From positions 20,633 to 84,632 of the forward strand of contig JABSSL010000023.1 in NCBI GenBank assembly GCA_013214355.1: DNA of 64,000 nt. Direction: 5' to 3'. The translations under genes and the position numbers were made by a program. The notes under the pieces were generated by a model. That model had not been told where the DNA came from. It saw nothing but the letters and a program-made list of their open reading frames with translations, and ran no database searches. The stretch comes from Saprospiraceae bacterium. GTDB lineage: Bacteria > Bacteroidota > Bacteroidia > Chitinophagales > Saprospiraceae. Below are positions 1-64,000 of this stretch, piece after piece; the first letter of the stretch is position 1; every line of letters starts with the position of its first letter.

Positions 1-2505
1 CTAGCCAAGGATCGACTTGGCGCCTACTTCACCGAAGCCAAGGCCGACCTGACGCCGGAAGAGGTGAAGCCAGGTAATAAGCCCATCCCTTACATAGAGA
101 TAGTAGCAGAAATGAAGGGCAGTGAGTTAGAGGGAACGGAATACGAACAACTTCTGCCTTATGTTACGCCTAACAAACCTGCTTTCCGAGCCCTCTTGGG
201 GGACTTTGTTTCTACGGAGGACGGTACAGGTATAGTACACATTGCTCCGACTTTCGGTGCGGATGACTTTAAAGTAGCTCAAAAGTATGATATCCCCCCT
301 TTGATGGTGGAGGATGAGTATGGTAATCCGATGCCACTGGTGGACAAAAAGGGCCAGTTTGTGAAGGAGGTAAGCGACTTTGCTGGACGCTATGTCAAAG
401 ATTATGGGCAAGAGGAGGAACGTTCAGTGGATTCCGATATCGTCATCAAGTTGAAGACAGAGAATAAGCTTTTCCACTCAGAAAGATATCTGCACTCCTA
501 TCCACACTGCTGGCGAACGGATCGCCCTGTATTGTATTACCCATTGGATAGCTGGTTTGTACGAGCTTCTTCTATGAAGGACCGGATGTTTGAATTGAAC
601 CAAACGATCAATTGGCAGCCAAAATCTACAGGGGAAGGCCGTTTTGGAAAATGGTTAGAAAACCTACAGGATTGGAACCTATCTCGTTCGCGTTATTGGG
701 GGGTACCTTTGCCGATTTGGCGGACAGAGGATGGAGAACAGGAACTTTGCATCAGCTCTATGGAGCAGCTGCAGCAGGAAATAGATAAAGCCAACGCCGC
801 TTTGGGCTTGCAGCAGACTTTACCCAAGGACCTTCACCGTCCTTACATAGATGGAGTGGTCTTGGTATCCGATGATGGTCAGGAAATGAAGCGCGAACTA
901 GACTTGATCGATGTATGGTTTGACAGTGGCTCCATGCCCTACGCACAATGGCACTATCCGTTCGAAAACAAGGATAAGTTTGAGCAGAAATTCCCAGCGG
1001 ATTTCATAGCGGAGGGAGTGGATCAAACCCGTGGTTGGTTCTACACCTTACACGCGATTGCTACTATGGTATTCGATAGTGTAGCTTTTAAGAACGTAGT
1101 GTCAAACGGATTGGTACAGGACAAACATGGCCGCAAGATGTCGAAACGCCTCGGTAATGCCGTGGAACCGTTCGAAACCTTGGCTACCTACGGAGCAGAT
1201 GCTACCCGCTGGTATATGATGTCCAACTCTGATCCTTGGGAAAACCTCAAGTTTGATATCGAAGGAATCGGCGAGGTACAGCGTAAGTTCTTTGGTACGC
1301 TGTACAACACCTACTCCTTCTTTGCTTTGTATGCCAATATAGATGGCTTCAAATACGAGCAAACTGATGTGCCACTTGGTGATCGCCAAGAAATAGATCG
1401 TTGGATCATATCCCAATTGAATTCCTTGATAGAGGAGGTGGATGCAGCTTACGCCGAATATGACGTAACGACAGCTACCCGGAAAGTGATGAACTTTGTG
1501 AATGATCACTTGAGTAACTGGTATGTCCGCCTTTGCAGACGTAGATTCTGGAAAGGAGAGTATACAGCAGATAAGATAGCGGCTTATCAAACGCTTTATC
1601 AATGTCTGAACACGGTGTCTAAACTGATGGCTCCGGTGGCTCCATTTTTTGCAGATTGGTTGTACGGAAACCTCAATACGGCCACGCAAAAGGAATCCAA
1701 TATATCTGTGCACTTAGCCGATTTTCCTAAAGCTGATAGTAGTGCTATCGATAAAAAGCTGGAACAACGGATGAATTATGCACAACGGATCTCTTCTTTG
1801 GTCTTGTCTATCCGAAAAGCGGAGAAAATCAGAGTACGTCAACCGCTGCAAAGGGCACTATTGCCAATCTTAGATGCCTCCTTCCAAGAACAGGTGGAAG
1901 AAGTGAAAGACTTGATCTTAGCGGAGGTGAACATCAAAGATTTGGAGTACATCACGGATACCAGCGGAATCGTCACCAAGAAGATCAAGCCGAACTTCCG
2001 AACACTCGGGCGTCGATTGGGTAAGCAAATGAAAAATGCTGTCCAAATCATCAATGGCTTAGGCCAGGAAGATATCAATCAGATCGAACAAAGCAATCAG
2101 TATACCCTGAGTATCAATGGTGATACCTACGATCTGACTTTGGAAGACTTTGAAATCATAACCGAAGATATTCCAGGCTGGCAGGTGGCCAACGATGGCG
2201 CCTTGACCGTAGCCTTAGATGTAAATATCTCTGAGGACTTAGAAGCCGAAGGAATGGCCAGAGATTTGGTCAACCGTATACAGAATATCCGAAAGGATAA
2301 GGACTTTGAGGTGACGGATAAGATAGAGGTACTAGTTGAACAACACAGCGGTGTCGAATCCGCTATTGAACAATTTGGTTCCTATATAAAAGACGAAACC
2401 CTTGCCGTGGAATTGACTAGTAGCGCCGAGCTGACTGAAGGCGAGGTAGTTGAACTCCCTGGAGATATCAAGTTGCATATTAAGGTACAAAAAGCTAATT
2501 TGTGA
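1..2505 (+). CDS. ileS: Isoleucine--tRNA ligase, C-terminal part (5' truncated by window edge)
   Basis: Frame is open from base 1 (LAKDRLGAYFTEAKADLTPEEVKPGNK...). Class I aaRS features: DVWFDSGSMPYAQWHYPFE, FIAEGVDQTRGWFYTLH, KMSKRLGN, anticodon-binding region NWYVRLCRRRFW. The listed start at 64 (GTG) is internal. Confidence 0.97.
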   Translation, partial: LAKDRLGAYFTEAKADLTPEEVKPGNKPIPYIEIVAEMKGSELEGTEYEQLLPYVTPNKPAFRALLGDFVSTEDGTGIVHIAPTFGADDFKVAQKYDIPPLMVEDEYGNPMPLVDKKGQFVKEVSDFAGRYVKDYGQEEERSVDSDIVIKLKTENKLFHSERYLHSYPHCWRTDRPVLYYPLDSWFVRASSMKDRMFELNQTINWQPKSTGEGRFGKWLENLQDWNLSRSRYWGVPLPIWRTEDGEQELCISSMEQLQQEIDKANAALGLQQTLPKDLHRPYIDGVVLVSDDGQEMKRELDLIDVWFDSGSMPYAQWHYPFENKDKFEQKFPADFIAEGVDQTRGWFYTLHAIATMVFDSVAFKNVVSNGLVQDKHGRKMSKRLGNAVEPFETLATYGADATRWYMMSNSDPWENLKFDIEGIGEVQRKFFGTLYNTYSFFALYANIDGFKYEQTDVPLGDRQEIDRWIISQLNSLIEEVDAAYAEYDVTTATRKVMNFVNDHLSNWYVRLCRRRFWKGEYTADKIAAYQTLYQCLNTVSKLMAPVAPFFADWLYGNLNTATQKESNISVHLADFPKADSSAIDKKLEQRMNYAQRISSLVLSIRKAEKIRVRQPLQRALLPILDASFQEQVEEVKDLILAEVNIKDLEYITDTSGIVTKKIKPNFRTLGRRLGKQMKNAVQIINGLGQEDINQIEQSNQYTLSINGDTYDLTLEDFEIITEDIPGWQVANDGALTVALDVNISEDLEAEGMARDLVNRIQNIRKDKDFEVTDKIEVLVEQHSGVESAIEQFGSYIKDETLAVELTSSAELTEGEVVELPGDIKLHIKVQKANL

Positions 2506-2514
2506 CGTTCATGG

Positions 2515-2542
2515 ACAGGCTCTAGCACCAACTAGAGCCTGT
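2515..2542 (+). terminator. Stem-loop after ileS (11-bp stem ACAGGCTCTAG/CTAGAGCCTGT), terminator-like but without a strong U-tract
   Basis: Perfect inverted repeat 2515-2525 / 2532-2542, immediately 3' of the ileS stop. Confidence 0.5.
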
Positions 2543-2576
2543 GCCTATCTACCTAACTCTCCAAATTCGCTTGTTG

Positions 2577-4526
2577 ATGAAATCATTACTGACATTATTC
2601 ACTCTAGTATTGACTGTAGGTACAATGCTAGGGCAGAGCCTCATTGTCTCTCCTGAGAAGCCTAGCCCAGGGGATGCGATCACCTTTACCTATGATAAGA
2701 GTGGAACACCACTAGCAACAGAAAAGGCTATTCAAGCTATTGCCTATCTATGTATGGACGAAGGGCTTCCGCATGCGATCGAAGTTGATTTGACCACCGA
2801 TGGAGCCAATCTGAAAGGCAATTTTGCAACCGACGAAAAAACACGGGCCGTCTTTATCGTCTTCAAAGATGCTATGACAGAAGAAATCATTGATAATAAT
2901 GCAGATAAGGGCTATAAGACAAAGATGTACACGGCCGATAAATCTAAAGTAGTCAAAGGAACTTACGCAACCTTAGCGAATGTCTATGGCTCCTATGGCA
3001 GCATCATGGAAATGCAACGTGATCCAGCAAAGGGTATTAAGTATTTCCAGAAGGAACTTAAGTCTTACCCAGAGTCGAAGGTAGACGTCTTAGGTTCATA
3101 TGCTTCCATGGCTCAACGCAATAAGGACGAAGCGGCAATTGCAAATGCGAAAGAATTACTGGAGGAACTAAAGAACAAGAAGAAAGCTACTGAGGATGAT
3201 AAAATGCTTGCTTATCGGGTAAGTAAATCGCTCAAGGATGATGAAGGAGCAGAAGCCATTGCTGAAAAGCTTCGCAAGAAATACAAGAAAGGTCAAATGA
3301 TCATGAATGATGATCAACAAGCTTTCTATAAAGAGAACGATTTGAGTAAGAAGGTAGCCCTTTTTGATGCCTTTAAGAAAAAATACGCCAAAGCAGAAAA
3401 GTTGGACAACATGCTATCGAGCATGGCTTACCGCTTGGTGGCTGCCGCTGGACAGAATGCGAAGTGGGATATGTTTGATACCTACCTAGCTTACCTTACT
3501 AGCTCGAATCAAAAGGCAAGTATGCTCAACAATTTCGCCTGGGGACTTTCCGGCGAGGCTGTTGATAAGGAAGCTAAGGATATCGTACAAGCAGAAAAAT
3601 TGTCCAAGCTATCACTTGATCTCTTGAAGAAAGAGATGGAGGACTTGACTGCTAATAAACCGGAATATTTGACGGCGAAGCAATGGAAGAAGCGTTTGAA
3701 GGGAAGCTACTACATGTACGCAGATACATATGCGCTGACCCTGTACAAGCAAGGAAAAAAGGAGGAAGCACTGGATTATCAAGAGAAAGTATGTAGCCAG
3801 GCCGGCTTTGTTGGTGGTGAAATGTACGAGCGATTAGCTGTTTATATGGAAGGTGTGAAAGGAGGTGCTGCAACAGAAGCCTTTCTATCAGAGAAGATTA
3901 AGGAGAACAACGCCACTGCTGCCATGAAAAAGCAGCACCGCCGTCTCTTCCTCGCCAATAATTCAATCGAACAAGCTTACGATAAGTATCTAGCAGGTTT
4001 AGAGAAGGAGGCCAGCGCTAAATTCCGAGAGGAACTCATCGCTAAAATGATCAATGACGATGCTCCAGATTTTCGCTTGCTGGATTTAGATGGGCAAGAG
4101 GTGAGCCTAGATGATATGAAAGGGAAAGTGGTTATCCTGGATTTCTGGGCGACTTGGTGTGGTCCTTGCAAAGCTTCCTTCCCAGGGATGCAGAAGATGG
4201 TGGATCTCTATAAGGATAATGATAAAGTAGCTTTTCTCTTTATCGATACTTGGGAGAGTGCCAAGGATAAAGAAAAGGCCGTATCTGAGTTCATCAATAA
4301 AAATGAATATACCTTCCAGGTACTGATGGATAAAAAAGATGAGGTGGTGGCTAAGTATAAGGTGGAAGGAATTCCTACGAAGTTTGTTTTGGATGGCAAT
4401 GGCAAAATCCGATTTAAGAGCGTGGGCTTCGCTGGAAATGATGAGGCACTGATGACTGAGATGAACTTGATGATTGAATTGGCCGGAGGAAAATCTGGCG
4501 TGGATTTGTCAAAAGCAGATGACTAA
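2577..4526 (+). CDS. TlpA-family thioredoxin-like protein with N-terminal signal peptide and helical/TPR-like middle region
   Basis: MKSLLTLFTLVLTVGTMLGQ signal peptide (start preferred over 2541); C-terminal DLDGQEVSLDDMKGKVVILDFWATWCGPCKASFPGMQKM with CxxC active site. Confidence 0.88.
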   Translation: MKSLLTLFTLVLTVGTMLGQSLIVSPEKPSPGDAITFTYDKSGTPLATEKAIQAIAYLCMDEGLPHAIEVDLTTDGANLKGNFATDEKTRAVFIVFKDAMTEEIIDNNADKGYKTKMYTADKSKVVKGTYATLANVYGSYGSIMEMQRDPAKGIKYFQKELKSYPESKVDVLGSYASMAQRNKDEAAIANAKELLEELKNKKKATEDDKMLAYRVSKSLKDDEGAEAIAEKLRKKYKKGQMIMNDDQQAFYKENDLSKKVALFDAFKKKYAKAEKLDNMLSSMAYRLVAAAGQNAKWDMFDTYLAYLTSSNQKASMLNNFAWGLSGEAVDKEAKDIVQAEKLSKLSLDLLKKEMEDLTANKPEYLTAKQWKKRLKGSYYMYADTYALTLYKQGKKEEALDYQEKVCSQAGFVGGEMYERLAVYMEGVKGGAATEAFLSEKIKENNATAAMKKQHRRLFLANNSIEQAYDKYLAGLEKEASAKFREELIAKMINDDAPDFRLLDLDGQEVSLDDMKGKVVILDFWATWCGPCKASFPGMQKMVDLYKDNDKVAFLFIDTWESAKDKEKAVSEFINKNEYTFQVLMDKKDEVVAKYKVEGIPTKFVLDGNGKIRFKSVGFAGNDEALMTEMNLMIELAGGKSGVDLSKADD

Positions 4527-4565
4527 TCCATCAAGTACTTAGGAGGATTCTTAATCCTAAAACAA

Positions 4566-4603
4566 ATTCGGGCTTGTATAAATCTCTTTATACAAGCCCG
4601 AAT
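4566..4603. terminator. Bidirectional intrinsic terminator
   Basis: Perfect 17-bp inverted repeat ATTCGGGCTTGTATAAA-TCTC-TTTATACAAGCCCGAAT followed by CATTTTT, between convergent genes. Confidence 0.85.
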
Positions 4604-4627
4604 CATTTTTGGTACAGGGATAAACTT

Positions 4628-4927
4628 CTAGCTTAGCAAAGTCTGAAGTTGCATAGCTAATCCCATATCACCTTTGATTTTTACTTTGCCACTCATCATC
4701 GCCATCATTGGATTAACATCTCCACTACGGATACCTGCCAATGTTTCAATGCTGGTAGAAATGGTGCAATCGGCTTCTTTGTCTTCATTAGACACCTCAG
4801 CATCATCTTTGGATAGATCTAGGAATACAATCCCTTCATCACCAAAATCAAACTTTAAGGTCTTTCCTAGGTTAGGGGCTTTACCTGCAGCGGTCTTGAA
4901 CTGCTCTGTCACATCTGCTAAAGTCAT
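4628..4927 (-). CDS. SCP2 sterol-binding domain protein
   Basis: 99 aa; FDFGDEGIVFLDLSKDDAEVSNEDKEADCTISTSIETLAGIRSGDVNPMMAMMSGKVKIKGDMGLAMQLQTLL is typical of the SCP2 fold. Confidence 0.9.
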   Translation of the reverse strand: MTLADVTEQFKTAAGKAPNLGKTLKFDFGDEGIVFLDLSKDDAEVSNEDKEADCTISTSIETLAGIRSGDVNPMMAMMSGKVKIKGDMGLAMQLQTLLS

Positions 4928-5162
4928 ATGCTATTATATTTTTGAATCAATACATCTAATTTTCACGGGCTAAAATAATGAAAAAATAATGCAAACAGCG
5001 AAAATACGCTGAAAAGCTACTAGCATACTGCCTTCAAGGATAGGAGGTTGCGAAAAAATAGAATTAGCTACAAAAATCTGACAAACAAAACTGGACTCTT
5101 GCGCTAAGAATACATAGTTTTATAAGACTATTTCCTTTCTCGATCAGCAAATTATCTAGTCT

Positions 5163-5819
5163 ATGAAAATCTGTTTGTTAGGTGCCACCGGTAGAACCGG
5201 CAAAGCCGTTTTATCGCAGGCATTAGAGAGAGGATGGGAAGTAAATGCCTTAGTTAGAGATACACAGAAAGTTGCTATACAGTCTGAGCGACTTCACCTT
5301 ATTACGGGTACCCCTTCTGACCGAACGGATTTAGCCAAGGCTCTAGCAGGTTGCCAGGCTGTCATCAATACACTTAACATTTCTCGAAAATCCGATTTCC
5401 CTTGGGCTAGACTTAGAACACCAGAGCGATTCTTATCAGAAGTGGCTAACCACCTTATTGAATTGTTACCGCAAAATGAAATAGAAAGGATTGTCTTTAC
5501 GACGGCTTGGGGAGTAGGGGATTCTGCAAAAGATATTCCTGCTTGGTTTCGTTTGCTGATCCAACGCTCGAATATTGGCTATGCCTACGCGGATCATGAA
5601 CGTCAGGAAGCGCTCTTCGAAGCCTCGGACTTGCAATGGACCGCCGTTCGCCCCGTCGGCTTAACCAATAGCAATAGTAGTCGTGACCTCATAGTCTCTA
5701 TAGATAACTCACCGAAACCAACACTTATGATCAGTCGCAAGCGCGTAGCCCAGTTCCTGCTGGATTGCTTGGCGGATGCTGCTTACATAGGTGAAAAACC
5801 GGTTGTTTCAGAAAAATAG
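5163..5819 (+). CDS. NAD(P)-dependent oxidoreductase, NmrA/SDR-like
   Basis: N-terminal MKICLLGATGRTGKAVLSQAL (GxxGxxG Rossmann motif); atypical SDR length and pattern. Confidence 0.85.
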   Translation: MKICLLGATGRTGKAVLSQALERGWEVNALVRDTQKVAIQSERLHLITGTPSDRTDLAKALAGCQAVINTLNISRKSDFPWARLRTPERFLSEVANHLIELLPQNEIERIVFTTAWGVGDSAKDIPAWFRLLIQRSNIGYAYADHERQEALFEASDLQWTAVRPVGLTNSNSSRDLIVSIDNSPKPTLMISRKRVAQFLLDCLADAAYIGEKPVVSEK

Positions 5820-5826
5820 AATTAGT

Positions 5827-6360
5827 ATGATAGAGTACAATGTTGGTGGCCCGGAGGATGCGACTTCCATAGCTGCCTTGCATGCCGAGAGCTGGTCTTT
5901 ACACTACCGAGGAGAATTTACCGATCATTATCTAGATCATGAGGTACAAGGCGAGAGATTGGCCGAATGGGAAAAGCGAATGACGGAGGCCATTCCCGCC
6001 CAACATGTGGTTGTAGCGGAGGAAGAAGATAAGCTTTGTGGCTTCTCCTGTGTGTACTTGAACAGAGATGAGCAATGGGGAGCCCTATTGGATAATCTTC
6101 ATGTCCAACAATCCTATATGGGGAAGGGTGTGGGCAGAAGATTAATGCAGGAAGCCGCCAGATGGGTACAGAAACAAGATCGTAATCAAAGCATGTACCT
6201 ATGGGTCTTAGCTAGCAACGAAAGTGCCAGTCGTTTTTATGAACGAATAGGTGGGGACAAGGTGGAAGAAACTATGATGGATAATCCAGGGGGAGGGGCC
6301 TCAAAAGTATGGCGATACGTTTGGCGAGATCTCGATCGTCTAATCACGGAAGGCCATTGA
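5827..6360 (+). CDS. GNAT family N-acetyltransferase
   Basis: LDNLHVQQSYMGKGVGRRLMQEAARW (acetyl-CoA loop) and LWVLASNESASRFYERIGG. Start at 5827 is preferred, because the upstream ATG at 5791 lies inside the preceding gene. Confidence 0.9.
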   Translation: MIEYNVGGPEDATSIAALHAESWSLHYRGEFTDHYLDHEVQGERLAEWEKRMTEAIPAQHVVVAEEEDKLCGFSCVYLNRDEQWGALLDNLHVQQSYMGKGVGRRLMQEAARWVQKQDRNQSMYLWVLASNESASRFYERIGGDKVEETMMDNPGGGASKVWRYVWRDLDRLITEGH

Positions 6361-6550
6361 TAATTGCTTCGTTTTTTAGGAGAGATCATGGATTCTTGAA
6401 ATAATGATCTTATTTTGGGCATCCTCAAAAGTAAATATTTGGATAATGAATATCTTGCCCAACAAAAGTTGATATTTGCTGTTCCAGTATTGCCTTCTTA
6501 GAATAGGTTTGATCAGACCTGTCCTCAAATAAAAAAAACGACGCAAAATT

Positions 6551-8098
6551 ATGTTGAATCTTTCCGTGATTATCGAAGATAGTGCCAGAAGGTATCCCAA
6601 CAAGGATGCCTTTGTTTTTATGGATACCCGATTGACTTTCGCCCAGATTAATGGGGCAGCCAATCAGGTAGCTAATGGCTTAGTGGCAGCAGGAATTAAG
6701 CCTGGAGATAAAGTTGGCCTAAGTTGTTTTAATTTACCTTATTTCCCAATCGTCTTTTTCGGGATTTTGAAAGCGGGTGGGGTAGTAGTTCCCTTGAGTG
6801 TGTTGCTGAAAAAGGATGAAATTGCTTACCACCTTAATGATAGTGATGCTAAAGCTTATTTCTGTTTTGAGGGAACGGCAGAACTACCGATGGGGCAAAT
6901 GGGACATGCTGGATTCCAGGAGGTGGATGCCTGTGAAAATTTTTTCATGATCACCGCCAAACCTACGGATCCCTCCTCAATCGAAGGCACAAAGACCTTG
7001 GGAAGCCTGATGGCTGGCCAATCTCCTGTTTTTGAAACGACTGCCACCAGCGCGGAAGATACAGCTGTAATCATCTATACTTCCGGAACGACCGGTAGAC
7101 CAAAAGGTGCGGAACTTACCCATTCCAACCTAATGCTCAATGGTATTTTGAGTGCGGATCTAATGGGGGGTACACCGGAGGATGTACAATTGATTGTACT
7201 GCCCTTGTTCCACATCTTTGCTTTGACGGTACTCATGATTGCTGGTGTATACCGTGGGGTGGAAAGTATTCTTCTTCCTCGTTTTGATGCAGCAGCAGTA
7301 TTTGGACTCATGCAAAAGCATGGAGTGACCATTTTTGCTGGGGTACCTACCATGTATTGGGGATTACTGAACTACAAAGGGGATGAATTTGACTATAAGT
7401 CTATTGCCGAGAAGCTGAGAGTTTGTGCATCAGGCGGAGCGTCCTTGCCGGTTCAGGTGATGAAAGACTTTGAAGAACGATTTAAAGTTCCTATCATAGA
7501 AGGCTATGGTATGTCGGAAGGCTCACCTGTAGTAACCTTCAATCAACTTAGTGTCGGACGTAAACCAGGTTCTATTGGTACCACGGTTTGGGGCGTAGAA
7601 GTCAAAATTGTAGATGAGAATGATCAGGAAGTTCCTGTGGGAGAGAAAGGGGAGTTGCTGTATCGAGGCCATAATGTCATGAAAGGATATTATAAAAGAC
7701 CAGAAGCAAATGCGGAGACCTTAAGAGGGGGATGGATGCATTCTGGTGACGTAGCTATTAAAGATGAAGATGGTTTCTACTATATTGTCGATCGTACTAA
7801 GGACATGATTATCCGTGGAGGACTCAATGTTTACCCACGAGAAGTCGAGGAAGTGATGATGCAACATGATGCTATTTCATTAGTAGCAGTGATTGGAGTT
7901 CCCGATGAGCAGTTTGGTGAAGAAGTTAAAGCCTGTGTGGTGCTGAAAGAGGGAGCTAGTGCTACCCCAGAGGAAATCATTGCTTGGACGAAAGAACACA
8001 TCGCGGCTTACAAATATCCAAGAGTCGTAGAACTCATGGATGCCCTACCGATGACAGCTACTGGGAAGATTCTGAAGAAAGAACTACGGGTTAGCTAA
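6551..8098 (+). CDS. Long-chain-fatty-acid--CoA ligase / AMP-dependent synthetase
   Basis: AMP-binding motif IIYTSGTTGRPKGAELTHSN; EGYGMSEGSPV; GWMHSGDVAIKDEDGFYYIVDRTKDMIIRGG; C-terminal LPMTATGKILKKELR. Confidence 0.94.
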   Translation: MLNLSVIIEDSARRYPNKDAFVFMDTRLTFAQINGAANQVANGLVAAGIKPGDKVGLSCFNLPYFPIVFFGILKAGGVVVPLSVLLKKDEIAYHLNDSDAKAYFCFEGTAELPMGQMGHAGFQEVDACENFFMITAKPTDPSSIEGTKTLGSLMAGQSPVFETTATSAEDTAVIIYTSGTTGRPKGAELTHSNLMLNGILSADLMGGTPEDVQLIVLPLFHIFALTVLMIAGVYRGVESILLPRFDAAAVFGLMQKHGVTIFAGVPTMYWGLLNYKGDEFDYKSIAEKLRVCASGGASLPVQVMKDFEERFKVPIIEGYGMSEGSPVVTFNQLSVGRKPGSIGTTVWGVEVKIVDENDQEVPVGEKGELLYRGHNVMKGYYKRPEANAETLRGGWMHSGDVAIKDEDGFYYIVDRTKDMIIRGGLNVYPREVEEVMMQHDAISLVAVIGVPDEQFGEEVKACVVLKEGASATPEEIIAWTKEHIAAYKYPRVVELMDALPMTATGKILKKELRVS

Positions 8099-8125
8099 AA
8101 AGGGTTCCATTAATTCAGCGCATAA

Positions 8126-8159
8126 AAAAGGCGTTTCGGATCAACCCGAAACGCCTTTT
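8126..8159. terminator. Bidirectional intrinsic terminator between acyl-CoA ligase and susD-like gene
   Basis: 14-bp perfect inverted repeat AAAAGGCGTTTCGG-ATCAAC-CCGAAACGCCTTTT, with T-runs on both strands. Confidence 0.92.
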
Positions 8160-8189
8160 CCTATCTAACAAATATTAAGTAAGGGGGGG

Positions 8190-9710
8190 CTAATAGCCTG
8201 GATTTTGATCTGAGTTTGAGATGTTCTCATTGTTGTCAATTTCACTCTGTGGAATTGGCAACAAAAGGTGTTTAGGCAACTGAGCCTGTGGTACCCAATC
8301 TGCGTAGTATTCCGTTCTACGCAGCAGGTCTTTGTATAGCACTTGCTCTCCGGCTAATTCGACAATCCGTTCATGGAAAATGGCATCGATCGCCTCTTCC
8401 TTGGTGCCAAATGGATAGGTATCGGTAGGGTAAGCTGGCATCTCCACACGACTGCGAACTTCGTTGGCAAGGGCCAAGGCTCCGCTAATATCTCCAGCTT
8501 CTGCTTTGGTTTCCGCCAGCATCAAGAGGACATCAGAGTACCGCAGATAATTGAAGTTGATGGGGGAATTAGTGTTCTCACTAGCTGAACGATAATAGCG
8601 TTGGTATTTTCTCCAGTTACAAAGATCATCAGGGGTTACGGGGTTTACTCCATCCGGCGGTGGGCAAGCACCTGGGGAATAGAGGTTATTTGCACCGCCA
8701 TTAAATGCATCACAAGGACAGTAGAAGGTGAAGCTGAACCTTGGATCTGCTGCTTCAAATTCGTTTTGTAGGCGCTCCGAAGGAATCACATTTCTCCAAG
8801 CATTGAATCCGTATTCTTGTCCTCTAAAGGTTACATCTCCATTACCGCCACCATCGGCAGCCCATTGTCCACCGGTATTACTACCAAACTGGATTTCAAA
8901 AACAGATTCACTATTGTTTTCACCCTCTTCGGTGAAATTGTCAAAATAGTTATCTACTAAGGCATATTCGTTGGAAGCTACTACCTTCTCCAACTCGCCT
9001 GCGGCCTTGCCATACTCTCCTTGGAAGAGTAATACTTTACCTTTAAGGGCTTGGGCAGCGCCTTTGGTAGCCCGACCGGCATCCGCATCAGGATATTGGG
9101 ATTTAGTAGGTAAATTTTGTTCTGCTTGGTCTAAATCGGTAATGATTTGCGTATAAATTTGAGCACTAGGTGTTCTGGCTACCCCTGCCACCACTTGATC
9201 GTTGGCCGGTTCCAAAAGCATGGGTACATCTCCAAATATGCTAACCAATTCAAAGTAGAACCAAGCCCGCAAGAATTGAGCTTCTCCTAAATACTGGTTT
9301 CTTTGTTCATCCGTAATGCTCTTTTGCGTATTGGGCACATTTTGGATGACTAGGTTGGCACGGTGAATGCCACGATACAATGCCGTCCACAGTTCATTGA
9401 TGGCTGGATTAGAACCATCAAAAGTGCGTTGTTCCAACTGCACCATGTCACCGGCTAAGCTACCAAGTCCAGTAGCCTCGCCAGATACTAGGTCATTGAG
9501 AAAGAAGTAGCGACGGCGATAGAGGCCGAGGGTCTGAAAACTGTTGTAAATAACATTCACTGCTGAAAGAGCTTGCTCCCCCGTTTGGTAGAAGGTCTCC
9601 GAAGAGAGTTCATTAGGATTGGTTAGATCCAATAGATCACTTTCATTGCAGGATTGCGTCACAAAAATGGCCAGGCCAAGGGTTAGGATGATTGAAAAAA
9701 ACTTTTTCAT
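8190..9710 (-). CDS. SusD/RagB family outer-membrane nutrient-binding lipoprotein
   Basis: Lipoprotein signal MKKFFSIILTLGLAIFVTQSCNESDLLDLTNPNELSSETFY; EAQFLRAWFYFELVSIFGDVPM; C-terminal NPGY; follows SusC. Confidence 0.96.
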   Translation of the reverse strand: MKKFFSIILTLGLAIFVTQSCNESDLLDLTNPNELSSETFYQTGEQALSAVNVIYNSFQTLGLYRRRYFFLNDLVSGEATGLGSLAGDMVQLEQRTFDGSNPAINELWTALYRGIHRANLVIQNVPNTQKSITDEQRNQYLGEAQFLRAWFYFELVSIFGDVPMLLEPANDQVVAGVARTPSAQIYTQIITDLDQAEQNLPTKSQYPDADAGRATKGAAQALKGKVLLFQGEYGKAAGELEKVVASNEYALVDNYFDNFTEEGENNSESVFEIQFGSNTGGQWAADGGGNGDVTFRGQEYGFNAWRNVIPSERLQNEFEAADPRFSFTFYCPCDAFNGGANNLYSPGACPPPDGVNPVTPDDLCNWRKYQRYYRSASENTNSPINFNYLRYSDVLLMLAETKAEAGDISGALALANEVRSRVEMPAYPTDTYPFGTKEEAIDAIFHERIVELAGEQVLYKDLLRRTEYYADWVPQAQLPKHLLLPIPQSEIDNNENISNSDQNPGY

Positions 9711-9734
9711 AATTTTTAATCATTTATGACTTTG

Positions 9735-9763
9735 CCCTATGAGCTGAAGGGCAGCTCATAGGG
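9735..9763 (-). other. Stem-loop in the susC-susD intergenic region
   Basis: 12-bp perfect inverted repeat CCCTATGAGCTG-AAGGG-CAGCTCATAGGG between the susC stop (9777) and susD start (9710); no U-tract on the transcribed strand. Confidence 0.7.
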
Positions 9764-9776
9764 TAAGAGGAAACGT

Positions 9777-12700
9777 TTAAAAGTTTGCTTGAATGCCAAG
9801 AATAAAGGTTCTAGCCTGCGGCAATTGTCCCAGATCAATTCCAAAGGCATTGTTGAAGTTCGCCCCTTGGAATACACTGACTTCTGGGTCGTAACCTTCA
9901 TAATTGGTGAAGGTGAGCAGGTTTTGAGCGCTGATGTAGAAGCGCATACTACTGAGCCAGTCTGTATTGTTAGTGTTGAGCGTATAGCCCAGCGTGACAT
10001 TCTTGAGTCTAATGTAATCTCCATCGTCGATGAATCTGTCGGATGCTCTGGCATTTCGATTAGGGTCACCGGAGATGGCTCTCGGTACATCTGTATTGGT
10101 ATTGGTTGGCGTCCATCTGTTTAGCAGTACATCTTCTCCATTGAATACTCGAGTCATCCCCTGTGTCCAGTAGGCGTAGGCTTTGAAGATCTTATTTCCA
10201 CCAACACCTTGCAGAAAGATCGAAAGATCAAAGTTTTGGTACTCAAAGTTCCCTGTCAAACCAAAAGTATAGGTAGGTATAGGGGAGCCAAGATTGGTTC
10301 GATCATTCGCATCGATTACACCATCTGGTCCGGTAGGATTGCCATTTTCATCATCCGGTCCAGCGATATCCATGAATTTGATATCTCCAGGAGCTGCACC
10401 ATTTTGAGCGGCAATTCCGTCCTTTAGCGATCCATCTGCATTGAAATCATCCTCTTGGAATAAGCGATCAACTTTCCAGCCCTGGAAGAAGTAGATCGCT
10501 TGTCCTTCTTCTACTCTAGTTAGAATGTCTCCTTGCCAGTTGCGTCCATTGATGGGGTTTCCTGTGCCAAGTGAAAGCACCTCATTGTCTTGGGTGGCAA
10601 AATTGGCATCAATGCCCCACTTGAAGGCTTTCTTGCGGTTTTGCACCCCAAGCGTGAATTCTAGACCTGTACTTTCAATGTCGCCAGCATTCACCCGTAC
10701 ATTTCTATCCAATCCTAAAGAAGAGGCTAGGGGCACAGAAAGGAGAATATCTTCGGTGGTATTGACAAAGTATTCCGCACTTAGCGTGATTGCGTCTTCA
10801 AATAGTCCCAGGTCAAATCCAATATTGGTCATAGTGGTTGTTTCCCATTTCAGCGCCTCATTGGCTAAGCCTGGAATGGTTGAGCCAATTACTTGACCAC
10901 TGCCTGGGCCAAAGTTGTAAGTGAATCCAGTTCTGACAGTCGGCTGATACTCGTAGCGGCCCAAGGCATTATTGTTGCCGGTTCTACCCCAACTCGCTCG
11001 TAGTTTAAGATTACTAATATCATTTATGGTATTCAAGAAGGGCTCTCTAGCCATATTCCAGCCGATGGATACAGATGGGAAAATACCCCACTTATTATTG
11101 GGCCCAAACCTTGAGTATCCATCTCTTCGAATGGCAGCTTGTAAGAGGTATTTGCCTTCGTAATCGTAGTTTAATCGCCCGAAATAAGAAACCAAGCCAT
11201 CTTTGAAGGTGCCACCATTTACCACGTCATTATCTACTGCGCCAGGGGTCTGGAGATCATTAGTCAGCTCATTTATACCAGCGCCTCCAAGCGTTTCAGT
11301 AGTGAAATCTTGTACTTCATATCCTGCGATCACACCAAGATTATGACTGCCAAAAGAAGTATTGTAGCTCAGGGTGTTGGTCCAGAGTGGAGAAAAGAAA
11401 GTAGTACGGTTCTCATTCAATTCAGCAAAGGGGCGATTGTGGAATTCTCCGTCAAAAAAAGCGGGACTGAAGCTGAAGTTCCGCCCAAAGGCCAGGTCCA
11501 TTCCAATGGAGGTTCTAAAATGTAGATTTTTAATGATTTCTACATCTGCAAATACACTACCCAGTGCTTTTAAGGTGCGAGAGTTGTTGTCACTCAATAG
11601 TAATACGCGCAGTGGATTCTCTGCATCATTATTATCGATCTGATCCGGGCCATTGAAGCCTCCTAAATTGCCTTCTTCGCGAGGATCTAGATAGGGAGCA
11701 AACTTTGTGACGTGCTCGAAAATACCACGCCCTCCAGAGTTAATGACGTTCGTGCTCTCGGTGAAGCTCATCACCAGGGTTTGTCCTACTTTGACTTTTC
11801 CCCAAAGGAAGTAGTCGGAGTTAAGTCGAACGGAATATCGTTCAAAGTCATTATTCAAGACAATCCCTTGCTGATTCATATAGTTCAGCGAGAATAGATA
11901 GTTACTCGTTTCTGTACCACCAGATATTCCTAAGCTGTAGTTCATAATCGGAGAGCTGCGGAACACTTCATCCTGATAGTCGATATCTGTATTTCGAATG
12001 CTTGCATCGCTGAATCGAGGTGGAACAGGCAGACCACCATTGGTCTGCTGCTCTGTCATAATATCTATATAATTATCGGTGTTGAGTAGGTCGAGGCGAT
12101 TGGCCATACTTTGCGTACCGATGTAGGCATCAAAGCTCAGCTTCGGGGCTCCGGATTTACCGCGCTTGGTCGTGACGAGGATCACACCACCCGCTGCTCG
12201 GGAACCATATATCGCTGCTGCAGAGGCATCTTTAAGCACTTCAATGGATTCGACATCATTTGGATTAATGGCATTCAAACCGCCAGCAGGGATTCCATCG
12301 ATAACGATGAGTGGATTGTTGGTATTAGGAGAAGTCAGTCCTCGAATTCGGATGACTGGATCTTGCCCGGGGGCACCTTGGTTGGTAACTACTAGCCCCG
12401 CTGAACGACCTTGTACAGCTTGTGTAGCGCTAACTACGGGCATAGTGTTAATTTCGTCACTGCTGATTTTATCAATAGCGGAGGTGACGGTTCCTCTTCC
12501 CTGCGTACCATAACCAACTACAATCACTTCATCCAGCGCGGCGACATCTTCTGCCAATTCAACATCAAAGCGAGTTTGATTAGCAATGCCAACTTCGCGC
12601 GTAATGTAGCCAGTGTAAGAAATGACGAGTACCGAGGCGTCATCAGGTACTGCTAAACGGAAACTACCATCCACGTCGGAGACCGTCCCAATACTCGTGC

Positions 12701-13259
12701 CTTTTACCACAATATTGGCGCCGATAAGTGGGTCCCCTGCTTGATCCTTGATGAAACCGGTCAAGATCTTTTCGGCCTTCAGCTTTTTGATCGTTTGGAG
12801 GATCGTTTCAAAATCTTGTTGAGGCTTATTCTTTTGCTTACGTTGTAGACTGAGGGTACCACTTTGCTCTAGCTTCTCTATCTGTTTCAGCTTGCGCTTC
12901 ATCTTACGCATCTTCTTTTGTCCCTTCTTGTTGTCTTTGTAAATGACATAGTACTTGTTGCTGAGTAGTTCGTAGCCGAGTCCAGTCCTGGACATGACAA
13001 TATTGATGGCATTGTCTAAATCCTTGGCTTCAGATAGCTCAAATTTGACCTTGATCCCTTTGAGTAATTCAGCATCGTAGGTGAAGAAGACCTGGTACTT
13101 CTCACTGATTTCTTCTAGAACTTCAGTGATGGGTCTTGCTTCAGGCTGAAGAGAAGCAGGTGTTGGTGCGGCATAGACAGAAATAGGTGGTGTAGCTAGG
13201 CATATTAGCATGAAAGCCAATAAGGTAAGTAGCCAGCCTGTTGGTCGAATTTGCTTCAT
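9777..13259 (-). CDS. SusC/RagA family TonB-linked outer-membrane receptor with N-terminal STN (signal transduction) domain
   Basis: Secretin/TonB N-terminal domain ITEVLEEISEKYQVFFTYDAELLKGIKVKFELSEA; carboxypeptidase-like domain LTGFIKDQAGDPLIGANIVVKGTSIGTVSDVDGSFRL; plug DEVIVVGYGTQGRGTVTSAI; TonB-dependent barrel to the end. Confidence 0.97.
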   Translation of the reverse strand: MKQIRPTGWLLTLLAFMLICLATPPISVYAAPTPASLQPEARPITEVLEEISEKYQVFFTYDAELLKGIKVKFELSEAKDLDNAINIVMSRTGLGYELLSNKYYVIYKDNKKGQKKMRKMKRKLKQIEKLEQSGTLSLQRKQKNKPQQDFETILQTIKKLKAEKILTGFIKDQAGDPLIGANIVVKGTSIGTVSDVDGSFRLAVPDDASVLVISYTGYITREVGIANQTRFDVELAEDVAALDEVIVVGYGTQGRGTVTSAIDKISSDEINTMPVVSATQAVQGRSAGLVVTNQGAPGQDPVIRIRGLTSPNTNNPLIVIDGIPAGGLNAINPNDVESIEVLKDASAAAIYGSRAAGGVILVTTKRGKSGAPKLSFDAYIGTQSMANRLDLLNTDNYIDIMTEQQTNGGLPVPPRFSDASIRNTDIDYQDEVFRSSPIMNYSLGISGGTETSNYLFSLNYMNQQGIVLNNDFERYSVRLNSDYFLWGKVKVGQTLVMSFTESTNVINSGGRGIFEHVTKFAPYLDPREEGNLGGFNGPDQIDNNDAENPLRVLLLSDNNSRTLKALGSVFADVEIIKNLHFRTSIGMDLAFGRNFSFSPAFFDGEFHNRPFAELNENRTTFFSPLWTNTLSYNTSFGSHNLGVIAGYEVQDFTTETLGGAGINELTNDLQTPGAVDNDVVNGGTFKDGLVSYFGRLNYDYEGKYLLQAAIRRDGYSRFGPNNKWGIFPSVSIGWNMAREPFLNTINDISNLKLRASWGRTGNNNALGRYEYQPTVRTGFTYNFGPGSGQVIGSTIPGLANEALKWETTTMTNIGFDLGLFEDAITLSAEYFVNTTEDILLSVPLASSLGLDRNVRVNAGDIESTGLEFTLGVQNRKKAFKWGIDANFATQDNEVLSLGTGNPINGRNWQGDILTRVEEGQAIYFFQGWKVDRLFQEDDFNADGSLKDGIAAQNGAAPGDIKFMDIAGPDDENGNPTGPDGVIDANDRTNLGSPIPTYTFGLTGNFEYQNFDLSIFLQGVGGNKIFKAYAYWTQGMTRVFNGEDVLLNRWTPTNTNTDVPRAISGDPNRNARASDRFIDDGDYIRLKNVTLGYTLNTNNTDWLSSMRFYISAQNLLTFTNYEGYDPEVSVFQGANFNNAFGIDLGQLPQARTFILGIQANF

Positions 13260-13399
13260 AAATCTATGTTATTAATAAGTGAGTCTCATCTTTACAGATA
13301 CTAGTTTCACCGCTGAAATAGGCATCGTATGGCCCATTCAGGAAAAATAAAGTCTCTGTTCTAAATGTTTAACTGTTGCGTTAAGTATGGCTGAGTGTT

Positions 13400-13456
13400 G
13401 GTTCCCCGGATTCAGGGAACCCTCCAACTTTAGGGTCAATAAACGCCTTTATTGAC
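13400..13456 (-). other. Two hairpins between fecR-like and susC-like genes
   Basis: GGTTCCC...GGGAACC (13400-13406/13415-13421) and perfect 9-bp GTCAATAAA-CGCC-TTTATTGAC (13435-13456), just 3' of the FecR stop. Confidence 0.55.
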
Positions 13457-13461
13457 GTTGA

Positions 13462-14463
13462 CTAGTAGACTATCAACTGATTTTCGTTTTGTTCGATTTC
13501 AATATCCAGTGCAAGTTCAAAGGCTTTGATGCAAGTCTCCAAGTCAATTGTTGGTACGCCAGTGGTGATTTTTCGTTTTGCAGTTGATTCACTCTTGAAT
13601 ACTGCTTTGACGCCGTATGTATTTTCAATTTTCTTCATCGCCTCTTCGAGGCTAATATCATCAAACATTAGTGTTCCATCTTTCCAAGAAGTATGTAGGG
13701 CCGAGCGAACGGACTGTTTGGATTCCAGTACCTGATCGATCCGAGCTGAATAGCTGATTAGGTCTCCTGGATTCATCGTCTTTTCGGTCCCATTTTTCAG
13801 TTTCAACTTTACCTTACCTTCTTCCAGCACAACCTGAGTCTTAGCAGCATGGCTATTGACGTTGAAGGCCGTACCCAATACTTCCACCACCAGATCATTG
13901 GTGTGTACTCGGAACTTTGCCCCCGTTTCAGGTTTCTTCTTTACCTTAAAGAAGGCTTCTCCCTCTACCCAAACCTCTCGGGTATTATTGGAATACCATC
14001 GAAGGCTTGAGTTGGCATTGAGTGCCACGGCTGTCCCATCGGATAACTTGATATCAATCTGTTCGCCAAAGGCTGTCTCATAGTAGATTTCCTTGCCCTT
14101 GTTCATACTTTGGAAGACCAGGTATGAGGCGATTAAGACGAGGAAGCTAGCGGCAATGCTCAGCCATCTCCTTCTCGTTTTTTGTTTTTGTTGGGTTAGA
14201 ACTGCTTCATCTAGGTTTTTATCAATTCGCTGATTGAGCAAGTGGAGAGCGTTCTCAACATCTGATTGAGGCAGCTGTTTTGGGTTAAATAAAATCCCGC
14301 TGATCATGATGGCAGCTTCATGTGCCAATTCACGTTTTCCAGGGTTGTTGGCGAGCCACTGGTCCCAATACTCAATATCTTCTGGCCGGGTGCGATTGAC
14401 CCAATTAACGAAAGATTCATCCTGTAAAAAGTCCTCAATCTGAAAGTAATTGTCTTTTTCCAT
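13462..14463 (-). CDS. FecR family anti-sigma factor / transmembrane sensor
   Basis: TM segment WLSIAASFLVLIASYLVF; FecR domain ETAFGEQIDIKLSDGTAVALNANSSLRWYSNNTREVWVEGEAFFKV; C-terminal DUF4974-like region. Confidence 0.95.
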   Translation of the reverse strand: MEKDNYFQIEDFLQDESFVNWVNRTRPEDIEYWDQWLANNPGKRELAHEAAIMISGILFNPKQLPQSDVENALHLLNQRIDKNLDEAVLTQQKQKTRRRWLSIAASFLVLIASYLVFQSMNKGKEIYYETAFGEQIDIKLSDGTAVALNANSSLRWYSNNTREVWVEGEAFFKVKKKPETGAKFRVHTNDLVVEVLGTAFNVNSHAAKTQVVLEEGKVKLKLKNGTEKTMNPGDLISYSARIDQVLESKQSVRSALHTSWKDGTLMFDDISLEEAMKKIENTYGVKAVFKSESTAKRKITTGVPTIDLETCIKAFELALDIEIEQNENQLIVY

Positions 14464-14571
14464 CAGTCGTTTAATCGGAATAGGTTTTGCTTGTAAATGG
14501 CCTATTTGTAATCACGTTCAACCTAATAGACCGGGATTTTAGGTTTTATAACCTCTTTTCGATCAAAAAAT

Positions 14572-15183
14572 TTAAGAAAAGCTCCAAAGGGCTAAGAAAA
14601 GTAGGGAAAAGAAAGCTACAATGCGTTTTAATTTGGCATCCTTTCGTAGCGTTTTGATCGCCTTGTGTAGCGTGTTGGCGGTACCCTGATAGGTAATAGA
14701 AAGTACTTCGGCAATTTCCGAAATACTAAGGTTGTTATAATAGCGCAGGTAGATTACTTCTCTTTGTCGGTTCGGAAGATGGTGCAACATTTCCAGCAAT
14801 ACTTCCTTTTGGAAAGCCTCTACCTCCTGCTTGCTGATGATCTCATCTGCCGAGAAATGGATGTTGGGCTGCCATTGAGCCTCTTGATTTTTGAGCTTAT
14901 TCTGTTTTCGTGATTTTTCGATTTGTCGAAGCAGTTGTCTTCGGTAAGCTTTAAATAGATAGGGTTTGATATTTTCTAGGTTGGCTAGCTGTTCTCTGTT
15001 GTCGTATAGATGAAGAAAGAAACTTTGGAGACTGTCTTCAATAAAGGAGATGTCACCATAGATTTTTAATCCATAATGGTAAAGTGGAGCGTAGTAGCTC
15101 CTGAACAAATTATCCAGTGCTTCTCGGCTGCCGTTCTTGAAGGCAATCCATAATGCTCTATCGGAATGGAAGGCTATGGCCAT
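14572..15183 (-). CDS. RNA polymerase sigma factor, ECF/sigma-70 family
   Basis: Region 2 LFRSYYAPLYHYGLKIYGDISFIEDSLQSFFLHLY; region 4 LPNRQREVIYLRYYNNLSISEIAEVLSITYQGTANTLHKAIKTLR. Start MAIAFHSDRALW at 15183 is preferred over 15234. Confidence 0.94.
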   Translation of the reverse strand: MAIAFHSDRALWIAFKNGSREALDNLFRSYYAPLYHYGLKIYGDISFIEDSLQSFFLHLYDNREQLANLENIKPYLFKAYRRQLLRQIEKSRKQNKLKNQEAQWQPNIHFSADEIISKQEVEAFQKEVLLEMLHHLPNRQREVIYLRYYNNLSISEIAEVLSITYQGTANTLHKAIKTLRKDAKLKRIVAFFSLLFLALWSFS

Positions 15184-15261
15184 GTTTCTGGTTAAATGCA
15201 AGGAAATAATACCGAAGTATTCCTGCGCTCTCAAGAAAAATAGGTAGCGCCTCTATGCGTA

Positions 15262-15292
15262 CTTTCCTGTGCTGTCCTGCGCTTTCCTGTCT
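15262..15292. repeat. Three-copy 10-bp phased tandem repeat (CTTTCCTGTG/CTGTCCTGCG/CTTTCCTGTC)
   Basis: Read directly in the sigma/GntR divergent intergenic region. Confidence 0.75.
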
Positions 15293-15369
15293 TTTTTTAA
15301 AATTCTTGCCTTAAAAGGGTTATATCCACTGATAATTTGGGTCTATAAGGAATAAAAAAAATATTTGGT

Positions 15370-16398
15370 ATGATTTCTTTTCCAAAGATCAATAAAAATT
15401 CTGGTACACCCAAGTATATACAAGTGACGGACTTCCTGCTTAAAGGAATCCAAACCCGCTCCATTGTCAACGGAGAACAGCTGCCTTCTTTGAATATGCT
15501 TTGCAATCATTTGGATATTTCTAAGGATACTGCTGAAAAAGCTTATCGCCATCTAAAGGAAAAAGAATTGATCAATGCGGTCCCCGGAAAAGGATATTTC
15601 ATTAAGTCAGTCCGACCGTCTAGTCACCTGCATGTATTCTTACTAGTAAATCAGCTAAGCGAATGCAAACGAGAAACTTACGAGCATTTTGCAAGGGCAT
15701 TAGGACCAGGCGTGAAGATAGATCTACAGGTATATCATAATGACTTTCAGTGCTTCGAAAAGTGCTTGGAGCAGCTGACGCCTAATTACTCTCACTACGT
15801 GATCACCACCCACTTTGATCGCAAGACCTACGCTGATCAATTTCGCTTGCAGCAGTTATTGAATAGCCTCCCTAAGGATAAACTCATTTTGCTGGATAAG
15901 AAGGTGGAGGGGATTAAAGGCGCCTACAATTCTATTTATCAGAATTTTGAAAAGGATATCTATCAAGGCCTGAAAAGTGCGGCAGACTTATTGGAAAAAT
16001 ATCAGGTGTTGAAGCTTATTTTTCCGGCCTACTCCTATCAAGCACGTGAGATTATCAATGGTTTTCAAAACTTCTGTCTGGAATTTGGATATCGAGGTAA
16101 ATTGGTTCCTAAGGTGGCTAAGGATCAGATGGAAAAAGGAGATGTTTACATCTCTCTCTTGGAAGAGGATTTAGTCTCTGTGGTGCAAAGAATCAAAACT
16201 TCAGAATTTGAGGTTGGTAAAGAGGTAGGCTTGATTTCTTATCATGATAGTCCACTCAAAAGTGTATTACTCGATGGCATTACGGTGTTTACCACTGACT
16301 TTGCCGCCCTTGGCACCACCGCAGCGGAATTGGTACTAGCTAAGAAGTCGGGGCATTTTGAAAACCCATTCCGTTTGATCGTAAGAAACTCCTTGTAA
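15370..16398 (+). CDS. GntR-family transcriptional regulator with substrate-binding-protein-like (LacI-type) C-terminus
   Basis: N-terminal wHTH YIQVTDFLLKGIQTRSIVNGEQLPSLNMLCNHLDISKDTAEKAYRHLKEKELINAVPGKGYFIK; C-terminal GITVFTTDFAALGTTAAELVLAKK resembles periplasmic-binding-type effector domains. Confidence 0.88.
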   Translation: MISFPKINKNSGTPKYIQVTDFLLKGIQTRSIVNGEQLPSLNMLCNHLDISKDTAEKAYRHLKEKELINAVPGKGYFIKSVRPSSHLHVFLLVNQLSECKRETYEHFARALGPGVKIDLQVYHNDFQCFEKCLEQLTPNYSHYVITTHFDRKTYADQFRLQQLLNSLPKDKLILLDKKVEGIKGAYNSIYQNFEKDIYQGLKSAADLLEKYQVLKLIFPAYSYQAREIINGFQNFCLEFGYRGKLVPKVAKDQMEKGDVYISLLEEDLVSVVQRIKTSEFEVGKEVGLISYHDSPLKSVLLDGITVFTTDFAALGTTAAELVLAKKSGHFENPFRLIVRNSL

Positions 16399-16449
16399 AT
16401 GAGGTCGTTTGGGTAGATATGATCAGTCTATAGTTGATAAGACTTCGAC

Positions 16450-16489
16450 CCCTATCCGCTGCCAGGCTTTGGCCTAGCAGCGGATAGGG
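16450..16489. terminator. Bidirectional hairpin between convergent GntR and vWA genes
   Basis: 12-bp perfect arm CCCTATCCGCTG / CAGCGGATAGGG enclosing an inner AGGC-TTTG-GCCT stem. Confidence 0.75.
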
Positions 16490-16515
16490 TAGAGCATGGA
16501 GAGCTTAATGTATTA

Positions 16516-18396
16516 CTACTCTAACTTACGGACCAGCGTTAAAAACTCTTGTCTGTAGCCAAGCTGGTCTTTGCCAGTAGCTGTACTGGCTAGCTGCTGA
16601 ATTTCCGCATAGGACCAATTGGCATAAGAGGAACCTTTTAGCAACAAGCCAAAGCCTGCTACCGAAGCGGCAAACCTAAAACTTTGTGAAGATTCAGACA
16701 GGGGTTTCACCTCCTTAAAAATGGGCATAGACAAAAGTTTACTTTTCTCTTCTTTTGGTGCTTTGAATCTTAGGTAGAGCATCCCTAATTCTTTGTTTGC
16801 GCTTGCTCTTTTTGTCACCATCTGGCGTTGATAAACGGAAGCTTCTCCAGGAGCCTTCCGAATTGATTTAGTGTGTAGTTCTAACTCATAAAGAGCGGTG
16901 ACACTATGCCCCGCACCTAGTTCTCCAGCGTCTTTTTGATCGTTATCAAAATCGGACTTGTCTAGTAAGCGATTTTCATAGCCAACCAGGCGGTAAGATT
17001 TTACCAGCGCGGGATTGAATTCCACTTGAATCTTGACATCCCTGGCAATAGTATATAGGGTGCCGGTCAAGGATTTCACAAATACCTTTCTCGCCTCGCT
17101 TAGGTTATCAATGTAGGCATAATTGCCATCTCCTCGATTGGAAAGTAACTCCAACTTATTGTCTTTTAAATTCTCCATTCCAAACCCCAAGACACTGAGA
17201 AAAACGCCTTGACCTGCCTTCGCACTAATTAATTCTTCTAAATCGCTTTCGCTAGATGAACCAACATTAAAGTCTCCATCTGTAGCAATGATGACCCGAT
17301 TATTTCCATCTTTCAGAAAGCTGGCTTGGGCCGTCTCATAGGCCAACTTGATACCTTCTCCGCCCGCTGTAGATCCCCCCGCCTCCAGGCGGTCCAAGGC
17401 ACTCAATATGGTATCTTTCTGATCTCCCGAGGTAGGCGGAAGAATAAGCCCGGCAGCCCCCGAGTACACGGCAATGCTGACTTGGTCCTGCGGTCGTAAT
17501 TGTTCTACCAGCAGTCTAAAGGCTTGCTTTACTAAAGGAAGCTTATTGGATGCATTCATAGAGCCAGAAACATCCAGAAGAAAAACAAGATTATTGGCTG
17601 GTGTTTCCTCCAAGGGGATCTCCTCTCCTTGAATGCCTATGTGGAGTAATTTGCGGTTTTCGTTCCACGGGCAATCGGAAACCTCCATGATGGTATTAAA
17701 GGGATCTTTTCCAGTAGGCCTTGGGTAGGCATAATCAAAGTAGTTGATCATTTCTTCAATCCGGATACTCCCCTTAGGAGGCTTATTCCCATTATTCAAG
17801 AATCTTCGGACGTTGCTGTAGGAGGCGTGATCGACATCGATAGAGAAGGTGGAAAAGGGTGCATCCCAAGGAGTTTGAGGGGATTGTTCCTCGGTGGCTC
17901 GGTATTCTTCTGTATTGTAAGGTTGCTGAGTCAATGGAACTCCTTGCTCAATTGGATCTGGGTAGATGCTTGCTGGGTTGAGATCATGTATATAGGACTG
18001 TGGGTTCCCTTTATTGCTAAGTCTTGATGGAATACCGGTGGCCACTATTGTCAGGTTTTCCTCGTAGGCAGTGGGGTCAAAGGAGACGATGGTGTCAAAA
18101 CCAATATTTAAAGGCTTTAGCTTGATGTTCAGACTGGTGTCTCCTAGGATTTCAATGGAGAAACGCTCGTAGTTGGGATGGGATACAACAATTCCCTTTT
18201 CCCCTGCGAATAACTCCAATGTAAAGGAACCATCAGTTTCAGTTAAGGTGCCCTGCTGTGTCTCATGAATGAGAATGTGTGCAGAAACCAGTGGCGCATT
18301 GGTGCGCTGATCGGAAACGGTGCCCTTGACGATAGCTTGACTTACACTACTATGGCAATACCATAGCAGTATTAGCAGCATGCAATACTTTTTCAT
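16516..18396 (-). CDS. von Willebrand factor type A domain protein, YfbK-like, with carboxypeptidase-regulatory-like N-terminal domain
   Basis: TPWDAPFSTFSIDVDHASYSNVRRFLNNG, MIDAS LVFLLDVSGSMNASNKLPLVK, RVIIATDGDFNVGSSSESDLEELI; N-terminal KGTVSDQRTNAPLVSAHILIHETQQGTLTETDGSFTL. Confidence 0.93.
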   Translation of the reverse strand: MKKYCMLLILLWYCHSSVSQAIVKGTVSDQRTNAPLVSAHILIHETQQGTLTETDGSFTLELFAGEKGIVVSHPNYERFSIEILGDTSLNIKLKPLNIGFDTIVSFDPTAYEENLTIVATGIPSRLSNKGNPQSYIHDLNPASIYPDPIEQGVPLTQQPYNTEEYRATEEQSPQTPWDAPFSTFSIDVDHASYSNVRRFLNNGNKPPKGSIRIEEMINYFDYAYPRPTGKDPFNTIMEVSDCPWNENRKLLHIGIQGEEIPLEETPANNLVFLLDVSGSMNASNKLPLVKQAFRLLVEQLRPQDQVSIAVYSGAAGLILPPTSGDQKDTILSALDRLEAGGSTAGGEGIKLAYETAQASFLKDGNNRVIIATDGDFNVGSSSESDLEELISAKAGQGVFLSVLGFGMENLKDNKLELLSNRGDGNYAYIDNLSEARKVFVKSLTGTLYTIARDVKIQVEFNPALVKSYRLVGYENRLLDKSDFDNDQKDAGELGAGHSVTALYELELHTKSIRKAPGEASVYQRQMVTKRASANKELGMLYLRFKAPKEEKSKLLSMPIFKEVKPLSESSQSFRFAASVAGFGLLLKGSSYANWSYAEIQQLASTATGKDQLGYRQEFLTLVRKLE

Positions 18397-18664
18397 AAAG
18401 GTTAGTTTTAACAGATTCTGTAAAAGGAAAGGACGAAGAATGCTTTGAGTGAACGGGAGTAGTTTGCGCGTTTACCGGTCTGATAAACCGGGTTTACAGA
18501 TTTGTTGTTGAGAGCAGATATTCTTGCCTTTCCAAGCTAGTATATCATTCTAACGTAAAATGACGGAAAAGAAACACACCGTAGCCTTTTTTATGAAAAT
18601 CCCTGGTATCCAGCTTCCCCTTCCTCATAATATCCGTAATTTTCGGCCTGCTAAAAATATTGTC

Positions 18665-19576
18665 ATGCTAAAGAAAACTACTCTTACTATAGCGGCGATC
18701 CTCATTAGTTTAAACCTCAAGGCCTGGTGGGATCCGGGGCATCTAGTAGTGGCTATGATTGCCTATCTGCAACTGGATGAACAAGCCAAGGAGGAGGTCG
18801 ATGAATTGGTTAAAGTGCTACAGCGGGACTATCCCTATGTCAATCATTTTGCGGCTACCGGACCCTGGCCAGATGATCTTAAGGCAGAAGGCGTCCGTAC
18901 CTTTGATACTTGGCATTACACCAACCTTCCTTACAATACCTCCGGAGTCGCCCTTAATCCGAATCCAATGGTCAATGTGGTTTGGGCCATCAATCAGATG
19001 GAAGATGTCCTTTTATCCCCCAAGGCCCGCCCAGTAGACAAGGCTCGACATTTGGCCTTTCTGGTGCACTTTGTGGGAGATATTCATCAGCCGTTACACT
19101 CTACAAGTGTGCACAATAACGATTTACCTGGGGGTAATTTAGGAGGTAACATCTATCCCTTGGATAGTCAGAGATGGCGTAACCTTCATGCCTTATGGGA
19201 CTCCGGCTGTGGATACTTGGCCAACTATAATAATATTAATCCCTATGGCTCGCCAAAGGAAGCCTTGACAAAGGAGGAAATCGATCGCTTGTGGAAACTA
19301 GCGGAGGAGATTATTGCCCTAGCACCAAAGGAGGAGATTGTCGGTCTAGAATTAATGGACCCAGATTTTTGGGCATTGGAAAGTCATAAACTGGCGATTA
19401 AGTACGGTTATCAAGGGGTGAATGAGATTGATGAGAATGGTCGTGAGATATGGCTAAAGCCTAATATGGCTCCTTCTAGGTTGTACTTGAAAAACGGACA
19501 AGAAGTAGTTGTGAAGCGCCTGGCAACAGCCGGTTATCGCTTAGGCGCGATGCTAAATTCAGCTTTCGGAGAGTAG
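18665..19576 (+). CDS. S1/P1 nuclease family protein (secreted)
   Basis: Signal peptide, then mature W (KAWWDPGHLVVAMIA); HFVGDIHQPLHSTSVHNNDLPGGNLGGN zinc-site motif; NLHALWDSG. Start at 18665 is preferred over 18560. Confidence 0.93.
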   Translation: MLKKTTLTIAAILISLNLKAWWDPGHLVVAMIAYLQLDEQAKEEVDELVKVLQRDYPYVNHFAATGPWPDDLKAEGVRTFDTWHYTNLPYNTSGVALNPNPMVNVVWAINQMEDVLLSPKARPVDKARHLAFLVHFVGDIHQPLHSTSVHNNDLPGGNLGGNIYPLDSQRWRNLHALWDSGCGYLANYNNINPYGSPKEALTKEEIDRLWKLAEEIIALAPKEEIVGLELMDPDFWALESHKLAIKYGYQGVNEIDENGREIWLKPNMAPSRLYLKNGQEVVVKRLATAGYRLGAMLNSAFGE

Positions 19577-20707
19577 CCTGGGATCGATGCCTTTTTGGAA
19601 ATCTTCGTAGAAATGGTCAAGATAATCGGCCGTTTTAAAATTGGACATGATATAGTGATATTCCTTGGCACTTTGTGTTTCCTCTGGAGTAGGTTCAATT
19701 CGATTTGTTTGCAGCGAACGCCTTGCGTATTGCCTGGCGTTTTCACCGGATACAAAGAAATGAGCTACCAGGCCGAGGTAATTGTTCATCGTCAAATAGT
19801 CGATATTGTCTCTGTCCATAATCTCTGCTAGTACATTGGTGGCAATCTGGTATTGGCCTTGTCTCAAGGCTAAGCGACCAATGTCAAACAATTTATCTGA
19901 GGAACGAGGAATTAGGGTGATTACGTTCAAGACCAAAGGCATCATATCCGCATAATCACGTTTCAAGGCAGCCAGAGCGATCTTTGTGGTACAGTCCTTG
20001 ATTTTGCGGGTTTCATTGCCATAGAAAACCTCATTTTCTGGGGTATTGTAATCACTTAACTTCATCAGGATACCCTTGTAAATCGTCAGTACTTCAATCA
20101 TATTATTCTTGCTGCCGGGCTCTACGGAGTTAGTCACAGCATTACATAAGGTATCGATGATGGAAATTAAGCCATCGCTATCAAAGTCGCTATTTCTCAA
20201 GTCCATCACGCACATCAGAATCTCTTCCAAAGCTTCAATAACATTGCGGGTTTCCGCTCCCCCCTTCGAATAAATACCCATGTATTGTAGATCTTCAAAG
20301 AAAGCGGGATCTAATTGTTCCGTCTTTTTGATGCCTTTAAGGAGTTTTACTTTAATCATTTGCACAATCCTCGCCCGGTAGCCCTGGGATTTGAACATAT
20401 TAAAGAACAAGAAACCCAAGGTGGAACAAAGTAGGAGCCCAAATAATACCGTAACAATATCGCTGTTCTTGGCACCTAGGTCGATCCCCTCATGAATGTT
20501 AGAGATGTAGGATACTGCTACGATGGCTACTAGAATCACGGCCAAGAAACAGATTTGTACAATGATATTTTCGTTGTAGTTTTTTTTGCTCATCCGACGG
20601 AGGTCGTCGGGCATAAAGATCTGATTAACCAATATGGGGAGCCCCAGTAGGAATACAAAGACGGTGACCGAGATTTCGACGATGAGATTGATGTAATCGT
20701 TTTCCAT
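19559..20707 (-). CDS. Multi-pass membrane protein with soluble helical C-terminal domain, unknown function
   Basis: About three hydrophobic segments in the first ~120 aa, then a long predicted-helical soluble region; third gene of a probable operon. Confidence 0.75.
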   Translation of the reverse strand: MENDYINLIVEISVTVFVFLLGLPILVNQIFMPDDLRRMSKKNYNENIIVQICFLAVILVAIVAVSYISNIHEGIDLGAKNSDIVTVLFGLLLCSTLGFLFFNMFKSQGYRARIVQMIKVKLLKGIKKTEQLDPAFFEDLQYMGIYSKGGAETRNVIEALEEILMCVMDLRNSDFDSDGLISIIDTLCNAVTNSVEPGSKNNMIEVLTIYKGILMKLSDYNTPENEVFYGNETRKIKDCTTKIALAALKRDYADMMPLVLNVITLIPRSSDKLFDIGRLALRQGQYQIATNVLAEIMDRDNIDYLTMNNYLGLVAHFFVSGENARQYARRSLQTNRIEPTPEETQSAKEYHYIMSNFKTADYLDHFYEDFQKGIDPRLLSES

Positions 20708-20718
20708 ACAAAAGGCTT

Positions 20719-21219
20719 TTAGGAAGACGATATGCCATTTTCCTGACTTACTTTTTTGATGAAATCCAATAGCGCCGTATGAGGCATGATGGCATTTTTA
20801 CGCTGGTACTGGATGCTAGTCAGCTTCAGTTTTCCTAAATCAGCTTTGAGCTCATCATGGCGTTCCACCGTGAAGATGCCATAGCGATCAGGGCTAAGGT
20901 TTTGATTCACCTTCAGGGTAGGCTGCTGTTCATTTTCATCAAATATGCAACGGAGTAGTTCCAAGCCTAATCGGCTAGAGTTTACATTATTGCTTCTGCG
21001 TAGGGATTCGTGCTTAGTGCGCCAAGCTGGATCTTTACCTGGTGGAATCCGGATGTCTACAATGATTACATCATATCCTCTCTGATTGAGATAGTAGAAG
21101 GCTTCCGAAGCATTTGTAGCAATATCAAGATTGAATTGCCCATCTATGTAGACAGGACTTGTCAAATGGTATAAATCGTTGTCTGCGTTGTCTTCTATCC
21201 AAAGTACTTTTGCCGTCAT
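20719..21219 (-). CDS. Stand-alone response-regulator receiver (REC)-like protein
   Basis: MTAKVLWIEDNADND (acidic pair), YDVIIVDIRIPPGKD (candidate phospho-Asp); no DNA-binding domain visible; ATGA overlap with upstream kinase gene. Confidence 0.8.
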   Translation of the reverse strand: MTAKVLWIEDNADNDLYHLTSPVYIDGQFNLDIATNASEAFYYLNQRGYDVIIVDIRIPPGKDPAWRTKHESLRRSNNVNSSRLGLELLRCIFDENEQQPTLKVNQNLSPDRYGIFTVERHDELKADLGKLKLTSIQYQRKNAIMPHTALLDFIKKVSQENGISSS

Positions 21220-23066
21220 AAAGAGGGTTTGGTTCGAGCTAATTTCAAGTTTACTCTAGTGATGAAAGGGTTGGAATAATCATCCTTGGCATTGCCTAAG
21301 GAAGGCTGGCTGCTAATGATCATATCTCCCTTGTGTTTTTCAATTACTTTCAAGCTGTCATATAGCCCCAGGCCAGTACCTGGGCGACGGCGGTCGCTGG
21401 AATTGATTCCGCGATAGCCGACCTTGTAAATAAGACCTTGCTGGATTTCTTCCTCGGTGATTGGGACACCCCAATTTTCGATTTGAATATACACCCAGTC
21501 CCGGTCAACTTTGCCATCTACAGCCACAAAAGCAATGGCGGGTGGCCTGCGCTCCCAGCTATATTTAATGGCATTGTGCAAAATATTAAGTAATGCACGT
21601 ACTAGGTCATTTTCAAAGCCGTCAATGCGTACATCTCGGAGCTCTCGTAGGTTAGCTCTCAACTCGATATTACGCTTGGTGGCATACTCTCCCATATTCT
21701 TCACCACGCCAATCATAATATCATAAATATCAAGCGCTTCCAACTGTTCCGCCTGCTTGACACGAGTCAAAATATAGCTGCGAAGGTTGTTGACGACCGT
21801 CTCCATCTCCAACACTGTTTCCACTCCTCTTGAAAGGGTGACTAAGCTACAAAGCTTTAGTATGGAAGTCAACAATTGTCGGATTTCTTTTAATAGCTCT
21901 TTGGGGAAATGTCCTCTATCAATTTCGTTAATATCCTCTCGAATCTTGATTGATCCGTCCCTAACAATAGCTAAGTGTTGGACATTGAGTTGCGCGCCAA
22001 TATCTCGAGCAATGAGCGATAAAATACGCTGTATTTGGTGCACCTGCTGTTCCTTGAAATAGTTTACCTCCTCGTTTTTAGCCCAGAATCTATCAAAGGC
22101 CTTTAGCAGCACTCCGATCTGTTGTTGCAGCAGTATGCTAACTTTCTCCTCGTCAAGCTGTCGTGTTTGTGGATTCTTTTCCTCCTTGGCGATGAAGGAG
22201 CGAATGACCGCATCCATGGTGTGTTTGGAGTGAATTAAAGTAGAGGAATAGGAATGTAATACCTTACCAAAATCAGTAGTCAGTTCATTGAGCTGCTGCT
22301 TGGTCTCCCAATAATCGGTGACATCTCTTTCCGCTCCAACTCGCCCAATGATATTGCCTTCTCGATCCTTTAGTAGGTTTATATGTACCTCTAGTTTTCT
22401 TTCTTCCCCTTTTTGATCTCTAATATTCACAATGTAATCCACCAAAAATTGACCGCGTTCATAGGTCTCAACCAACTCTTTCTCAAACTGCTCATACTCT
22501 TCGACGGAAGGGTGAAAATCCCTTACATCTCTACCTATTACTTCTACTGGATTGTCAAAGCCTAAGTGTTTGGCAAAGTGGTCATTGCAATACACCAGCT
22601 CGTGATCTCCTTGGCTATTTATCCGAACCTTATATAGGCCTATAGGCACATCTTTAAACAATCGGTTATAGCGATCCCCTTTGGAAATAGCAATCATGAT
22701 GCAAAGTATCCCCACAATCTCATCTCCCGTTTCGTTCCAGATGGCTTTACTATGATCCCTAACGTGTCGTATCTCTCCGTTTATTTCTAAATCGAGTGTA
22801 GTGTTACGGAGCCACTTATCCTTGGGAAGATCATGCAGCTCTCGAATATGGTAATCTCTCTCGTCTAGATATACATAATAATCGCAGAGATTGGTAGTAG
22901 AAGATCCCTCATCAGGTAGCCCGAAAAGCAATCGACACTCTTCATTGTATTGAAGAAACTGTCCGTCCAAGGTAGTAAGAAAGACAGCGAAAGGTAGATC
23001 TTCGTAGCGCTGATATTCGGAGGCTGTCAGCTGTATGATATGTTGAAAGGAACTGTCGCTAGGCAT
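21216..23066 (-). CDS. PAS-domain sensor histidine kinase (HATPase_c)
   Basis: Two PAS-like regions, including GRVGAERDVTDYWETKQQL; N-box LVRALLNILHNAIKYSWE; G2 box RRPGTGLGLYDSLKVIEKHKGDM. Start MPSDSSFQHI at 23066 is preferred over 23108. Confidence 0.9.
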   Translation of the reverse strand: MPSDSSFQHIIQLTASEYQRYEDLPFAVFLTTLDGQFLQYNEECRLLFGLPDEGSSTTNLCDYYVYLDERDYHIRELHDLPKDKWLRNTTLDLEINGEIRHVRDHSKAIWNETGDEIVGILCIMIAISKGDRYNRLFKDVPIGLYKVRINSQGDHELVYCNDHFAKHLGFDNPVEVIGRDVRDFHPSVEEYEQFEKELVETYERGQFLVDYIVNIRDQKGEERKLEVHINLLKDREGNIIGRVGAERDVTDYWETKQQLNELTTDFGKVLHSYSSTLIHSKHTMDAVIRSFIAKEEKNPQTRQLDEEKVSILLQQQIGVLLKAFDRFWAKNEEVNYFKEQQVHQIQRILSLIARDIGAQLNVQHLAIVRDGSIKIREDINEIDRGHFPKELLKEIRQLLTSILKLCSLVTLSRGVETVLEMETVVNNLRSYILTRVKQAEQLEALDIYDIMIGVVKNMGEYATKRNIELRANLRELRDVRIDGFENDLVRALLNILHNAIKYSWERRPPAIAFVAVDGKVDRDWVYIQIENWGVPITEEEIQQGLIYKVGYRGINSSDRRRPGTGLGLYDSLKVIEKHKGDMIISSQPSLGNAKDDYSNPFITRVNLKLARTKPSL

Positions 23067-23259
23067 TTTGGGTGGATTGTAGCAGGAAGTTAAAAAAAAA
23101 TGTCCCAAGGATTGCTATCCATTTGTTAAATCGTTCAGAACTTTTGCTATAACCCCCAAGACCTACGCTGAACCGAGAGATATTATTTAAATTAAGGCCA
23201 GATTTAGAGGATGTATGCTCTGGCCCTAAAACTCATCAGAGCAGTAAAAAATAAAAACG

Positions 23260-25698
23260 ATGTGTAACCAACGACAAGTACTTCTCGTGGCGATGCTATG
23301 GGTGTTGATTGCTAGTATGATGATAAGTCCAAATACCAGCTTTGCCCAGCAAAAGGCGGAAAGTTTTTTGGATCAGATTCTTCAACAGCGCCCCAGCCTT
23401 GCTCACCTTAAGGCGCATGATTTTCCAACTGATAAGACTCAATATTACCGGGATAAGCATTGGCTGGCCATCAATCCTAACCGAGCCAAGGAAGCCAAAA
23501 GTAGCACCCCCTTCCCGTTTACCACTGGAATGTATGATGTTATCTTCCTTGGTGTCGGCGAAAACGATGGTGCATCAGCCTATCAGGTGTGGGTGGATGG
23601 AGCGGAAATTGGAGCTTTTACCTGTGGGATGAGTAAGCATTCCTTTGAGGAAGGCGTCCTTTTTAGTGATCTCTGGGAAAATGTGGAGTTGAAAAAAAGA
23701 GCTAGCGTGCAGGTGCAAGCCAAGATCGGGAGTGCCGATGGACAAGAATATAGCCGTGGCCGATGGGCTGGTTTGATTTTCGCGCCGCAAGGAGAGGGAA
23801 GAGCCGTTTTGCAGCAAAGTAGAACCAAAGGGTTTCAACAAAATGTAAATTCCCCTGCGGTGGCAGCATCAACGGCTAGACCAAATCAAGACGGGCGTGA
23901 TGGGGATGGTACCGTTAAGCTAGAAGGTGAGCTAAAGCAATGGCATAAGGTGACCTTGAGCATGGCTGGTCCTTTTGCCCAGGAAATGCAAGAGGAACCT
24001 AATCCCTTTTTGGATTACCGCATGACGGTTCAATTTACCCATGAATCTGGCTCCCCTTCTTACGAGGTCCCCGGGTATTTTGCTGCTGATGGAAATGCAG
24101 CTGAAACCAGTGCTAATGCTGGAAATATCTGGAGGGCTCACCTCTCACCAGATAAAGCCGGAAGATGGGATTATCAGGTGTCCTTTAGGAGTGGGAAAAT
24201 GATTGCCCTGACTGAGGTCCCTTGGGCAAATACGTTAGCTACCTATCACAACAAAAAGGGTAGTTTTGAGGTGGAAGCTACAGATAAAGGGGGGCGAGAT
24301 TTTCGAGCTAAAGGGAGACTAGAGTACGTTGGTAAACACTTTTTGCAATTTAAAGGAGAGGGTTCCTATTTCCTCAAGGCAGGGACAGATGCACCGGAGA
24401 CTTTACTAGCTTATCAAGACTTTGATGATACCTACACCGCAAAAACTAAATTAAAGACCTGGTCCGCTCACGAGCAGGATTGGAAAATTGGTGATCCTAC
24501 TTGGAAAGGCACAAAAGGGAAAGGACTTATTGGAGCCCTGAACTACTTGGCTGGGAAGGGGGCTAATGCCTTTTCTTTCCTTACTTACAATGCGGGGGGC
24601 GATGGCGATAATGTATGGCCCTTTGTAAAGCGAGAAACAAAATACAACTACGACTGCTCTAAACTAGATCAATGGCAAATCGTTTTTGATCATGCGCAAA
24701 GACTAGGCCTCTACCTCCATTTTAAGTTACAAGAAACGGAGAATGACGATCATACCCACGGTAAAAAGGCTAGTGTGCCAGCGTCACTCGATGGAGGAGA
24801 ACTAGGGCCACAACGCAGGCTCTATCTACGTGAATTAATCGCCCGCTATGGCTATCTCTTGGCCTTGAATTGGAACTTAGGGGAGGAAAACACTCAGTCT
24901 AAGGAGCAGCGACAAGCTATGGCTGCTTACATCAAAAACGTGGATCCTTACGCACACAATATTGTCTTACATACCTTTCCAAGACAGCAAAACCAGGTCT
25001 ACAATCCATTGCTGGGAGATGCATCTGTACTTACTGGGGTCTCTCTCCAAAATGATTGGAAAGCCACGCACCGCCTCACGCTACAATGGCGGCAGAAATC
25101 TGCGGAAGCTGGACGCCCCTGGGTGGTGGCCAATGATGAACAAGGATCGGCAAGCCAAGGAGTACCGCCAGATCCCGGCTATCAGGGCTATCAGGCCAAT
25201 CAAATTGCCTACGACCTACACGATATCCGCAAGCAGGTGCTTTGGGGCAACTTTATGGCGGGTGGAGCTGGGGTGGAGTATTATTTCGGATACAAACTTC
25301 CGGAAAATGATCTCATTTGTGAAGACTTCAGAAGCCGGGATCAAACCTGGGATTATTGTCGTATAGCCCTGGATTTTTTTCATGACCTTTCCATCCCCTT
25401 TTGGGAAATGGAAAATCAAAACAAACTAATCGGCAATTCAGAGAATGGCAAAGAGAAAATGTGTTTGGCTAAAGAGGGAGAAATCTACCTTGTTTATCTT
25501 GCATATACCGAAACAACAGAGCTAGATCTCACCGGGGTAAGCGGAAAATTCTCAGTGGAGTGGTTCAATCCTCGCAAAGGTGGCGCACTTGGTCGTGGAA
25601 AGGTCAAGCGAATAAAAGGCGGGAAGGTGGTTTCCCTGGGGAAAGCGCCCCTAGAGCGAGAGCAGGATTGGATGGTCGTGGTCCGGAAGTGGAAGTGA
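23260..25698 (+). CDS. Secreted DUF5060-containing glycoside-hydrolase-like protein with putative collagen-binding/Ig-like C-terminus
   Basis: Signal peptide; KLEGELKQWHKVTLSMAGPFAQEMQEEPNPFLDYRMTVQFTHESGSPSYEVPGYFAADGNAAETS...GNIWRAHLSPDKAGRWDYQVSF is DUF5060-like; GRLEYVGKHFLQFKGEGSYFLKAGTDAPETLLAYQDFDDTY; C-terminal GKFSVEWFNPRKGG. Confidence 0.82.
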   Translation: MCNQRQVLLVAMLWVLIASMMISPNTSFAQQKAESFLDQILQQRPSLAHLKAHDFPTDKTQYYRDKHWLAINPNRAKEAKSSTPFPFTTGMYDVIFLGVGENDGASAYQVWVDGAEIGAFTCGMSKHSFEEGVLFSDLWENVELKKRASVQVQAKIGSADGQEYSRGRWAGLIFAPQGEGRAVLQQSRTKGFQQNVNSPAVAASTARPNQDGRDGDGTVKLEGELKQWHKVTLSMAGPFAQEMQEEPNPFLDYRMTVQFTHESGSPSYEVPGYFAADGNAAETSANAGNIWRAHLSPDKAGRWDYQVSFRSGKMIALTEVPWANTLATYHNKKGSFEVEATDKGGRDFRAKGRLEYVGKHFLQFKGEGSYFLKAGTDAPETLLAYQDFDDTYTAKTKLKTWSAHEQDWKIGDPTWKGTKGKGLIGALNYLAGKGANAFSFLTYNAGGDGDNVWPFVKRETKYNYDCSKLDQWQIVFDHAQRLGLYLHFKLQETENDDHTHGKKASVPASLDGGELGPQRRLYLRELIARYGYLLALNWNLGEENTQSKEQRQAMAAYIKNVDPYAHNIVLHTFPRQQNQVYNPLLGDASVLTGVSLQNDWKATHRLTLQWRQKSAEAGRPWVVANDEQGSASQGVPPDPGYQGYQANQIAYDLHDIRKQVLWGNFMAGGAGVEYYFGYKLPENDLICEDFRSRDQTWDYCRIALDFFHDLSIPFWEMENQNKLIGNSENGKEKMCLAKEGEIYLVYLAYTETTELDLTGVSGKFSVEWFNPRKGGALGRGKVKRIKGGKVVSLGKAPLEREQDWMVVVRKWK

Positions 25699-25707
25699 TA
25701 GTTGTCT

Positions 25708-27135
25708 TTATTGACGATGATACAGGTGAAACCGCTGGGTGCCGTCTATCACTTTGGTAAAATCAGGAGGCTCTAAATGGTCTTTTTCTCCATCGAGGAT
25801 AAGGTAATCGTAGTCAAAACTACTCGTATCAATATTGATCTCGTACTTGCGGTAGAGGTAGCCAACTAATTGCGCTGTATAGGCTTTTGCACCTACGGTA
25901 GTACCTTCGGGAACAATGGCTCCGATTTTTTCAATATCAGGTAAACTTACCTTATCCCGATTTGAGATCGTGCCCACTTTTGTAATCGTAAAAATTATCC
26001 CTCCCACCAAGGCAAAAGATAAAACCAGCTGAATTTTTCTAAGTAGGCGCGGCTTCTCTTCCAGCGCCTGGAGGTATTTCATTACGATGGGCGCAGTAAG
26101 AGTAGCCATGGACAAGGCAAAAAATGGAATGGCCGGTAATAGGTAGTAGAATGACTGTTTGGGGGATATCATTAAAGGGAAAGAGGCTGAAACCCCAATT
26201 AAGGCATAGAATAAAGCGAGCCGAGTCGTCCGATTTATTTGGTACTTACCTTTCTGCCTGTAAGAAGCATAAAGCAATAAACCCGTTAGGATTAAGCTTG
26301 GTATGGAAACCTCAAATAGACGTTTAATAATATAGAATCGACTATCGCGATGATGATAGGTGGTACGCTCCGCATTAATGCTAGCAAATACCTGGCTATC
26401 TATATATTTTCCCAGGCCCTCTAAGGCCATAGCGTCAGTTAAGAGGATTATATAACTTATCACGAGCAGTGCTAGCAAGATCAACGACTTGAAGGTCATT
26501 TGTAAGAAGGAGGTAGAACGGAAAACTACCCAATGCAGAAATAGTAGGGCTAATGGAAAAAGACCGACTAGACCTTTGCATAAGGTAGCACCAACTAGCG
26601 CTAATCCTCCCAATCCCAAAAAGAATATAGATTGTGGCAAGCTTTGTTTTTCCATCGCCATCCAAAGGAAATAGGAAGAGGCAAGGGTAAAGACCCCCAT
26701 GGTGGTTTCCAATACATTACCCGGGTAGAAGAAGTAGATGACCTCATTAAGCAACCAAAAGATTATAGGGAGTCGCCACAAAGCAGCCAAGGCGGAGTCC
26801 TGTTCAAATCCTTTTTTCCAAATTCGAACAATTAGCCAAGCAGATAATAAAAATATAGAGAATGCATAAAGCCGTTCTACAATAATACTCCCTCCAAGAA
26901 CACTGAAGAAAAGGGATTGGATGCCAAATACTAAGGGAGGGTGTTCGTGAAAGGAAGGGAAAATAGTCGTTGTCAGTTGCGGCGTCCAAAAACTTCCGAT
27001 GCCGTTGGCTAGATTTTTAGAGATGCAAGCGTACCAAATACCGTCATTGTACATACTTTTCTGAACAAAAAAGGGAGCAGCGCAAAAGAAAAAAAGGGTA
27101 AGCCCAAAGAGCAGTGTAAGTCGACTTTTTGCCAT
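25708..27135 (-). CDS. GT39/ArnT-like membrane glycosyltransferase (dolichyl-phosphate-mannose mannosyltransferase family)
   Basis: Multi-pass protein; first periplasmic loop YNDGIWYACISKNLANGIGSFWTPQLTTTIFPSFHEHPPLVFGIQSLFF matches the ArnT/PMT loop pattern. Start MAKSRLTLLFG is preferred over 27174. Confidence 0.85.
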   Translation of the reverse strand: MAKSRLTLLFGLTLFFFCAAPFFVQKSMYNDGIWYACISKNLANGIGSFWTPQLTTTIFPSFHEHPPLVFGIQSLFFSVLGGSIIVERLYAFSIFLLSAWLIVRIWKKGFEQDSALAALWRLPIIFWLLNEVIYFFYPGNVLETTMGVFTLASSYFLWMAMEKQSLPQSIFFLGLGGLALVGATLCKGLVGLFPLALLFLHWVVFRSTSFLQMTFKSLILLALLVISYIILLTDAMALEGLGKYIDSQVFASINAERTTYHHRDSRFYIIKRLFEVSIPSLILTGLLLYASYRQKGKYQINRTTRLALFYALIGVSASFPLMISPKQSFYYLLPAIPFFALSMATLTAPIVMKYLQALEEKPRLLRKIQLVLSFALVGGIIFTITKVGTISNRDKVSLPDIEKIGAIVPEGTTVGAKAYTAQLVGYLYRKYEINIDTSSFDYDYLILDGEKDHLEPPDFTKVIDGTQRFHLYHRQ

Positions 27136-27623
27136 GTCATACAAGCTTAGCACTATACCTGTAGCTAGTAGCAAGCGCTAAAGGTTTTTAGCAGTTTTGT
27201 TGATAAAGACCATGAGATCAGCTACAAGTATAGAAAAAAGCTAGTACTTAGCCATTTTAAGGCTTAAGGAGTTTTTCTCTTCCGCAGGAGTAATTCTAGA
27301 CCCGAACCTTTCGTTAAACTGTATGGTAGCCTACTTGGAGGAAGCAAGCTATAAATAAATATATCCACTAATCTTCTTAATTTTGGCATCGCAATTACCA
27401 AAGGGCTACTCCAAAACCTCCCAGAATCTCTTCGGCATGGGGATGGGAAGGTAGCTTTGGAATTGTCCCCCTGAATATAATCCTACCAATTCTTTGGAAA
27501 AGGTAGTCCATTATTGCAACAATACATGCGTTAAATGGTCAAAGAAGGGGGAGTGTAGAATTAATGGATGTGCTCATCCGTCGTCCTTTGCCCATTTGCA
27601 AGAGAAACAGTAAACCCTGGACC

Positions 27624-30600
27624 ATGAACTTTAACAGATATCTACTTACACACAGCCTTTTCTTGATTTCCGTTCTTTTCACACCCTTACTTGCACAGAC
27701 AACGTGGGTGGTTAATACCGTTGATGATAATGATGATGGGACCTGTGATGCCACCCATTGTAGCCTACGGGAAGCCATAGATGCCAGTAATGCAAATGCT
27801 GGGGCAGATATCATTACTTTTAATATTGGTGGAGCAGGCCCCTTTGTCATAGAACCGGTCACACCCCTACCTGTACTTACGGATCCACAGACCACAATTG
27901 ATGGAACGACCCAGCCCGCCTATACCTTGGGGGATATTGTGATTGATGGTACCAATACCGCCCCTTTGTCACACGGTTTAAACCTAGCAGCGAGCAATAC
28001 CGAGGTGTATGGAATGAAAGTGGTCAACTTTGATGAAAGTAATAATGCTGGGATTTTTGTGGCTGCCAATAACCAGTTGTCAGATATAGTGATAGGTGGC
28101 CCAGGCCGGGGAAACATCATTGGAGGGAGTCACCAAGGGATTTTTGTAAGCTTCATATCCGACTGTAATAACATTACTATTCAATCTAATTATATCGGTG
28201 TCGACCCTAGTGCGGGTATGGCCAACATTGGAAATACGATCAATGGCGTGGTGATTATGCAAGGGGTTTGTACCAATGTATTGATTGGAGGAGATGCGAC
28301 CTTAGGGGAAGGAAACGTGATTGGATTCAATAGTGACGGTATTCGAATTAGGGTGGAAGGTGTAGTGGTACAAGGGAATGCCATTGGAACGGACCCTGCC
28401 GGCACGATGGACCTGGGGAATACAGGATTTGGTGTTAATCTAGATGATCAACCTGGAACACCAAATAACTGCCTCATTGGGGGGCCAGGAGAGGGACTAG
28501 GAAATTTGATTGCTTACAATAATGTAGGGATCTTTAAATTTCCTACTGGCACAGTCAACCGATTTCAGCGCAACGGATTTTTCTGTAATGGGGCAGGAAT
28601 CCTTTATCAAAGTAGTACGACTAATGGAACGGCGCCTCCTGCCATCCTCTGCGTTAGCACCGGACTAGTAGAAGGTAAAGCAGCCCCGAATACAGTGGTG
28701 GAAGTGTTTCAGGTAGATAATGCAGATTGTCCTAACAATAATGCTTGTCAAGGGCGATTTTATTTAGGTGAAACAATAACGGATGCGAATGGCGATTGGT
28801 CGGTACCCATCGATTTGAATGTGGGGGATGTGGTCGGAGCTACGGCTACCGATCTGTCTGATAATACCTCGCCCTTTGGTAACTGTACCATTATTCAAAA
28901 TGAATTGGTTGCTGTGGCTGAGAACCCTGGCCCATTTTGTTTTGGATCACCAATCGAATTGCAAGGAAGTGAGACTACCGGCCAAGCTGGCTTAACTTTC
29001 ACTTGGACCGGCCCCAATAACTATACTTCCACAGGGCAAAGCCCCAATGATGCTACGGAGGCAGGTACCTACGTATTAGAAGTTACCGACAATACCTGTG
29101 GACGGTCTGTCGATTCGACGGTTGTTGAGGTCTTAGCTGCCATCACCTCGACTATTGGAGATGATCCATCCGAAATATTGTGTCCCACGGAATCTATTGT
29201 GATCAATGGGACAACTTATGATATCAATAATCCAACTGGAACGGAAAGTATGCCAGGGCAAGGGGGCGCATGTGATACCATCGTCACCGTACAGCTTCAA
29301 TTCCATCCGGAAGCTCGAGGTACATTGAATCCCTCTGTTTGTGAAGGCCAATCTTTCTCCTTCAATGGAACCGATTATGATGCTGCTAACCCTTCCGGAA
29401 CAGAGGTTTTGAGTGGTGCTGCTGCCAACGGCTGTGATAGTATTGTGGATGTCACCTTAACATTCATTCCTTCAGCTCAAGGTGTTTTCAATACTACCAT
29501 CTGTCCTGGTGCAAGCCTGGTATTTAATGGCACAACTTATGATGAGAATAACCCTACCGGAGTGGAAACTTTAATGGGGCAAGCGGCTAACGGTTGTGAT
29601 AGCGTAGTAACGGTGACCGTGGATTTCTTCCCCGTGGCTATGGGCGTATTTGAACCGGAAGTATGTGAAGGGCAAAGCATCACCTTTAACGGAACGGTAT
29701 ATGATGAAAACAATAATTCAGGAACAGAGACTTTAGTCGGTCAAGCGGTCAATGGCTGTGATAGCGTGGTAACGGTGACCCTTAGCTTTCTTCCTTCAGC
29801 TCAAGGTAACTTTGAAACAACCATCTGTGAGAATGAAAGTATTGTTTTTAATGGTACCACCTATGACATTAATAATACCACTGGCTCGGAAGTGCTAGCC
29901 GGGCAGGCCGCGAATGGCTGTGATAGTATTGTAGAAGTGAATATTAATTTTTTCCCTCCCGCTGTCGGTAACTTCACCACTACAATTTGTGAGACGGAAG
30001 AGATTGTATTTAACGGTACTACCTACGATATCAACAATAGCTCAGGTACGGAGATGTTAACGGGACAAGGGGCGAATGGCTGTGATAGTTTAGTCAATGT
30101 ACAAATCAATTTCTTTCCACTGGCTCAAGGAAATCTAGACTTAACGATTTGTGAGACGGAAGATTTTACCTTTAACGGTACTATTTATAATATTAATAAC
30201 CCCAGTGGTACGGAAACCTTAACGGGGCAAGCGGCCAATGGCTGTGATAGCTTGGTATCCGTAAACCTCAGCTTTTTCCCGCCGGCGACCGGTGACTTTG
30301 AGACCACGATCTGCGAAACGGATAATATCGTCTTTAATGGAACGATCTATGACATTAATAATGCTACTGGTACAGAGACGCTAGCTGGGCAGGCCGCGAA
30401 TGGTTGTGACAGTATTGTTAATGTTCAGGTTAATTTCTTTCCGACAGCGATAGGGGACTTTGAGACTACGATTTGTGAAACCGGCAATATCGTCTTTAAT
30501 GGAACAACCTATGATATCAATAATACTACTGGGACAGAGACCCTAGTAGGTCAGGCCGCCAATGGTTGTGATAGTATAGTGAATGTTCAGATCAATTTCT

Positions 30601-32189
30601 TTCCGCCTGCAGAGGGAAGTTTGGCAGTGACGATCTGCGAAGGGGAAAACTTCCTGTTTAATGGCACCACCTACGATGCCAATAATACCAGCGGTACGGA
30701 AACATTGGTAGGGCAATCTGCCAATGGCTGTGATAGTATCGTCACTGTAAATATTGACTTCTTTCCACCTGCTATCGGTGATTTCAATACAGAAATCTGC
30801 CCTGGCAGTAATATCGTGTTTAATGGTACCACTTACGATGAGAATAATACCAATGGAACAGAGATCCTGACTGGCCAATCTGTTAATGGTTGTGACAGTA
30901 TAGTAAATGTAAGCATTACCTTTTCTGCTCCGGTTGTTTCCCTAATCGAAGAAACTTTTTGTTCGGGTGCTGTGCTGACCGTCAATGGTACCGATTATAA
31001 CGAAAATAATCCCTCCGGAACAGAAGTACTCCCAGGGGCTGCCGCGAATGGTTGTGATAGTACGATACAGATCAACTTACAGTTCATTACCACGGTGGAA
31101 GTAGATCGAGTAGAGACCCTATGCCCTGGGGAATCCATCACGGTTAATGGAGTGATTTACGACGAGAATAATCCCTCGGGGACGGAGCTTATTCCTGGAG
31201 GCGGAGGAATCTGCGATAGCTTAATCACTGTCGATCTTTCCTTTTTTCCAGTGGCGACGGGCAATCTGAATCTAACGATTTGCCCAGATAGTGAGGTTAA
31301 TATTAACGGTACGATCTACGATATCAATAATCCAAGTGGGGTAGAGACATTAGCTAATGCCAGCGTGAATGGCTGCGATTCTATCCTTAATGTGCAATTG
31401 ACTTTTGAGGCCTTGACGGCTAATTTGAAGGCGTTCCCCCCAACCTGCTTTGGCGAAAGTAATGGTACGATTAATATAGAGTCACTAACGGGAGGTCAAG
31501 GACCATATCGAATTGCTCTAATGGATGGCAATTTTGAACCGGTTACGAGTCTTCCCTATAATTTTGGCTCGCTGCCAGCTGGTGACTATCAGGTGCGTAT
31601 ACGGGATGTCAATGATTGTGAGTTTACGCAAGCAGTTACCATTCCTACACCTGTAGACCTTCAAGTGAGTTTAGGCGAAGATGTATCGATCCGGTTGGGT
31701 GATAGTGTACAGTTGCAAGCCATCACTAACCTTGATGGCGTACAGGTATCCTGGGATCCTAGTATGGATTTGAGCTGTGCGGATTGCCTAGAGCCAATTG
31801 CCAAGCCATTAGCTACCACCATCTATACGGTCACCGTTAGTAATAATGGAGATTGTGCTACTTCCGATGATATTAGGATCATTGTTGATCCCGATCCACC
31901 TGTGTACATGGCTAATGCCTTTAGTCCCAATGGGGATGGTGTGAACGATTTCTTCACCGTCCAGGCCGATGGGATTTTACAAAACATCCAATACTTTGGC
32001 ATATTCGATAGATGGGGAAATCTGATTTTTGAACGTAATAATTTTGCCCCAAATACCCAGGAAAATAGCTGGGACGGAACCTATCGATTACAAGAAGCTC
32101 CGGTAGGCGTCTATGTTTATTTCGTAGAAATCTTACAGCCTAATGGACGTCTATTCAAGATCACGGGTGATGTGCTCTTGAATAGATAG
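27624..32189 (+). CDS. Large secreted repeat protein: CSLREA/beta-helix N-terminus, 14 Cys-paired repeats of ~54 aa, gliding-motility-associated (T9SS type B-like) C-terminal domain
   Basis: Signal peptide MNFNRYLLTHSLFLISVLFTPLLAQ; TCDATHCSLREAIDASNANAGADIITFNI; repeated TICETxxIVFNGTTYDINNxxGTETLxGQAANGCDSIVNVxINFFP; C-term ANAFSPNGDGVNDFFTV...FDRWGNLIFE...GVYVYFVEI (CHU_C-like). Start at 27624 is preferred over 27564. Confidence 0.92.
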   Translation: MNFNRYLLTHSLFLISVLFTPLLAQTTWVVNTVDDNDDGTCDATHCSLREAIDASNANAGADIITFNIGGAGPFVIEPVTPLPVLTDPQTTIDGTTQPAYTLGDIVIDGTNTAPLSHGLNLAASNTEVYGMKVVNFDESNNAGIFVAANNQLSDIVIGGPGRGNIIGGSHQGIFVSFISDCNNITIQSNYIGVDPSAGMANIGNTINGVVIMQGVCTNVLIGGDATLGEGNVIGFNSDGIRIRVEGVVVQGNAIGTDPAGTMDLGNTGFGVNLDDQPGTPNNCLIGGPGEGLGNLIAYNNVGIFKFPTGTVNRFQRNGFFCNGAGILYQSSTTNGTAPPAILCVSTGLVEGKAAPNTVVEVFQVDNADCPNNNACQGRFYLGETITDANGDWSVPIDLNVGDVVGATATDLSDNTSPFGNCTIIQNELVAVAENPGPFCFGSPIELQGSETTGQAGLTFTWTGPNNYTSTGQSPNDATEAGTYVLEVTDNTCGRSVDSTVVEVLAAITSTIGDDPSEILCPTESIVINGTTYDINNPTGTESMPGQGGACDTIVTVQLQFHPEARGTLNPSVCEGQSFSFNGTDYDAANPSGTEVLSGAAANGCDSIVDVTLTFIPSAQGVFNTTICPGASLVFNGTTYDENNPTGVETLMGQAANGCDSVVTVTVDFFPVAMGVFEPEVCEGQSITFNGTVYDENNNSGTETLVGQAVNGCDSVVTVTLSFLPSAQGNFETTICENESIVFNGTTYDINNTTGSEVLAGQAANGCDSIVEVNINFFPPAVGNFTTTICETEEIVFNGTTYDINNSSGTEMLTGQGANGCDSLVNVQINFFPLAQGNLDLTICETEDFTFNGTIYNINNPSGTETLTGQAANGCDSLVSVNLSFFPPATGDFETTICETDNIVFNGTIYDINNATGTETLAGQAANGCDSIVNVQVNFFPTAIGDFETTICETGNIVFNGTTYDINNTTGTETLVGQAANGCDSIVNVQINFFPPAEGSLAVTICEGENFLFNGTTYDANNTSGTETLVGQSANGCDSIVTVNIDFFPPAIGDFNTEICPGSNIVFNGTTYDENNTNGTEILTGQSVNGCDSIVNVSITFSAPVVSLIEETFCSGAVLTVNGTDYNENNPSGTEVLPGAAANGCDSTIQINLQFITTVEVDRVETLCPGESITVNGVIYDENNPSGTELIPGGGGICDSLITVDLSFFPVATGNLNLTICPDSEVNINGTIYDINNPSGVETLANASVNGCDSILNVQLTFEALTANLKAFPPTCFGESNGTINIESLTGGQGPYRIALMDGNFEPVTSLPYNFGSLPAGDYQVRIRDVNDCEFTQAVTIPTPVDLQVSLGEDVSIRLGDSVQLQAITNLDGVQVSWDPSMDLSCADCLEPIAKPLATTIYTVTVSNNGDCATSDDIRIIVDPDPPVYMANAFSPNGDGVNDFFTVQADGILQNIQYFGIFDRWGNLIFERNNFAPNTQENSWDGTYRLQEAPVGVYVYFVEILQPNGRLFKITGDVLLNR
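29171..31428 (+). repeat. 14 in-frame coding repeats, ~162 bp (54 aa) each
   Basis: Units aligned by eye on C-x29/30-C and NGT-Y-NN-GTE-G-NGCDS; e.g. consecutive units start with ATCTGTGAGAATGAA and ATTTGTGAGACGGAA 162 bp apart. Confidence 0.95.
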
Positions 32190-32210
32190 TTGCTTTAGTT
32201 AACCCGGCTA

Positions 32211-32258
32211 GACATCCGAAGTTTCCCTAAGGTCAGCTGCTGCCAAACTTCGGATGTC
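32211..32258. terminator. Bidirectional hairpin between the repeat-protein gene and alkB-like gene
   Basis: Perfect 14-bp inverted repeat GACATCCGAAGTTT / AAACTTCGGATGTC with a 20-nt loop. Confidence 0.7.
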
Positions 32259-32355
32259 CTTCCTACCAACCAAGTCAGGCCCGAGACGCCCACGCCACGC
32301 CGGTGCTGAGCTCCGCCCACCAACTCACACCGCAAGCCACGCCCGCACAGATCAC

Positions 32356-32943
32356 TTACAAATACGCCCGCAACGTAATCGAAATACGCTTCCCTCCATA
32401 CTTCTTAAAATGTGGCACCTCATGCGTCCATCGCATATTCGTATCCCAAGGTACGACTACGACATCGCCGTGTCGAACGGTGAGATCCTTGTACCCTTTT
32501 TGTTTCCAAGGCCGCATGCGAAAGATTCTTTCCTGACCCACAGAAATAGTCACGGTCGGGCTGTCTGGGTGCAGGTCCCTCGTGTCGTCTCGGTGGGCAC
32601 CAATGTAATGCGACTGTGCGCCATCATACCAGTTGAGTAAAAGGCCATTCAGTCGTGGATCGATATGTCTTTGCGACCAATCTAGGAAAGGCTGTAACTC
32701 AGCAGTGATCGCTATGGCGTTGTTCTTGGAGCCCGTATACCGATAATTCTTACCGTAGGCCTGTTGCCAGCGTGGAGTTTTAACCCATTTGCCATGCATC
32801 CGGATCTCGTGAAAGTCATCGGGATGGGAATCCCATAGAGCTTGAAAAGAAGCCTGATCCAAACGGAATAGCTCGACCCTGGATGAGAGATATATGAAAT
32901 ACCGATCATCCAAGGCGATTTCGTCAAAGAGCGTTTTATCCAT
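32356..32943 (-). CDS. AlkB-like 2OG-Fe(II) oxygenase
   Basis: LLLNWYDGAQSHYIGAHRDDTRDLHPDSPTVTISVGQERIFRMRP (HxD), THEVPHFKKYGGKRISITLRAY (distal His, Arg). Confidence 0.93.
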   Translation of the reverse strand: MDKTLFDEIALDDRYFIYLSSRVELFRLDQASFQALWDSHPDDFHEIRMHGKWVKTPRWQQAYGKNYRYTGSKNNAIAITAELQPFLDWSQRHIDPRLNGLLLNWYDGAQSHYIGAHRDDTRDLHPDSPTVTISVGQERIFRMRPWKQKGYKDLTVRHGDVVVVPWDTNMRWTHEVPHFKKYGGKRISITLRAYL

Positions 32944-32957
32944 GTAAGAGCATTTAG

Positions 32958-34079
32958 TTATACTTTAATGCGCTTTCCCTTTTTCTTGATGGATTTATAC
33001 ATTGCTTCTATCACTTTTACGTCTAGTAGACCTTCCTGTCCAGAAACCTCAGATTCTCCCCCTGTTTTGATCACCTGGGCAAAGTTGTCCATTTGAGCAG
33101 CCTGTTGGCGCATCATGGGGAAACTCATGGGTTTTCTATTGATATGACCAGCTAGGCCGCTGTAACTGTAAGATGGCTGTACTTCTGCGGTCCCTTTTTC
33201 CATACCTACATGCAATCTATTGGTGCCAAAAGCATAGGATGTAGTGCAGTTGGCAATGGCCCCACTAGGAAATTCCATCTCCCAGGTTACCGTCTCGTCA
33301 ACTTCGGCAAATTTCACGGGGTCCGTCTTAAATTCCCGCGCAGTAACGGCTATGGGTTCCTCACCCGTTGCATAACGCGCGCCTTGGATGCAATAGACGC
33401 CCACGTCCATGATCGCGCCGCCCCCCGCTAAATTCCCGCGTAATCGCCATTGTGTGGGATCTCCGATTCGGAAGCCGAATTCAGCATTGACATACTTCAC
33501 GGCTCCAAAAGTCTTCTCTTTTTGCATCTTAATGATCTCCATGTGGAAGGGATCAAAGTGCAGGCGATAGCCAATGGACAGTTTTACCTTATTGGCATCA
33601 CAAGCAGCGATCATGGCTTCACATTCCTTTACAGACAAGGCCATCGGCTTTTCGCATATTACGTGTTTCCCCGCTTTAGCTGCTCGGATGGTGAATTCTG
33701 CGTGCATAGAATTGGGAAGCACCACGTAGACAATATCGATATCCTTGTTTTTGGCGATCTCATCAAAATTGTCATAGTTGTAAACATTCGCCGCTGGGAT
33801 GCCATATTTTTCCATCCATTTGGCCTCCTTTTCTTTGGTTCCCGTCACAATACCAGCTAGATAACAATGTTCCGTTTCTTGTAAAGAAGGAGCCAGTTGA
33901 TTAGTAGAATAATTGCCTAATCCAACTAATGCGATTCCCAATTTATTTTCTTTGCTGTTTTTGATGAAGGAGCTTCGGGCCAATAGTGAATTTCCAAAAG
34001 CGAATGCACTCAATCCAAGCGCGGAACGCTGGATAAATTGTCTCCTATTGTGCTGAAGTAAGAAAGAATCTCTTTTCAT
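32958..34079 (-). CDS. Gfo/Idh/MocA family oxidoreductase, probably Tat-exported
   Basis: NRRQFIQRSALGLSAFAFGNSLLA twin-arginine-like leader; LGIALVGLGNYSTNQLAPSL Rossmann; AGKHVICEKPMALSVKECEAMI (EKP). Confidence 0.93.
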   Translation of the reverse strand: MKRDSFLLQHNRRQFIQRSALGLSAFAFGNSLLARSSFIKNSKENKLGIALVGLGNYSTNQLAPSLQETEHCYLAGIVTGTKEKEAKWMEKYGIPAANVYNYDNFDEIAKNKDIDIVYVVLPNSMHAEFTIRAAKAGKHVICEKPMALSVKECEAMIAACDANKVKLSIGYRLHFDPFHMEIIKMQKEKTFGAVKYVNAEFGFRIGDPTQWRLRGNLAGGGAIMDVGVYCIQGARYATGEEPIAVTAREFKTDPVKFAEVDETVTWEMEFPSGAIANCTTSYAFGTNRLHVGMEKGTAEVQPSYSYSGLAGHINRKPMSFPMMRQQAAQMDNFAQVIKTGGESEVSGQEGLLDVKVIEAMYKSIKKKGKRIKV

Positions 34080-34157
34080 GTCGGTTTGCTTTGTTTTGTA
34101 GAAACAAAATACACAAACCCTAGCAAGATTCATTCTTAGAAAATTGAAAAAGTAACA

Positions 34158-35516
34158 CTAGGATTCACTAAAGGGGGAACTACCTAGATTTCCTGATAGC
34201 TTACCTGTAGGAATAGCTTGTACTTGTAGCCATAATAATAAATAGAAAGCATAGATGCCTACTCCCATCGAGTTTTCAATGGTATTTTCCACCATAAACG
34301 AAGCGAGAATTATGATGTGAAAGCCGAGGAAAAGAGCATTCCCTAAAGAGGTGCCTGAAGGATCTAGGCCCGGGTTATGTTGTGGTGAGCCTCGTCCTTG
34401 TAGCAATACCCGATAAAGTGGATAACTTAAAGCAAATAAAAAGATGGCAAGTCCAATGAGTCCCGTTCCCGCATATACGGAGATGAATTGATTGTGTGGC
34501 ATCCGTACCTGTTCTATTTCCGGATAGTCTTTCGCGTATCGAGCCTTGACTTCCTGGCGAAGGTTTCCAGCTCCTACCCCCACCAAAGGATGTTCATTCC
34601 CAATCTCCATTCCCATTCGCAAGGAGATGATTCGCCAGAGGTCCGAATAGTTGCCACTGAGCTTGTGTTCTCGAATCCAAAACTCATAGCGTACATAAGC
34701 CACCTTAGCTTGAAAGCTTGGAATCGTATAATAGGCAGTTAACGGTAAAATGGTTAAGCCTAAGCCTACCGCTAGTCCTACCCCGTATTTGCCAGTCTGC
34801 CAGGCATAGCGAATAGCTAACCCAAGAATGGCCAGATATAGGGCAACTAGGCCACTTCGCACGGAGAGCAGGTGGATCATCAAGAAAAGGAATATTCCCG
34901 CTCCCAAGATGGCTTTGGGCTCCCAATCATACCTAAACTTAAACTGTAAACGCCATAAATAGAAAGCGGCTAGATTACCTATCGCTAGTACGAGGCTAAA
35001 GCGGATGTGATTGCGTGGCGTAGGCATTGGGCGTCCTTGTTTCATCAAGGTGTTAATCTCCTCAAAATGTAGGAGGTAGTTAATGCCGATTCCGACACAG
35101 GTCACAGTGAGGGCAAAGACCAAGAAATATAGTAGACCCCAGTATTGCTTGAGAGACAAGGGCGGGAGTCCGCAAAATATAATGGGCAATACCAAGAAAG
35201 GGAGTTTCATCATCAGTCGATTGGACCAATAGTTCCAATCTTCCGTCATGATCCCGCTCAGGAATACAATCCAGAAGATCAGCGTGATGACTATATGTAC
35301 CCGACTGCTAAAGAAGTTACGGAAGTATTGAAAGAAATTTGGATTGAATCGCAACCAGCCTTTAGCATTCCAATCAAGGGCAAAGGTGAAAAGTGCCGCC
35401 AAGCCGATCATGCCAACGGAGAGCAGAAAAGGAGAATAGATTAAGGCCGAGATAATCACTGCAAAAAAGAAAAGCATGAGATGATCTCGCTGAACTAACC
35501 GGAGTAATTTGACCAT
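34158..35516 (-). CDS. O-antigen ligase/polymerase-like membrane protein
   Basis: Multi-pass; ...GNEHPLVGVGAGNLRQEVKARYAKDYPEIEQVRMPHNQFISVYAGTGLIGLAIFLFAL is typical of the WaaL/Wzy (Wzy_C) loop. Confidence 0.88.
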   Translation of the reverse strand: MVKLLRLVQRDHLMLFFFAVIISALIYSPFLLSVGMIGLAALFTFALDWNAKGWLRFNPNFFQYFRNFFSSRVHIVITLIFWIVFLSGIMTEDWNYWSNRLMMKLPFLVLPIIFCGLPPLSLKQYWGLLYFLVFALTVTCVGIGINYLLHFEEINTLMKQGRPMPTPRNHIRFSLVLAIGNLAAFYLWRLQFKFRYDWEPKAILGAGIFLFLMIHLLSVRSGLVALYLAILGLAIRYAWQTGKYGVGLAVGLGLTILPLTAYYTIPSFQAKVAYVRYEFWIREHKLSGNYSDLWRIISLRMGMEIGNEHPLVGVGAGNLRQEVKARYAKDYPEIEQVRMPHNQFISVYAGTGLIGLAIFLFALSYPLYRVLLQGRGSPQHNPGLDPSGTSLGNALFLGFHIIILASFMVENTIENSMGVGIYAFYLLLWLQVQAIPTGKLSGNLGSSPFSES

Positions 35517-35566
35517 ACTATCAACTAAAAGGAACCTATCTAACTAACGGATATGTTATAGTTGTA

Positions 35567-35601
35567 TTGTTGCTTAAAAAGAGCCTAATTAGTTACCTTT
35601 G
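35567..35601 (+). promoter_or_regulatory. Bacteroidota-type promoter upstream of pheS (TTGTTG -21 nt- TACCTTTG)
   Basis: Exact TAnnTTTG -7 element at 35594-35601, with a TTG -33 element at 35567-35572. Confidence 0.65.
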
Positions 35602-35616
35602 CATCTCTATTTGAAA

Positions 35617-35694
35617 ATGCATTCAGCAAAGACTTCCCGCGATCATGTTTTTTCGGAGATATTAGAGCAACTAATTTGGTCTAAGGTACCGTAA
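35617..35694 (+). CDS. Possible 25-aa upstream ORF in pheS leader (MHSAKTSRDHVFSEILEQLIWSKVP)
   Basis: ATG 16 nt after the -7 motif; TAA at 35692-35694, 25 nt before pheS ATG. Tentative. Confidence 0.3.
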   Translation: MHSAKTSRDHVFSEILEQLIWSKVP

Positions 35695-35719
35695 AATTCA
35701 GGGAATCAAAATCGTTAAT

Positions 35720-36760
35720 ATGGCGGTCATCGAAACATTCGATAAAGTACAAGCAGTCATTGATGAGATCAATGCTAGTGAGCCGAAGACAACTGCTGAC
35801 CTAGAGCAGTTTCGTATTCAATATTTGGGATCTAAAAATGTGATCAAGTCCTTGTTTGGATTGATCAAAGAAGTTCCTAATGAGCAGAAACGAGATTTTG
35901 GCCAATTGGTAAACAAAGCTAAAGCTACTGCTGAAACAAAGTTCGAAGCTCTAAAGACGGCTTTGGAGAGTGCTGCTGATGAAGCGCAGGCTGCAGATAT
36001 TGATCTAAGTGCTCCTGGTGAACCGCAAGCCTTAGGAAGCCGACATCCGCTGACTACTACGATGAATCGCATTATCCGAATTTTTGAACGCATCGGGTTT
36101 GTGGTGGCAGAAGGACCTGAAATCGAGGATGATTGGCACAATTTCACCGCCATGAATACGCCAGAGGATCATCCCGCTAGAGATATGCAGGATACCTTCT
36201 ATCTGCTTAACAATACAGAGATGTTGCTGCGAACTCATACCTCTTCGGTACAAGCGCGTACTATGACATCTCAAAAGCCACCGATTCGGATCATTGCTCC
36301 AGGTAGAGTATACCGAAATGAAACCATCTCTGCTCGTTCTCATGCGCAATTCCATCAGGTCGAAGGATTGTATATCGATGAGAATGTTTCTTTTGCAGAT
36401 ATGAAGCAAACCTTGCTTTATTTTGCTAAGGAAATGTACGGTCCAGATAAAGAAATTCGCTTGCGCCCTTCTTATTTCCCATTCACGGAACCTAGTGCTG
36501 AAATGGACGTGTATTGGGGATTGGAAACTGAAACCGACTATCGGATTACCAAAGGAACCGGCTGGTTGGAAATCTTAGGATGCGGTATGGTAGATCCAAA
36601 TGTCTTGGAAAACTGCGGGATCGATCCGGAAAAATATACCGGATTCGCTTTCGGTATGGGCATTGAGCGCCAGGCGATGTTGTTATACGATGTAGGAGAT
36701 ATTCGATTATTCTTTGAAAATGATGTTCGATTCTTGAAGCAGTTCAAATCTGCTTTCTAG
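35720..36760 (+). CDS. pheS: Phenylalanine--tRNA ligase alpha subunit
   Basis: Class II motifs: GSRHPLTTTMNRIIRIFERIGFVVAEGPEIEDDWHNFTAMNTPEDHPARDMQDTFYL; LLRTHTSSVQARTM; GMGIERQAMLLYDVGDIRLFFENDVRFLKQF. Confidence 0.98.
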   Translation: MAVIETFDKVQAVIDEINASEPKTTADLEQFRIQYLGSKNVIKSLFGLIKEVPNEQKRDFGQLVNKAKATAETKFEALKTALESAADEAQAADIDLSAPGEPQALGSRHPLTTTMNRIIRIFERIGFVVAEGPEIEDDWHNFTAMNTPEDHPARDMQDTFYLLNNTEMLLRTHTSSVQARTMTSQKPPIRIIAPGRVYRNETISARSHAQFHQVEGLYIDENVSFADMKQTLLYFAKEMYGPDKEIRLRPSYFPFTEPSAEMDVYWGLETETDYRITKGTGWLEILGCGMVDPNVLENCGIDPEKYTGFAFGMGIERQAMLLYDVGDIRLFFENDVRFLKQFKSAF

Positions 36761-36889
36761 TATTACGAATACCAAAAAATATTCTGGGCAGTGATGAAGG
36801 GGCTTGCCTAACCATTCTTTTTCAGCCTCCGCATCTTCTTCTATTCCTAATGACGAAGCATCACAGTGGCCCAAGCAAAAGCTAACGCT

Positions 36890-38233
36890 ATGTCAAAGCC
36901 TAGTATCCCAAAGGGCACCAGAGATTTCGGCCCAGAGGAGGTGATTAAGCGTAATTATATTTTTGATACCATTCGATCGGTATTTACCAAATATGCTTAC
37001 CAGCCTATCGAAACCCCAACCATGGAGAACCTGTCTACTTTGACTGGGAAATATGGAGAAGAAGGGGATAAATTATTGTTCAAGGTATTGAATAATGGCG
37101 ATTTCTTATCCAAGGCGAATGCAGAAGCCCTGGCCGAGAAGAATTCTGCCAAATTAGTGAGTTCCATCTCTAAGCGAGGACTACGGTATGACCTAACGGT
37201 GCCTTTCGCCCGCTTCGTAGTCATGCATCAGAACGACATTAGCTTTCCCTTCAAGCGCTACCAAATTCAAAGGGTGTGGCGAGCGGACCGACCACAGAAA
37301 GGGCGCTATCAGGAATTCTATCAATGTGATGTGGATGTGGTAGGTTCTAATTCATTGATGTACGAGGCGGAGCTCACACAAATCTATGACGAAGTTTTTG
37401 CAGCACTGAAGATTCCGGTGGAGATCAAGTTAAATAATCGTAAGATATTGGCAGGAATAGCAGATGTCGCAGGCATCTCTGATCAGTTTGTAGACATGAC
37501 CGTGGCCATTGATAAGTTGGATAAAGTGGGTATGGACGGAGTGAAGAATGAGTTGTCGAAACGTGAAATTCCAGCTGCGGCCATAGCCAAGATCGAGGAA
37601 ATTCTTCAAACAACGGCCTTAGCGGATTTGAAGGCTAAATTGTCAGCTAGCGAGGTGGGGATAAAGGGAGTGGAAGAGTTGGAGCAGGTATTTGACTACT
37701 TGTCGAGTAGCGATCTAAGCAATGAGGTACAATTTGATGTGACCTTAGCGAGAGGACTAAACTATTACACTGGGTGTATTTTTGAGGTAAAAGCGAAGAA
37801 TGTGCAGATGGGGTCGATCGGAGGCGGAGGTCGCTATGATGATCTCACGGGGATCTTTGGCTTGAAAAATGTATCTGGAGTGGGAGTGTCTTTCGGGGCT
37901 GAGCGAATCTATGATGTCATGGAAGAACTGCAATTGTTCCCCGCTACTGCTGCTGACTCACTGAAGCTCTTATTCATTGCTTTTGATGCGGAAGCACATG
38001 CCTATGCTTTCCGTTGTCTGGGGAAGGTGCGTCAAGCTGGAATTACTGCCGATCTTTATCCGGAACCTACCAAGCTGAAGAAACAGATGAAATATGCCAA
38101 TGATCGCCGAGCTCCATATGTAGTACTGATTGGAGGCAATGAAATGGAGAGCGGCTTGTTAACCTTTAAGAATATGGAGAGCGGAGAACAGACTTCAGTG
38201 GATTTGGAATCGATCATTGCACAACTTAGTTAA
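36890..38233 (+). CDS. hisS: Histidine--tRNA ligase
   Basis: PKGTRDFGPEE; YDLTVPFARFVVMHQNDISFPFKRYQIQRVWRADRPQKGRYQEFYQCDVDVVG; GGGRYDDL. Start ATG at 36890 is preferred over GTG at 36866. Confidence 0.97.
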   Translation: MSKPSIPKGTRDFGPEEVIKRNYIFDTIRSVFTKYAYQPIETPTMENLSTLTGKYGEEGDKLLFKVLNNGDFLSKANAEALAEKNSAKLVSSISKRGLRYDLTVPFARFVVMHQNDISFPFKRYQIQRVWRADRPQKGRYQEFYQCDVDVVGSNSLMYEAELTQIYDEVFAALKIPVEIKLNNRKILAGIADVAGISDQFVDMTVAIDKLDKVGMDGVKNELSKREIPAAAIAKIEEILQTTALADLKAKLSASEVGIKGVEELEQVFDYLSSSDLSNEVQFDVTLARGLNYYTGCIFEVKAKNVQMGSIGGGGRYDDLTGIFGLKNVSGVGVSFGAERIYDVMEELQLFPATAADSLKLLFIAFDAEAHAYAFRCLGKVRQAGITADLYPEPTKLKKQMKYANDRRAPYVVLIGGNEMESGLLTFKNMESGEQTSVDLESIIAQLS

Positions 38234-38242
38234 GCCAATAGC

Positions 38243-39700
38243 ATGGAAGTAGCGACACAGCCAAAGTATAGCCAGATAGAGCAAGTCCAGCGCGATTTGC
38301 GTGAGGGTAAGCTCACTTGTGTGCAAGTGGTAGAATACTACTTGGATAGAATTGAAGCTAGCCGAGAATTAAATATCTATATAGAGGTTTATGCCGAAGA
38401 GGCGTTGGCTAAAGCTAAGGCTATTGATGAGCGACTGCAAGAAAATGCGGATGACTTAGGTCGTTTGTTTGGTGTGGTTGTATCGCTCAAAGATGTTCTG
38501 TGTTATAAGGATCATCAAGTCACTGGCGGTTCCAAGATTTTGACTGGTTTCACCTCTATGTTCTCTGCTACGGGTGTGGAAAGAGTAGTGGAGGAGGATG
38601 CTATTATCATTGGTCGGGTGAATTGCGATGAATTTGCCATGGGTTCTACTACAGAGAATTCTTACTACGGTCCTACGCGCAATGCAGCTGACCCAAGTCG
38701 AGTTCCAGGTGGTTCCTCAGGAGGTTCAGCGGTGGCCGTCCAGGCGGACACATGTTTGGTATCTCTGGGGACGGATACGGGGGGTTCAGTACGGCAGCCG
38801 GCTTCCTTTTGTGGGGTAGTAGGTTTCAAGCCGACTTATGGCCGGATTTCTCGCTATGGCTTATTGGCTTATGGATCTTCCTTTGATCAACTGGGCGTCT
38901 TGGCGCAAAGCGTTTCTGATACGGCCTTGTTTCTAGAGATCATGGCTGGTCCCGATGAGTTTGACAGCACAGCCAGTCAACGAGCGGTAGAGCCTTATGC
39001 TTCCAATCTTTCCTTTGAGCGCAAGGCGAAGATTGCCTACTTTGGTTCAGCCCTCGATCACCCTAGCCTTGATCCGGGGGTTCGTCAAGTTTGCCAGGGA
39101 TTGATCGATCAATTGCGTACCGAAGGACATACGGTCGAAGCAGTGGACTTTGACTATCTGGATTATATCATTCCCGCCTACTATGTACTGACAACGGCGG
39201 AGGCTTCCTCCAATCTCTCTCGCTACGATGGGATTCGCTATGGTTACCGCAGTGCTAATGCGACCAATTTGATGGAGACGTATAAGAAATCTCGAACAGA
39301 GGGTTTTGGGACTGAAGTGAAGCGCCGCATTATGCTAGGTACCTTTGTGCTTAGCGCAGGCTATTATGATGCCTATTATACTAAAGCCCAGAAAGCAAGG
39401 AAGCTTATTCAAGAAAAGACCTTCGAGATCTTCGAAGCATACGATTTTATCCTGCTACCCGCCGCACCAGGTCCAGCCTGGCATTTGGGCGACAATGTAG
39501 ATGATCCAGTTGCCATGTATCTGGCGGATATTTTTACGGTGCAAGCCAATATGGTGGGTATACCGGCGATCTGCTTGCCCGCCGGAACACATCCTGAGGA
39601 GGGGTTACCCGTGGGCGTACAATTTATGGCCAACCGATTCCAGGAGGCTGACTTATTGGCTTTCAGTCAGAAGGTCATGGACGCATTTCCAAAGTCGTAG
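38243..39700 (+). CDS. gatA: Glutamyl/aspartyl-tRNA(Gln/Asn) amidotransferase subunit A
   Basis: Amidase signature MGSTTENSYYGPTRNAADPSRVPGGSSGGSAVAV...LGTDTGGSVRQPASFCGVVGFKPTYGRISRYGL. Confidence 0.96.
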   Translation: MEVATQPKYSQIEQVQRDLREGKLTCVQVVEYYLDRIEASRELNIYIEVYAEEALAKAKAIDERLQENADDLGRLFGVVVSLKDVLCYKDHQVTGGSKILTGFTSMFSATGVERVVEEDAIIIGRVNCDEFAMGSTTENSYYGPTRNAADPSRVPGGSSGGSAVAVQADTCLVSLGTDTGGSVRQPASFCGVVGFKPTYGRISRYGLLAYGSSFDQLGVLAQSVSDTALFLEIMAGPDEFDSTASQRAVEPYASNLSFERKAKIAYFGSALDHPSLDPGVRQVCQGLIDQLRTEGHTVEAVDFDYLDYIIPAYYVLTTAEASSNLSRYDGIRYGYRSANATNLMETYKKSRTEGFGTEVKRRIMLGTFVLSAGYYDAYYTKAQKARKLIQEKTFEIFEAYDFILLPAAPGPAWHLGDNVDDPVAMYLADIFTVQANMVGIPAICLPAGTHPEEGLPVGVQFMANRFQEADLLAFSQKVMDAFPKS

Positions 39701-40778
39701 CTTGCTGCAGCAAGCCATGAAAATGATGCACTCCTTTCTCTCTCCTGGGAGAAAATCTCCCTGTCTTATAGAACCTAGAACGCAGTCCCTTCTGTACCGC
39801 TTCCACTACAAATTCATCTTCTCTTTCTACTTTATCCGTTAAAGCAGCAGCGTCCATTTCCAAGAATTTCTTTTCATCGTATAAATAGGTGATAAATGAG
39901 ATTCTGCTCAAGGAAGGATTCAATGGGCGCACCACATTAATCGAAAGGCCCCACGGATAGAAATTGAGCATGAGATTAGGATAGATCCAATAGTAAAAGG
40001 CGGTGATCTTCTTGCCGTAGTCTGGATGCGCTGCCGGAAGGTCAAAGTGCTCCCCCTCGACGCTGGAATAACCAATTTGGAGATTCATGTGCGGGAAGAT
40101 TTCCGTGTCATAGGCCCCGTAGTCGAGCATCTGATTCAGTTGATGATGAACAAAGGGGATGTGAAAACCTTCGAGGTAATTATCGCAATATAATGCCCAA
40201 TGCGCATGTACCATGTATTCCGTAGAATATTCAGGCGCGTAACGGAAGTGTTCTAAGGGAAGGAAGGACAACCTTCGGTCTAGTTCCTGTGTTATTTCGG
40301 CCCAGTCTATCTTAGGATCAAGACTAGTAAAGAGAAATTGCCGCCATCTTTTCAGCGGAAGTTCATGTAGATGGTCACAAGGTCGGGGAAAGTTTTCCGC
40401 ATCCTTGAACTCGGGCATAAACTCCATCTTCCCTGCTAGGTTGAAACGCCTGCCATGATAACCGCAGGTAATCTTCCGGTCCTTGGAGGGATGTTGGGCT
40501 AATAGGAAACCGCGATGCGTACAGACATTGCTGAGGCAATGCAATTGACCTTCTGCATCTTTGGTCAATAGCAGAGGCTCGTCCAGGTATTTGTCGAGTA
40601 AGGTGATGGGGTAGGTGGTTTCTTGTCCTCCAAAGAATTGTTGCTGATCTCCCAGGTATTGCCAACTGGGGGCAAAGACCTTCTCTTTCATGGCTTCCCA
40701 GAGGTGCGTGTCACTGTAGAAATCAGCAGGTAAAGTCTCGGATTGGCTGATGTTTTGCTTAACGGTGTTTAATTGCAT
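39675..40778 (-). CDS. Rieske-type aromatic ring-hydroxylating oxygenase, large subunit
   Basis: Rieske cluster CTHRGFLLAQHPSKDRKITCGYHGRRF; catalytic-domain region ALYCDNYLEGFHIPFVHHQL. 26-nt 3' overlap with gatA. Confidence 0.93.
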   Translation of the reverse strand: MQLNTVKQNISQSETLPADFYSDTHLWEAMKEKVFAPSWQYLGDQQQFFGGQETTYPITLLDKYLDEPLLLTKDAEGQLHCLSNVCTHRGFLLAQHPSKDRKITCGYHGRRFNLAGKMEFMPEFKDAENFPRPCDHLHELPLKRWRQFLFTSLDPKIDWAEITQELDRRLSFLPLEHFRYAPEYSTEYMVHAHWALYCDNYLEGFHIPFVHHQLNQMLDYGAYDTEIFPHMNLQIGYSSVEGEHFDLPAAHPDYGKKITAFYYWIYPNLMLNFYPWGLSINVVRPLNPSLSRISFITYLYDEKKFLEMDAAALTDKVEREDEFVVEAVQKGLRSRFYKTGRFSPRREKGVHHFHGLLQQATTLEMRP

Positions 40779-41041
40779 AGGTGCTAACGTGAATGGTTAG
40801 AGAAGAACATTTGACTACTAGCCAAGATAATTTTTCCCAGAATTTTCTCCGCCATTTTCAAAGGCAATTCTCCGCTTTTGTTTAGGATGGTCTTGCAACC
40901 TTGGTGCTTTAGGAGATAGTACTTAATCGGTAATTGATGATATAATTTATTCCTGATCTCCTAGGAAGTGTAAATCTTGGCTATTTTAGAAGCCCTAGGA
41001 TTTCTTACGCCTTTACTATTGGCTTGCAAACTCCACTAAAA

Positions 41042-42829
41042 ATGAAATTATCATCCGCCTTTATTTGCCTCAGTGTATTCTTGCTAGGTTATGGCTGTAC
41101 ATCCAACCAAGCGACAGAACCGACGAAGCGTCCGCCCAACATTATCATCATGCTGGCAGATGACCAAGGCTGGGGAGACCTCAGTCATAGTGGCAACACG
41201 GACCTCAGTACACCAAATATCGACGCTCTAGCTGCGAATGGAGTAAGCTTTGATCGATTTTATGTCAACCCGGTTTGTTCGCCAACACGAGCAGAGTTTC
41301 TTACGGGCCGCTATCATACTAGGGGCGGGGTATATTCCACTTCGGCGGGTGGCGAGCGATTGGATTTGGATGAAACGACCATCGCCGAAGTATTCCAAAG
41401 GGCGGGTTATCATACAGCCGCTTTTGGTAAGTGGCATAACGGTATGCAGGGACCGTATCACCCGAATGCTAGAGGATTTGATGAGTTTTATGGTTTTTGC
41501 TCTGGTCATTGGGGAAATTACTTTAGTCCAATGCTGGAGCATAATGGAGTGATTACGAAAGGGGAGGGGTTCTTGGTGGATGACTTAACGAATAGAGCCA
41601 TGGACTTTATGGAAAAACACCAGGAGGATCCCTTTTTCGTTTACCTTCCTTACAACACTCCTCATAGTCCCATGCAGGTGCCCGCTTCCTTTTGGGAGAA
41701 ATTTGCGGCTAAATCTTTAGAAAGGCATAGCTCAGATATTAGTAAAGAGGATTCTTTGCATATGAAAGCGGCCTTAGCGATGTGTGAAAACATTGACTGG
41801 AATGTTGGGCGCTTGATGGAAAAACTCGAGACGCTGAACCTTACTGAAGAAACGATTGTGATCTACTTTTCGGATAACGGTCCTAATGGCTGGAGATGGA
41901 ATGGCGGCATGAAAGGACGTAAGGGATCAACGGATGAAGGAGGTGTTAGATCCCCATTTTTCTTGCAGTGGAAGGATAAGATTAAATCCAATCGAGAAAT
42001 AGCTCAGATTGCGGCCGGCATAGATCTACTCCCAACTCTAGCAGATTTAGCCAATATTGAGGTAGAAACCAATAAGCCGGTGGATGGGGTTAGCCTTGCT
42101 CCACTTTTGCTTGAGGAAGTCCCTACCTGGTCAGATCGGATGATATTCAGTCATTGGAGGGGGAATGTCAGCGTAAGAAATCAAGGCTTTCGTTTAGACA
42201 AGGACGATCAATTATTTGATATGGTCAAGGATCCCGGACAATCGCAAGATGTAAGCGAGTCCAAGGCCGCCGTATTTACAGAATTAAAGGCCGCTAAGGA
42301 AAAGTGGATGGCTGAGGTAATGGCAGAACTGAATCCTGAAGAGGATAGACCCTTTTTAATTGGAGACCCGAATTTTGAATGGACCCAAATCCCCGCCAGA
42401 GATGGGGTGGCGCATGGAAACATAAAACGATCTAACCGATGGCCCAACTGTAGTTTCTTCACCAATTGGGTATCACCTGATGATAAAATCTCCTGGGAAG
42501 TAGAGGTGATGGAAGAAGGCGACTTTGAAGTAATCGTCTACTACACTTGCTCGGCTGATGATGTCGGTTCTAGTTTTGAACTCAGCTTCTTGGATCAGTC
42601 TGTGGCAGGGAAGATTGAGGAGGCCCATGACCCACCCTTAATGGGAATGGAGCATGACTATGTGGAACGGCAAGAATCTTATGTAAAGGACTTCAAACCT
42701 TTATCTATTGGGCAGGTCCATTTGCCAAAAGGACCGGGAGAATTGACTTTACAGGCCACCGATATTTCTGGTGAGCAAGTAATGGATTTTCGGTTGATGA
42801 TGTTGCGAAGAGTGCAAGAGGGGGGATGA
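41042..42829 (+). CDS. Sulfatase (arylsulfatase-like lipoprotein) with C-terminal beta-sandwich extension
   Basis: Lipobox LLGYGC; NIIIMLADDQGWGDLSHSGN; FGly motif CSPTRAEFLTGRY; FGKWHNG. Start at 41042 is preferred over 41024. Confidence 0.95.
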   Translation: MKLSSAFICLSVFLLGYGCTSNQATEPTKRPPNIIIMLADDQGWGDLSHSGNTDLSTPNIDALAANGVSFDRFYVNPVCSPTRAEFLTGRYHTRGGVYSTSAGGERLDLDETTIAEVFQRAGYHTAAFGKWHNGMQGPYHPNARGFDEFYGFCSGHWGNYFSPMLEHNGVITKGEGFLVDDLTNRAMDFMEKHQEDPFFVYLPYNTPHSPMQVPASFWEKFAAKSLERHSSDISKEDSLHMKAALAMCENIDWNVGRLMEKLETLNLTEETIVIYFSDNGPNGWRWNGGMKGRKGSTDEGGVRSPFFLQWKDKIKSNREIAQIAAGIDLLPTLADLANIEVETNKPVDGVSLAPLLLEEVPTWSDRMIFSHWRGNVSVRNQGFRLDKDDQLFDMVKDPGQSQDVSESKAAVFTELKAAKEKWMAEVMAELNPEEDRPFLIGDPNFEWTQIPARDGVAHGNIKRSNRWPNCSFFTNWVSPDDKISWEVEVMEEGDFEVIVYYTCSADDVGSSFELSFLDQSVAGKIEEAHDPPLMGMEHDYVERQESYVKDFKPLSIGQVHLPKGPGELTLQATDISGEQVMDFRLMMLRRVQEGG

Positions 42830-42911
42830 TTAGGTGAGTTGTACGCGTTAAGTTATTCGCCAAAAATCATATATCCTGCCAGGATCAACAGCATAACTAA
42901 GCCAATTAGGG

Positions 42912-45900
42912 CTAATAACTAATCGACAATTCTACCCGGGTGCCAGCGGCTTCTCCTTTTTCATCCACGAGATCTTCGATATGAACAGAGGCATCTGTCT
43001 CATAAATCTTATTGATGGTTTGCAAGCGCTCGTTGGTGATATTCATCGCCATGGATTTTCGGCGCGGATTTGGAGTTTCCATACTTGCCGCTTTACTTCT
43101 TCCCACGCCATTGTCTTCTATCGTGCACTTCAGATAGCCATTGTCTTTGGCGAAGGAAAGCGTGATCTTCCCGGGCCCTCCTTTGTGCCGAAGGCCATGC
43201 CAAATCCCATTTTCAACATAAGGCTGGATAAGCATGGGAGGGATATCGATGTCATCGGGATCAAGGGCCTGATCTATGTTTACTTCATACTCTACTTCGT
43301 TGTTGAAGCGGAGGCTTTCCATCTCCATATATAGTTTCAGGGCTTCTATTTCATCTTTCAAATTGACAAGATGCGACCTTGAATTTTGTAGGATCAGGCG
43401 CATGAGCCTAGAAAAGCCATTGAGGTATTCGGAGGCTTTGACGGTCTCATTTTGTATAATATAGTTCTCAATAGAATTGAGGGAATTGAAAATGAAGTGT
43501 GGATTCATCTGGGCGCGAAGGGCGGTAAGTTCCATATCCGCCACCTTCTTTTCGTAGTCCCCTTTTAGTTTAACCTGCCTGAGTCGATATTGGTAAAAGG
43601 CAAACGCCCCGCCGACTATCATCAAGGCTGCTAAGATCTTAAACCAAAGTTGCTGATACCATGGTGTACCGACAAAAACCTCAATTACAAGTGGATCCGG
43701 AGACCAATTGCCGTCGTTATTGGCTACAGCGACTTGGAGGGTGTATTCCCCTCCTTTTACATTGGTATAGGCAGCGTAGTTACGTTGACCCGAATAAATC
43801 CAGTCCTCATCTACACCTATTAATTGATAGCGAAATTGATACTTTTCGGGGTGGGTATAACCAATAGCCGAAAAGTCGAACGAGAAATAATTCTGCCAAG
43901 GCTCCAGCTCGATTCGAGCCAGACTCAGCAGACTTGAATCGGTTTGAAATTCATTGTTGTATACTTTGAAGGAGGTCAGGTAGGGCTTGGGCTGTTCCTT
44001 ACTACCTTGTAGCGTCCGGGGATTGTAGATGCTGAAGCCCTTACGAAATGCTACGGCCATTTTTCCAGACTGCAGATTAATGATCCGATTTACGGTGACG
44101 ACTTTGAGCTCTTCATCCAGCCATTGTAGTCCCTCTAGGTCATTATAAAGCTCAATGGTCTTTTCTTCCGGATCGTATTTGAAAAGCCCATCTGTTGCTA
44201 GACTCCACAGCTTATCATCCTGATCGATCACAAGTCGCGAAAAACCAGAGAAATCTCGAAATACCCCTTTGGTAACTTTGATTTCGTCCGCCCTAACTGC
44301 TGCTATCGGATCCATCTTATAGATAATCCCTTTTTCGGGCTGTGAAGGATCAATTTTTCCCAGTTTCCCATCCAATTTAGAGCTCACCCAGATAAAGCCC
44401 TTGGAGTCGGGTGCAAACTGATCAACCATCTCAAACGTATTCTCGGTCTCTTTCCCTTCCTCCGTCAGAAAGTGCAAAAAGGAATTACTAGCCTTCAGCC
44501 ATACGCTAAATCCACCACAATTGGAAAGCCAAATATTTTGGTTATCGTCTTCATAGAAATCAAAACGAAAGCCTGCTTTTTTACAGGGAGAAAATTCGTC
44601 GTACAGATTCGTCGTCTCATTGGTTTTGAGATCTACCCGAATAATCCCCAATTGTCGACTGCCTAGCCATACCCGATGATCGGAGTCCACAAAGAAATTC
44701 ATCCATCTGGGATTTTCCGGAAGGTTCTGTGAAATTGGGTGCAGGACCATTTGAGTTCCGTCCGGACTTAGGGTATAAACATGCTTATTCTCTAAAATAA
44801 GTAGTTCGCCGGTGGGCGTATAGGCTAAATCAGTTCCGAGAAAGGCGGCTTTACCATAATCCGGCGGGGGTGGGATCAATAGCCATTCTTTTGTGTTCTG
44901 ATCAAATCGATAGATTCCATCTCCTTGCGAGACATTTAGGTAGATGTATCTGCCATCGGGAGATTCGATGATAAACTGTGTGATCAGGGGACGAGGTTCT
45001 AAGTCTTTCTTAAAAAAGAAATTTTGAAACTGTGTGGTTAAGGTGTCATAAACCCTGACACCTAAGGTATTGACTGACCAAATCCGATTTTGCTTGTCAA
45101 TGTGGTCAATCTGATATTTTCTACTTTTTGAGGGATCATTTAACCATGGATAGGAAATGCTTCCATCTGCGGGATTAAGAATGGCGATTCCCTTGCCACA
45201 ACTCAGATACAATAGCCCGTCAGCGCGACGAAAGATCCAACCAATATTCCATCCTTTTGCCAGTGTAATGGTATTGACTACCTTTCTTTCTTTTGGATCA
45301 AAAACACGAATCTGTGATCCTCCTTCATGTAGGTACAGTTGGCCGTCAAAAGGAAAAATCTGATTAAGTCCTTCTAAGTCGGGATAGTCATAATCAAATT
45401 CTTCACTGACCTTATTAAAGGTAAAGAAGCGGAAGGTGGAACCGATCCAGATAAGTGAGTCATTTTCAGGGTCCAACTCAACCCTTCTGATGACGTCGGC
45501 TGCGGACCCTTTTGTTTCACCAGATTGCTGATCCAGAGAGGTGCGCGGGTAGAAGCGCTTGAAGTTGTCCTTTTCGCGATCATATAGGCAGAGTACATCT
45601 GAGCCTGATGAAATCCAAGCGTCTCCTGTTCTATCGACGTGAACCCAATTGATAAAATTATTTAATAGGGAGTTAGAGTCGACTTCGCTTTTTTGATAAT
45701 TTCTGAAACTATTTTTGCTAGGATCATAAACGCTCAATCCTTTGAATGTGCCTACCCAGACCTCCCCATTGGTTGGGTGAGCGGCTACGGAGGCTATCGT
45801 GTTGCTTAGGATTGCGGTAGAGTCTTCCGATTGGGATTGATAGGTGTAAAGTTGGTTACCATCGAATCTGACTAATCCCTCATAGCTGCCAATCCAGGCA

Positions 45901-46094
45901 AAGCCATTGGCGTCAATATCAAAACCTCGTAGATAATGATTAGGTAGCCCATTTTCAGCTCGAATCACCTTACTTGGTCGATCGAAATCATGTTGGGCTA
46001 GAAGGTTGGCAGTAATACTTAGTGTGACGGCGAATAAACACAGCACCCTTAAACCAAAGACGTTCATCGGCATTGGTGTTTCATCTTTCCGCAA
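42912..46094 (-). CDS. Two-component-regulator-propeller sensor kinase with Y_Y_Y and LytS-type His_kinase domains
   Basis: Repeated propeller-like motifs (ENGLPNHYLRGFDIDANGFAWIGSYEGLVRFDG...), YQFRYQLIGVDEDWIYSG Y_Y_Y-like, TM, LRAQMNPHFIFNSLNSIENYI, GNGVG-type ATPase (EDNGVGRSKA). Confidence 0.94.
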   Translation of the reverse strand: MRKDETPMPMNVFGLRVLCLFAVTLSITANLLAQHDFDRPSKVIRAENGLPNHYLRGFDIDANGFAWIGSYEGLVRFDGNQLYTYQSQSEDSTAILSNTIASVAAHPTNGEVWVGTFKGLSVYDPSKNSFRNYQKSEVDSNSLLNNFINWVHVDRTGDAWISSGSDVLCLYDREKDNFKRFYPRTSLDQQSGETKGSAADVIRRVELDPENDSLIWIGSTFRFFTFNKVSEEFDYDYPDLEGLNQIFPFDGQLYLHEGGSQIRVFDPKERKVVNTITLAKGWNIGWIFRRADGLLYLSCGKGIAILNPADGSISYPWLNDPSKSRKYQIDHIDKQNRIWSVNTLGVRVYDTLTTQFQNFFFKKDLEPRPLITQFIIESPDGRYIYLNVSQGDGIYRFDQNTKEWLLIPPPPDYGKAAFLGTDLAYTPTGELLILENKHVYTLSPDGTQMVLHPISQNLPENPRWMNFFVDSDHRVWLGSRQLGIIRVDLKTNETTNLYDEFSPCKKAGFRFDFYEDDNQNIWLSNCGGFSVWLKASNSFLHFLTEEGKETENTFEMVDQFAPDSKGFIWVSSKLDGKLGKIDPSQPEKGIIYKMDPIAAVRADEIKVTKGVFRDFSGFSRLVIDQDDKLWSLATDGLFKYDPEEKTIELYNDLEGLQWLDEELKVVTVNRIINLQSGKMAVAFRKGFSIYNPRTLQGSKEQPKPYLTSFKVYNNEFQTDSSLLSLARIELEPWQNYFSFDFSAIGYTHPEKYQFRYQLIGVDEDWIYSGQRNYAAYTNVKGGEYTLQVAVANNDGNWSPDPLVIEVFVGTPWYQQLWFKILAALMIVGGAFAFYQYRLRQVKLKGDYEKKVADMELTALRAQMNPHFIFNSLNSIENYIIQNETVKASEYLNGFSRLMRLILQNSRSHLVNLKDEIEALKLYMEMESLRFNNEVEYEVNIDQALDPDDIDIPPMLIQPYVENGIWHGLRHKGGPGKITLSFAKDNGYLKCTIEDNGVGRSKAASMETPNPRRKSMAMNITNERLQTINKIYETDASVHIEDLVDEKGEAAGTRVELSISY

Positions 46095-46169
46095 TATACC
46101 TAGGACAATGGGCTTATCAAAATCTATTGATCAGGAAGGGAATTTGAAGGCGGTGGATTATCGGAAAAA

Positions 46170-46202
46170 GTGAGGGATAGAAGCAACTCATCCATCCCTC
46201 AC
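46170..46202 (-). terminator. Rho-independent terminator of the MarR/MFP/RND operon
   Basis: GTGAGGGAT / ATCCCTCAC 9-bp stem followed on the minus strand by CTTTTT. Confidence 0.75.
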
Positions 46203-46223
46203 CTTTAAAGCAAGTGTGAATAC

Positions 46224-49200
46224 CTAAACGATTAAGTCGCCCTGCTCTTGTTCAACGACTATTTCTTTCACGGCCCTTTCTAGGTCTCTCTTATCCACCC
46301 AATTACCGGTTCTCAGCCAGTGCATAGCACGTTTGATGGTACTGTTGCCAGATAGGAGGAGCGGTAAGAGGAACAGGGTAAGGAAGGTAGCGAACCCAAT
46401 GCCGTAGGCCACCGAGATGGCCATTGGAATCAAGAACTGGGCTGAAAACCCAGGTTCGAAGATTAAAGGTGCCAAGCCAGCAATGGTAGTGATTGACGTC
46501 AAAAAGATGGCTCTAAATCGTTGCTTCCCGGCTTCAAATAAAGCTTCATTAAAGGACAACCCTGATTTTAGCAGGTTGTTGAATTTCTTAATGAGTACTA
46601 GGCCATCATTCACCAAAATTCCAATCAGCGCCACAATTCCTAAGAACGATAATACATTGATGCTCATGCCATGTATCCAGTGTCCCCAAGCCACGCCAAC
46701 TAAGCTGAACGGGATCAGGATAAATAGCATAAGCGGCTGAGTATAGGACCGGAAGGTAAAGGCGATAATGGCGTACATGAGAAGTAAAATAGCGGGGAGT
46801 ACTCTACCCATAGATTCTCCAATCTGCCCCGCCTCACGGTTTTGGCCTTCGTATAGTGCAGTTACGCTTGGGTACTTGCTCAAAATATCAGGCATGACGT
46901 TGTCTCGTACAAAGCCCACGAGTTCTGCTGCACTATCGCTGATGTTCTTCTGTTCCGCTTCTACTCGGATCTCTCTCTTCCCCTCGAGGTGATTGATGGT
47001 TACTTCTCCACGGCGAATCTCATAGTTGGCAATTTCCGATAGGGGAACGCGATTCCTAGAAGGCGTTACAATCCACATATCATCCAGATTGCGAATAGAG
47101 TTACGATCCTTCCGATCATATCTTACCCACACCCGAATTTCATCCCGACCGCGCTGAAAACGTTGTACGGCAGCCCCAAAGAATCCACTTCGCACCTGTC
47201 CCATGACGTCATTCAAGCTTAGTCCCAATAGATATGCATTGTCCTTCAGTCTTAAGTTGATCTCTTTGATACCAGAAGGGTCATTGTCAGAGATATCTTT
47301 TAACTCTGGCATATTGATCAGGGCTGCCTTGAGCTCTTCTTTGGCAGCTTTGATCTCCTGAATGTTATTACTTACCAGCGAGATGGATACGGGTTTGCCA
47401 CCGAAGCTGGTCCCTGATCCAAATTCCAAGGTTTCTGTCCCATAGACTGTTCCAACGGCTTCAGCCACGGCATTTGCTACTTTGGAGGCGTTGATGGTAC
47501 CTCGCTCTTCTTCCGGTAGAAGATTTAGGGTCAGCACTGCTGCCGATGTGCTGCCGCCAACACCCTGGGAGGCACCCGGAGGGCCAGCCTGTTGCCCGCT
47601 AGAGGTCCCAATTCGGCGGATGGAGTTGGTGATTACACTTTTACCATTTTCCAATTCTTTAGAGAGTTCTTCATTAGCTACCCACGCTTTTTCTTCGATC
47701 ATACTAATGATGGAATCCGTGATGGCTTCACTAGTGCCTTGGGGCATGGTTAGGCTGATATTAACTTGATCACTCTCTACAGGGGGGAAGAAACTGAATT
47801 TGATTACCCCTCCGGCAAAGGCTCCAATGGTGATAATGAACAGTGCAATGGGGATAGAGTAGCCTAAGATCTTATTGTCCAAAAAGAACCGTAAAGCCGG
47901 AGCGTATAAGCGATCTCGCATCCACAGCATGGCCTGTTCCGCCCAGCGATTCAATAGGAAGGTTTGCGTTCCTTTTCTTAAGGCTCTCGAGTGGGCAATG
48001 TGTGCAGGGAGGATTAAAAACGCCTCAATCAAGGAGATGGATAAGATAATGATCAGGACTTTTGATATCTCCCCGAAGAAGTTTCCAAGGTTACCCGGTA
48101 GGAAAAAGAAGGTGGTGAAAGCGACCATAGTGGTCAGAATAGCCGATAGAATGGGAGGAATTACCTCCAAAGTGCCGTCAATAGCAGCACGAATCGGATG
48201 CTTTCCATTTTCATAATGATAGTAGATGTTCTCACCAATCACAATACCATCATCGACCAGAATTCCGATCACCAAGATCATCCCAAAGAGGGAAATTACG
48301 TTAATGGTCATGAAGGTGGGAGCGAAAATGAAAAGCCCGAAAAAGGATATCGGTAGACCGACGGCCACCCAAAGGGCGATACTGGGTTTTAGGAATAGTC
48401 CTAGCAGTATTAAGACCAAAAGGATACCTAAACCTCCATTTTCGATCAATATATCCAGACGTTGTTCAAGTGCTACGGTGGTATCCCTGGCTACGGTCAA
48501 GGATACATTATCATATTGCTGATTGAATTTCTCTATGTAGGCCCGAGTCTGCTCGGTGGCTTCTATGATATCTTCATTGTTGGTGGTGGATACGGTTATC
48601 TGAATGGCTAATTCGTCATCCATAAATAAACGATCGGGACTTTCTGACCAGCGGTCTCGTACAGTGGCTACATCTTTCAGTCGAATGATATTGCCATTGG
48701 ACTCAGCTTTGACTACAATGAAATCCAATTCATCACCATAATACGACCGATTATTAGCGCGGATCAGATATTCTTCATCAAGCGTCTTGATATTACCTCC
48801 CGTCGTGAGAATATTCGCATTGGAAACGGCTCGAGCTACTTCAGTGAAGGTAAGATCGTAGGCGCGAAGATCAGTCTCTCGTACTGCTATCTCAATTTCC
48901 TCGGCAGGAAATCCCTTTAGCCCGACTTGTGATATTCCGGGAGTCGACCTCAAATCTGTCTCGATATCGCGAGCGATTTGTTTTAAAGTCTTCAAGTTTA
49001 CCCCTTCACCACTCAACGTAAAACTGATCGCTTCGTTGATGATCTCCAATTTAGAAATCACCGGTGGCTCCATTTCTGGCGGGAAAGAAGGTACCCGATC
49101 TACGGCATTCTTCACATCTGCTAAAAGCACATCAATATCCGCATCACGCAGGCCTTCGACGGTAATACTGGCGCTGTTTTCTCGACTCGCAGAGGTGACC

Positions 49201-49439
49201 CGATCAATCCCAACTAGGCCTCTCAAGTTATCTTCTATTTTCAGTACGACTCCTTCTTCAATCTCTCCTGGGGAAGCGCCTGGATAGGTGATGGCGATCG
49301 TAATGATATTGGTATCAGCTAGCGGAAAGAAAGAAGATTTGGTATTGGTCAAGCCCATGATGCCAAAGAGGATCAGTACCGCCATCAAGACGTTAACCGC
49401 TACTGTATATTTTATAAAGAAGGTAATTAGTTTCTTCAT
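46224..49439 (-). CDS. RND efflux transporter permease (AcrB/MMPL-type)
   Basis: ~1071 aa; FFPLADTNIITIAITYPGASPGEIEEGVVLKIEDNLRGLVGIDRVTSAS; VLVIGILVDDGIVIGENIYYHYENGKHPIRAA; second half VALIGILVNDGLVLIKKFNNLLKSG. Confidence 0.96.
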   Translation of the reverse strand: MKKLITFFIKYTVAVNVLMAVLILFGIMGLTNTKSSFFPLADTNIITIAITYPGASPGEIEEGVVLKIEDNLRGLVGIDRVTSASRENSASITVEGLRDADIDVLLADVKNAVDRVPSFPPEMEPPVISKLEIINEAISFTLSGEGVNLKTLKQIARDIETDLRSTPGISQVGLKGFPAEEIEIAVRETDLRAYDLTFTEVARAVSNANILTTGGNIKTLDEEYLIRANNRSYYGDELDFIVVKAESNGNIIRLKDVATVRDRWSESPDRLFMDDELAIQITVSTTNNEDIIEATEQTRAYIEKFNQQYDNVSLTVARDTTVALEQRLDILIENGGLGILLVLILLGLFLKPSIALWVAVGLPISFFGLFIFAPTFMTINVISLFGMILVIGILVDDGIVIGENIYYHYENGKHPIRAAIDGTLEVIPPILSAILTTMVAFTTFFFLPGNLGNFFGEISKVLIIILSISLIEAFLILPAHIAHSRALRKGTQTFLLNRWAEQAMLWMRDRLYAPALRFFLDNKILGYSIPIALFIITIGAFAGGVIKFSFFPPVESDQVNISLTMPQGTSEAITDSIISMIEEKAWVANEELSKELENGKSVITNSIRRIGTSSGQQAGPPGASQGVGGSTSAAVLTLNLLPEEERGTINASKVANAVAEAVGTVYGTETLEFGSGTSFGGKPVSISLVSNNIQEIKAAKEELKAALINMPELKDISDNDPSGIKEINLRLKDNAYLLGLSLNDVMGQVRSGFFGAAVQRFQRGRDEIRVWVRYDRKDRNSIRNLDDMWIVTPSRNRVPLSEIANYEIRRGEVTINHLEGKREIRVEAEQKNISDSAAELVGFVRDNVMPDILSKYPSVTALYEGQNREAGQIGESMGRVLPAILLLMYAIIAFTFRSYTQPLMLFILIPFSLVGVAWGHWIHGMSINVLSFLGIVALIGILVNDGLVLIKKFNNLLKSGLSFNEALFEAGKQRFRAIFLTSITTIAGLAPLIFEPGFSAQFLIPMAISVAYGIGFATFLTLFLLPLLLSGNSTIKRAMHWLRTGNWVDKRDLERAVKEIVVEQEQGDLIV

Positions 49440-49476
49440 CGCTCTCGTTTATGATTCTTAGACTTTACTGGAAAGC

Positions 49477-50583
49477 CTATTTTAGCAAACTCACTCGCAT
49501 TCCTTTGTGGGCACCAGGGACGGGCTTTGCCATGATTTGGGTTCCGTCTGTAAGCCCTTTAACGACCACGGTTGATTCCTTGAAAAAGATAGGCGAGACC
49601 TGTGCAACATCCAATACACTATCTCTAATCACATAGAGTTTATTCTCATCGAAAATAAGCTTTCGATCGAGTTCATACGTGTCTTCTTCCTCCTTGGCTA
49701 CAAGATCAGCTTCCAAATACATGCCTTCCTTCAGCGATGCGTCCGAGACTTGAATAAATACTTTGATCGTTTGAGAGGCTTGGTTTACTTTTCCATTCAC
49801 CCGGATTACTCTCCCCATCCAAGAATTTGTTCGTTCTAGGTTGTGTAATTCCACTGATTTGCCTACCGCCAGGAGATCTTGGTAGGTGACATTGATATCC
49901 ACTTCCATTTCATACACTCCTGTACTAATGAATTCTCCCAGTTTTTGCCCGTTGCGTACTAGTGCACCAGGGTTGACGAGGGCTTCCGTCAAGACGCCAT
50001 TGAATGGGGCGCGAATCACGTACTTATCTAATCTTTCTTCTAGATTACTGATATTGTAAAAACTAGTGAAGATGCCTTTACTACTCAAAAAGAGTTTTTC
50101 CTTTTCGGATGTTGGTTTAGGAAAGTCTTGCAATGGCTTTTCTACATCAAATGCGGTGATGTAGGCCTCCCATTGAGGGGTAGCATCCGGGTAGTCGAGC
50201 CGTAGGTCGGGCATGAACAGAACGATCTGGTTGTACAGGTTACTTTTCTGAGCCTTGATATTGGCCTTGAACTCGTCGCTATCAATCAATAGCAGGGTTT
50301 GTCCACGTCCATATGGGCTTCCTGGTTTGAACTCTCTTGCACTGGATTTGAAAATACCGGATACCTCTGAATAGATATCCACTTTGTTCTTCGCTACCAA
50401 GTTGCCACTAGTTTTTAAAGTGATAGGTGTACTAGTATTTTGCACTGTTTCTATCGAAACTGGCAAGACGATCTTGTTCTCTACGGGCTTCGGTTGATTT
50501 CGAGAGGCAGCTATCTGTCGTGCTGCAAATACGGCACCAACGATGAGTAGCAAGCCGATTATCGAAGTAATAACTTTTCTCAT
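49477..50583 (-). CDS. RND efflux periplasmic adaptor (HlyD/MFP family)
   Basis: N-terminal membrane anchor; VDIYSEVSGIFKSSAREFKPGSPYGRGQTLLLID; YVIRAPFNGVLTEALVNPGALVRNGQKLGEFI. Confidence 0.93.
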   Translation of the reverse strand: MRKVITSIIGLLLIVGAVFAARQIAASRNQPKPVENKIVLPVSIETVQNTSTPITLKTSGNLVAKNKVDIYSEVSGIFKSSAREFKPGSPYGRGQTLLLIDSDEFKANIKAQKSNLYNQIVLFMPDLRLDYPDATPQWEAYITAFDVEKPLQDFPKPTSEKEKLFLSSKGIFTSFYNISNLEERLDKYVIRAPFNGVLTEALVNPGALVRNGQKLGEFISTGVYEMEVDINVTYQDLLAVGKSVELHNLERTNSWMGRVIRVNGKVNQASQTIKVFIQVSDASLKEGMYLEADLVAKEEEDTYELDRKLIFDENKLYVIRDSVLDVAQVSPIFFKESTVVVKGLTDGTQIMAKPVPGAHKGMRVSLLK

Positions 50584-50591
50584 AAGATCAG

Positions 50592-51029
50592 TTAAATAGT
50601 GAGATTAGATTGTATTTTTTGTAATGTTTGAATAGTCGTTTGTAGGTCCGCTTTATCTAGACCTTGCTGCATCTCCATCATCAATTCTTGCATAACAGGA
50701 AAGGTAGATTGAAGTTGCTGTTTTCCTTCTTTAGTGAGGTAAACTCGGTTGATGCGTTTGTCGACTTGATCGGGTACTCGGGTGACCAACTGCTTTTTCT
50801 CTAGGGTAGAAATGAGCCGTGTTAAGGAGGCTTTGTGTCGCTCAGTGACGATGGCTAAATCTTGCTGAGGGCGTCCATCCTCCTCGTGTAGTATTTTGAG
50901 TATGATCATTTGTTGAAGGCTGAGATCCATACCATTCCGCTTCAGGCGATCACCAATAAAGATGGCCATCATCTTGGCTGTTTTGCCAATCCACGGTAAC
51001 ACACTTTCTTCCATTTCAGGGATCTTCAT
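50592..51029 (-). CDS. MarR-family transcriptional regulator
   Basis: LSLQQMIILKILHEEDGRPQQDLAIVTERHKASLTRLISTLEKKQLVTRVPDQVDKRINRVYLTKEG. Confidence 0.94.
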   Translation of the reverse strand: MKIPEMEESVLPWIGKTAKMMAIFIGDRLKRNGMDLSLQQMIILKILHEEDGRPQQDLAIVTERHKASLTRLISTLEKKQLVTRVPDQVDKRINRVYLTKEGKQQLQSTFPVMQELMMEMQQGLDKADLQTTIQTLQKIQSNLTI

Positions 51030-51181
51030 ACAACAAGTTGTGATAGCATGAACCCCTTCATGCTAAATAGTTGCATGTACAACGACTTGAACTCAGCCTT
51101 TGTTCAAGTGCAGTTGAAATATTTTGACTTAAAGTAGGAATGAACTGGATCGACCCAATGCTTATGCTGTTTTGAGGTATT

Positions 51182-51847
51182 TTAACACTGGAAATCCATT
51201 TTATCTTGGATCTTGTTCTTTGCTTCTGTGCCCGCCCATTTTTCACAAAGATATAACCCCAACTGTAGAGAAGAGGAAACTCCTCCGGCCGTTATAACAC
51301 CACCATCTTCCATTACCTTTTCCCGTTGCACTTCTTGGCAGTAAGGCTTTAAGAGATCAAAGGCACTACGATTGGTAGTTGCCTTTTTCCCCTCCAGAAA
51401 GCCAGCTGCCCCCAGCAGTAATGCTCCGGTACAAACGGAAGCCTTGTAGCGGGCTCCTTCTGCCTGTTTTATCCAGTTGATGAAATCAGGGTCATCTTTC
51501 AGGGGGCGAGTCCCAAACCCACCGGGAACGATAATCGTGTCGTATTGACTTAGATCAGGTTTTACCTTGTCCACCTGAACGGTAAACCCAAAGTTGTCTT
51601 TGATTTGTTCACTGATGGCACAGATATCCCATTCTAGCTCGGGAATATAATTCATACTTTTGAGGCGAGTAATGGGGTCGTATACACCGACTAGATCGAG
51701 TAAAGTGATATCGTTAAAAACGATAAAAGCAATGCGTTTCGGTTGCACATTACTAGCGGAATTAGGCATAGCGAATAAGCTTTTTTTACTGGAAAAGACT
51801 GCAAATAGGCCTAATGGCAGTGCTTTCAGAAAAGTTCGTTTCTTCAT
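51182..51847 (-). CDS. DJ-1/PfpI family protein with N-terminal export-signal-like leader
   Basis: VNGK-type DJ-1 core: RIAFIVFNDITLLDLVGVYDPI; IIVPGGFGTRPL; ASVCTGALLLGAAGFLEGKKATTN (nucleophile elbow Cys). Leader MKKRTFLKALPLGLFAVFSSKKSLFAMP. Confidence 0.9.
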   Translation of the reverse strand: MKKRTFLKALPLGLFAVFSSKKSLFAMPNSASNVQPKRIAFIVFNDITLLDLVGVYDPITRLKSMNYIPELEWDICAISEQIKDNFGFTVQVDKVKPDLSQYDTIIVPGGFGTRPLKDDPDFINWIKQAEGARYKASVCTGALLLGAAGFLEGKKATTNRSAFDLLKPYCQEVQREKVMEDGGVITAGGVSSSLQLGLYLCEKWAGTEAKNKIQDKMDFQC

Positions 51848-51931
51848 ACTTTTGGACGGATAGTGAAAACATACTCTTAATAGGATAAACCAAGGAAGTG
51901 TTTAAAAGTATTTACAAAAAGCGATAGAAGT

Positions 51932-52717
51932 ATGAAAAGGACTCAAAAAATGTGCTTAGTTATAGTGCTATTAGGCGGTTTAGTAGGCTGTAGGTCAGCC
52001 GTAAAAATGGGAGAGGATCAAGAACAAGCTAATACGAGAACAAACGTGGGATTGAGATGTATTCCCATCGAAGGAGCGACGGAGGAGGATATTTACCGGT
52101 ATATGGTCCATCTTGTAGACGGTAATCAATCCACTCCGATCATGTTAATCCCTGTTTGTTCCTTGCTAGACTCGACTCAGTATGCGGATCATCAGATTCC
52201 ATCTGAGGCCATCGCCGCTGCATCCAGTTGGTGGGCGGGCAGTGGGGATTACCTCTATGCGGTCTCGACAACAGATGGCATCTTGCTGCGACGGGCGGTT
52301 ATCGATGAGATGCAACTGGTTAGAGATTATGGCTACATGGATTGGGCCCTATGGCAGCAGGATACCCTGATTAAGTATGATCCCACTAAAATGGTTCCCA
52401 TCACGGGACTGTATACAGCAGAAGGGGAAGAAACTTCTTATGTGTTGCTTTTGGATAGAATAGGGGAGGAGTGGCAAGTCGAAGCTGTGGAAATAGCAGG
52501 AAGATTACCTGCAAGGGAGGATCTCAGAATGGAGCTAGAAAGTATGCGCTTCCAAAAGATCGAGGGCTTTACATTGGATACAGCGACGAGTCAATTTTCG
52601 GCAGGAGAATGGGGAGCAGGAGAATTAGTAGTAGAGGGCCCTAGTTACTTTATGCTGTTCAAAGAAAAGAAGAATGCTGCTGGAAAACCGTTGAAGCTAG
52701 CCCTTGGAATTAGATAA
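51932..52717 (+). CDS. Hypothetical lipoprotein
   Basis: MKRTQKMCLVIVLLGGLVGCRS lipobox; no recognised domain. Confidence 0.75.
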   Translation: MKRTQKMCLVIVLLGGLVGCRSAVKMGEDQEQANTRTNVGLRCIPIEGATEEDIYRYMVHLVDGNQSTPIMLIPVCSLLDSTQYADHQIPSEAIAAASSWWAGSGDYLYAVSTTDGILLRRAVIDEMQLVRDYGYMDWALWQQDTLIKYDPTKMVPITGLYTAEGEETSYVLLLDRIGEEWQVEAVEIAGRLPAREDLRMELESMRFQKIEGFTLDTATSQFSAGEWGAGELVVEGPSYFMLFKEKKNAAGKPLKLALGIR

Positions 52718-52736
52718 GCGGTTGATGCTTTTCTGT

Positions 52737-55700
52737 TTATAGAGTAGGTATACTTAAGGTCACAATCGTTCCTTCTAGGGAAGGTGTAGCGGTCAGTTTA
52801 CCATTCAGTTTCTCGGCTCGCATTTTCATGTTTTCTACGCCTAGCCCACTACTAGGTCGTTCCCACTTTCGAATGGCTTCACTTCCATTGTCATGCACAC
52901 TCATGGTAAAGGAAGTATTCGAGTTTTGAAGGCGGATCAAGACCTGGCTGCTGTCGGTATGCTTCACGATATTGGTGATAGCCTCTCTAAAGATGAGCTG
53001 CAACTGTTGTCGAGTATCAATCTGCAGTGTTTTTTCGTTGGGAAGGTTGCTAGTTTGAAACTGAAAGCTAATTTCTTTGGGAATAAGCATTTCTTCGGCA
53101 TGTTCCTGCATCCTTTCTACCAGATCTTTCACCTTGGATCGCCGCGTGTCAATAGACCAAACCAAATCCCGCATTTTAGAGACGGCTTGCCGGCTAATAT
53201 CACTTAGGTATTGTAGCCCCGCCTTATCTTCCGGCTGGGCTTTCATCTCCATGATTTCCGCTTGCATGGCTAAGCCAGATAACATAGATCCTACTTCATC
53301 GTGCAGGTTGCTGGAAATCTGTAAACGCATGCGTTCCATTTTCAGGAATTGCTGCCATCGATATTGGAAGATCAGAAAGATGATCGAAGTAATGAATACC
53401 ATACACAGCACAAAGAACCACATGGTATGGTAGAAATAAGGTTTTACATGAATGGGAATACTTAATTGACTGCTACTCCAATTCCCCCTAGAATCCGCAC
53501 CTTTTATATGCAGGATATATTCTCCCACAGGCAGTCGATTGTAACGCGTAGAGGGTTGGTTACCAATGTAAGTCCAGTCTTCTTCTAAGCCCTCTAATAG
53601 GGTGTAGTATTGATTCTTATCTGGTTTTAGGTAATTGGGTAGGGTCCAATTGACTTGAAAATAGGATACATTGGGTTTGATGATTAAGGTGTCCTTCTCA
53701 AAGAAGCGGAGATCCTCTTGTTCCAGTTGCTTTGACTGTTGTGCGAACTGAGACCAGTGCGTTAGCTGTAAGGGTGGGTTTGGGGCTTGGCCAATGATGT
53801 CCTGTGGATAAAAGGCAGTGACCCCATTCATACCTCCGAAGTAATATCGTCCTTGACTATCTTTGAAATAAGAAGCGTAATTGAATTCGTAATGAGAAAG
53901 CCCATCCTCCTGATAGAAATTCTGAAAGGTTTCGGTGGGTTTATGGAAACAGGATAGCCCATTGTAAGTGCTTATCCAGAGGTAATCTTGATCAAACCCC
54001 AAAATGCCTACGACATTGTTATTAGCCAAATTATCCTTTTGGGTATAAATGTTGACCGACTGCTGCTCAGGGTCCAACCGATTTACGCCTCCACCGAAGG
54101 TGCCAATCCACAAAGTCCCCTCCTGATCCTTTTCTATACACAGAATATGATTATGACTGATGGCAGGGGTGGAGGTAGTCGAATAATGCTGCAAGATATC
54201 TCCCGCTTTGCTCACTAGTATCAGACCGGACACCTTGCTCCCAATCCAGATGGTTTCACCGTCCTCCAATAAGAATTTGACTTGGTCATCACTAGATAGA
54301 GGCGAATCTGCAGGAATGAGTTTTTCATAGGACTGTGTATCGGGATCAAAAAGGCTTAAGTGTTGTAAAGAATGCCCAAGCACCAATTGGCCGTTATCCA
54401 GTGCGAGAATCGGATTAGGACTATGTCCTGCTAGTAGGCCGGAATTAACGGGGATATGGTTAAGCGCGTGCGTCTGTTCTGGCAAAAAAAACAATTGTTC
54501 GTTGGCACTCCAAACTCCTTGGCGTTTGTGATCAAAAGAGAAGAAGTTGCTAAAGCCAAAAGGGAAATCTTTAGTTCTCGAATTAGCCGCTGTGAGTTCG
54601 GCTATGGCCTCACCGGTTTGCCAATCTAGTTGGTGCAAGCCTTCTACTCCTCTTTCACACATTACAAATACTTCCCCCGCATTATTTTCAAAGAACCCTC
54701 GCGTTGTATTTCCCCATTCGACCTTTGGAATGCTAAGGAAATTCTTGAATGCTTGTTTCTTAATGGGCAATTTTATGATGCCATTATCTGTCCCCACCCA
54801 TAGCAATTGCATCTGATCTTCAAATAGGCAATTGATCGTAGTGAAGTCAAAGGGCTTATTAATCTCTTCACTATAATCCGTCCATTCCTGATCGGTATTT
54901 AATGATAACAATTTTCTTTTGGTGGCAAACCATATATGTCCTCTATGGTCTTCTAGTGTTACGTATACTGGGCTATCCAATCCCTCTTTAATGATCTCTT
55001 TTTCACCGGTGACAAGATCTAAGGTCCAGATCTCATTTTTACTTTTAGGGAATAAGAAAATATGATCCTGGCTATCTATATGAAATGGAGTAAAATACAT
55101 GCGGTTCTCATACCAAATGAAGCTGTCTACCTTTGCTTCCCAAAGGAGGTGTCCACTTGGGCTGAGTTGTCGAATTCCTTGATCTATTGTCGTCCAAAAA
55201 ATATTCCCTTCTGTATCAGTACCGATTTGTGTAAAGTCTCGAATACCCCTTTTTGATTTTGCAATGGAATTTATTTGGTTGGAGCCAATGACCTCCATGA
55301 GGTATTGGTATTCGCTATTCTCCGCAACTACCCAGAGTTTACCCAACTGTCCCAAATGCAGTTGCAACAGATCCATGGGATGGTCAGGGTTTTCTGCATT
55401 CGAAACTTGTACTGAAGTAACTTCATTCGTAAGAATACTCAGGTAGAACAGTCGCTTGTTGGCGATATACCAGATAGCACTATCTCTGATAACCATCCCT
55501 TGCTCCGCAAAATCTTCTACAGGAAGCGGGTGATCACCTAAAGGCCCTTTGTTATAATACGTGAATTCGTAGCCATCAAAACGGTTGAGGCCCTGCTGGG
55601 TAGCCAGCCACATTAAGCCTTGCCTATCTTGTGCAATGGCCTTTACGTTTCTGAAGCCCAGCCCATCTTCTATGGTAATGGCATCAGCGGTTGGTAAGTT

Positions 55701-55751
55701 TTGACTGGAGAGAGAGCAGAAAAGATGAATAGCGCAAACAAATACCAGCAT
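52737..55751 (-). CDS. Two-component-regulator-propeller sensor kinase with NarL-type HisKA_3/HATPase
   Basis: ITIEDGLGFRNVKAIAQDRQGLMWLATQQGLNRFDGYEF; Y_Y_Y-like region; TM; RMRLQISSNLHDEVGSMLSGLAMQAEIMEM. Start MLVFVCAIHLFC at 55751 is preferred over 55871. Confidence 0.93.
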   Translation of the reverse strand: MLVFVCAIHLFCSLSSQNLPTADAITIEDGLGFRNVKAIAQDRQGLMWLATQQGLNRFDGYEFTYYNKGPLGDHPLPVEDFAEQGMVIRDSAIWYIANKRLFYLSILTNEVTSVQVSNAENPDHPMDLLQLHLGQLGKLWVVAENSEYQYLMEVIGSNQINSIAKSKRGIRDFTQIGTDTEGNIFWTTIDQGIRQLSPSGHLLWEAKVDSFIWYENRMYFTPFHIDSQDHIFLFPKSKNEIWTLDLVTGEKEIIKEGLDSPVYVTLEDHRGHIWFATKRKLLSLNTDQEWTDYSEEINKPFDFTTINCLFEDQMQLLWVGTDNGIIKLPIKKQAFKNFLSIPKVEWGNTTRGFFENNAGEVFVMCERGVEGLHQLDWQTGEAIAELTAANSRTKDFPFGFSNFFSFDHKRQGVWSANEQLFFLPEQTHALNHIPVNSGLLAGHSPNPILALDNGQLVLGHSLQHLSLFDPDTQSYEKLIPADSPLSSDDQVKFLLEDGETIWIGSKVSGLILVSKAGDILQHYSTTSTPAISHNHILCIEKDQEGTLWIGTFGGGVNRLDPEQQSVNIYTQKDNLANNNVVGILGFDQDYLWISTYNGLSCFHKPTETFQNFYQEDGLSHYEFNYASYFKDSQGRYYFGGMNGVTAFYPQDIIGQAPNPPLQLTHWSQFAQQSKQLEQEDLRFFEKDTLIIKPNVSYFQVNWTLPNYLKPDKNQYYTLLEGLEEDWTYIGNQPSTRYNRLPVGEYILHIKGADSRGNWSSSQLSIPIHVKPYFYHTMWFFVLCMVFITSIIFLIFQYRWQQFLKMERMRLQISSNLHDEVGSMLSGLAMQAEIMEMKAQPEDKAGLQYLSDISRQAVSKMRDLVWSIDTRRSKVKDLVERMQEHAEEMLIPKEISFQFQTSNLPNEKTLQIDTRQQLQLIFREAITNIVKHTDSSQVLIRLQNSNTSFTMSVHDNGSEAIRKWERPSSGLGVENMKMRAEKLNGKLTATPSLEGTIVTLSIPTL

Positions 55752-55922
55752 TTGTTTGCCTCGGATCAAGGCAGTGTTGTTTAGAAAAGAAAGTAGTCTG
55801 TACACGCTATGCTTAAGATGTCCTATGCAATTTAGTTTTCTCCGGCTAAATCCCTTTACTTTTATCAACATATTTTACTAGATGGCAGGACTGAGGTATT
55901 TTTTTACCCCATACAAATGCGA

Positions 55923-55953
55923 TTGACAACTAAGATGGACTCTTCTATCTTTG
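55923..55953 (+). promoter_or_regulatory. Bacteroidota-type promoter for the LuxR-type response regulator (TTG -20 nt- TATCTTTG)
   Basis: Exact TAnnTTTG at 55946-55953 and TTG at 55923-55925; ATG follows 4 nt later. Confidence 0.65.
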
Positions 55954-55957
55954 AAGG

Positions 55958-56593
55958 ATGAAGAGGATCTCAATTGGAATAATCGAAGACGACCCCGTCG
56001 TACAAAAGAGTCTACAGTCGTACCTAGGCGCCAACCCTAGATTCGAAATCAGCTTTGCGGTTAATTCTATTGAAGCCTTTCAATCCCTAAGCACTCAAGA
56101 TTTACCTACCCGAACGGATATTGTTTTATTGGATATTCAACTACCGGGAATGTCTGGTTTGGAGGGCATCCGAGTAATTAAGCGACAGCTATCACCCGTC
56201 GATATCATTATGCTCACCACTTTTGAAGACGCCGACAAAATATTCAAAGCTTTGTGTGCAGGAGCTTGCTCTTATTTGTCCAAACAAGTTTCCTTGCAAA
56301 AGATCCAAGAAGCTATTCTCACCGTGAGTGAAGGAGGGGCCTACATGAGTCCTATGATTGCGAGAAAGGTGGTTGATTATTTCAAGCCTAAACCGGTGAA
56401 GAAGGAGGCTGTGCTCACCGCTCGTCAACAGCAGATTGTAGACGGATTGCTGCGGGGTTTGAGCTATAAGATGGTAGCTGCAGAGTTAAATATTACCTTG
56501 GATACCGTGCGGGCACATGTGAAGAATATCTATCGCGTGCTGGAGATCAATAGCAAGGCCGAATTGATTAAGCGGGCTTATGATCAAGATTGA
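55958..56593 (+). CDS. LuxR/NarL-family response regulator
   Basis: ISIGIIEDDPVVQKSLQSYL; TDIVLLDIQLPGMSGLEGI; HTH LTARQQQIVDGLLRGLSYKMVAAELNITLDTVRAHVKNIYRVLEINSKAELI. Confidence 0.96.
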   Translation: MKRISIGIIEDDPVVQKSLQSYLGANPRFEISFAVNSIEAFQSLSTQDLPTRTDIVLLDIQLPGMSGLEGIRVIKRQLSPVDIIMLTTFEDADKIFKALCAGACSYLSKQVSLQKIQEAILTVSEGGAYMSPMIARKVVDYFKPKPVKKEAVLTARQQQIVDGLLRGLSYKMVAAELNITLDTVRAHVKNIYRVLEINSKAELIKRAYDQD

Positions 56594-56621
56594 TAATCCT
56601 GAATACAAAAAGGCGACTTTC

Positions 56622-57167
56622 CTAGCTATCGGGGACATCCCCAAACCAGACGGTTGCAAAGGAACCAAATATACTAATTCCGATAGCCTTCCATTTATGT
56701 TTTTTCCATGGTCCTTGATTGATGATGACTGCATTATGATGTCGACTTTTCTGCCACGATCTAAGTGCGTGCTCAGCCCTTATTTCATCGTTTATACCAT
56801 GTAACACTTTGCGGTAAGCAATTTCATAGCCATTTCCAGTATAGGATGTTAGCTCTCTAGGTTTATCCCACATACACCTGGCCTGCTTGTGGTCTGGCGT
56901 ATAGCAACAAGAACTCCAGTTACCATGGTTTGACCAACTATGTGTATTGCAACTTTCATTGTGCGGTCTGTTTTGCATTAAATCTCTAGTATGCGTTCGA
57001 GCAACCGCATTTAAAGAGGGAGAAAGTGGTATCTGGGGCAGGCCCAGTTGATCACGATAAGTCATAATGAGGTCATAAAGAACTTGTTCCTCGTTGCTCA
57101 AGTCCTGTGCCTGAGCCGTGAGCGGCAGGAATAAAACCAATAAGACCCAGTAAAAAATCTTCTTCAT
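56622..57167 (-). CDS. Secreted CAP (SCP/PR-1-like) domain protein
   Basis: Signal peptide MKKIFYWVLLVLFLPLTAQA; LSPSLNAVARTHTRDLMQNR; HNAVIINQGPWKKHKWKAIGISIFGSFATVWFG. Confidence 0.85.
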   Translation of the reverse strand: MKKIFYWVLLVLFLPLTAQAQDLSNEEQVLYDLIMTYRDQLGLPQIPLSPSLNAVARTHTRDLMQNRPHNESCNTHSWSNHGNWSSCCYTPDHKQARCMWDKPRELTSYTGNGYEIAYRKVLHGINDEIRAEHALRSWQKSRHHNAVIINQGPWKKHKWKAIGISIFGSFATVWFGDVPDS

Positions 57168-57294
57168 ATAAATTGGGGTATTTGTAAACTATACTTTACA
57201 ACCTAACGGTAATAATGTGCTAGGTTACAGATGGCTATATTATCTACATTTAGAAAAAAACTACGTACCTACTCTTGACTCCCATTTTTTAATT

Positions 57295-57372
57295 ATATAC
57301 ATTTGTGAAAAATATACTTGCTGTCTATCCTCAGCATTTTTTTTGGTGTATAAAATATACATTTATGAAAAA
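57295..57372. repeat. Direct repeats ATATACATTTRTGAAAAA (57295-57312, 57355-57372), period 60 bp
   Basis: 18-nt copies with one mismatch upstream of padR; a weaker third copy (ATCTACATTTAGAAAAAA) begins near 57242. Confidence 0.7.
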
Positions 57373-57407
57373 AATAAAGAAGATAGGCTTTTTACAATCC
57401 TAAACAC

Positions 57408-57749
57408 ATGAAAGGGACCCATCTTGGTGAATTTGAGGAACTCGTTTTACTAACCGTAGCCATTCTGTATGATGAAGCCTATGGCTTGGCCATACAAAGA
57501 GAAATGGAAAAGCAAAGCGAACGAAAGATCAGCATTGGCGCGGTACATGCGGCTTGCAACCGCCTGTATGACAAAGGTTTTTTAGCTGCCCGTTTTAGCG
57601 AGGCAAGCCAGAAGAGGGGAGGGAAACGGAAAAAGCTATACCGGGTGACTCCAGCGGGGCAACATGCCCTCACGCAAGCCAAGGATCTACGGCAGAAGTT
57701 ATGGGATCAGATTCCTGGCACGGCCTTTCAATTTAGCTGGCAGGGGTAA
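57408..57749 (+). CDS. PadR-family transcriptional regulator
   Basis: LGEFEELVLLTVAILYDEAYGLAIQREMEKQSERKISIGAVHAACNRLYDKGFLAARFSEASQKRGGKRKKLYRVTPAG. Confidence 0.95.
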   Translation: MKGTHLGEFEELVLLTVAILYDEAYGLAIQREMEKQSERKISIGAVHAACNRLYDKGFLAARFSEASQKRGGKRKKLYRVTPAGQHALTQAKDLRQKLWDQIPGTAFQFSWQG

Positions 57750-57789
57750 TTCACTTGTTTGTTTCCACTGATTAAGACAACCCGACTTT

Positions 57790-60459
57790 ATGATCCAGCC
57801 ACCCAAACGTATTCTATCCTTTCTCAAATGGTTTTGCGATGAACGTTTCCACGAAGAAATGGAGGGAGACCTCCATGAAATGTTTGAGGATTTTGTGGAA
57901 AGACATGGTCCTCGAAAAGCAAAACGACAATTCATAAAAGCAGCCTTTTCTCATATGCGACCCTATTTTTTCAGAAAACGACAGGACAGCTCCTCCTTCT
58001 TAACGGCGCAAAGATTTCATTTCAAAATTGCTTTCCGTTACTTCGAGCGCAACAAAGTATTTGTGTTGATCAATGTACTAGGCTTGGCCTTAGGGGTAGC
58101 CTGTGCTTTGCTGATTGGCCAGCTTATTCGACACGAAAGCGGTTTTGATCAGTTTCATACGGGAGTCGATCGGACCTATCGAGTAGTGCGGGTTTCGCAG
58201 GTAGAAGGAGCGGATGAATTTAGAACGGGAGTGGTTTTTCCTATGGCGGCGAATATTCGAGCAGATTTACCAGCCGCTGAGGCCGTGACGGCTACCTATC
58301 CGTTTTGGAATGTGCATCTTGCTATCCAAAATGAAGAGGGAGGAGTAGAAAAGAAGTTCAAGGAAAGAAAAGGGGTAGGCTTAGTAGACCCTACTTTTTT
58401 TGAGGTATTCGACTTTGGGGAGGCGGAAGGGAATTGGATACATGGAGAAGCAGAGCAGGCACTGGCCCAACCCTTTGGGATGGTGCTGACGGCATCCATG
58501 GCCAGGAAATATTTTGGTACTACTAATCCCTTAGGACGGATCGTTACCCTCAATGATGAATTTGACTTCACGGTGACTGGGGTAGTGAAGGATCTGCCTG
58601 CCGCCACAGATCTTCCCTTTACGGTTTTCTTATCTTTTCGAACCTTGGAAGAAATCTGGGGAGACTTTGTAAAAACGAGTTGGGTCGGGGTGAGTGACAA
58701 CAGCCAATGTTATTTGCGTTTACGGGGAGGAGTAGAGGTAGAAGAATTCAATAAACAGTTGGCTCAACTGCATGCCAAGCACGTATCAGAGAATATAGCA
58801 GCCATGCGCTCCTACGTATTGCAGCCGATGAGTGAGGTCCATGAGGATGCACGTTTTGGAAATTATACGGATAGAACAACCAGTAGCGGGACTATCCTGG
58901 TGCTTTGGGCCATCGCATTCTTTGTGATATTGACGGCGGGCGTAAACTATATTAATCTAGCTACAGCTCAATCGAGCTTGCGGGCCAAGGAGATGGGCAT
59001 GCGAAAGGTGGTGGGAAGCAATCGCTTTGGGATTATGTTCCAAGCTTTTACAGAGACCTTCTTGATTACAAGTATGGCTGTGATACTTGGATTGGCCCTG
59101 GCCATTACGGGATTACCCTATTTGGAGAAATACATGGATATCCAGTTCCAATCCTTTTGGCAGGGGGAGCATTTGCTTTGGTTAATAGGCCTACTGCTAA
59201 TTATGACGGTCCTCGCCGGGTATTACCCCGGAAAGGTGCTGTCTAGCTTTAGTCCGATTCAGGCTTTTCGGAAAAAGATCGAGCGGGCACAGGAAGGGAG
59301 TTTAGGTCTGCGTAGAGGATTGATCGTTTTTCAATTTGTAGTAGCACAACTCTTCATTATGGCTACTATTGCCGTTCTGCTGCAAGTCCAGCACTTTCAA
59401 GAAGCGGAATGGGGCTTCAATAAAGATGCAGTAATTACCGTACAAGTTCCCGGAGCAAGTGAGCGCCCCGCTGTTCGCCAAAAGCTATACAATGCCTGGC
59501 GAAGTCTCCCAAATGTGGAGCAAGTCAGCTTTGCAGCAAGTGCCCCATCGGCTGCAACTCGATCCCATAACTATTCAGAAATCAAATTACAGAGCCAAGG
59601 CCCTGAGGATGGCATCATCTGTGAGGTGATGACGATCGATACGGCTTTTATTGACTTGTATCAGATGCCGATTGTAGCCGGTAGACCCATCCTCCCCGGA
59701 GAAGCCGATCAGAAGCATGCGGTGGTCATTACGGAACAGGTCGCTAGAGATTTGGGTTTTCTTTCGCCAGAAGAGGCAGTGGATCAAGCGGTAAATTTTA
59801 ATGGAAGCGATTGTGTGATTGTTGGTGTAGCGCAGGACTTTCAAGCCAGCTCCTTTCGGCAAAGCGATTTGAAGCATCGGGGGCGGGTCGCGATGTGGCA
59901 CAACCCGGATGGCTTTGGGATGGCGAGCCTTAGGTTGAAAACCACGAATGCCGAGCAATTGACGGAAAGCTTACAAGCCATCGAAGATATCTGGGTCGGT
60001 ACTTATCCACGATATGTGTTTGAATATCAGTTTTTGGACGATCGACTAGCTGCTCACTATGCGGTGGAAACCAAAATGAGTCAACTATTCCGAATATTGG
60101 CGGCCATCGCAATTTTCATTGGTTGTTTAGGCTTGTATGGCCTGGTCACTTTCTTAGTAAACCAGAAAACAAAGGAAATTGGGGTGCGAAAGGTACTGGG
60201 GGCTTCCACCCAACAGATCTTGAGTCTGATTTTAAAAGAATATATGGGGCTATTAATTATTGCTTTTATAATCGCCAGCCCCATAGCCTATTGGGGGCTC
60301 AACAAATGGCTAAATAATTTTGCCTCCCAGATTGAACTACCCTTTTGGCTCTTTATCCTAGCACTTGCTTTTAGCATGACGATGGCTCTACTTTCCGTAG
60401 GCTATAAGTCGCTGCGGGCCGCCCGCTTAAATCCAGCTCACGCCTTGCGGACGGAGTAG
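57790..60459 (+). CDS. FtsX/MacB-like ABC transporter permease with N-terminal permease-prefix domain
   Basis: Prefix PPKRILSFLKWFCDERFHEEMEGDLHEMFEDFVERHGPRKAKRQFIKAAFSHMRP; ARYF-like start FKIAFRYFERNKVFVLINVLGLALGVACALLI; KEMGMRKVVGSNRFGIMFQ; KTKEIGVRKVLGASTQQILSLI. Confidence 0.94.
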   Translation: MIQPPKRILSFLKWFCDERFHEEMEGDLHEMFEDFVERHGPRKAKRQFIKAAFSHMRPYFFRKRQDSSSFLTAQRFHFKIAFRYFERNKVFVLINVLGLALGVACALLIGQLIRHESGFDQFHTGVDRTYRVVRVSQVEGADEFRTGVVFPMAANIRADLPAAEAVTATYPFWNVHLAIQNEEGGVEKKFKERKGVGLVDPTFFEVFDFGEAEGNWIHGEAEQALAQPFGMVLTASMARKYFGTTNPLGRIVTLNDEFDFTVTGVVKDLPAATDLPFTVFLSFRTLEEIWGDFVKTSWVGVSDNSQCYLRLRGGVEVEEFNKQLAQLHAKHVSENIAAMRSYVLQPMSEVHEDARFGNYTDRTTSSGTILVLWAIAFFVILTAGVNYINLATAQSSLRAKEMGMRKVVGSNRFGIMFQAFTETFLITSMAVILGLALAITGLPYLEKYMDIQFQSFWQGEHLLWLIGLLLIMTVLAGYYPGKVLSSFSPIQAFRKKIERAQEGSLGLRRGLIVFQFVVAQLFIMATIAVLLQVQHFQEAEWGFNKDAVITVQVPGASERPAVRQKLYNAWRSLPNVEQVSFAASAPSAATRSHNYSEIKLQSQGPEDGIICEVMTIDTAFIDLYQMPIVAGRPILPGEADQKHAVVITEQVARDLGFLSPEEAVDQAVNFNGSDCVIVGVAQDFQASSFRQSDLKHRGRVAMWHNPDGFGMASLRLKTTNAEQLTESLQAIEDIWVGTYPRYVFEYQFLDDRLAAHYAVETKMSQLFRILAAIAIFIGCLGLYGLVTFLVNQKTKEIGVRKVLGASTQQILSLILKEYMGLLIIAFIIASPIAYWGLNKWLNNFASQIELPFWLFILALAFSMTMALLSVGYKSLRAARLNPAHALRTE

Positions 60460-60461
60460 TG

Positions 60462-63074
60462 TTATTCCTGGCTCAATGCCTGGACCGGATTGAGCAGAGC
60501 AGCTTTGAGTGTTTGTAAACCAACCACGCTCCAGGCAATTAGGAGAACAGCCAGACTGGGCCAAACAAAAAAGGTCCAGTTCAGGTCAATTACATAGGAA
60601 AAATTAGTTAGCCAGCGCTGAGAAAATAGATAACTTACTGGGATCGCAATGGCAATGGCAATGCAGACAGGTTTGGTAAAAGCACTGCTGAGTAAGCTGA
60701 TAATTTCGAAAACACTGGCTCCCAGAACCTTCCTAATGCCTATTTCTTTTCTTCTTTGTTCACCTGTGTAGGTGGCAAGTCCAAAGAGGCCTAGGCAAGA
60801 AATGATTAAGGCGATAAGGGAAAAGTATCTGGATAGGACAGTGATCTGACTTTCGGCTTGATAAAGGGCCTGGTAGTCTTCGTCCAAAAAGCTGTAGGTA
60901 AAGGGAAATTCTGGATGAAATTCTTCATATAGATCCTGGATCTTTGGAAGGGCGTCCAGTTCCGAACCAGCCTTTATTTTTACCAATACGTGGGTGGCTG
61001 TACGGGCATCTCGATAGCGTAAAATCATAGGTTCTATTTTTTGATGTAAAGAACCGTAGTGGAAATCCTTGACCACCCCAATTACCTCGACTTTTCTATT
61101 GCCATGGCTAATTGTTTGCCCCACGGGTTCTTCAAAGCCCATCAGTTTTACGGCAGACTCGTTTAGAATAATTTTTTGGTCATCGTCTTTTCGTTCCTGA
61201 GAAAAGGATCGTCCTGCAAGGATCTCCATGCCCAAAGCTTCCATGGCATTATAATCTAGTCTAGGTGCTTTGATTTTCCGGCCTTTATCGGCAGCCGTAC
61301 CCGTCCAAGCATAAGGACCAGCAAAATCGCTACCCTCTAAAATACTGGAAGCCATTCCGCCTGCTTCAATCACTTCAGGAAGTTCCTTCAGCTTAGAAAA
61401 GAAGAGTGTTGGTTTGTTTAAAGGTCCTTCTCTTTCGAAGGTAATGACATGCTCTTGATCATAACCCAAATGCTTATTCTGCAAATAGGATAGTTGCCCC
61501 TGCAGCACGAAAACTCCAACCAAAAGAATCAAGCCAACGGCAAACTGAAAAACAACTAGTCCCTGCCGAAAAGTAGGAGCGTAGGCAGCATCCTGAGGCT
61601 TCCCTTTTAGCGCTTTGGTGGATTGGAATTTAGATAAATAGAAAGCCGGATAACTTCCTGCGATCAGGCCTGTTGCCAATGCTAGGCTAAATACACCTAG
61701 GATTATCTGGAAGTTGAAGGTATTTATCTGCAGACTCTTACCGGTAAGCTCGTTGAAAGGTGGGAGCAATACTGCGACCAAGAAGGAAGCTAAGATCATG
61801 GCCAGTGTTACGAGTAAGGTGGATTCAGATAGAAATTGTAGAATCAAGTGCCTGGGAGAGGCGCCTACCACTTTTTTGACTCCTATCTCCTTGAGCTTTC
61901 GATTGGCTTGTGCCGTAGCTAGGTTCATGAAATTGATACAAGCAATTAAAAGTACAAACAGGGCGATGATGGAAAAGAGTCTTACGTATGCCATTCGCCC
62001 TTCTTCCTCTTCACCATTTTCATACTGCCCGTAGAGGTATGCTCGGGAGTATTGTTGGGCAAAAAGGGTATTGCCTCTTTCTCTAGCTTTCTTATTCTTC
62101 GAACGGAAGAAATGGGTGATTTTGGCATTAAAATCAGCGATAGCTGTGCCGGCTTGTAAAATGACGTAGGTTTGCGTTAGGCGGCTGTTCCATTGCCCAG
62201 CAAAGCGATCGGCTTCCAGCAGTTTTTCAAAGTTGAATACGATATCGAATTGATGGGAAGCACTGCTAGGCGGGGCTGCAAAAACACCAGATACGTAGAA
62301 CGGACCATTTAACCCTCGACGGTGTTTGAATTCGATCAATTGGCCGATGGGCGACTGGCCGGGGACAAAAAGACGCTCGGCCAGGGCCTGTGATATCACT
62401 ACTCCATTCTTCTCTGCCAAAACATCTTCTACTTTACCTTCTATCAACTCATAGGAAAAAACTTCGAAGAAAGAGGCCGTGCTGAATGCCCCTTTTACTT
62501 TGATGTTTTTATCTGATGTAGAGGCTACACCCTCCCCGCTGAAGTCCCCCGTAAAGTAATTGACGGCTACGGCTTGTTCCACCTCTGGAAATTGTTCCTC
62601 TAAGGCTGCGTATAGAGGATCCGCGGTTTCATTTTCAGTCAGTATTCCTTCTTTGTAATGTACATTCTCAAGAATATGAAAGAGTCGATCATCCTTTTCA
62701 TGGAATTTGTCAACCTGTAGTTCATCGTACACCCAAAGGCCAATCAGTATAACACTAGCTAAACTCGCGGTTAAACCCAATAGGTTGATGCCAAAAGAAA
62801 TGGGATAGCGTTTAAAACTTCTGATACTAATGACGAAACTATGCTTAATGAGATCCATTGTCAGTCTTTTTTGGGAAAATCTCCATACCCGGATTATTCC
62901 AGGTCTAAACAGAAATAGTATATCTAGGGCGAATCTTACTCTTGCCTTACTCTTGCCAAGTCGCTCCTCATTTTCTTGATACAACTCTATCAGATCTCCT
63001 TCTATGAAGGGATGTAATTCAGGGTCACAGAACCAGCGGAAAAATTGAAGTAGATACTTTGGAGGCTTCGGCAT
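60462..63074 (-). CDS. FtsX/MacB-like ABC transporter permease with N-terminal permease-prefix domain
   Basis: PPKYLLQFFRWFCDPELHPFIEGDLIELYQENEERLGKSKARVRFALDILFLFRP; KLKEIGVKKVVGASPRHLILQFL; QRRKEIGIRKVLGASVFEIISLL. Confidence 0.94.
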   Translation of the reverse strand: MPKPPKYLLQFFRWFCDPELHPFIEGDLIELYQENEERLGKSKARVRFALDILFLFRPGIIRVWRFSQKRLTMDLIKHSFVISIRSFKRYPISFGINLLGLTASLASVILIGLWVYDELQVDKFHEKDDRLFHILENVHYKEGILTENETADPLYAALEEQFPEVEQAVAVNYFTGDFSGEGVASTSDKNIKVKGAFSTASFFEVFSYELIEGKVEDVLAEKNGVVISQALAERLFVPGQSPIGQLIEFKHRRGLNGPFYVSGVFAAPPSSASHQFDIVFNFEKLLEADRFAGQWNSRLTQTYVILQAGTAIADFNAKITHFFRSKNKKARERGNTLFAQQYSRAYLYGQYENGEEEEGRMAYVRLFSIIALFVLLIACINFMNLATAQANRKLKEIGVKKVVGASPRHLILQFLSESTLLVTLAMILASFLVAVLLPPFNELTGKSLQINTFNFQIILGVFSLALATGLIAGSYPAFYLSKFQSTKALKGKPQDAAYAPTFRQGLVVFQFAVGLILLVGVFVLQGQLSYLQNKHLGYDQEHVITFEREGPLNKPTLFFSKLKELPEVIEAGGMASSILEGSDFAGPYAWTGTAADKGRKIKAPRLDYNAMEALGMEILAGRSFSQERKDDDQKIILNESAVKLMGFEEPVGQTISHGNRKVEVIGVVKDFHYGSLHQKIEPMILRYRDARTATHVLVKIKAGSELDALPKIQDLYEEFHPEFPFTYSFLDEDYQALYQAESQITVLSRYFSLIALIISCLGLFGLATYTGEQRRKEIGIRKVLGASVFEIISLLSSAFTKPVCIAIAIAIPVSYLFSQRWLTNFSYVIDLNWTFFVWPSLAVLLIAWSVVGLQTLKAALLNPVQALSQE

Positions 63075-63083
63075 AATCCAGAT

Positions 63084-64000
63084 TTACTCAGTCCTGAGGT
63101 TATCCATTGGATTAGTCGAGGCAGCCTGAACGGCTTGTAAGCTCACGGTTACAAACGCCAGCCCAATGGCTAAGGCCCCAACCAATAAGAAAATCCAGAC
63201 TTTGAGCTCCGTTCGATAGGCGAAGTCTTCCAGCCAGGTATGCATACCCCACCAGGCTAGTGGCATGGCGATAATAGTAGATAGTAATACCAGTTGTAGG
63301 AAATCTTTGGATATCATCCCCACGATATTAGCCACCGTCGCACCTAGTACTTTTCGGATACCAATCTCTTTAGTTCGTTGCACTAATCGATGTGATACTA
63401 AACCAAAAAGGCCCATACAAGCAATCAAGAGAGCGATTAGCGTAAATAGACTGAAGGCTTCTCCGAATCGTCGCTCAGCGCTGTAGAGTTGATTGTAGGA
63501 CTCGTCCATGAACTGCGGATCAAAAGGTTGATCGGGTAAGAAGGTTTTCATAGTCTTTTTAACCTCAGTTAATAGCTGCTCACCTTGCCCTCCTTCAACT
63601 TTTAGGCTGATTTGGCTAATAAATTTTCCACGATTGGTATTTCTATACCCCATGAATAAAGGCTCGATGGCTAAATCAAAGGGCTGAAAATGGAAGTCCT
63701 TTACCACTCCAATGACCTTCCCATCCCTAAATCGCTTCCCGACGGCAGACGTCCAACCCAGTTTTTTCAAGGCTGCCTCATTCAGAAGATAGTGATTGAG
63801 CGTGTCGTTCGGGTGAGCGGGGGAGAAATTCCGCCCTTCTAGCAATTCGATTTCAAAGAGATCCAAGAAGTGATAATCCACATAATTACAATAGATATAT
63901 AGTTCTTCCTCTTCGCTTCGACCCTCCCAAGCACTGATGATCGTGTTGCAACCAAGATTCAGTGGGAGTCCGTTGGCGAAGGATACATTTTTGATGCCTG
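63084..64000 (-). CDS. FtsX/MacB-like ABC transporter permease, C-terminal part (N-terminus beyond the window)
   Basis: Frame stays open from the listed GTG (63881) at least through about 63965 (PLNLGCNTIISAWEGRSEEEELYIYCNYVDYHFLDLFEIELLEGRNFSP), and I read no stop before the edge; C-term QRTKEIGIRKVLGATVANIVGMIS. Confidence 0.92.
   Translation of the reverse strand, partial: GIKNVSFANGLPLNLGCNTIISAWEGRSEEEELYIYCNYVDYHFLDLFEIELLEGRNFSPAHPNDTLNHYLLNEAALKKLGWTSAVGKRFRDGKVIGVVKDFHFQPFDLAIEPLFMGYRNTNRGKFISQISLKVEGGQGEQLLTEVKKTMKTFLPDQPFDPQFMDESYNQLYSAERRFGEAFSLFTLIALLIACMGLFGLVSHRLVQRTKEIGIRKVLGATVANIVGMISKDFLQLVLLSTIIAMPLAWWGMHTWLEDFAYRTELKVWIFLLVGALAIGLAFVTVSLQAVQAASTNPMDNLRTE

Follow-up and report, generated by a model that had tools for sequence, protein, structure and literature searches.

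A conserved kinase, receiver, and membrane-protein trio in Saprospiraceae as a candidate two-component module with membrane output

The window analyzed here is a stretch of 64,000 nucleotides from a Saprospiraceae bacterium (assembly GCA_013214355.1, contig JABSSL010000023.1, forward-strand positions 20,633 to 84,632), whose genome comprises 11.2 Mb in 224 contigs and has uncultured Lewinella and Saprospiraceae MAGs as its nearest named relatives. Three adjoining genes on the minus strand, hereafter the trio, encode a sensor histidine kinase, a receiver protein (REC), and a membrane protein, with the following features in window coordinates:

23066..21216, minus strand: soluble sensor histidine kinase, 616 aa from ATG; by Pfam and AF2, PAS domains at residues 27-127 and 142-248, a region read as non-canonical DHp with helical insert at 250-433, and a catalytic ATPase domain at 443-611
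22254..22256, minus strand: His271 of the kinase, candidate phospho-acceptor in an LHxYxxT box (alignments and five further genomes)
21903..22193, minus strand: helical insert of the kinase, residues 292-388, variable in sequence (AF2 secondary structure and alignment)
21465..21476, minus strand: altered G1 box of the kinase, N531-W-G-V534, invariant as NWGV in all members (canonical DxGxG)
21219..20719, minus strand: REC, 166 aa, single-domain receiver without output domain
21055..21057, minus strand: Asp55 of REC, predicted phospho-acceptor (alignments of homologues)
20964..21036, minus strand: extended beta3-alpha3 loop of REC, about residues 62-85, with a conserved PPG...W motif (alignments)
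20707..19559, minus strand: membrane protein of 382 aa, with three TM helices at the N terminus followed by a predicted cytosolic alpha-alpha superhelix
20618..20686, minus strand: TM1 of the membrane protein, residues 8-30, F-x2-G-x-P-x4-Q (column conservation in 14 divergent members)
19592..20308, minus strand: predicted cytosolic helical superhelix of the membrane protein, residues 134-372, TPR/HEAT-like in outline (AF2)

Gene layout and conservation of the trio

The first-pass annotation of this DNA had described three open reading frames with a 4-nt overlap between the kinase and REC genes and an 11-nt gap between the REC and membrane-protein genes, and all of this was confirmed on the minus strand. 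Its further proposal of tight translational coupling held in part: the 4-nt overlap was found again in 10 of 13 measured loci, and by coordinates in L080-L083 as well, but the distance from REC to the membrane-protein gene spans -4 to +216 nt among the measured loci, so that tight coupling of this second pair is not universal. The trio's neighbors in the window are genes for a GntR regulator, a VWA protein, an S1/P1 nuclease, a DUF5060 protein, and a PMT-like protein; the nuclease gene (18560-19576, plus strand) is convergent with the membrane-protein gene, and their 3' ends share 18 nt (19559-19576). Elsewhere in the window, positions 52737-55871 (minus strand) encode a histidine kinase of 1044 aa with one TM segment, an HDEVGS H box, and a repeat-rich N-terminal part that reads like a two-component-regulator propeller plus Y_Y_Y architecture.

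The order kinase, REC, membrane protein is kept in every genome whose flanking DNA is long enough to tell (18 of 18), a count without L014, which lies at a contig edge, and the uninspected L079, and it holds down to about 30, 25, and 18% identity for the three proteins, respectively. The trio is therefore syntenic in every informative genome, and the lack of synteny that the first-pass annotation had named as a possible outcome did not occur. The membrane protein is present in 6 genomes among 41 relatives and at nine loci in the GTDB genome collection, and every one of these loci that reaches far enough has REC and the kinase upstream in the same order. When a kinase profile (region 251-440) was searched in 299 genomes of the window's order, seven matched, one belonging to another family and three standing at about 30% kinase identity; in all seven, REC and then the three-TM/helical protein lie directly downstream of the kinase. 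A membrane-protein profile applied to the same sample returned the identical seven genomes plus three weak partial matches. Weak partial profile matches in G436, G505, G507, and G540 were taken as noise; G436 was the only one looked at, and no trio was visible there. A search centered on the genus of one divergent member found the membrane protein in 9 of 37 genomes; five of the newly seen ones were read, and all have the kinase and REC upstream (5/5). Searches starting from the kinase alone or from the membrane protein alone led to the other two genes wherever the flanks were readable. One Phaeodactylibacter MAG (L011:832-3021) has its kinase divided between two ORFs (832-1830 and 1912-3021), owing to either a frameshift or an assembly error.

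The pairwise distances obtained for the kinase, REC, and the membrane protein are closely correlated (r 0.95-0.98), as is partly expected from a common species history, and no fourth gene common to different genera was found in the flanks. Because the trio is constant in order, co-diverges, and has no flanking gene shared between genera, it is itself the unit, a genuine one that goes beyond a chance operon. Its distribution is patchy, and all observed cases fall within the window's order (Saprospiraceae and one genome of another family), with none found in samples of 198-396 genomes from other orders of the phylum. Plasmid-borne copies of REC were also searched for, and none was found. The earlier suggestion of proximity to a defence island was not supported, as there was no strong PADLOC match and the neighbors are ordinary, none being conserved between genera. 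The trio was likewise rejected as a known anti-phage defence system, since PADLOC gave only weak generic similarity to ATPase domains or REC.

Kinase, receiver, and membrane protein

By Pfam, the kinase carries two PAS domains and a HATPase_c domain (PF02518, E 1.6e-11), the latter present in all 8 aligned members. Two PAS domains are also found in its closest relatives, and most of the more distant members have three; the alignment lacks the middle PAS, which suggests an internal domain loss in the window's genus. No TM segment was found in the kinase (maximal 19-residue hydropathy 1.31), and the membrane protein is thus the trio's only membrane part.

The first-pass annotation was correct that the kinase has no canonical HExxTP box, but the alignments reveal an invariant histidine in a non-canonical one. 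Among the His residues that precede the ATPase domain, His271 alone is invariant, and it lies within the motif L-H-x-Y-x2-T, invariant in all members; compared by eye, HSYSSTL stands against HELRTPL, with Ser, Thr, or Ala rather than Glu or Asp at H+1. No HisKA-clan Pfam match was obtained at E 1 for the window kinase or at 0.1 for any of the 8 members. His271 is separated from the N-box Asn498 by 227 residues, compared to about 120 residues from the phospho-acceptor His to the N-box Asn in HK853; the spacing to the N box thus exceeds the usual one by about 107 residues, and additional helices occupy the intervening stretch. In the AF2 model (mean pLDDT 73, pTM 0.42, with pLDDT below 50 at 262-270 and 422-440), a helix at 250-291 is followed by three short helices at 306-382 and a long helix at 389-433, the helical insert sitting between the His271 helix and this long helix, which enters the ATPase domain. 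Conservation is seen in the block around His271 and in a segment at about 403-436, and the helices between them are variable. We read region 250-433 as a probable DHp hairpin with a helical insert, although the AF2 model of the kinase is weak. A profile alignment to the PDB instead matches the HK853 hairpin to about 390-436, a stretch lacking a conserved His; if this register is correct, His271 falls outside the usual place and the kinase could be a pseudo-kinase.

The HATPase N and G boxes had been described as intact, which is true of the N box and the G2 box (N-box Asn/Lys and G2 GTG[LI]GL are invariant among the members) but not of G1, where Asn replaces the Asp. In a comparison biased to high-scoring kinases, the source genome's 30 best HATPase_c loci showed DxGxG in 30 of 30 cases and a canonical H box in 25. 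This genome (G000) contains 148 HATPase_c matches in its 11.2 Mb, a very large set of histidine kinases.

In REC, the Pfam Response_reg match falls below threshold, and residues E9/D10, D55, T117, and K141 are conserved in type in all members, down to 25% identity. The unusually long segment after the phospho-site that had been pointed out earlier is a loop insertion of roughly 20 residues between beta3 and alpha3, which places 30 residues between Asp55 and the Gly of alpha3, compared to about 8 residues from the phospho-Asp to this Gly in CheY. One divergent REC (L084:5148-5600) has MDLRHPAG where others keep D[IL]R[ILM]PPG. REC was also right to be described as lacking an output domain, as no further domain was found in any member (about 150-168 aa). 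The single-domain make-up of REC throughout supports the earlier idea of a non-transcriptional module, one without a transcriptional output of its own.

Hydropathy places the hydrophobic segments of the membrane protein at residues 9-27, 48-66, and 84-102, and basic stretches after TM1 and after TM3 indicate that the C-terminal part is cytosolic. The AF2 model (pLDDT 77) comprises three long helices followed by about 12 helices forming an alpha-alpha superhelix, in agreement with the three or so N-terminal TM helices and cytosolic helical domain proposed at the outset. Pfam matches to TPR_9 and TPR_16 are weak and below cut-off, Foldseek found no PDB match at E 1e-3, and the family has no match in Pfam, NCBIfam, or PADLOC or by PDB sequence search; on the same searches, a known transporter or sensor was rejected, which answers the check that the first-pass annotation had proposed. 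Existing domain libraries recognize neither the DHp of the trio's kinase nor its membrane protein. Conservation in the latter peaks in TM1, with a mean column identity of 0.61 across 14 members against 0.38-0.54 for TM2, TM3, stalk, and superhelix. Residues F19, G22, P24, and Q29 of TM1 are kept in at least 13 of 14 divergent members, and TM1 is accordingly probably more than an anchor. No invariant Gln occurs in the cytosolic part, Q29 belonging to TM1 and Q287 not being conserved in L026 and L027.

Proposed signalling route and its rivals

The constant side-by-side arrangement of the trio points to a dedicated signalling unit that may act at the membrane and not on genes. The sequences show that the three genes are obligately linked, that their products co-diverge, that the chemistry of REC is intact, that His271 is invariant, and that TM1 is conserved. 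Given this chemistry and histidine, a soluble kinase, and an obligate superhelical membrane partner, phosphotransfer followed by binding of REC~P is the best explanation, namely a stand-alone two-component module with membrane output in which REC~P would dock on the membrane protein; we put this reading at even chances. The cytosolic PAS kinase would sense an internal cue and autophosphorylate on His271 in its non-canonical H box, and the phosphoryl group would pass to Asp55 of the lone receiver, a transfer that we predict with good confidence. Phosphorylated REC would then bind the three-TM protein encoded beside it, docking on the cytosolic alpha-superhelix and changing the state of this protein through the conserved TM1 bundle; both this docking and the role of the membrane protein are putative, and a signal running from REC to the membrane protein is about as probable as one that does not.

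That REC delivers its signal to the membrane protein, as first proposed, fits the obligate co-occurrence of the two, but the membrane protein could equally sit upstream, and this is the main rival to membrane output. TM1 might sense the state of the membrane or envelope and the superhelix recruit or gate the kinase, REC, or both, with the target of REC elsewhere. The conservation of TM1 and the lack of a TM segment in the kinase would suit such a role; a receiver without an output domain could have a distant partner, and the 148 HATPase_c matches in the genome make partners plentiful. However, the kinase already carries two or three PAS sensor domains, the membrane protein comes last in the operon, and no fourth gene that might serve as output is common to different genera, so we regard an input role as rather unlikely, though a serious contender. 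Considerably less probable is a negative regulator whose superhelix would sequester or dephosphorylate REC at the membrane, by analogy with the action of Bacillus Rap on Spo0F. Rap proteins consist of a 3-helix bundle and a TPR domain and act on the single-domain REC Spo0F (PMC3035606), and the trio similarly pairs a helical-repeat domain with an obligate single-domain receiver; nevertheless, no Pfam TPR exceeds the cut-off, the cytosolic part has no invariant Gln, and Foldseek ranks a Rap structure no higher than 46th (E 0.1). A Rap-type phosphatase was rejected on the sub-threshold TPR matches and the absence of the catalytic Gln pattern.

Marginally more improbable still is a DivL-like pseudo-kinase, in which the altered G1, the missing acid at H+1, and a remodelled DHp would mean signalling by binding to REC or the membrane protein without phosphotransfer. 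Both the H box and the G1 box are non-canonical in every member, and alignment in the canonical register yields no conserved His; against this, His271, the N-box Asn/Lys, and the G2 motif are invariant, and REC retains all of its phosphorylation residues. We strongly disfavor the notion that the three genes are simply co-transcribed housekeeping neighbors with no joint function, as the trio remains intact in different genera although the genes around it differ, and each genome in the 299-genome sample of the order has either all of it or none.

Among orthodox bacterial response regulators, the majority exert their effect on DNA. No published description of the trio, that is, of the kinase subclass, the loop-extended lone receiver, and the obligate membrane protein, was found in the open-access literature. 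We tentatively propose, with somewhat less than even confidence, an undescribed class of two-component system with protein-protein output only, in which a loop-enlarged lone receiver switches a three-TM superhelical effector and is driven by a new kinase subclass defined by LHxYxxT, a DHp insert, and NWGV. If true, a kinase-receiver pair wired to one membrane protein would constitute a compact, genetically portable, post-translational membrane switch, bringing with it a kinase subclass missing from domain databases and a function for a membrane-protein family without annotation.

Comparison with known systems

With its HATPase_c domain and receiver residues present and His-Asp transfer predicted, the trio is a two-component system in kind. 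Orthodox HisKA systems of the HK853-RR468 type likewise combine PAS input with a REC whose phosphorylation residues are intact, and the ATPase domain of the trio's kinase aligns with that of HK853 (E about 1e-15 by profile and about 1e-10 by Foldseek). Compared to this type, however, the kinase has no Pfam HisKA-clan match, an LHxYxxT H box, about 107 extra residues, and an NWGV G1 box, its REC lacks an output domain, and a third, obligate membrane protein is added. CheY, Spo0F, and DivK resemble the trio's REC in being receivers only, with phosphorylation residues kept and no DNA-binding domain, whereas the latter has a beta3-alpha3 loop about 20 residues longer with the conserved PPG...W and invariably has a kinase and a membrane protein of its own encoded beside it.

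The Rap/Spo0F pair (PMC3035606) offers an analogy only, in that a helical-repeat protein is paired with a single-domain REC; unlike Rap, the trio's protein is membrane-anchored, shows no detectable homology to it, and has no conserved catalytic Gln in its cytosolic part. The DivL/DivK and Osp/CckA circuits (PMC9430884) resemble the trio in the use of a single-domain REC as a protein-binding output, as proposed for the trio, and in possible pseudo-kinase behavior. In contrast to those circuits, the trio conserves its His and N/G2 boxes, involves no CckA or ChpT homologue, and unites REC, kinase, and membrane protein in one operon.
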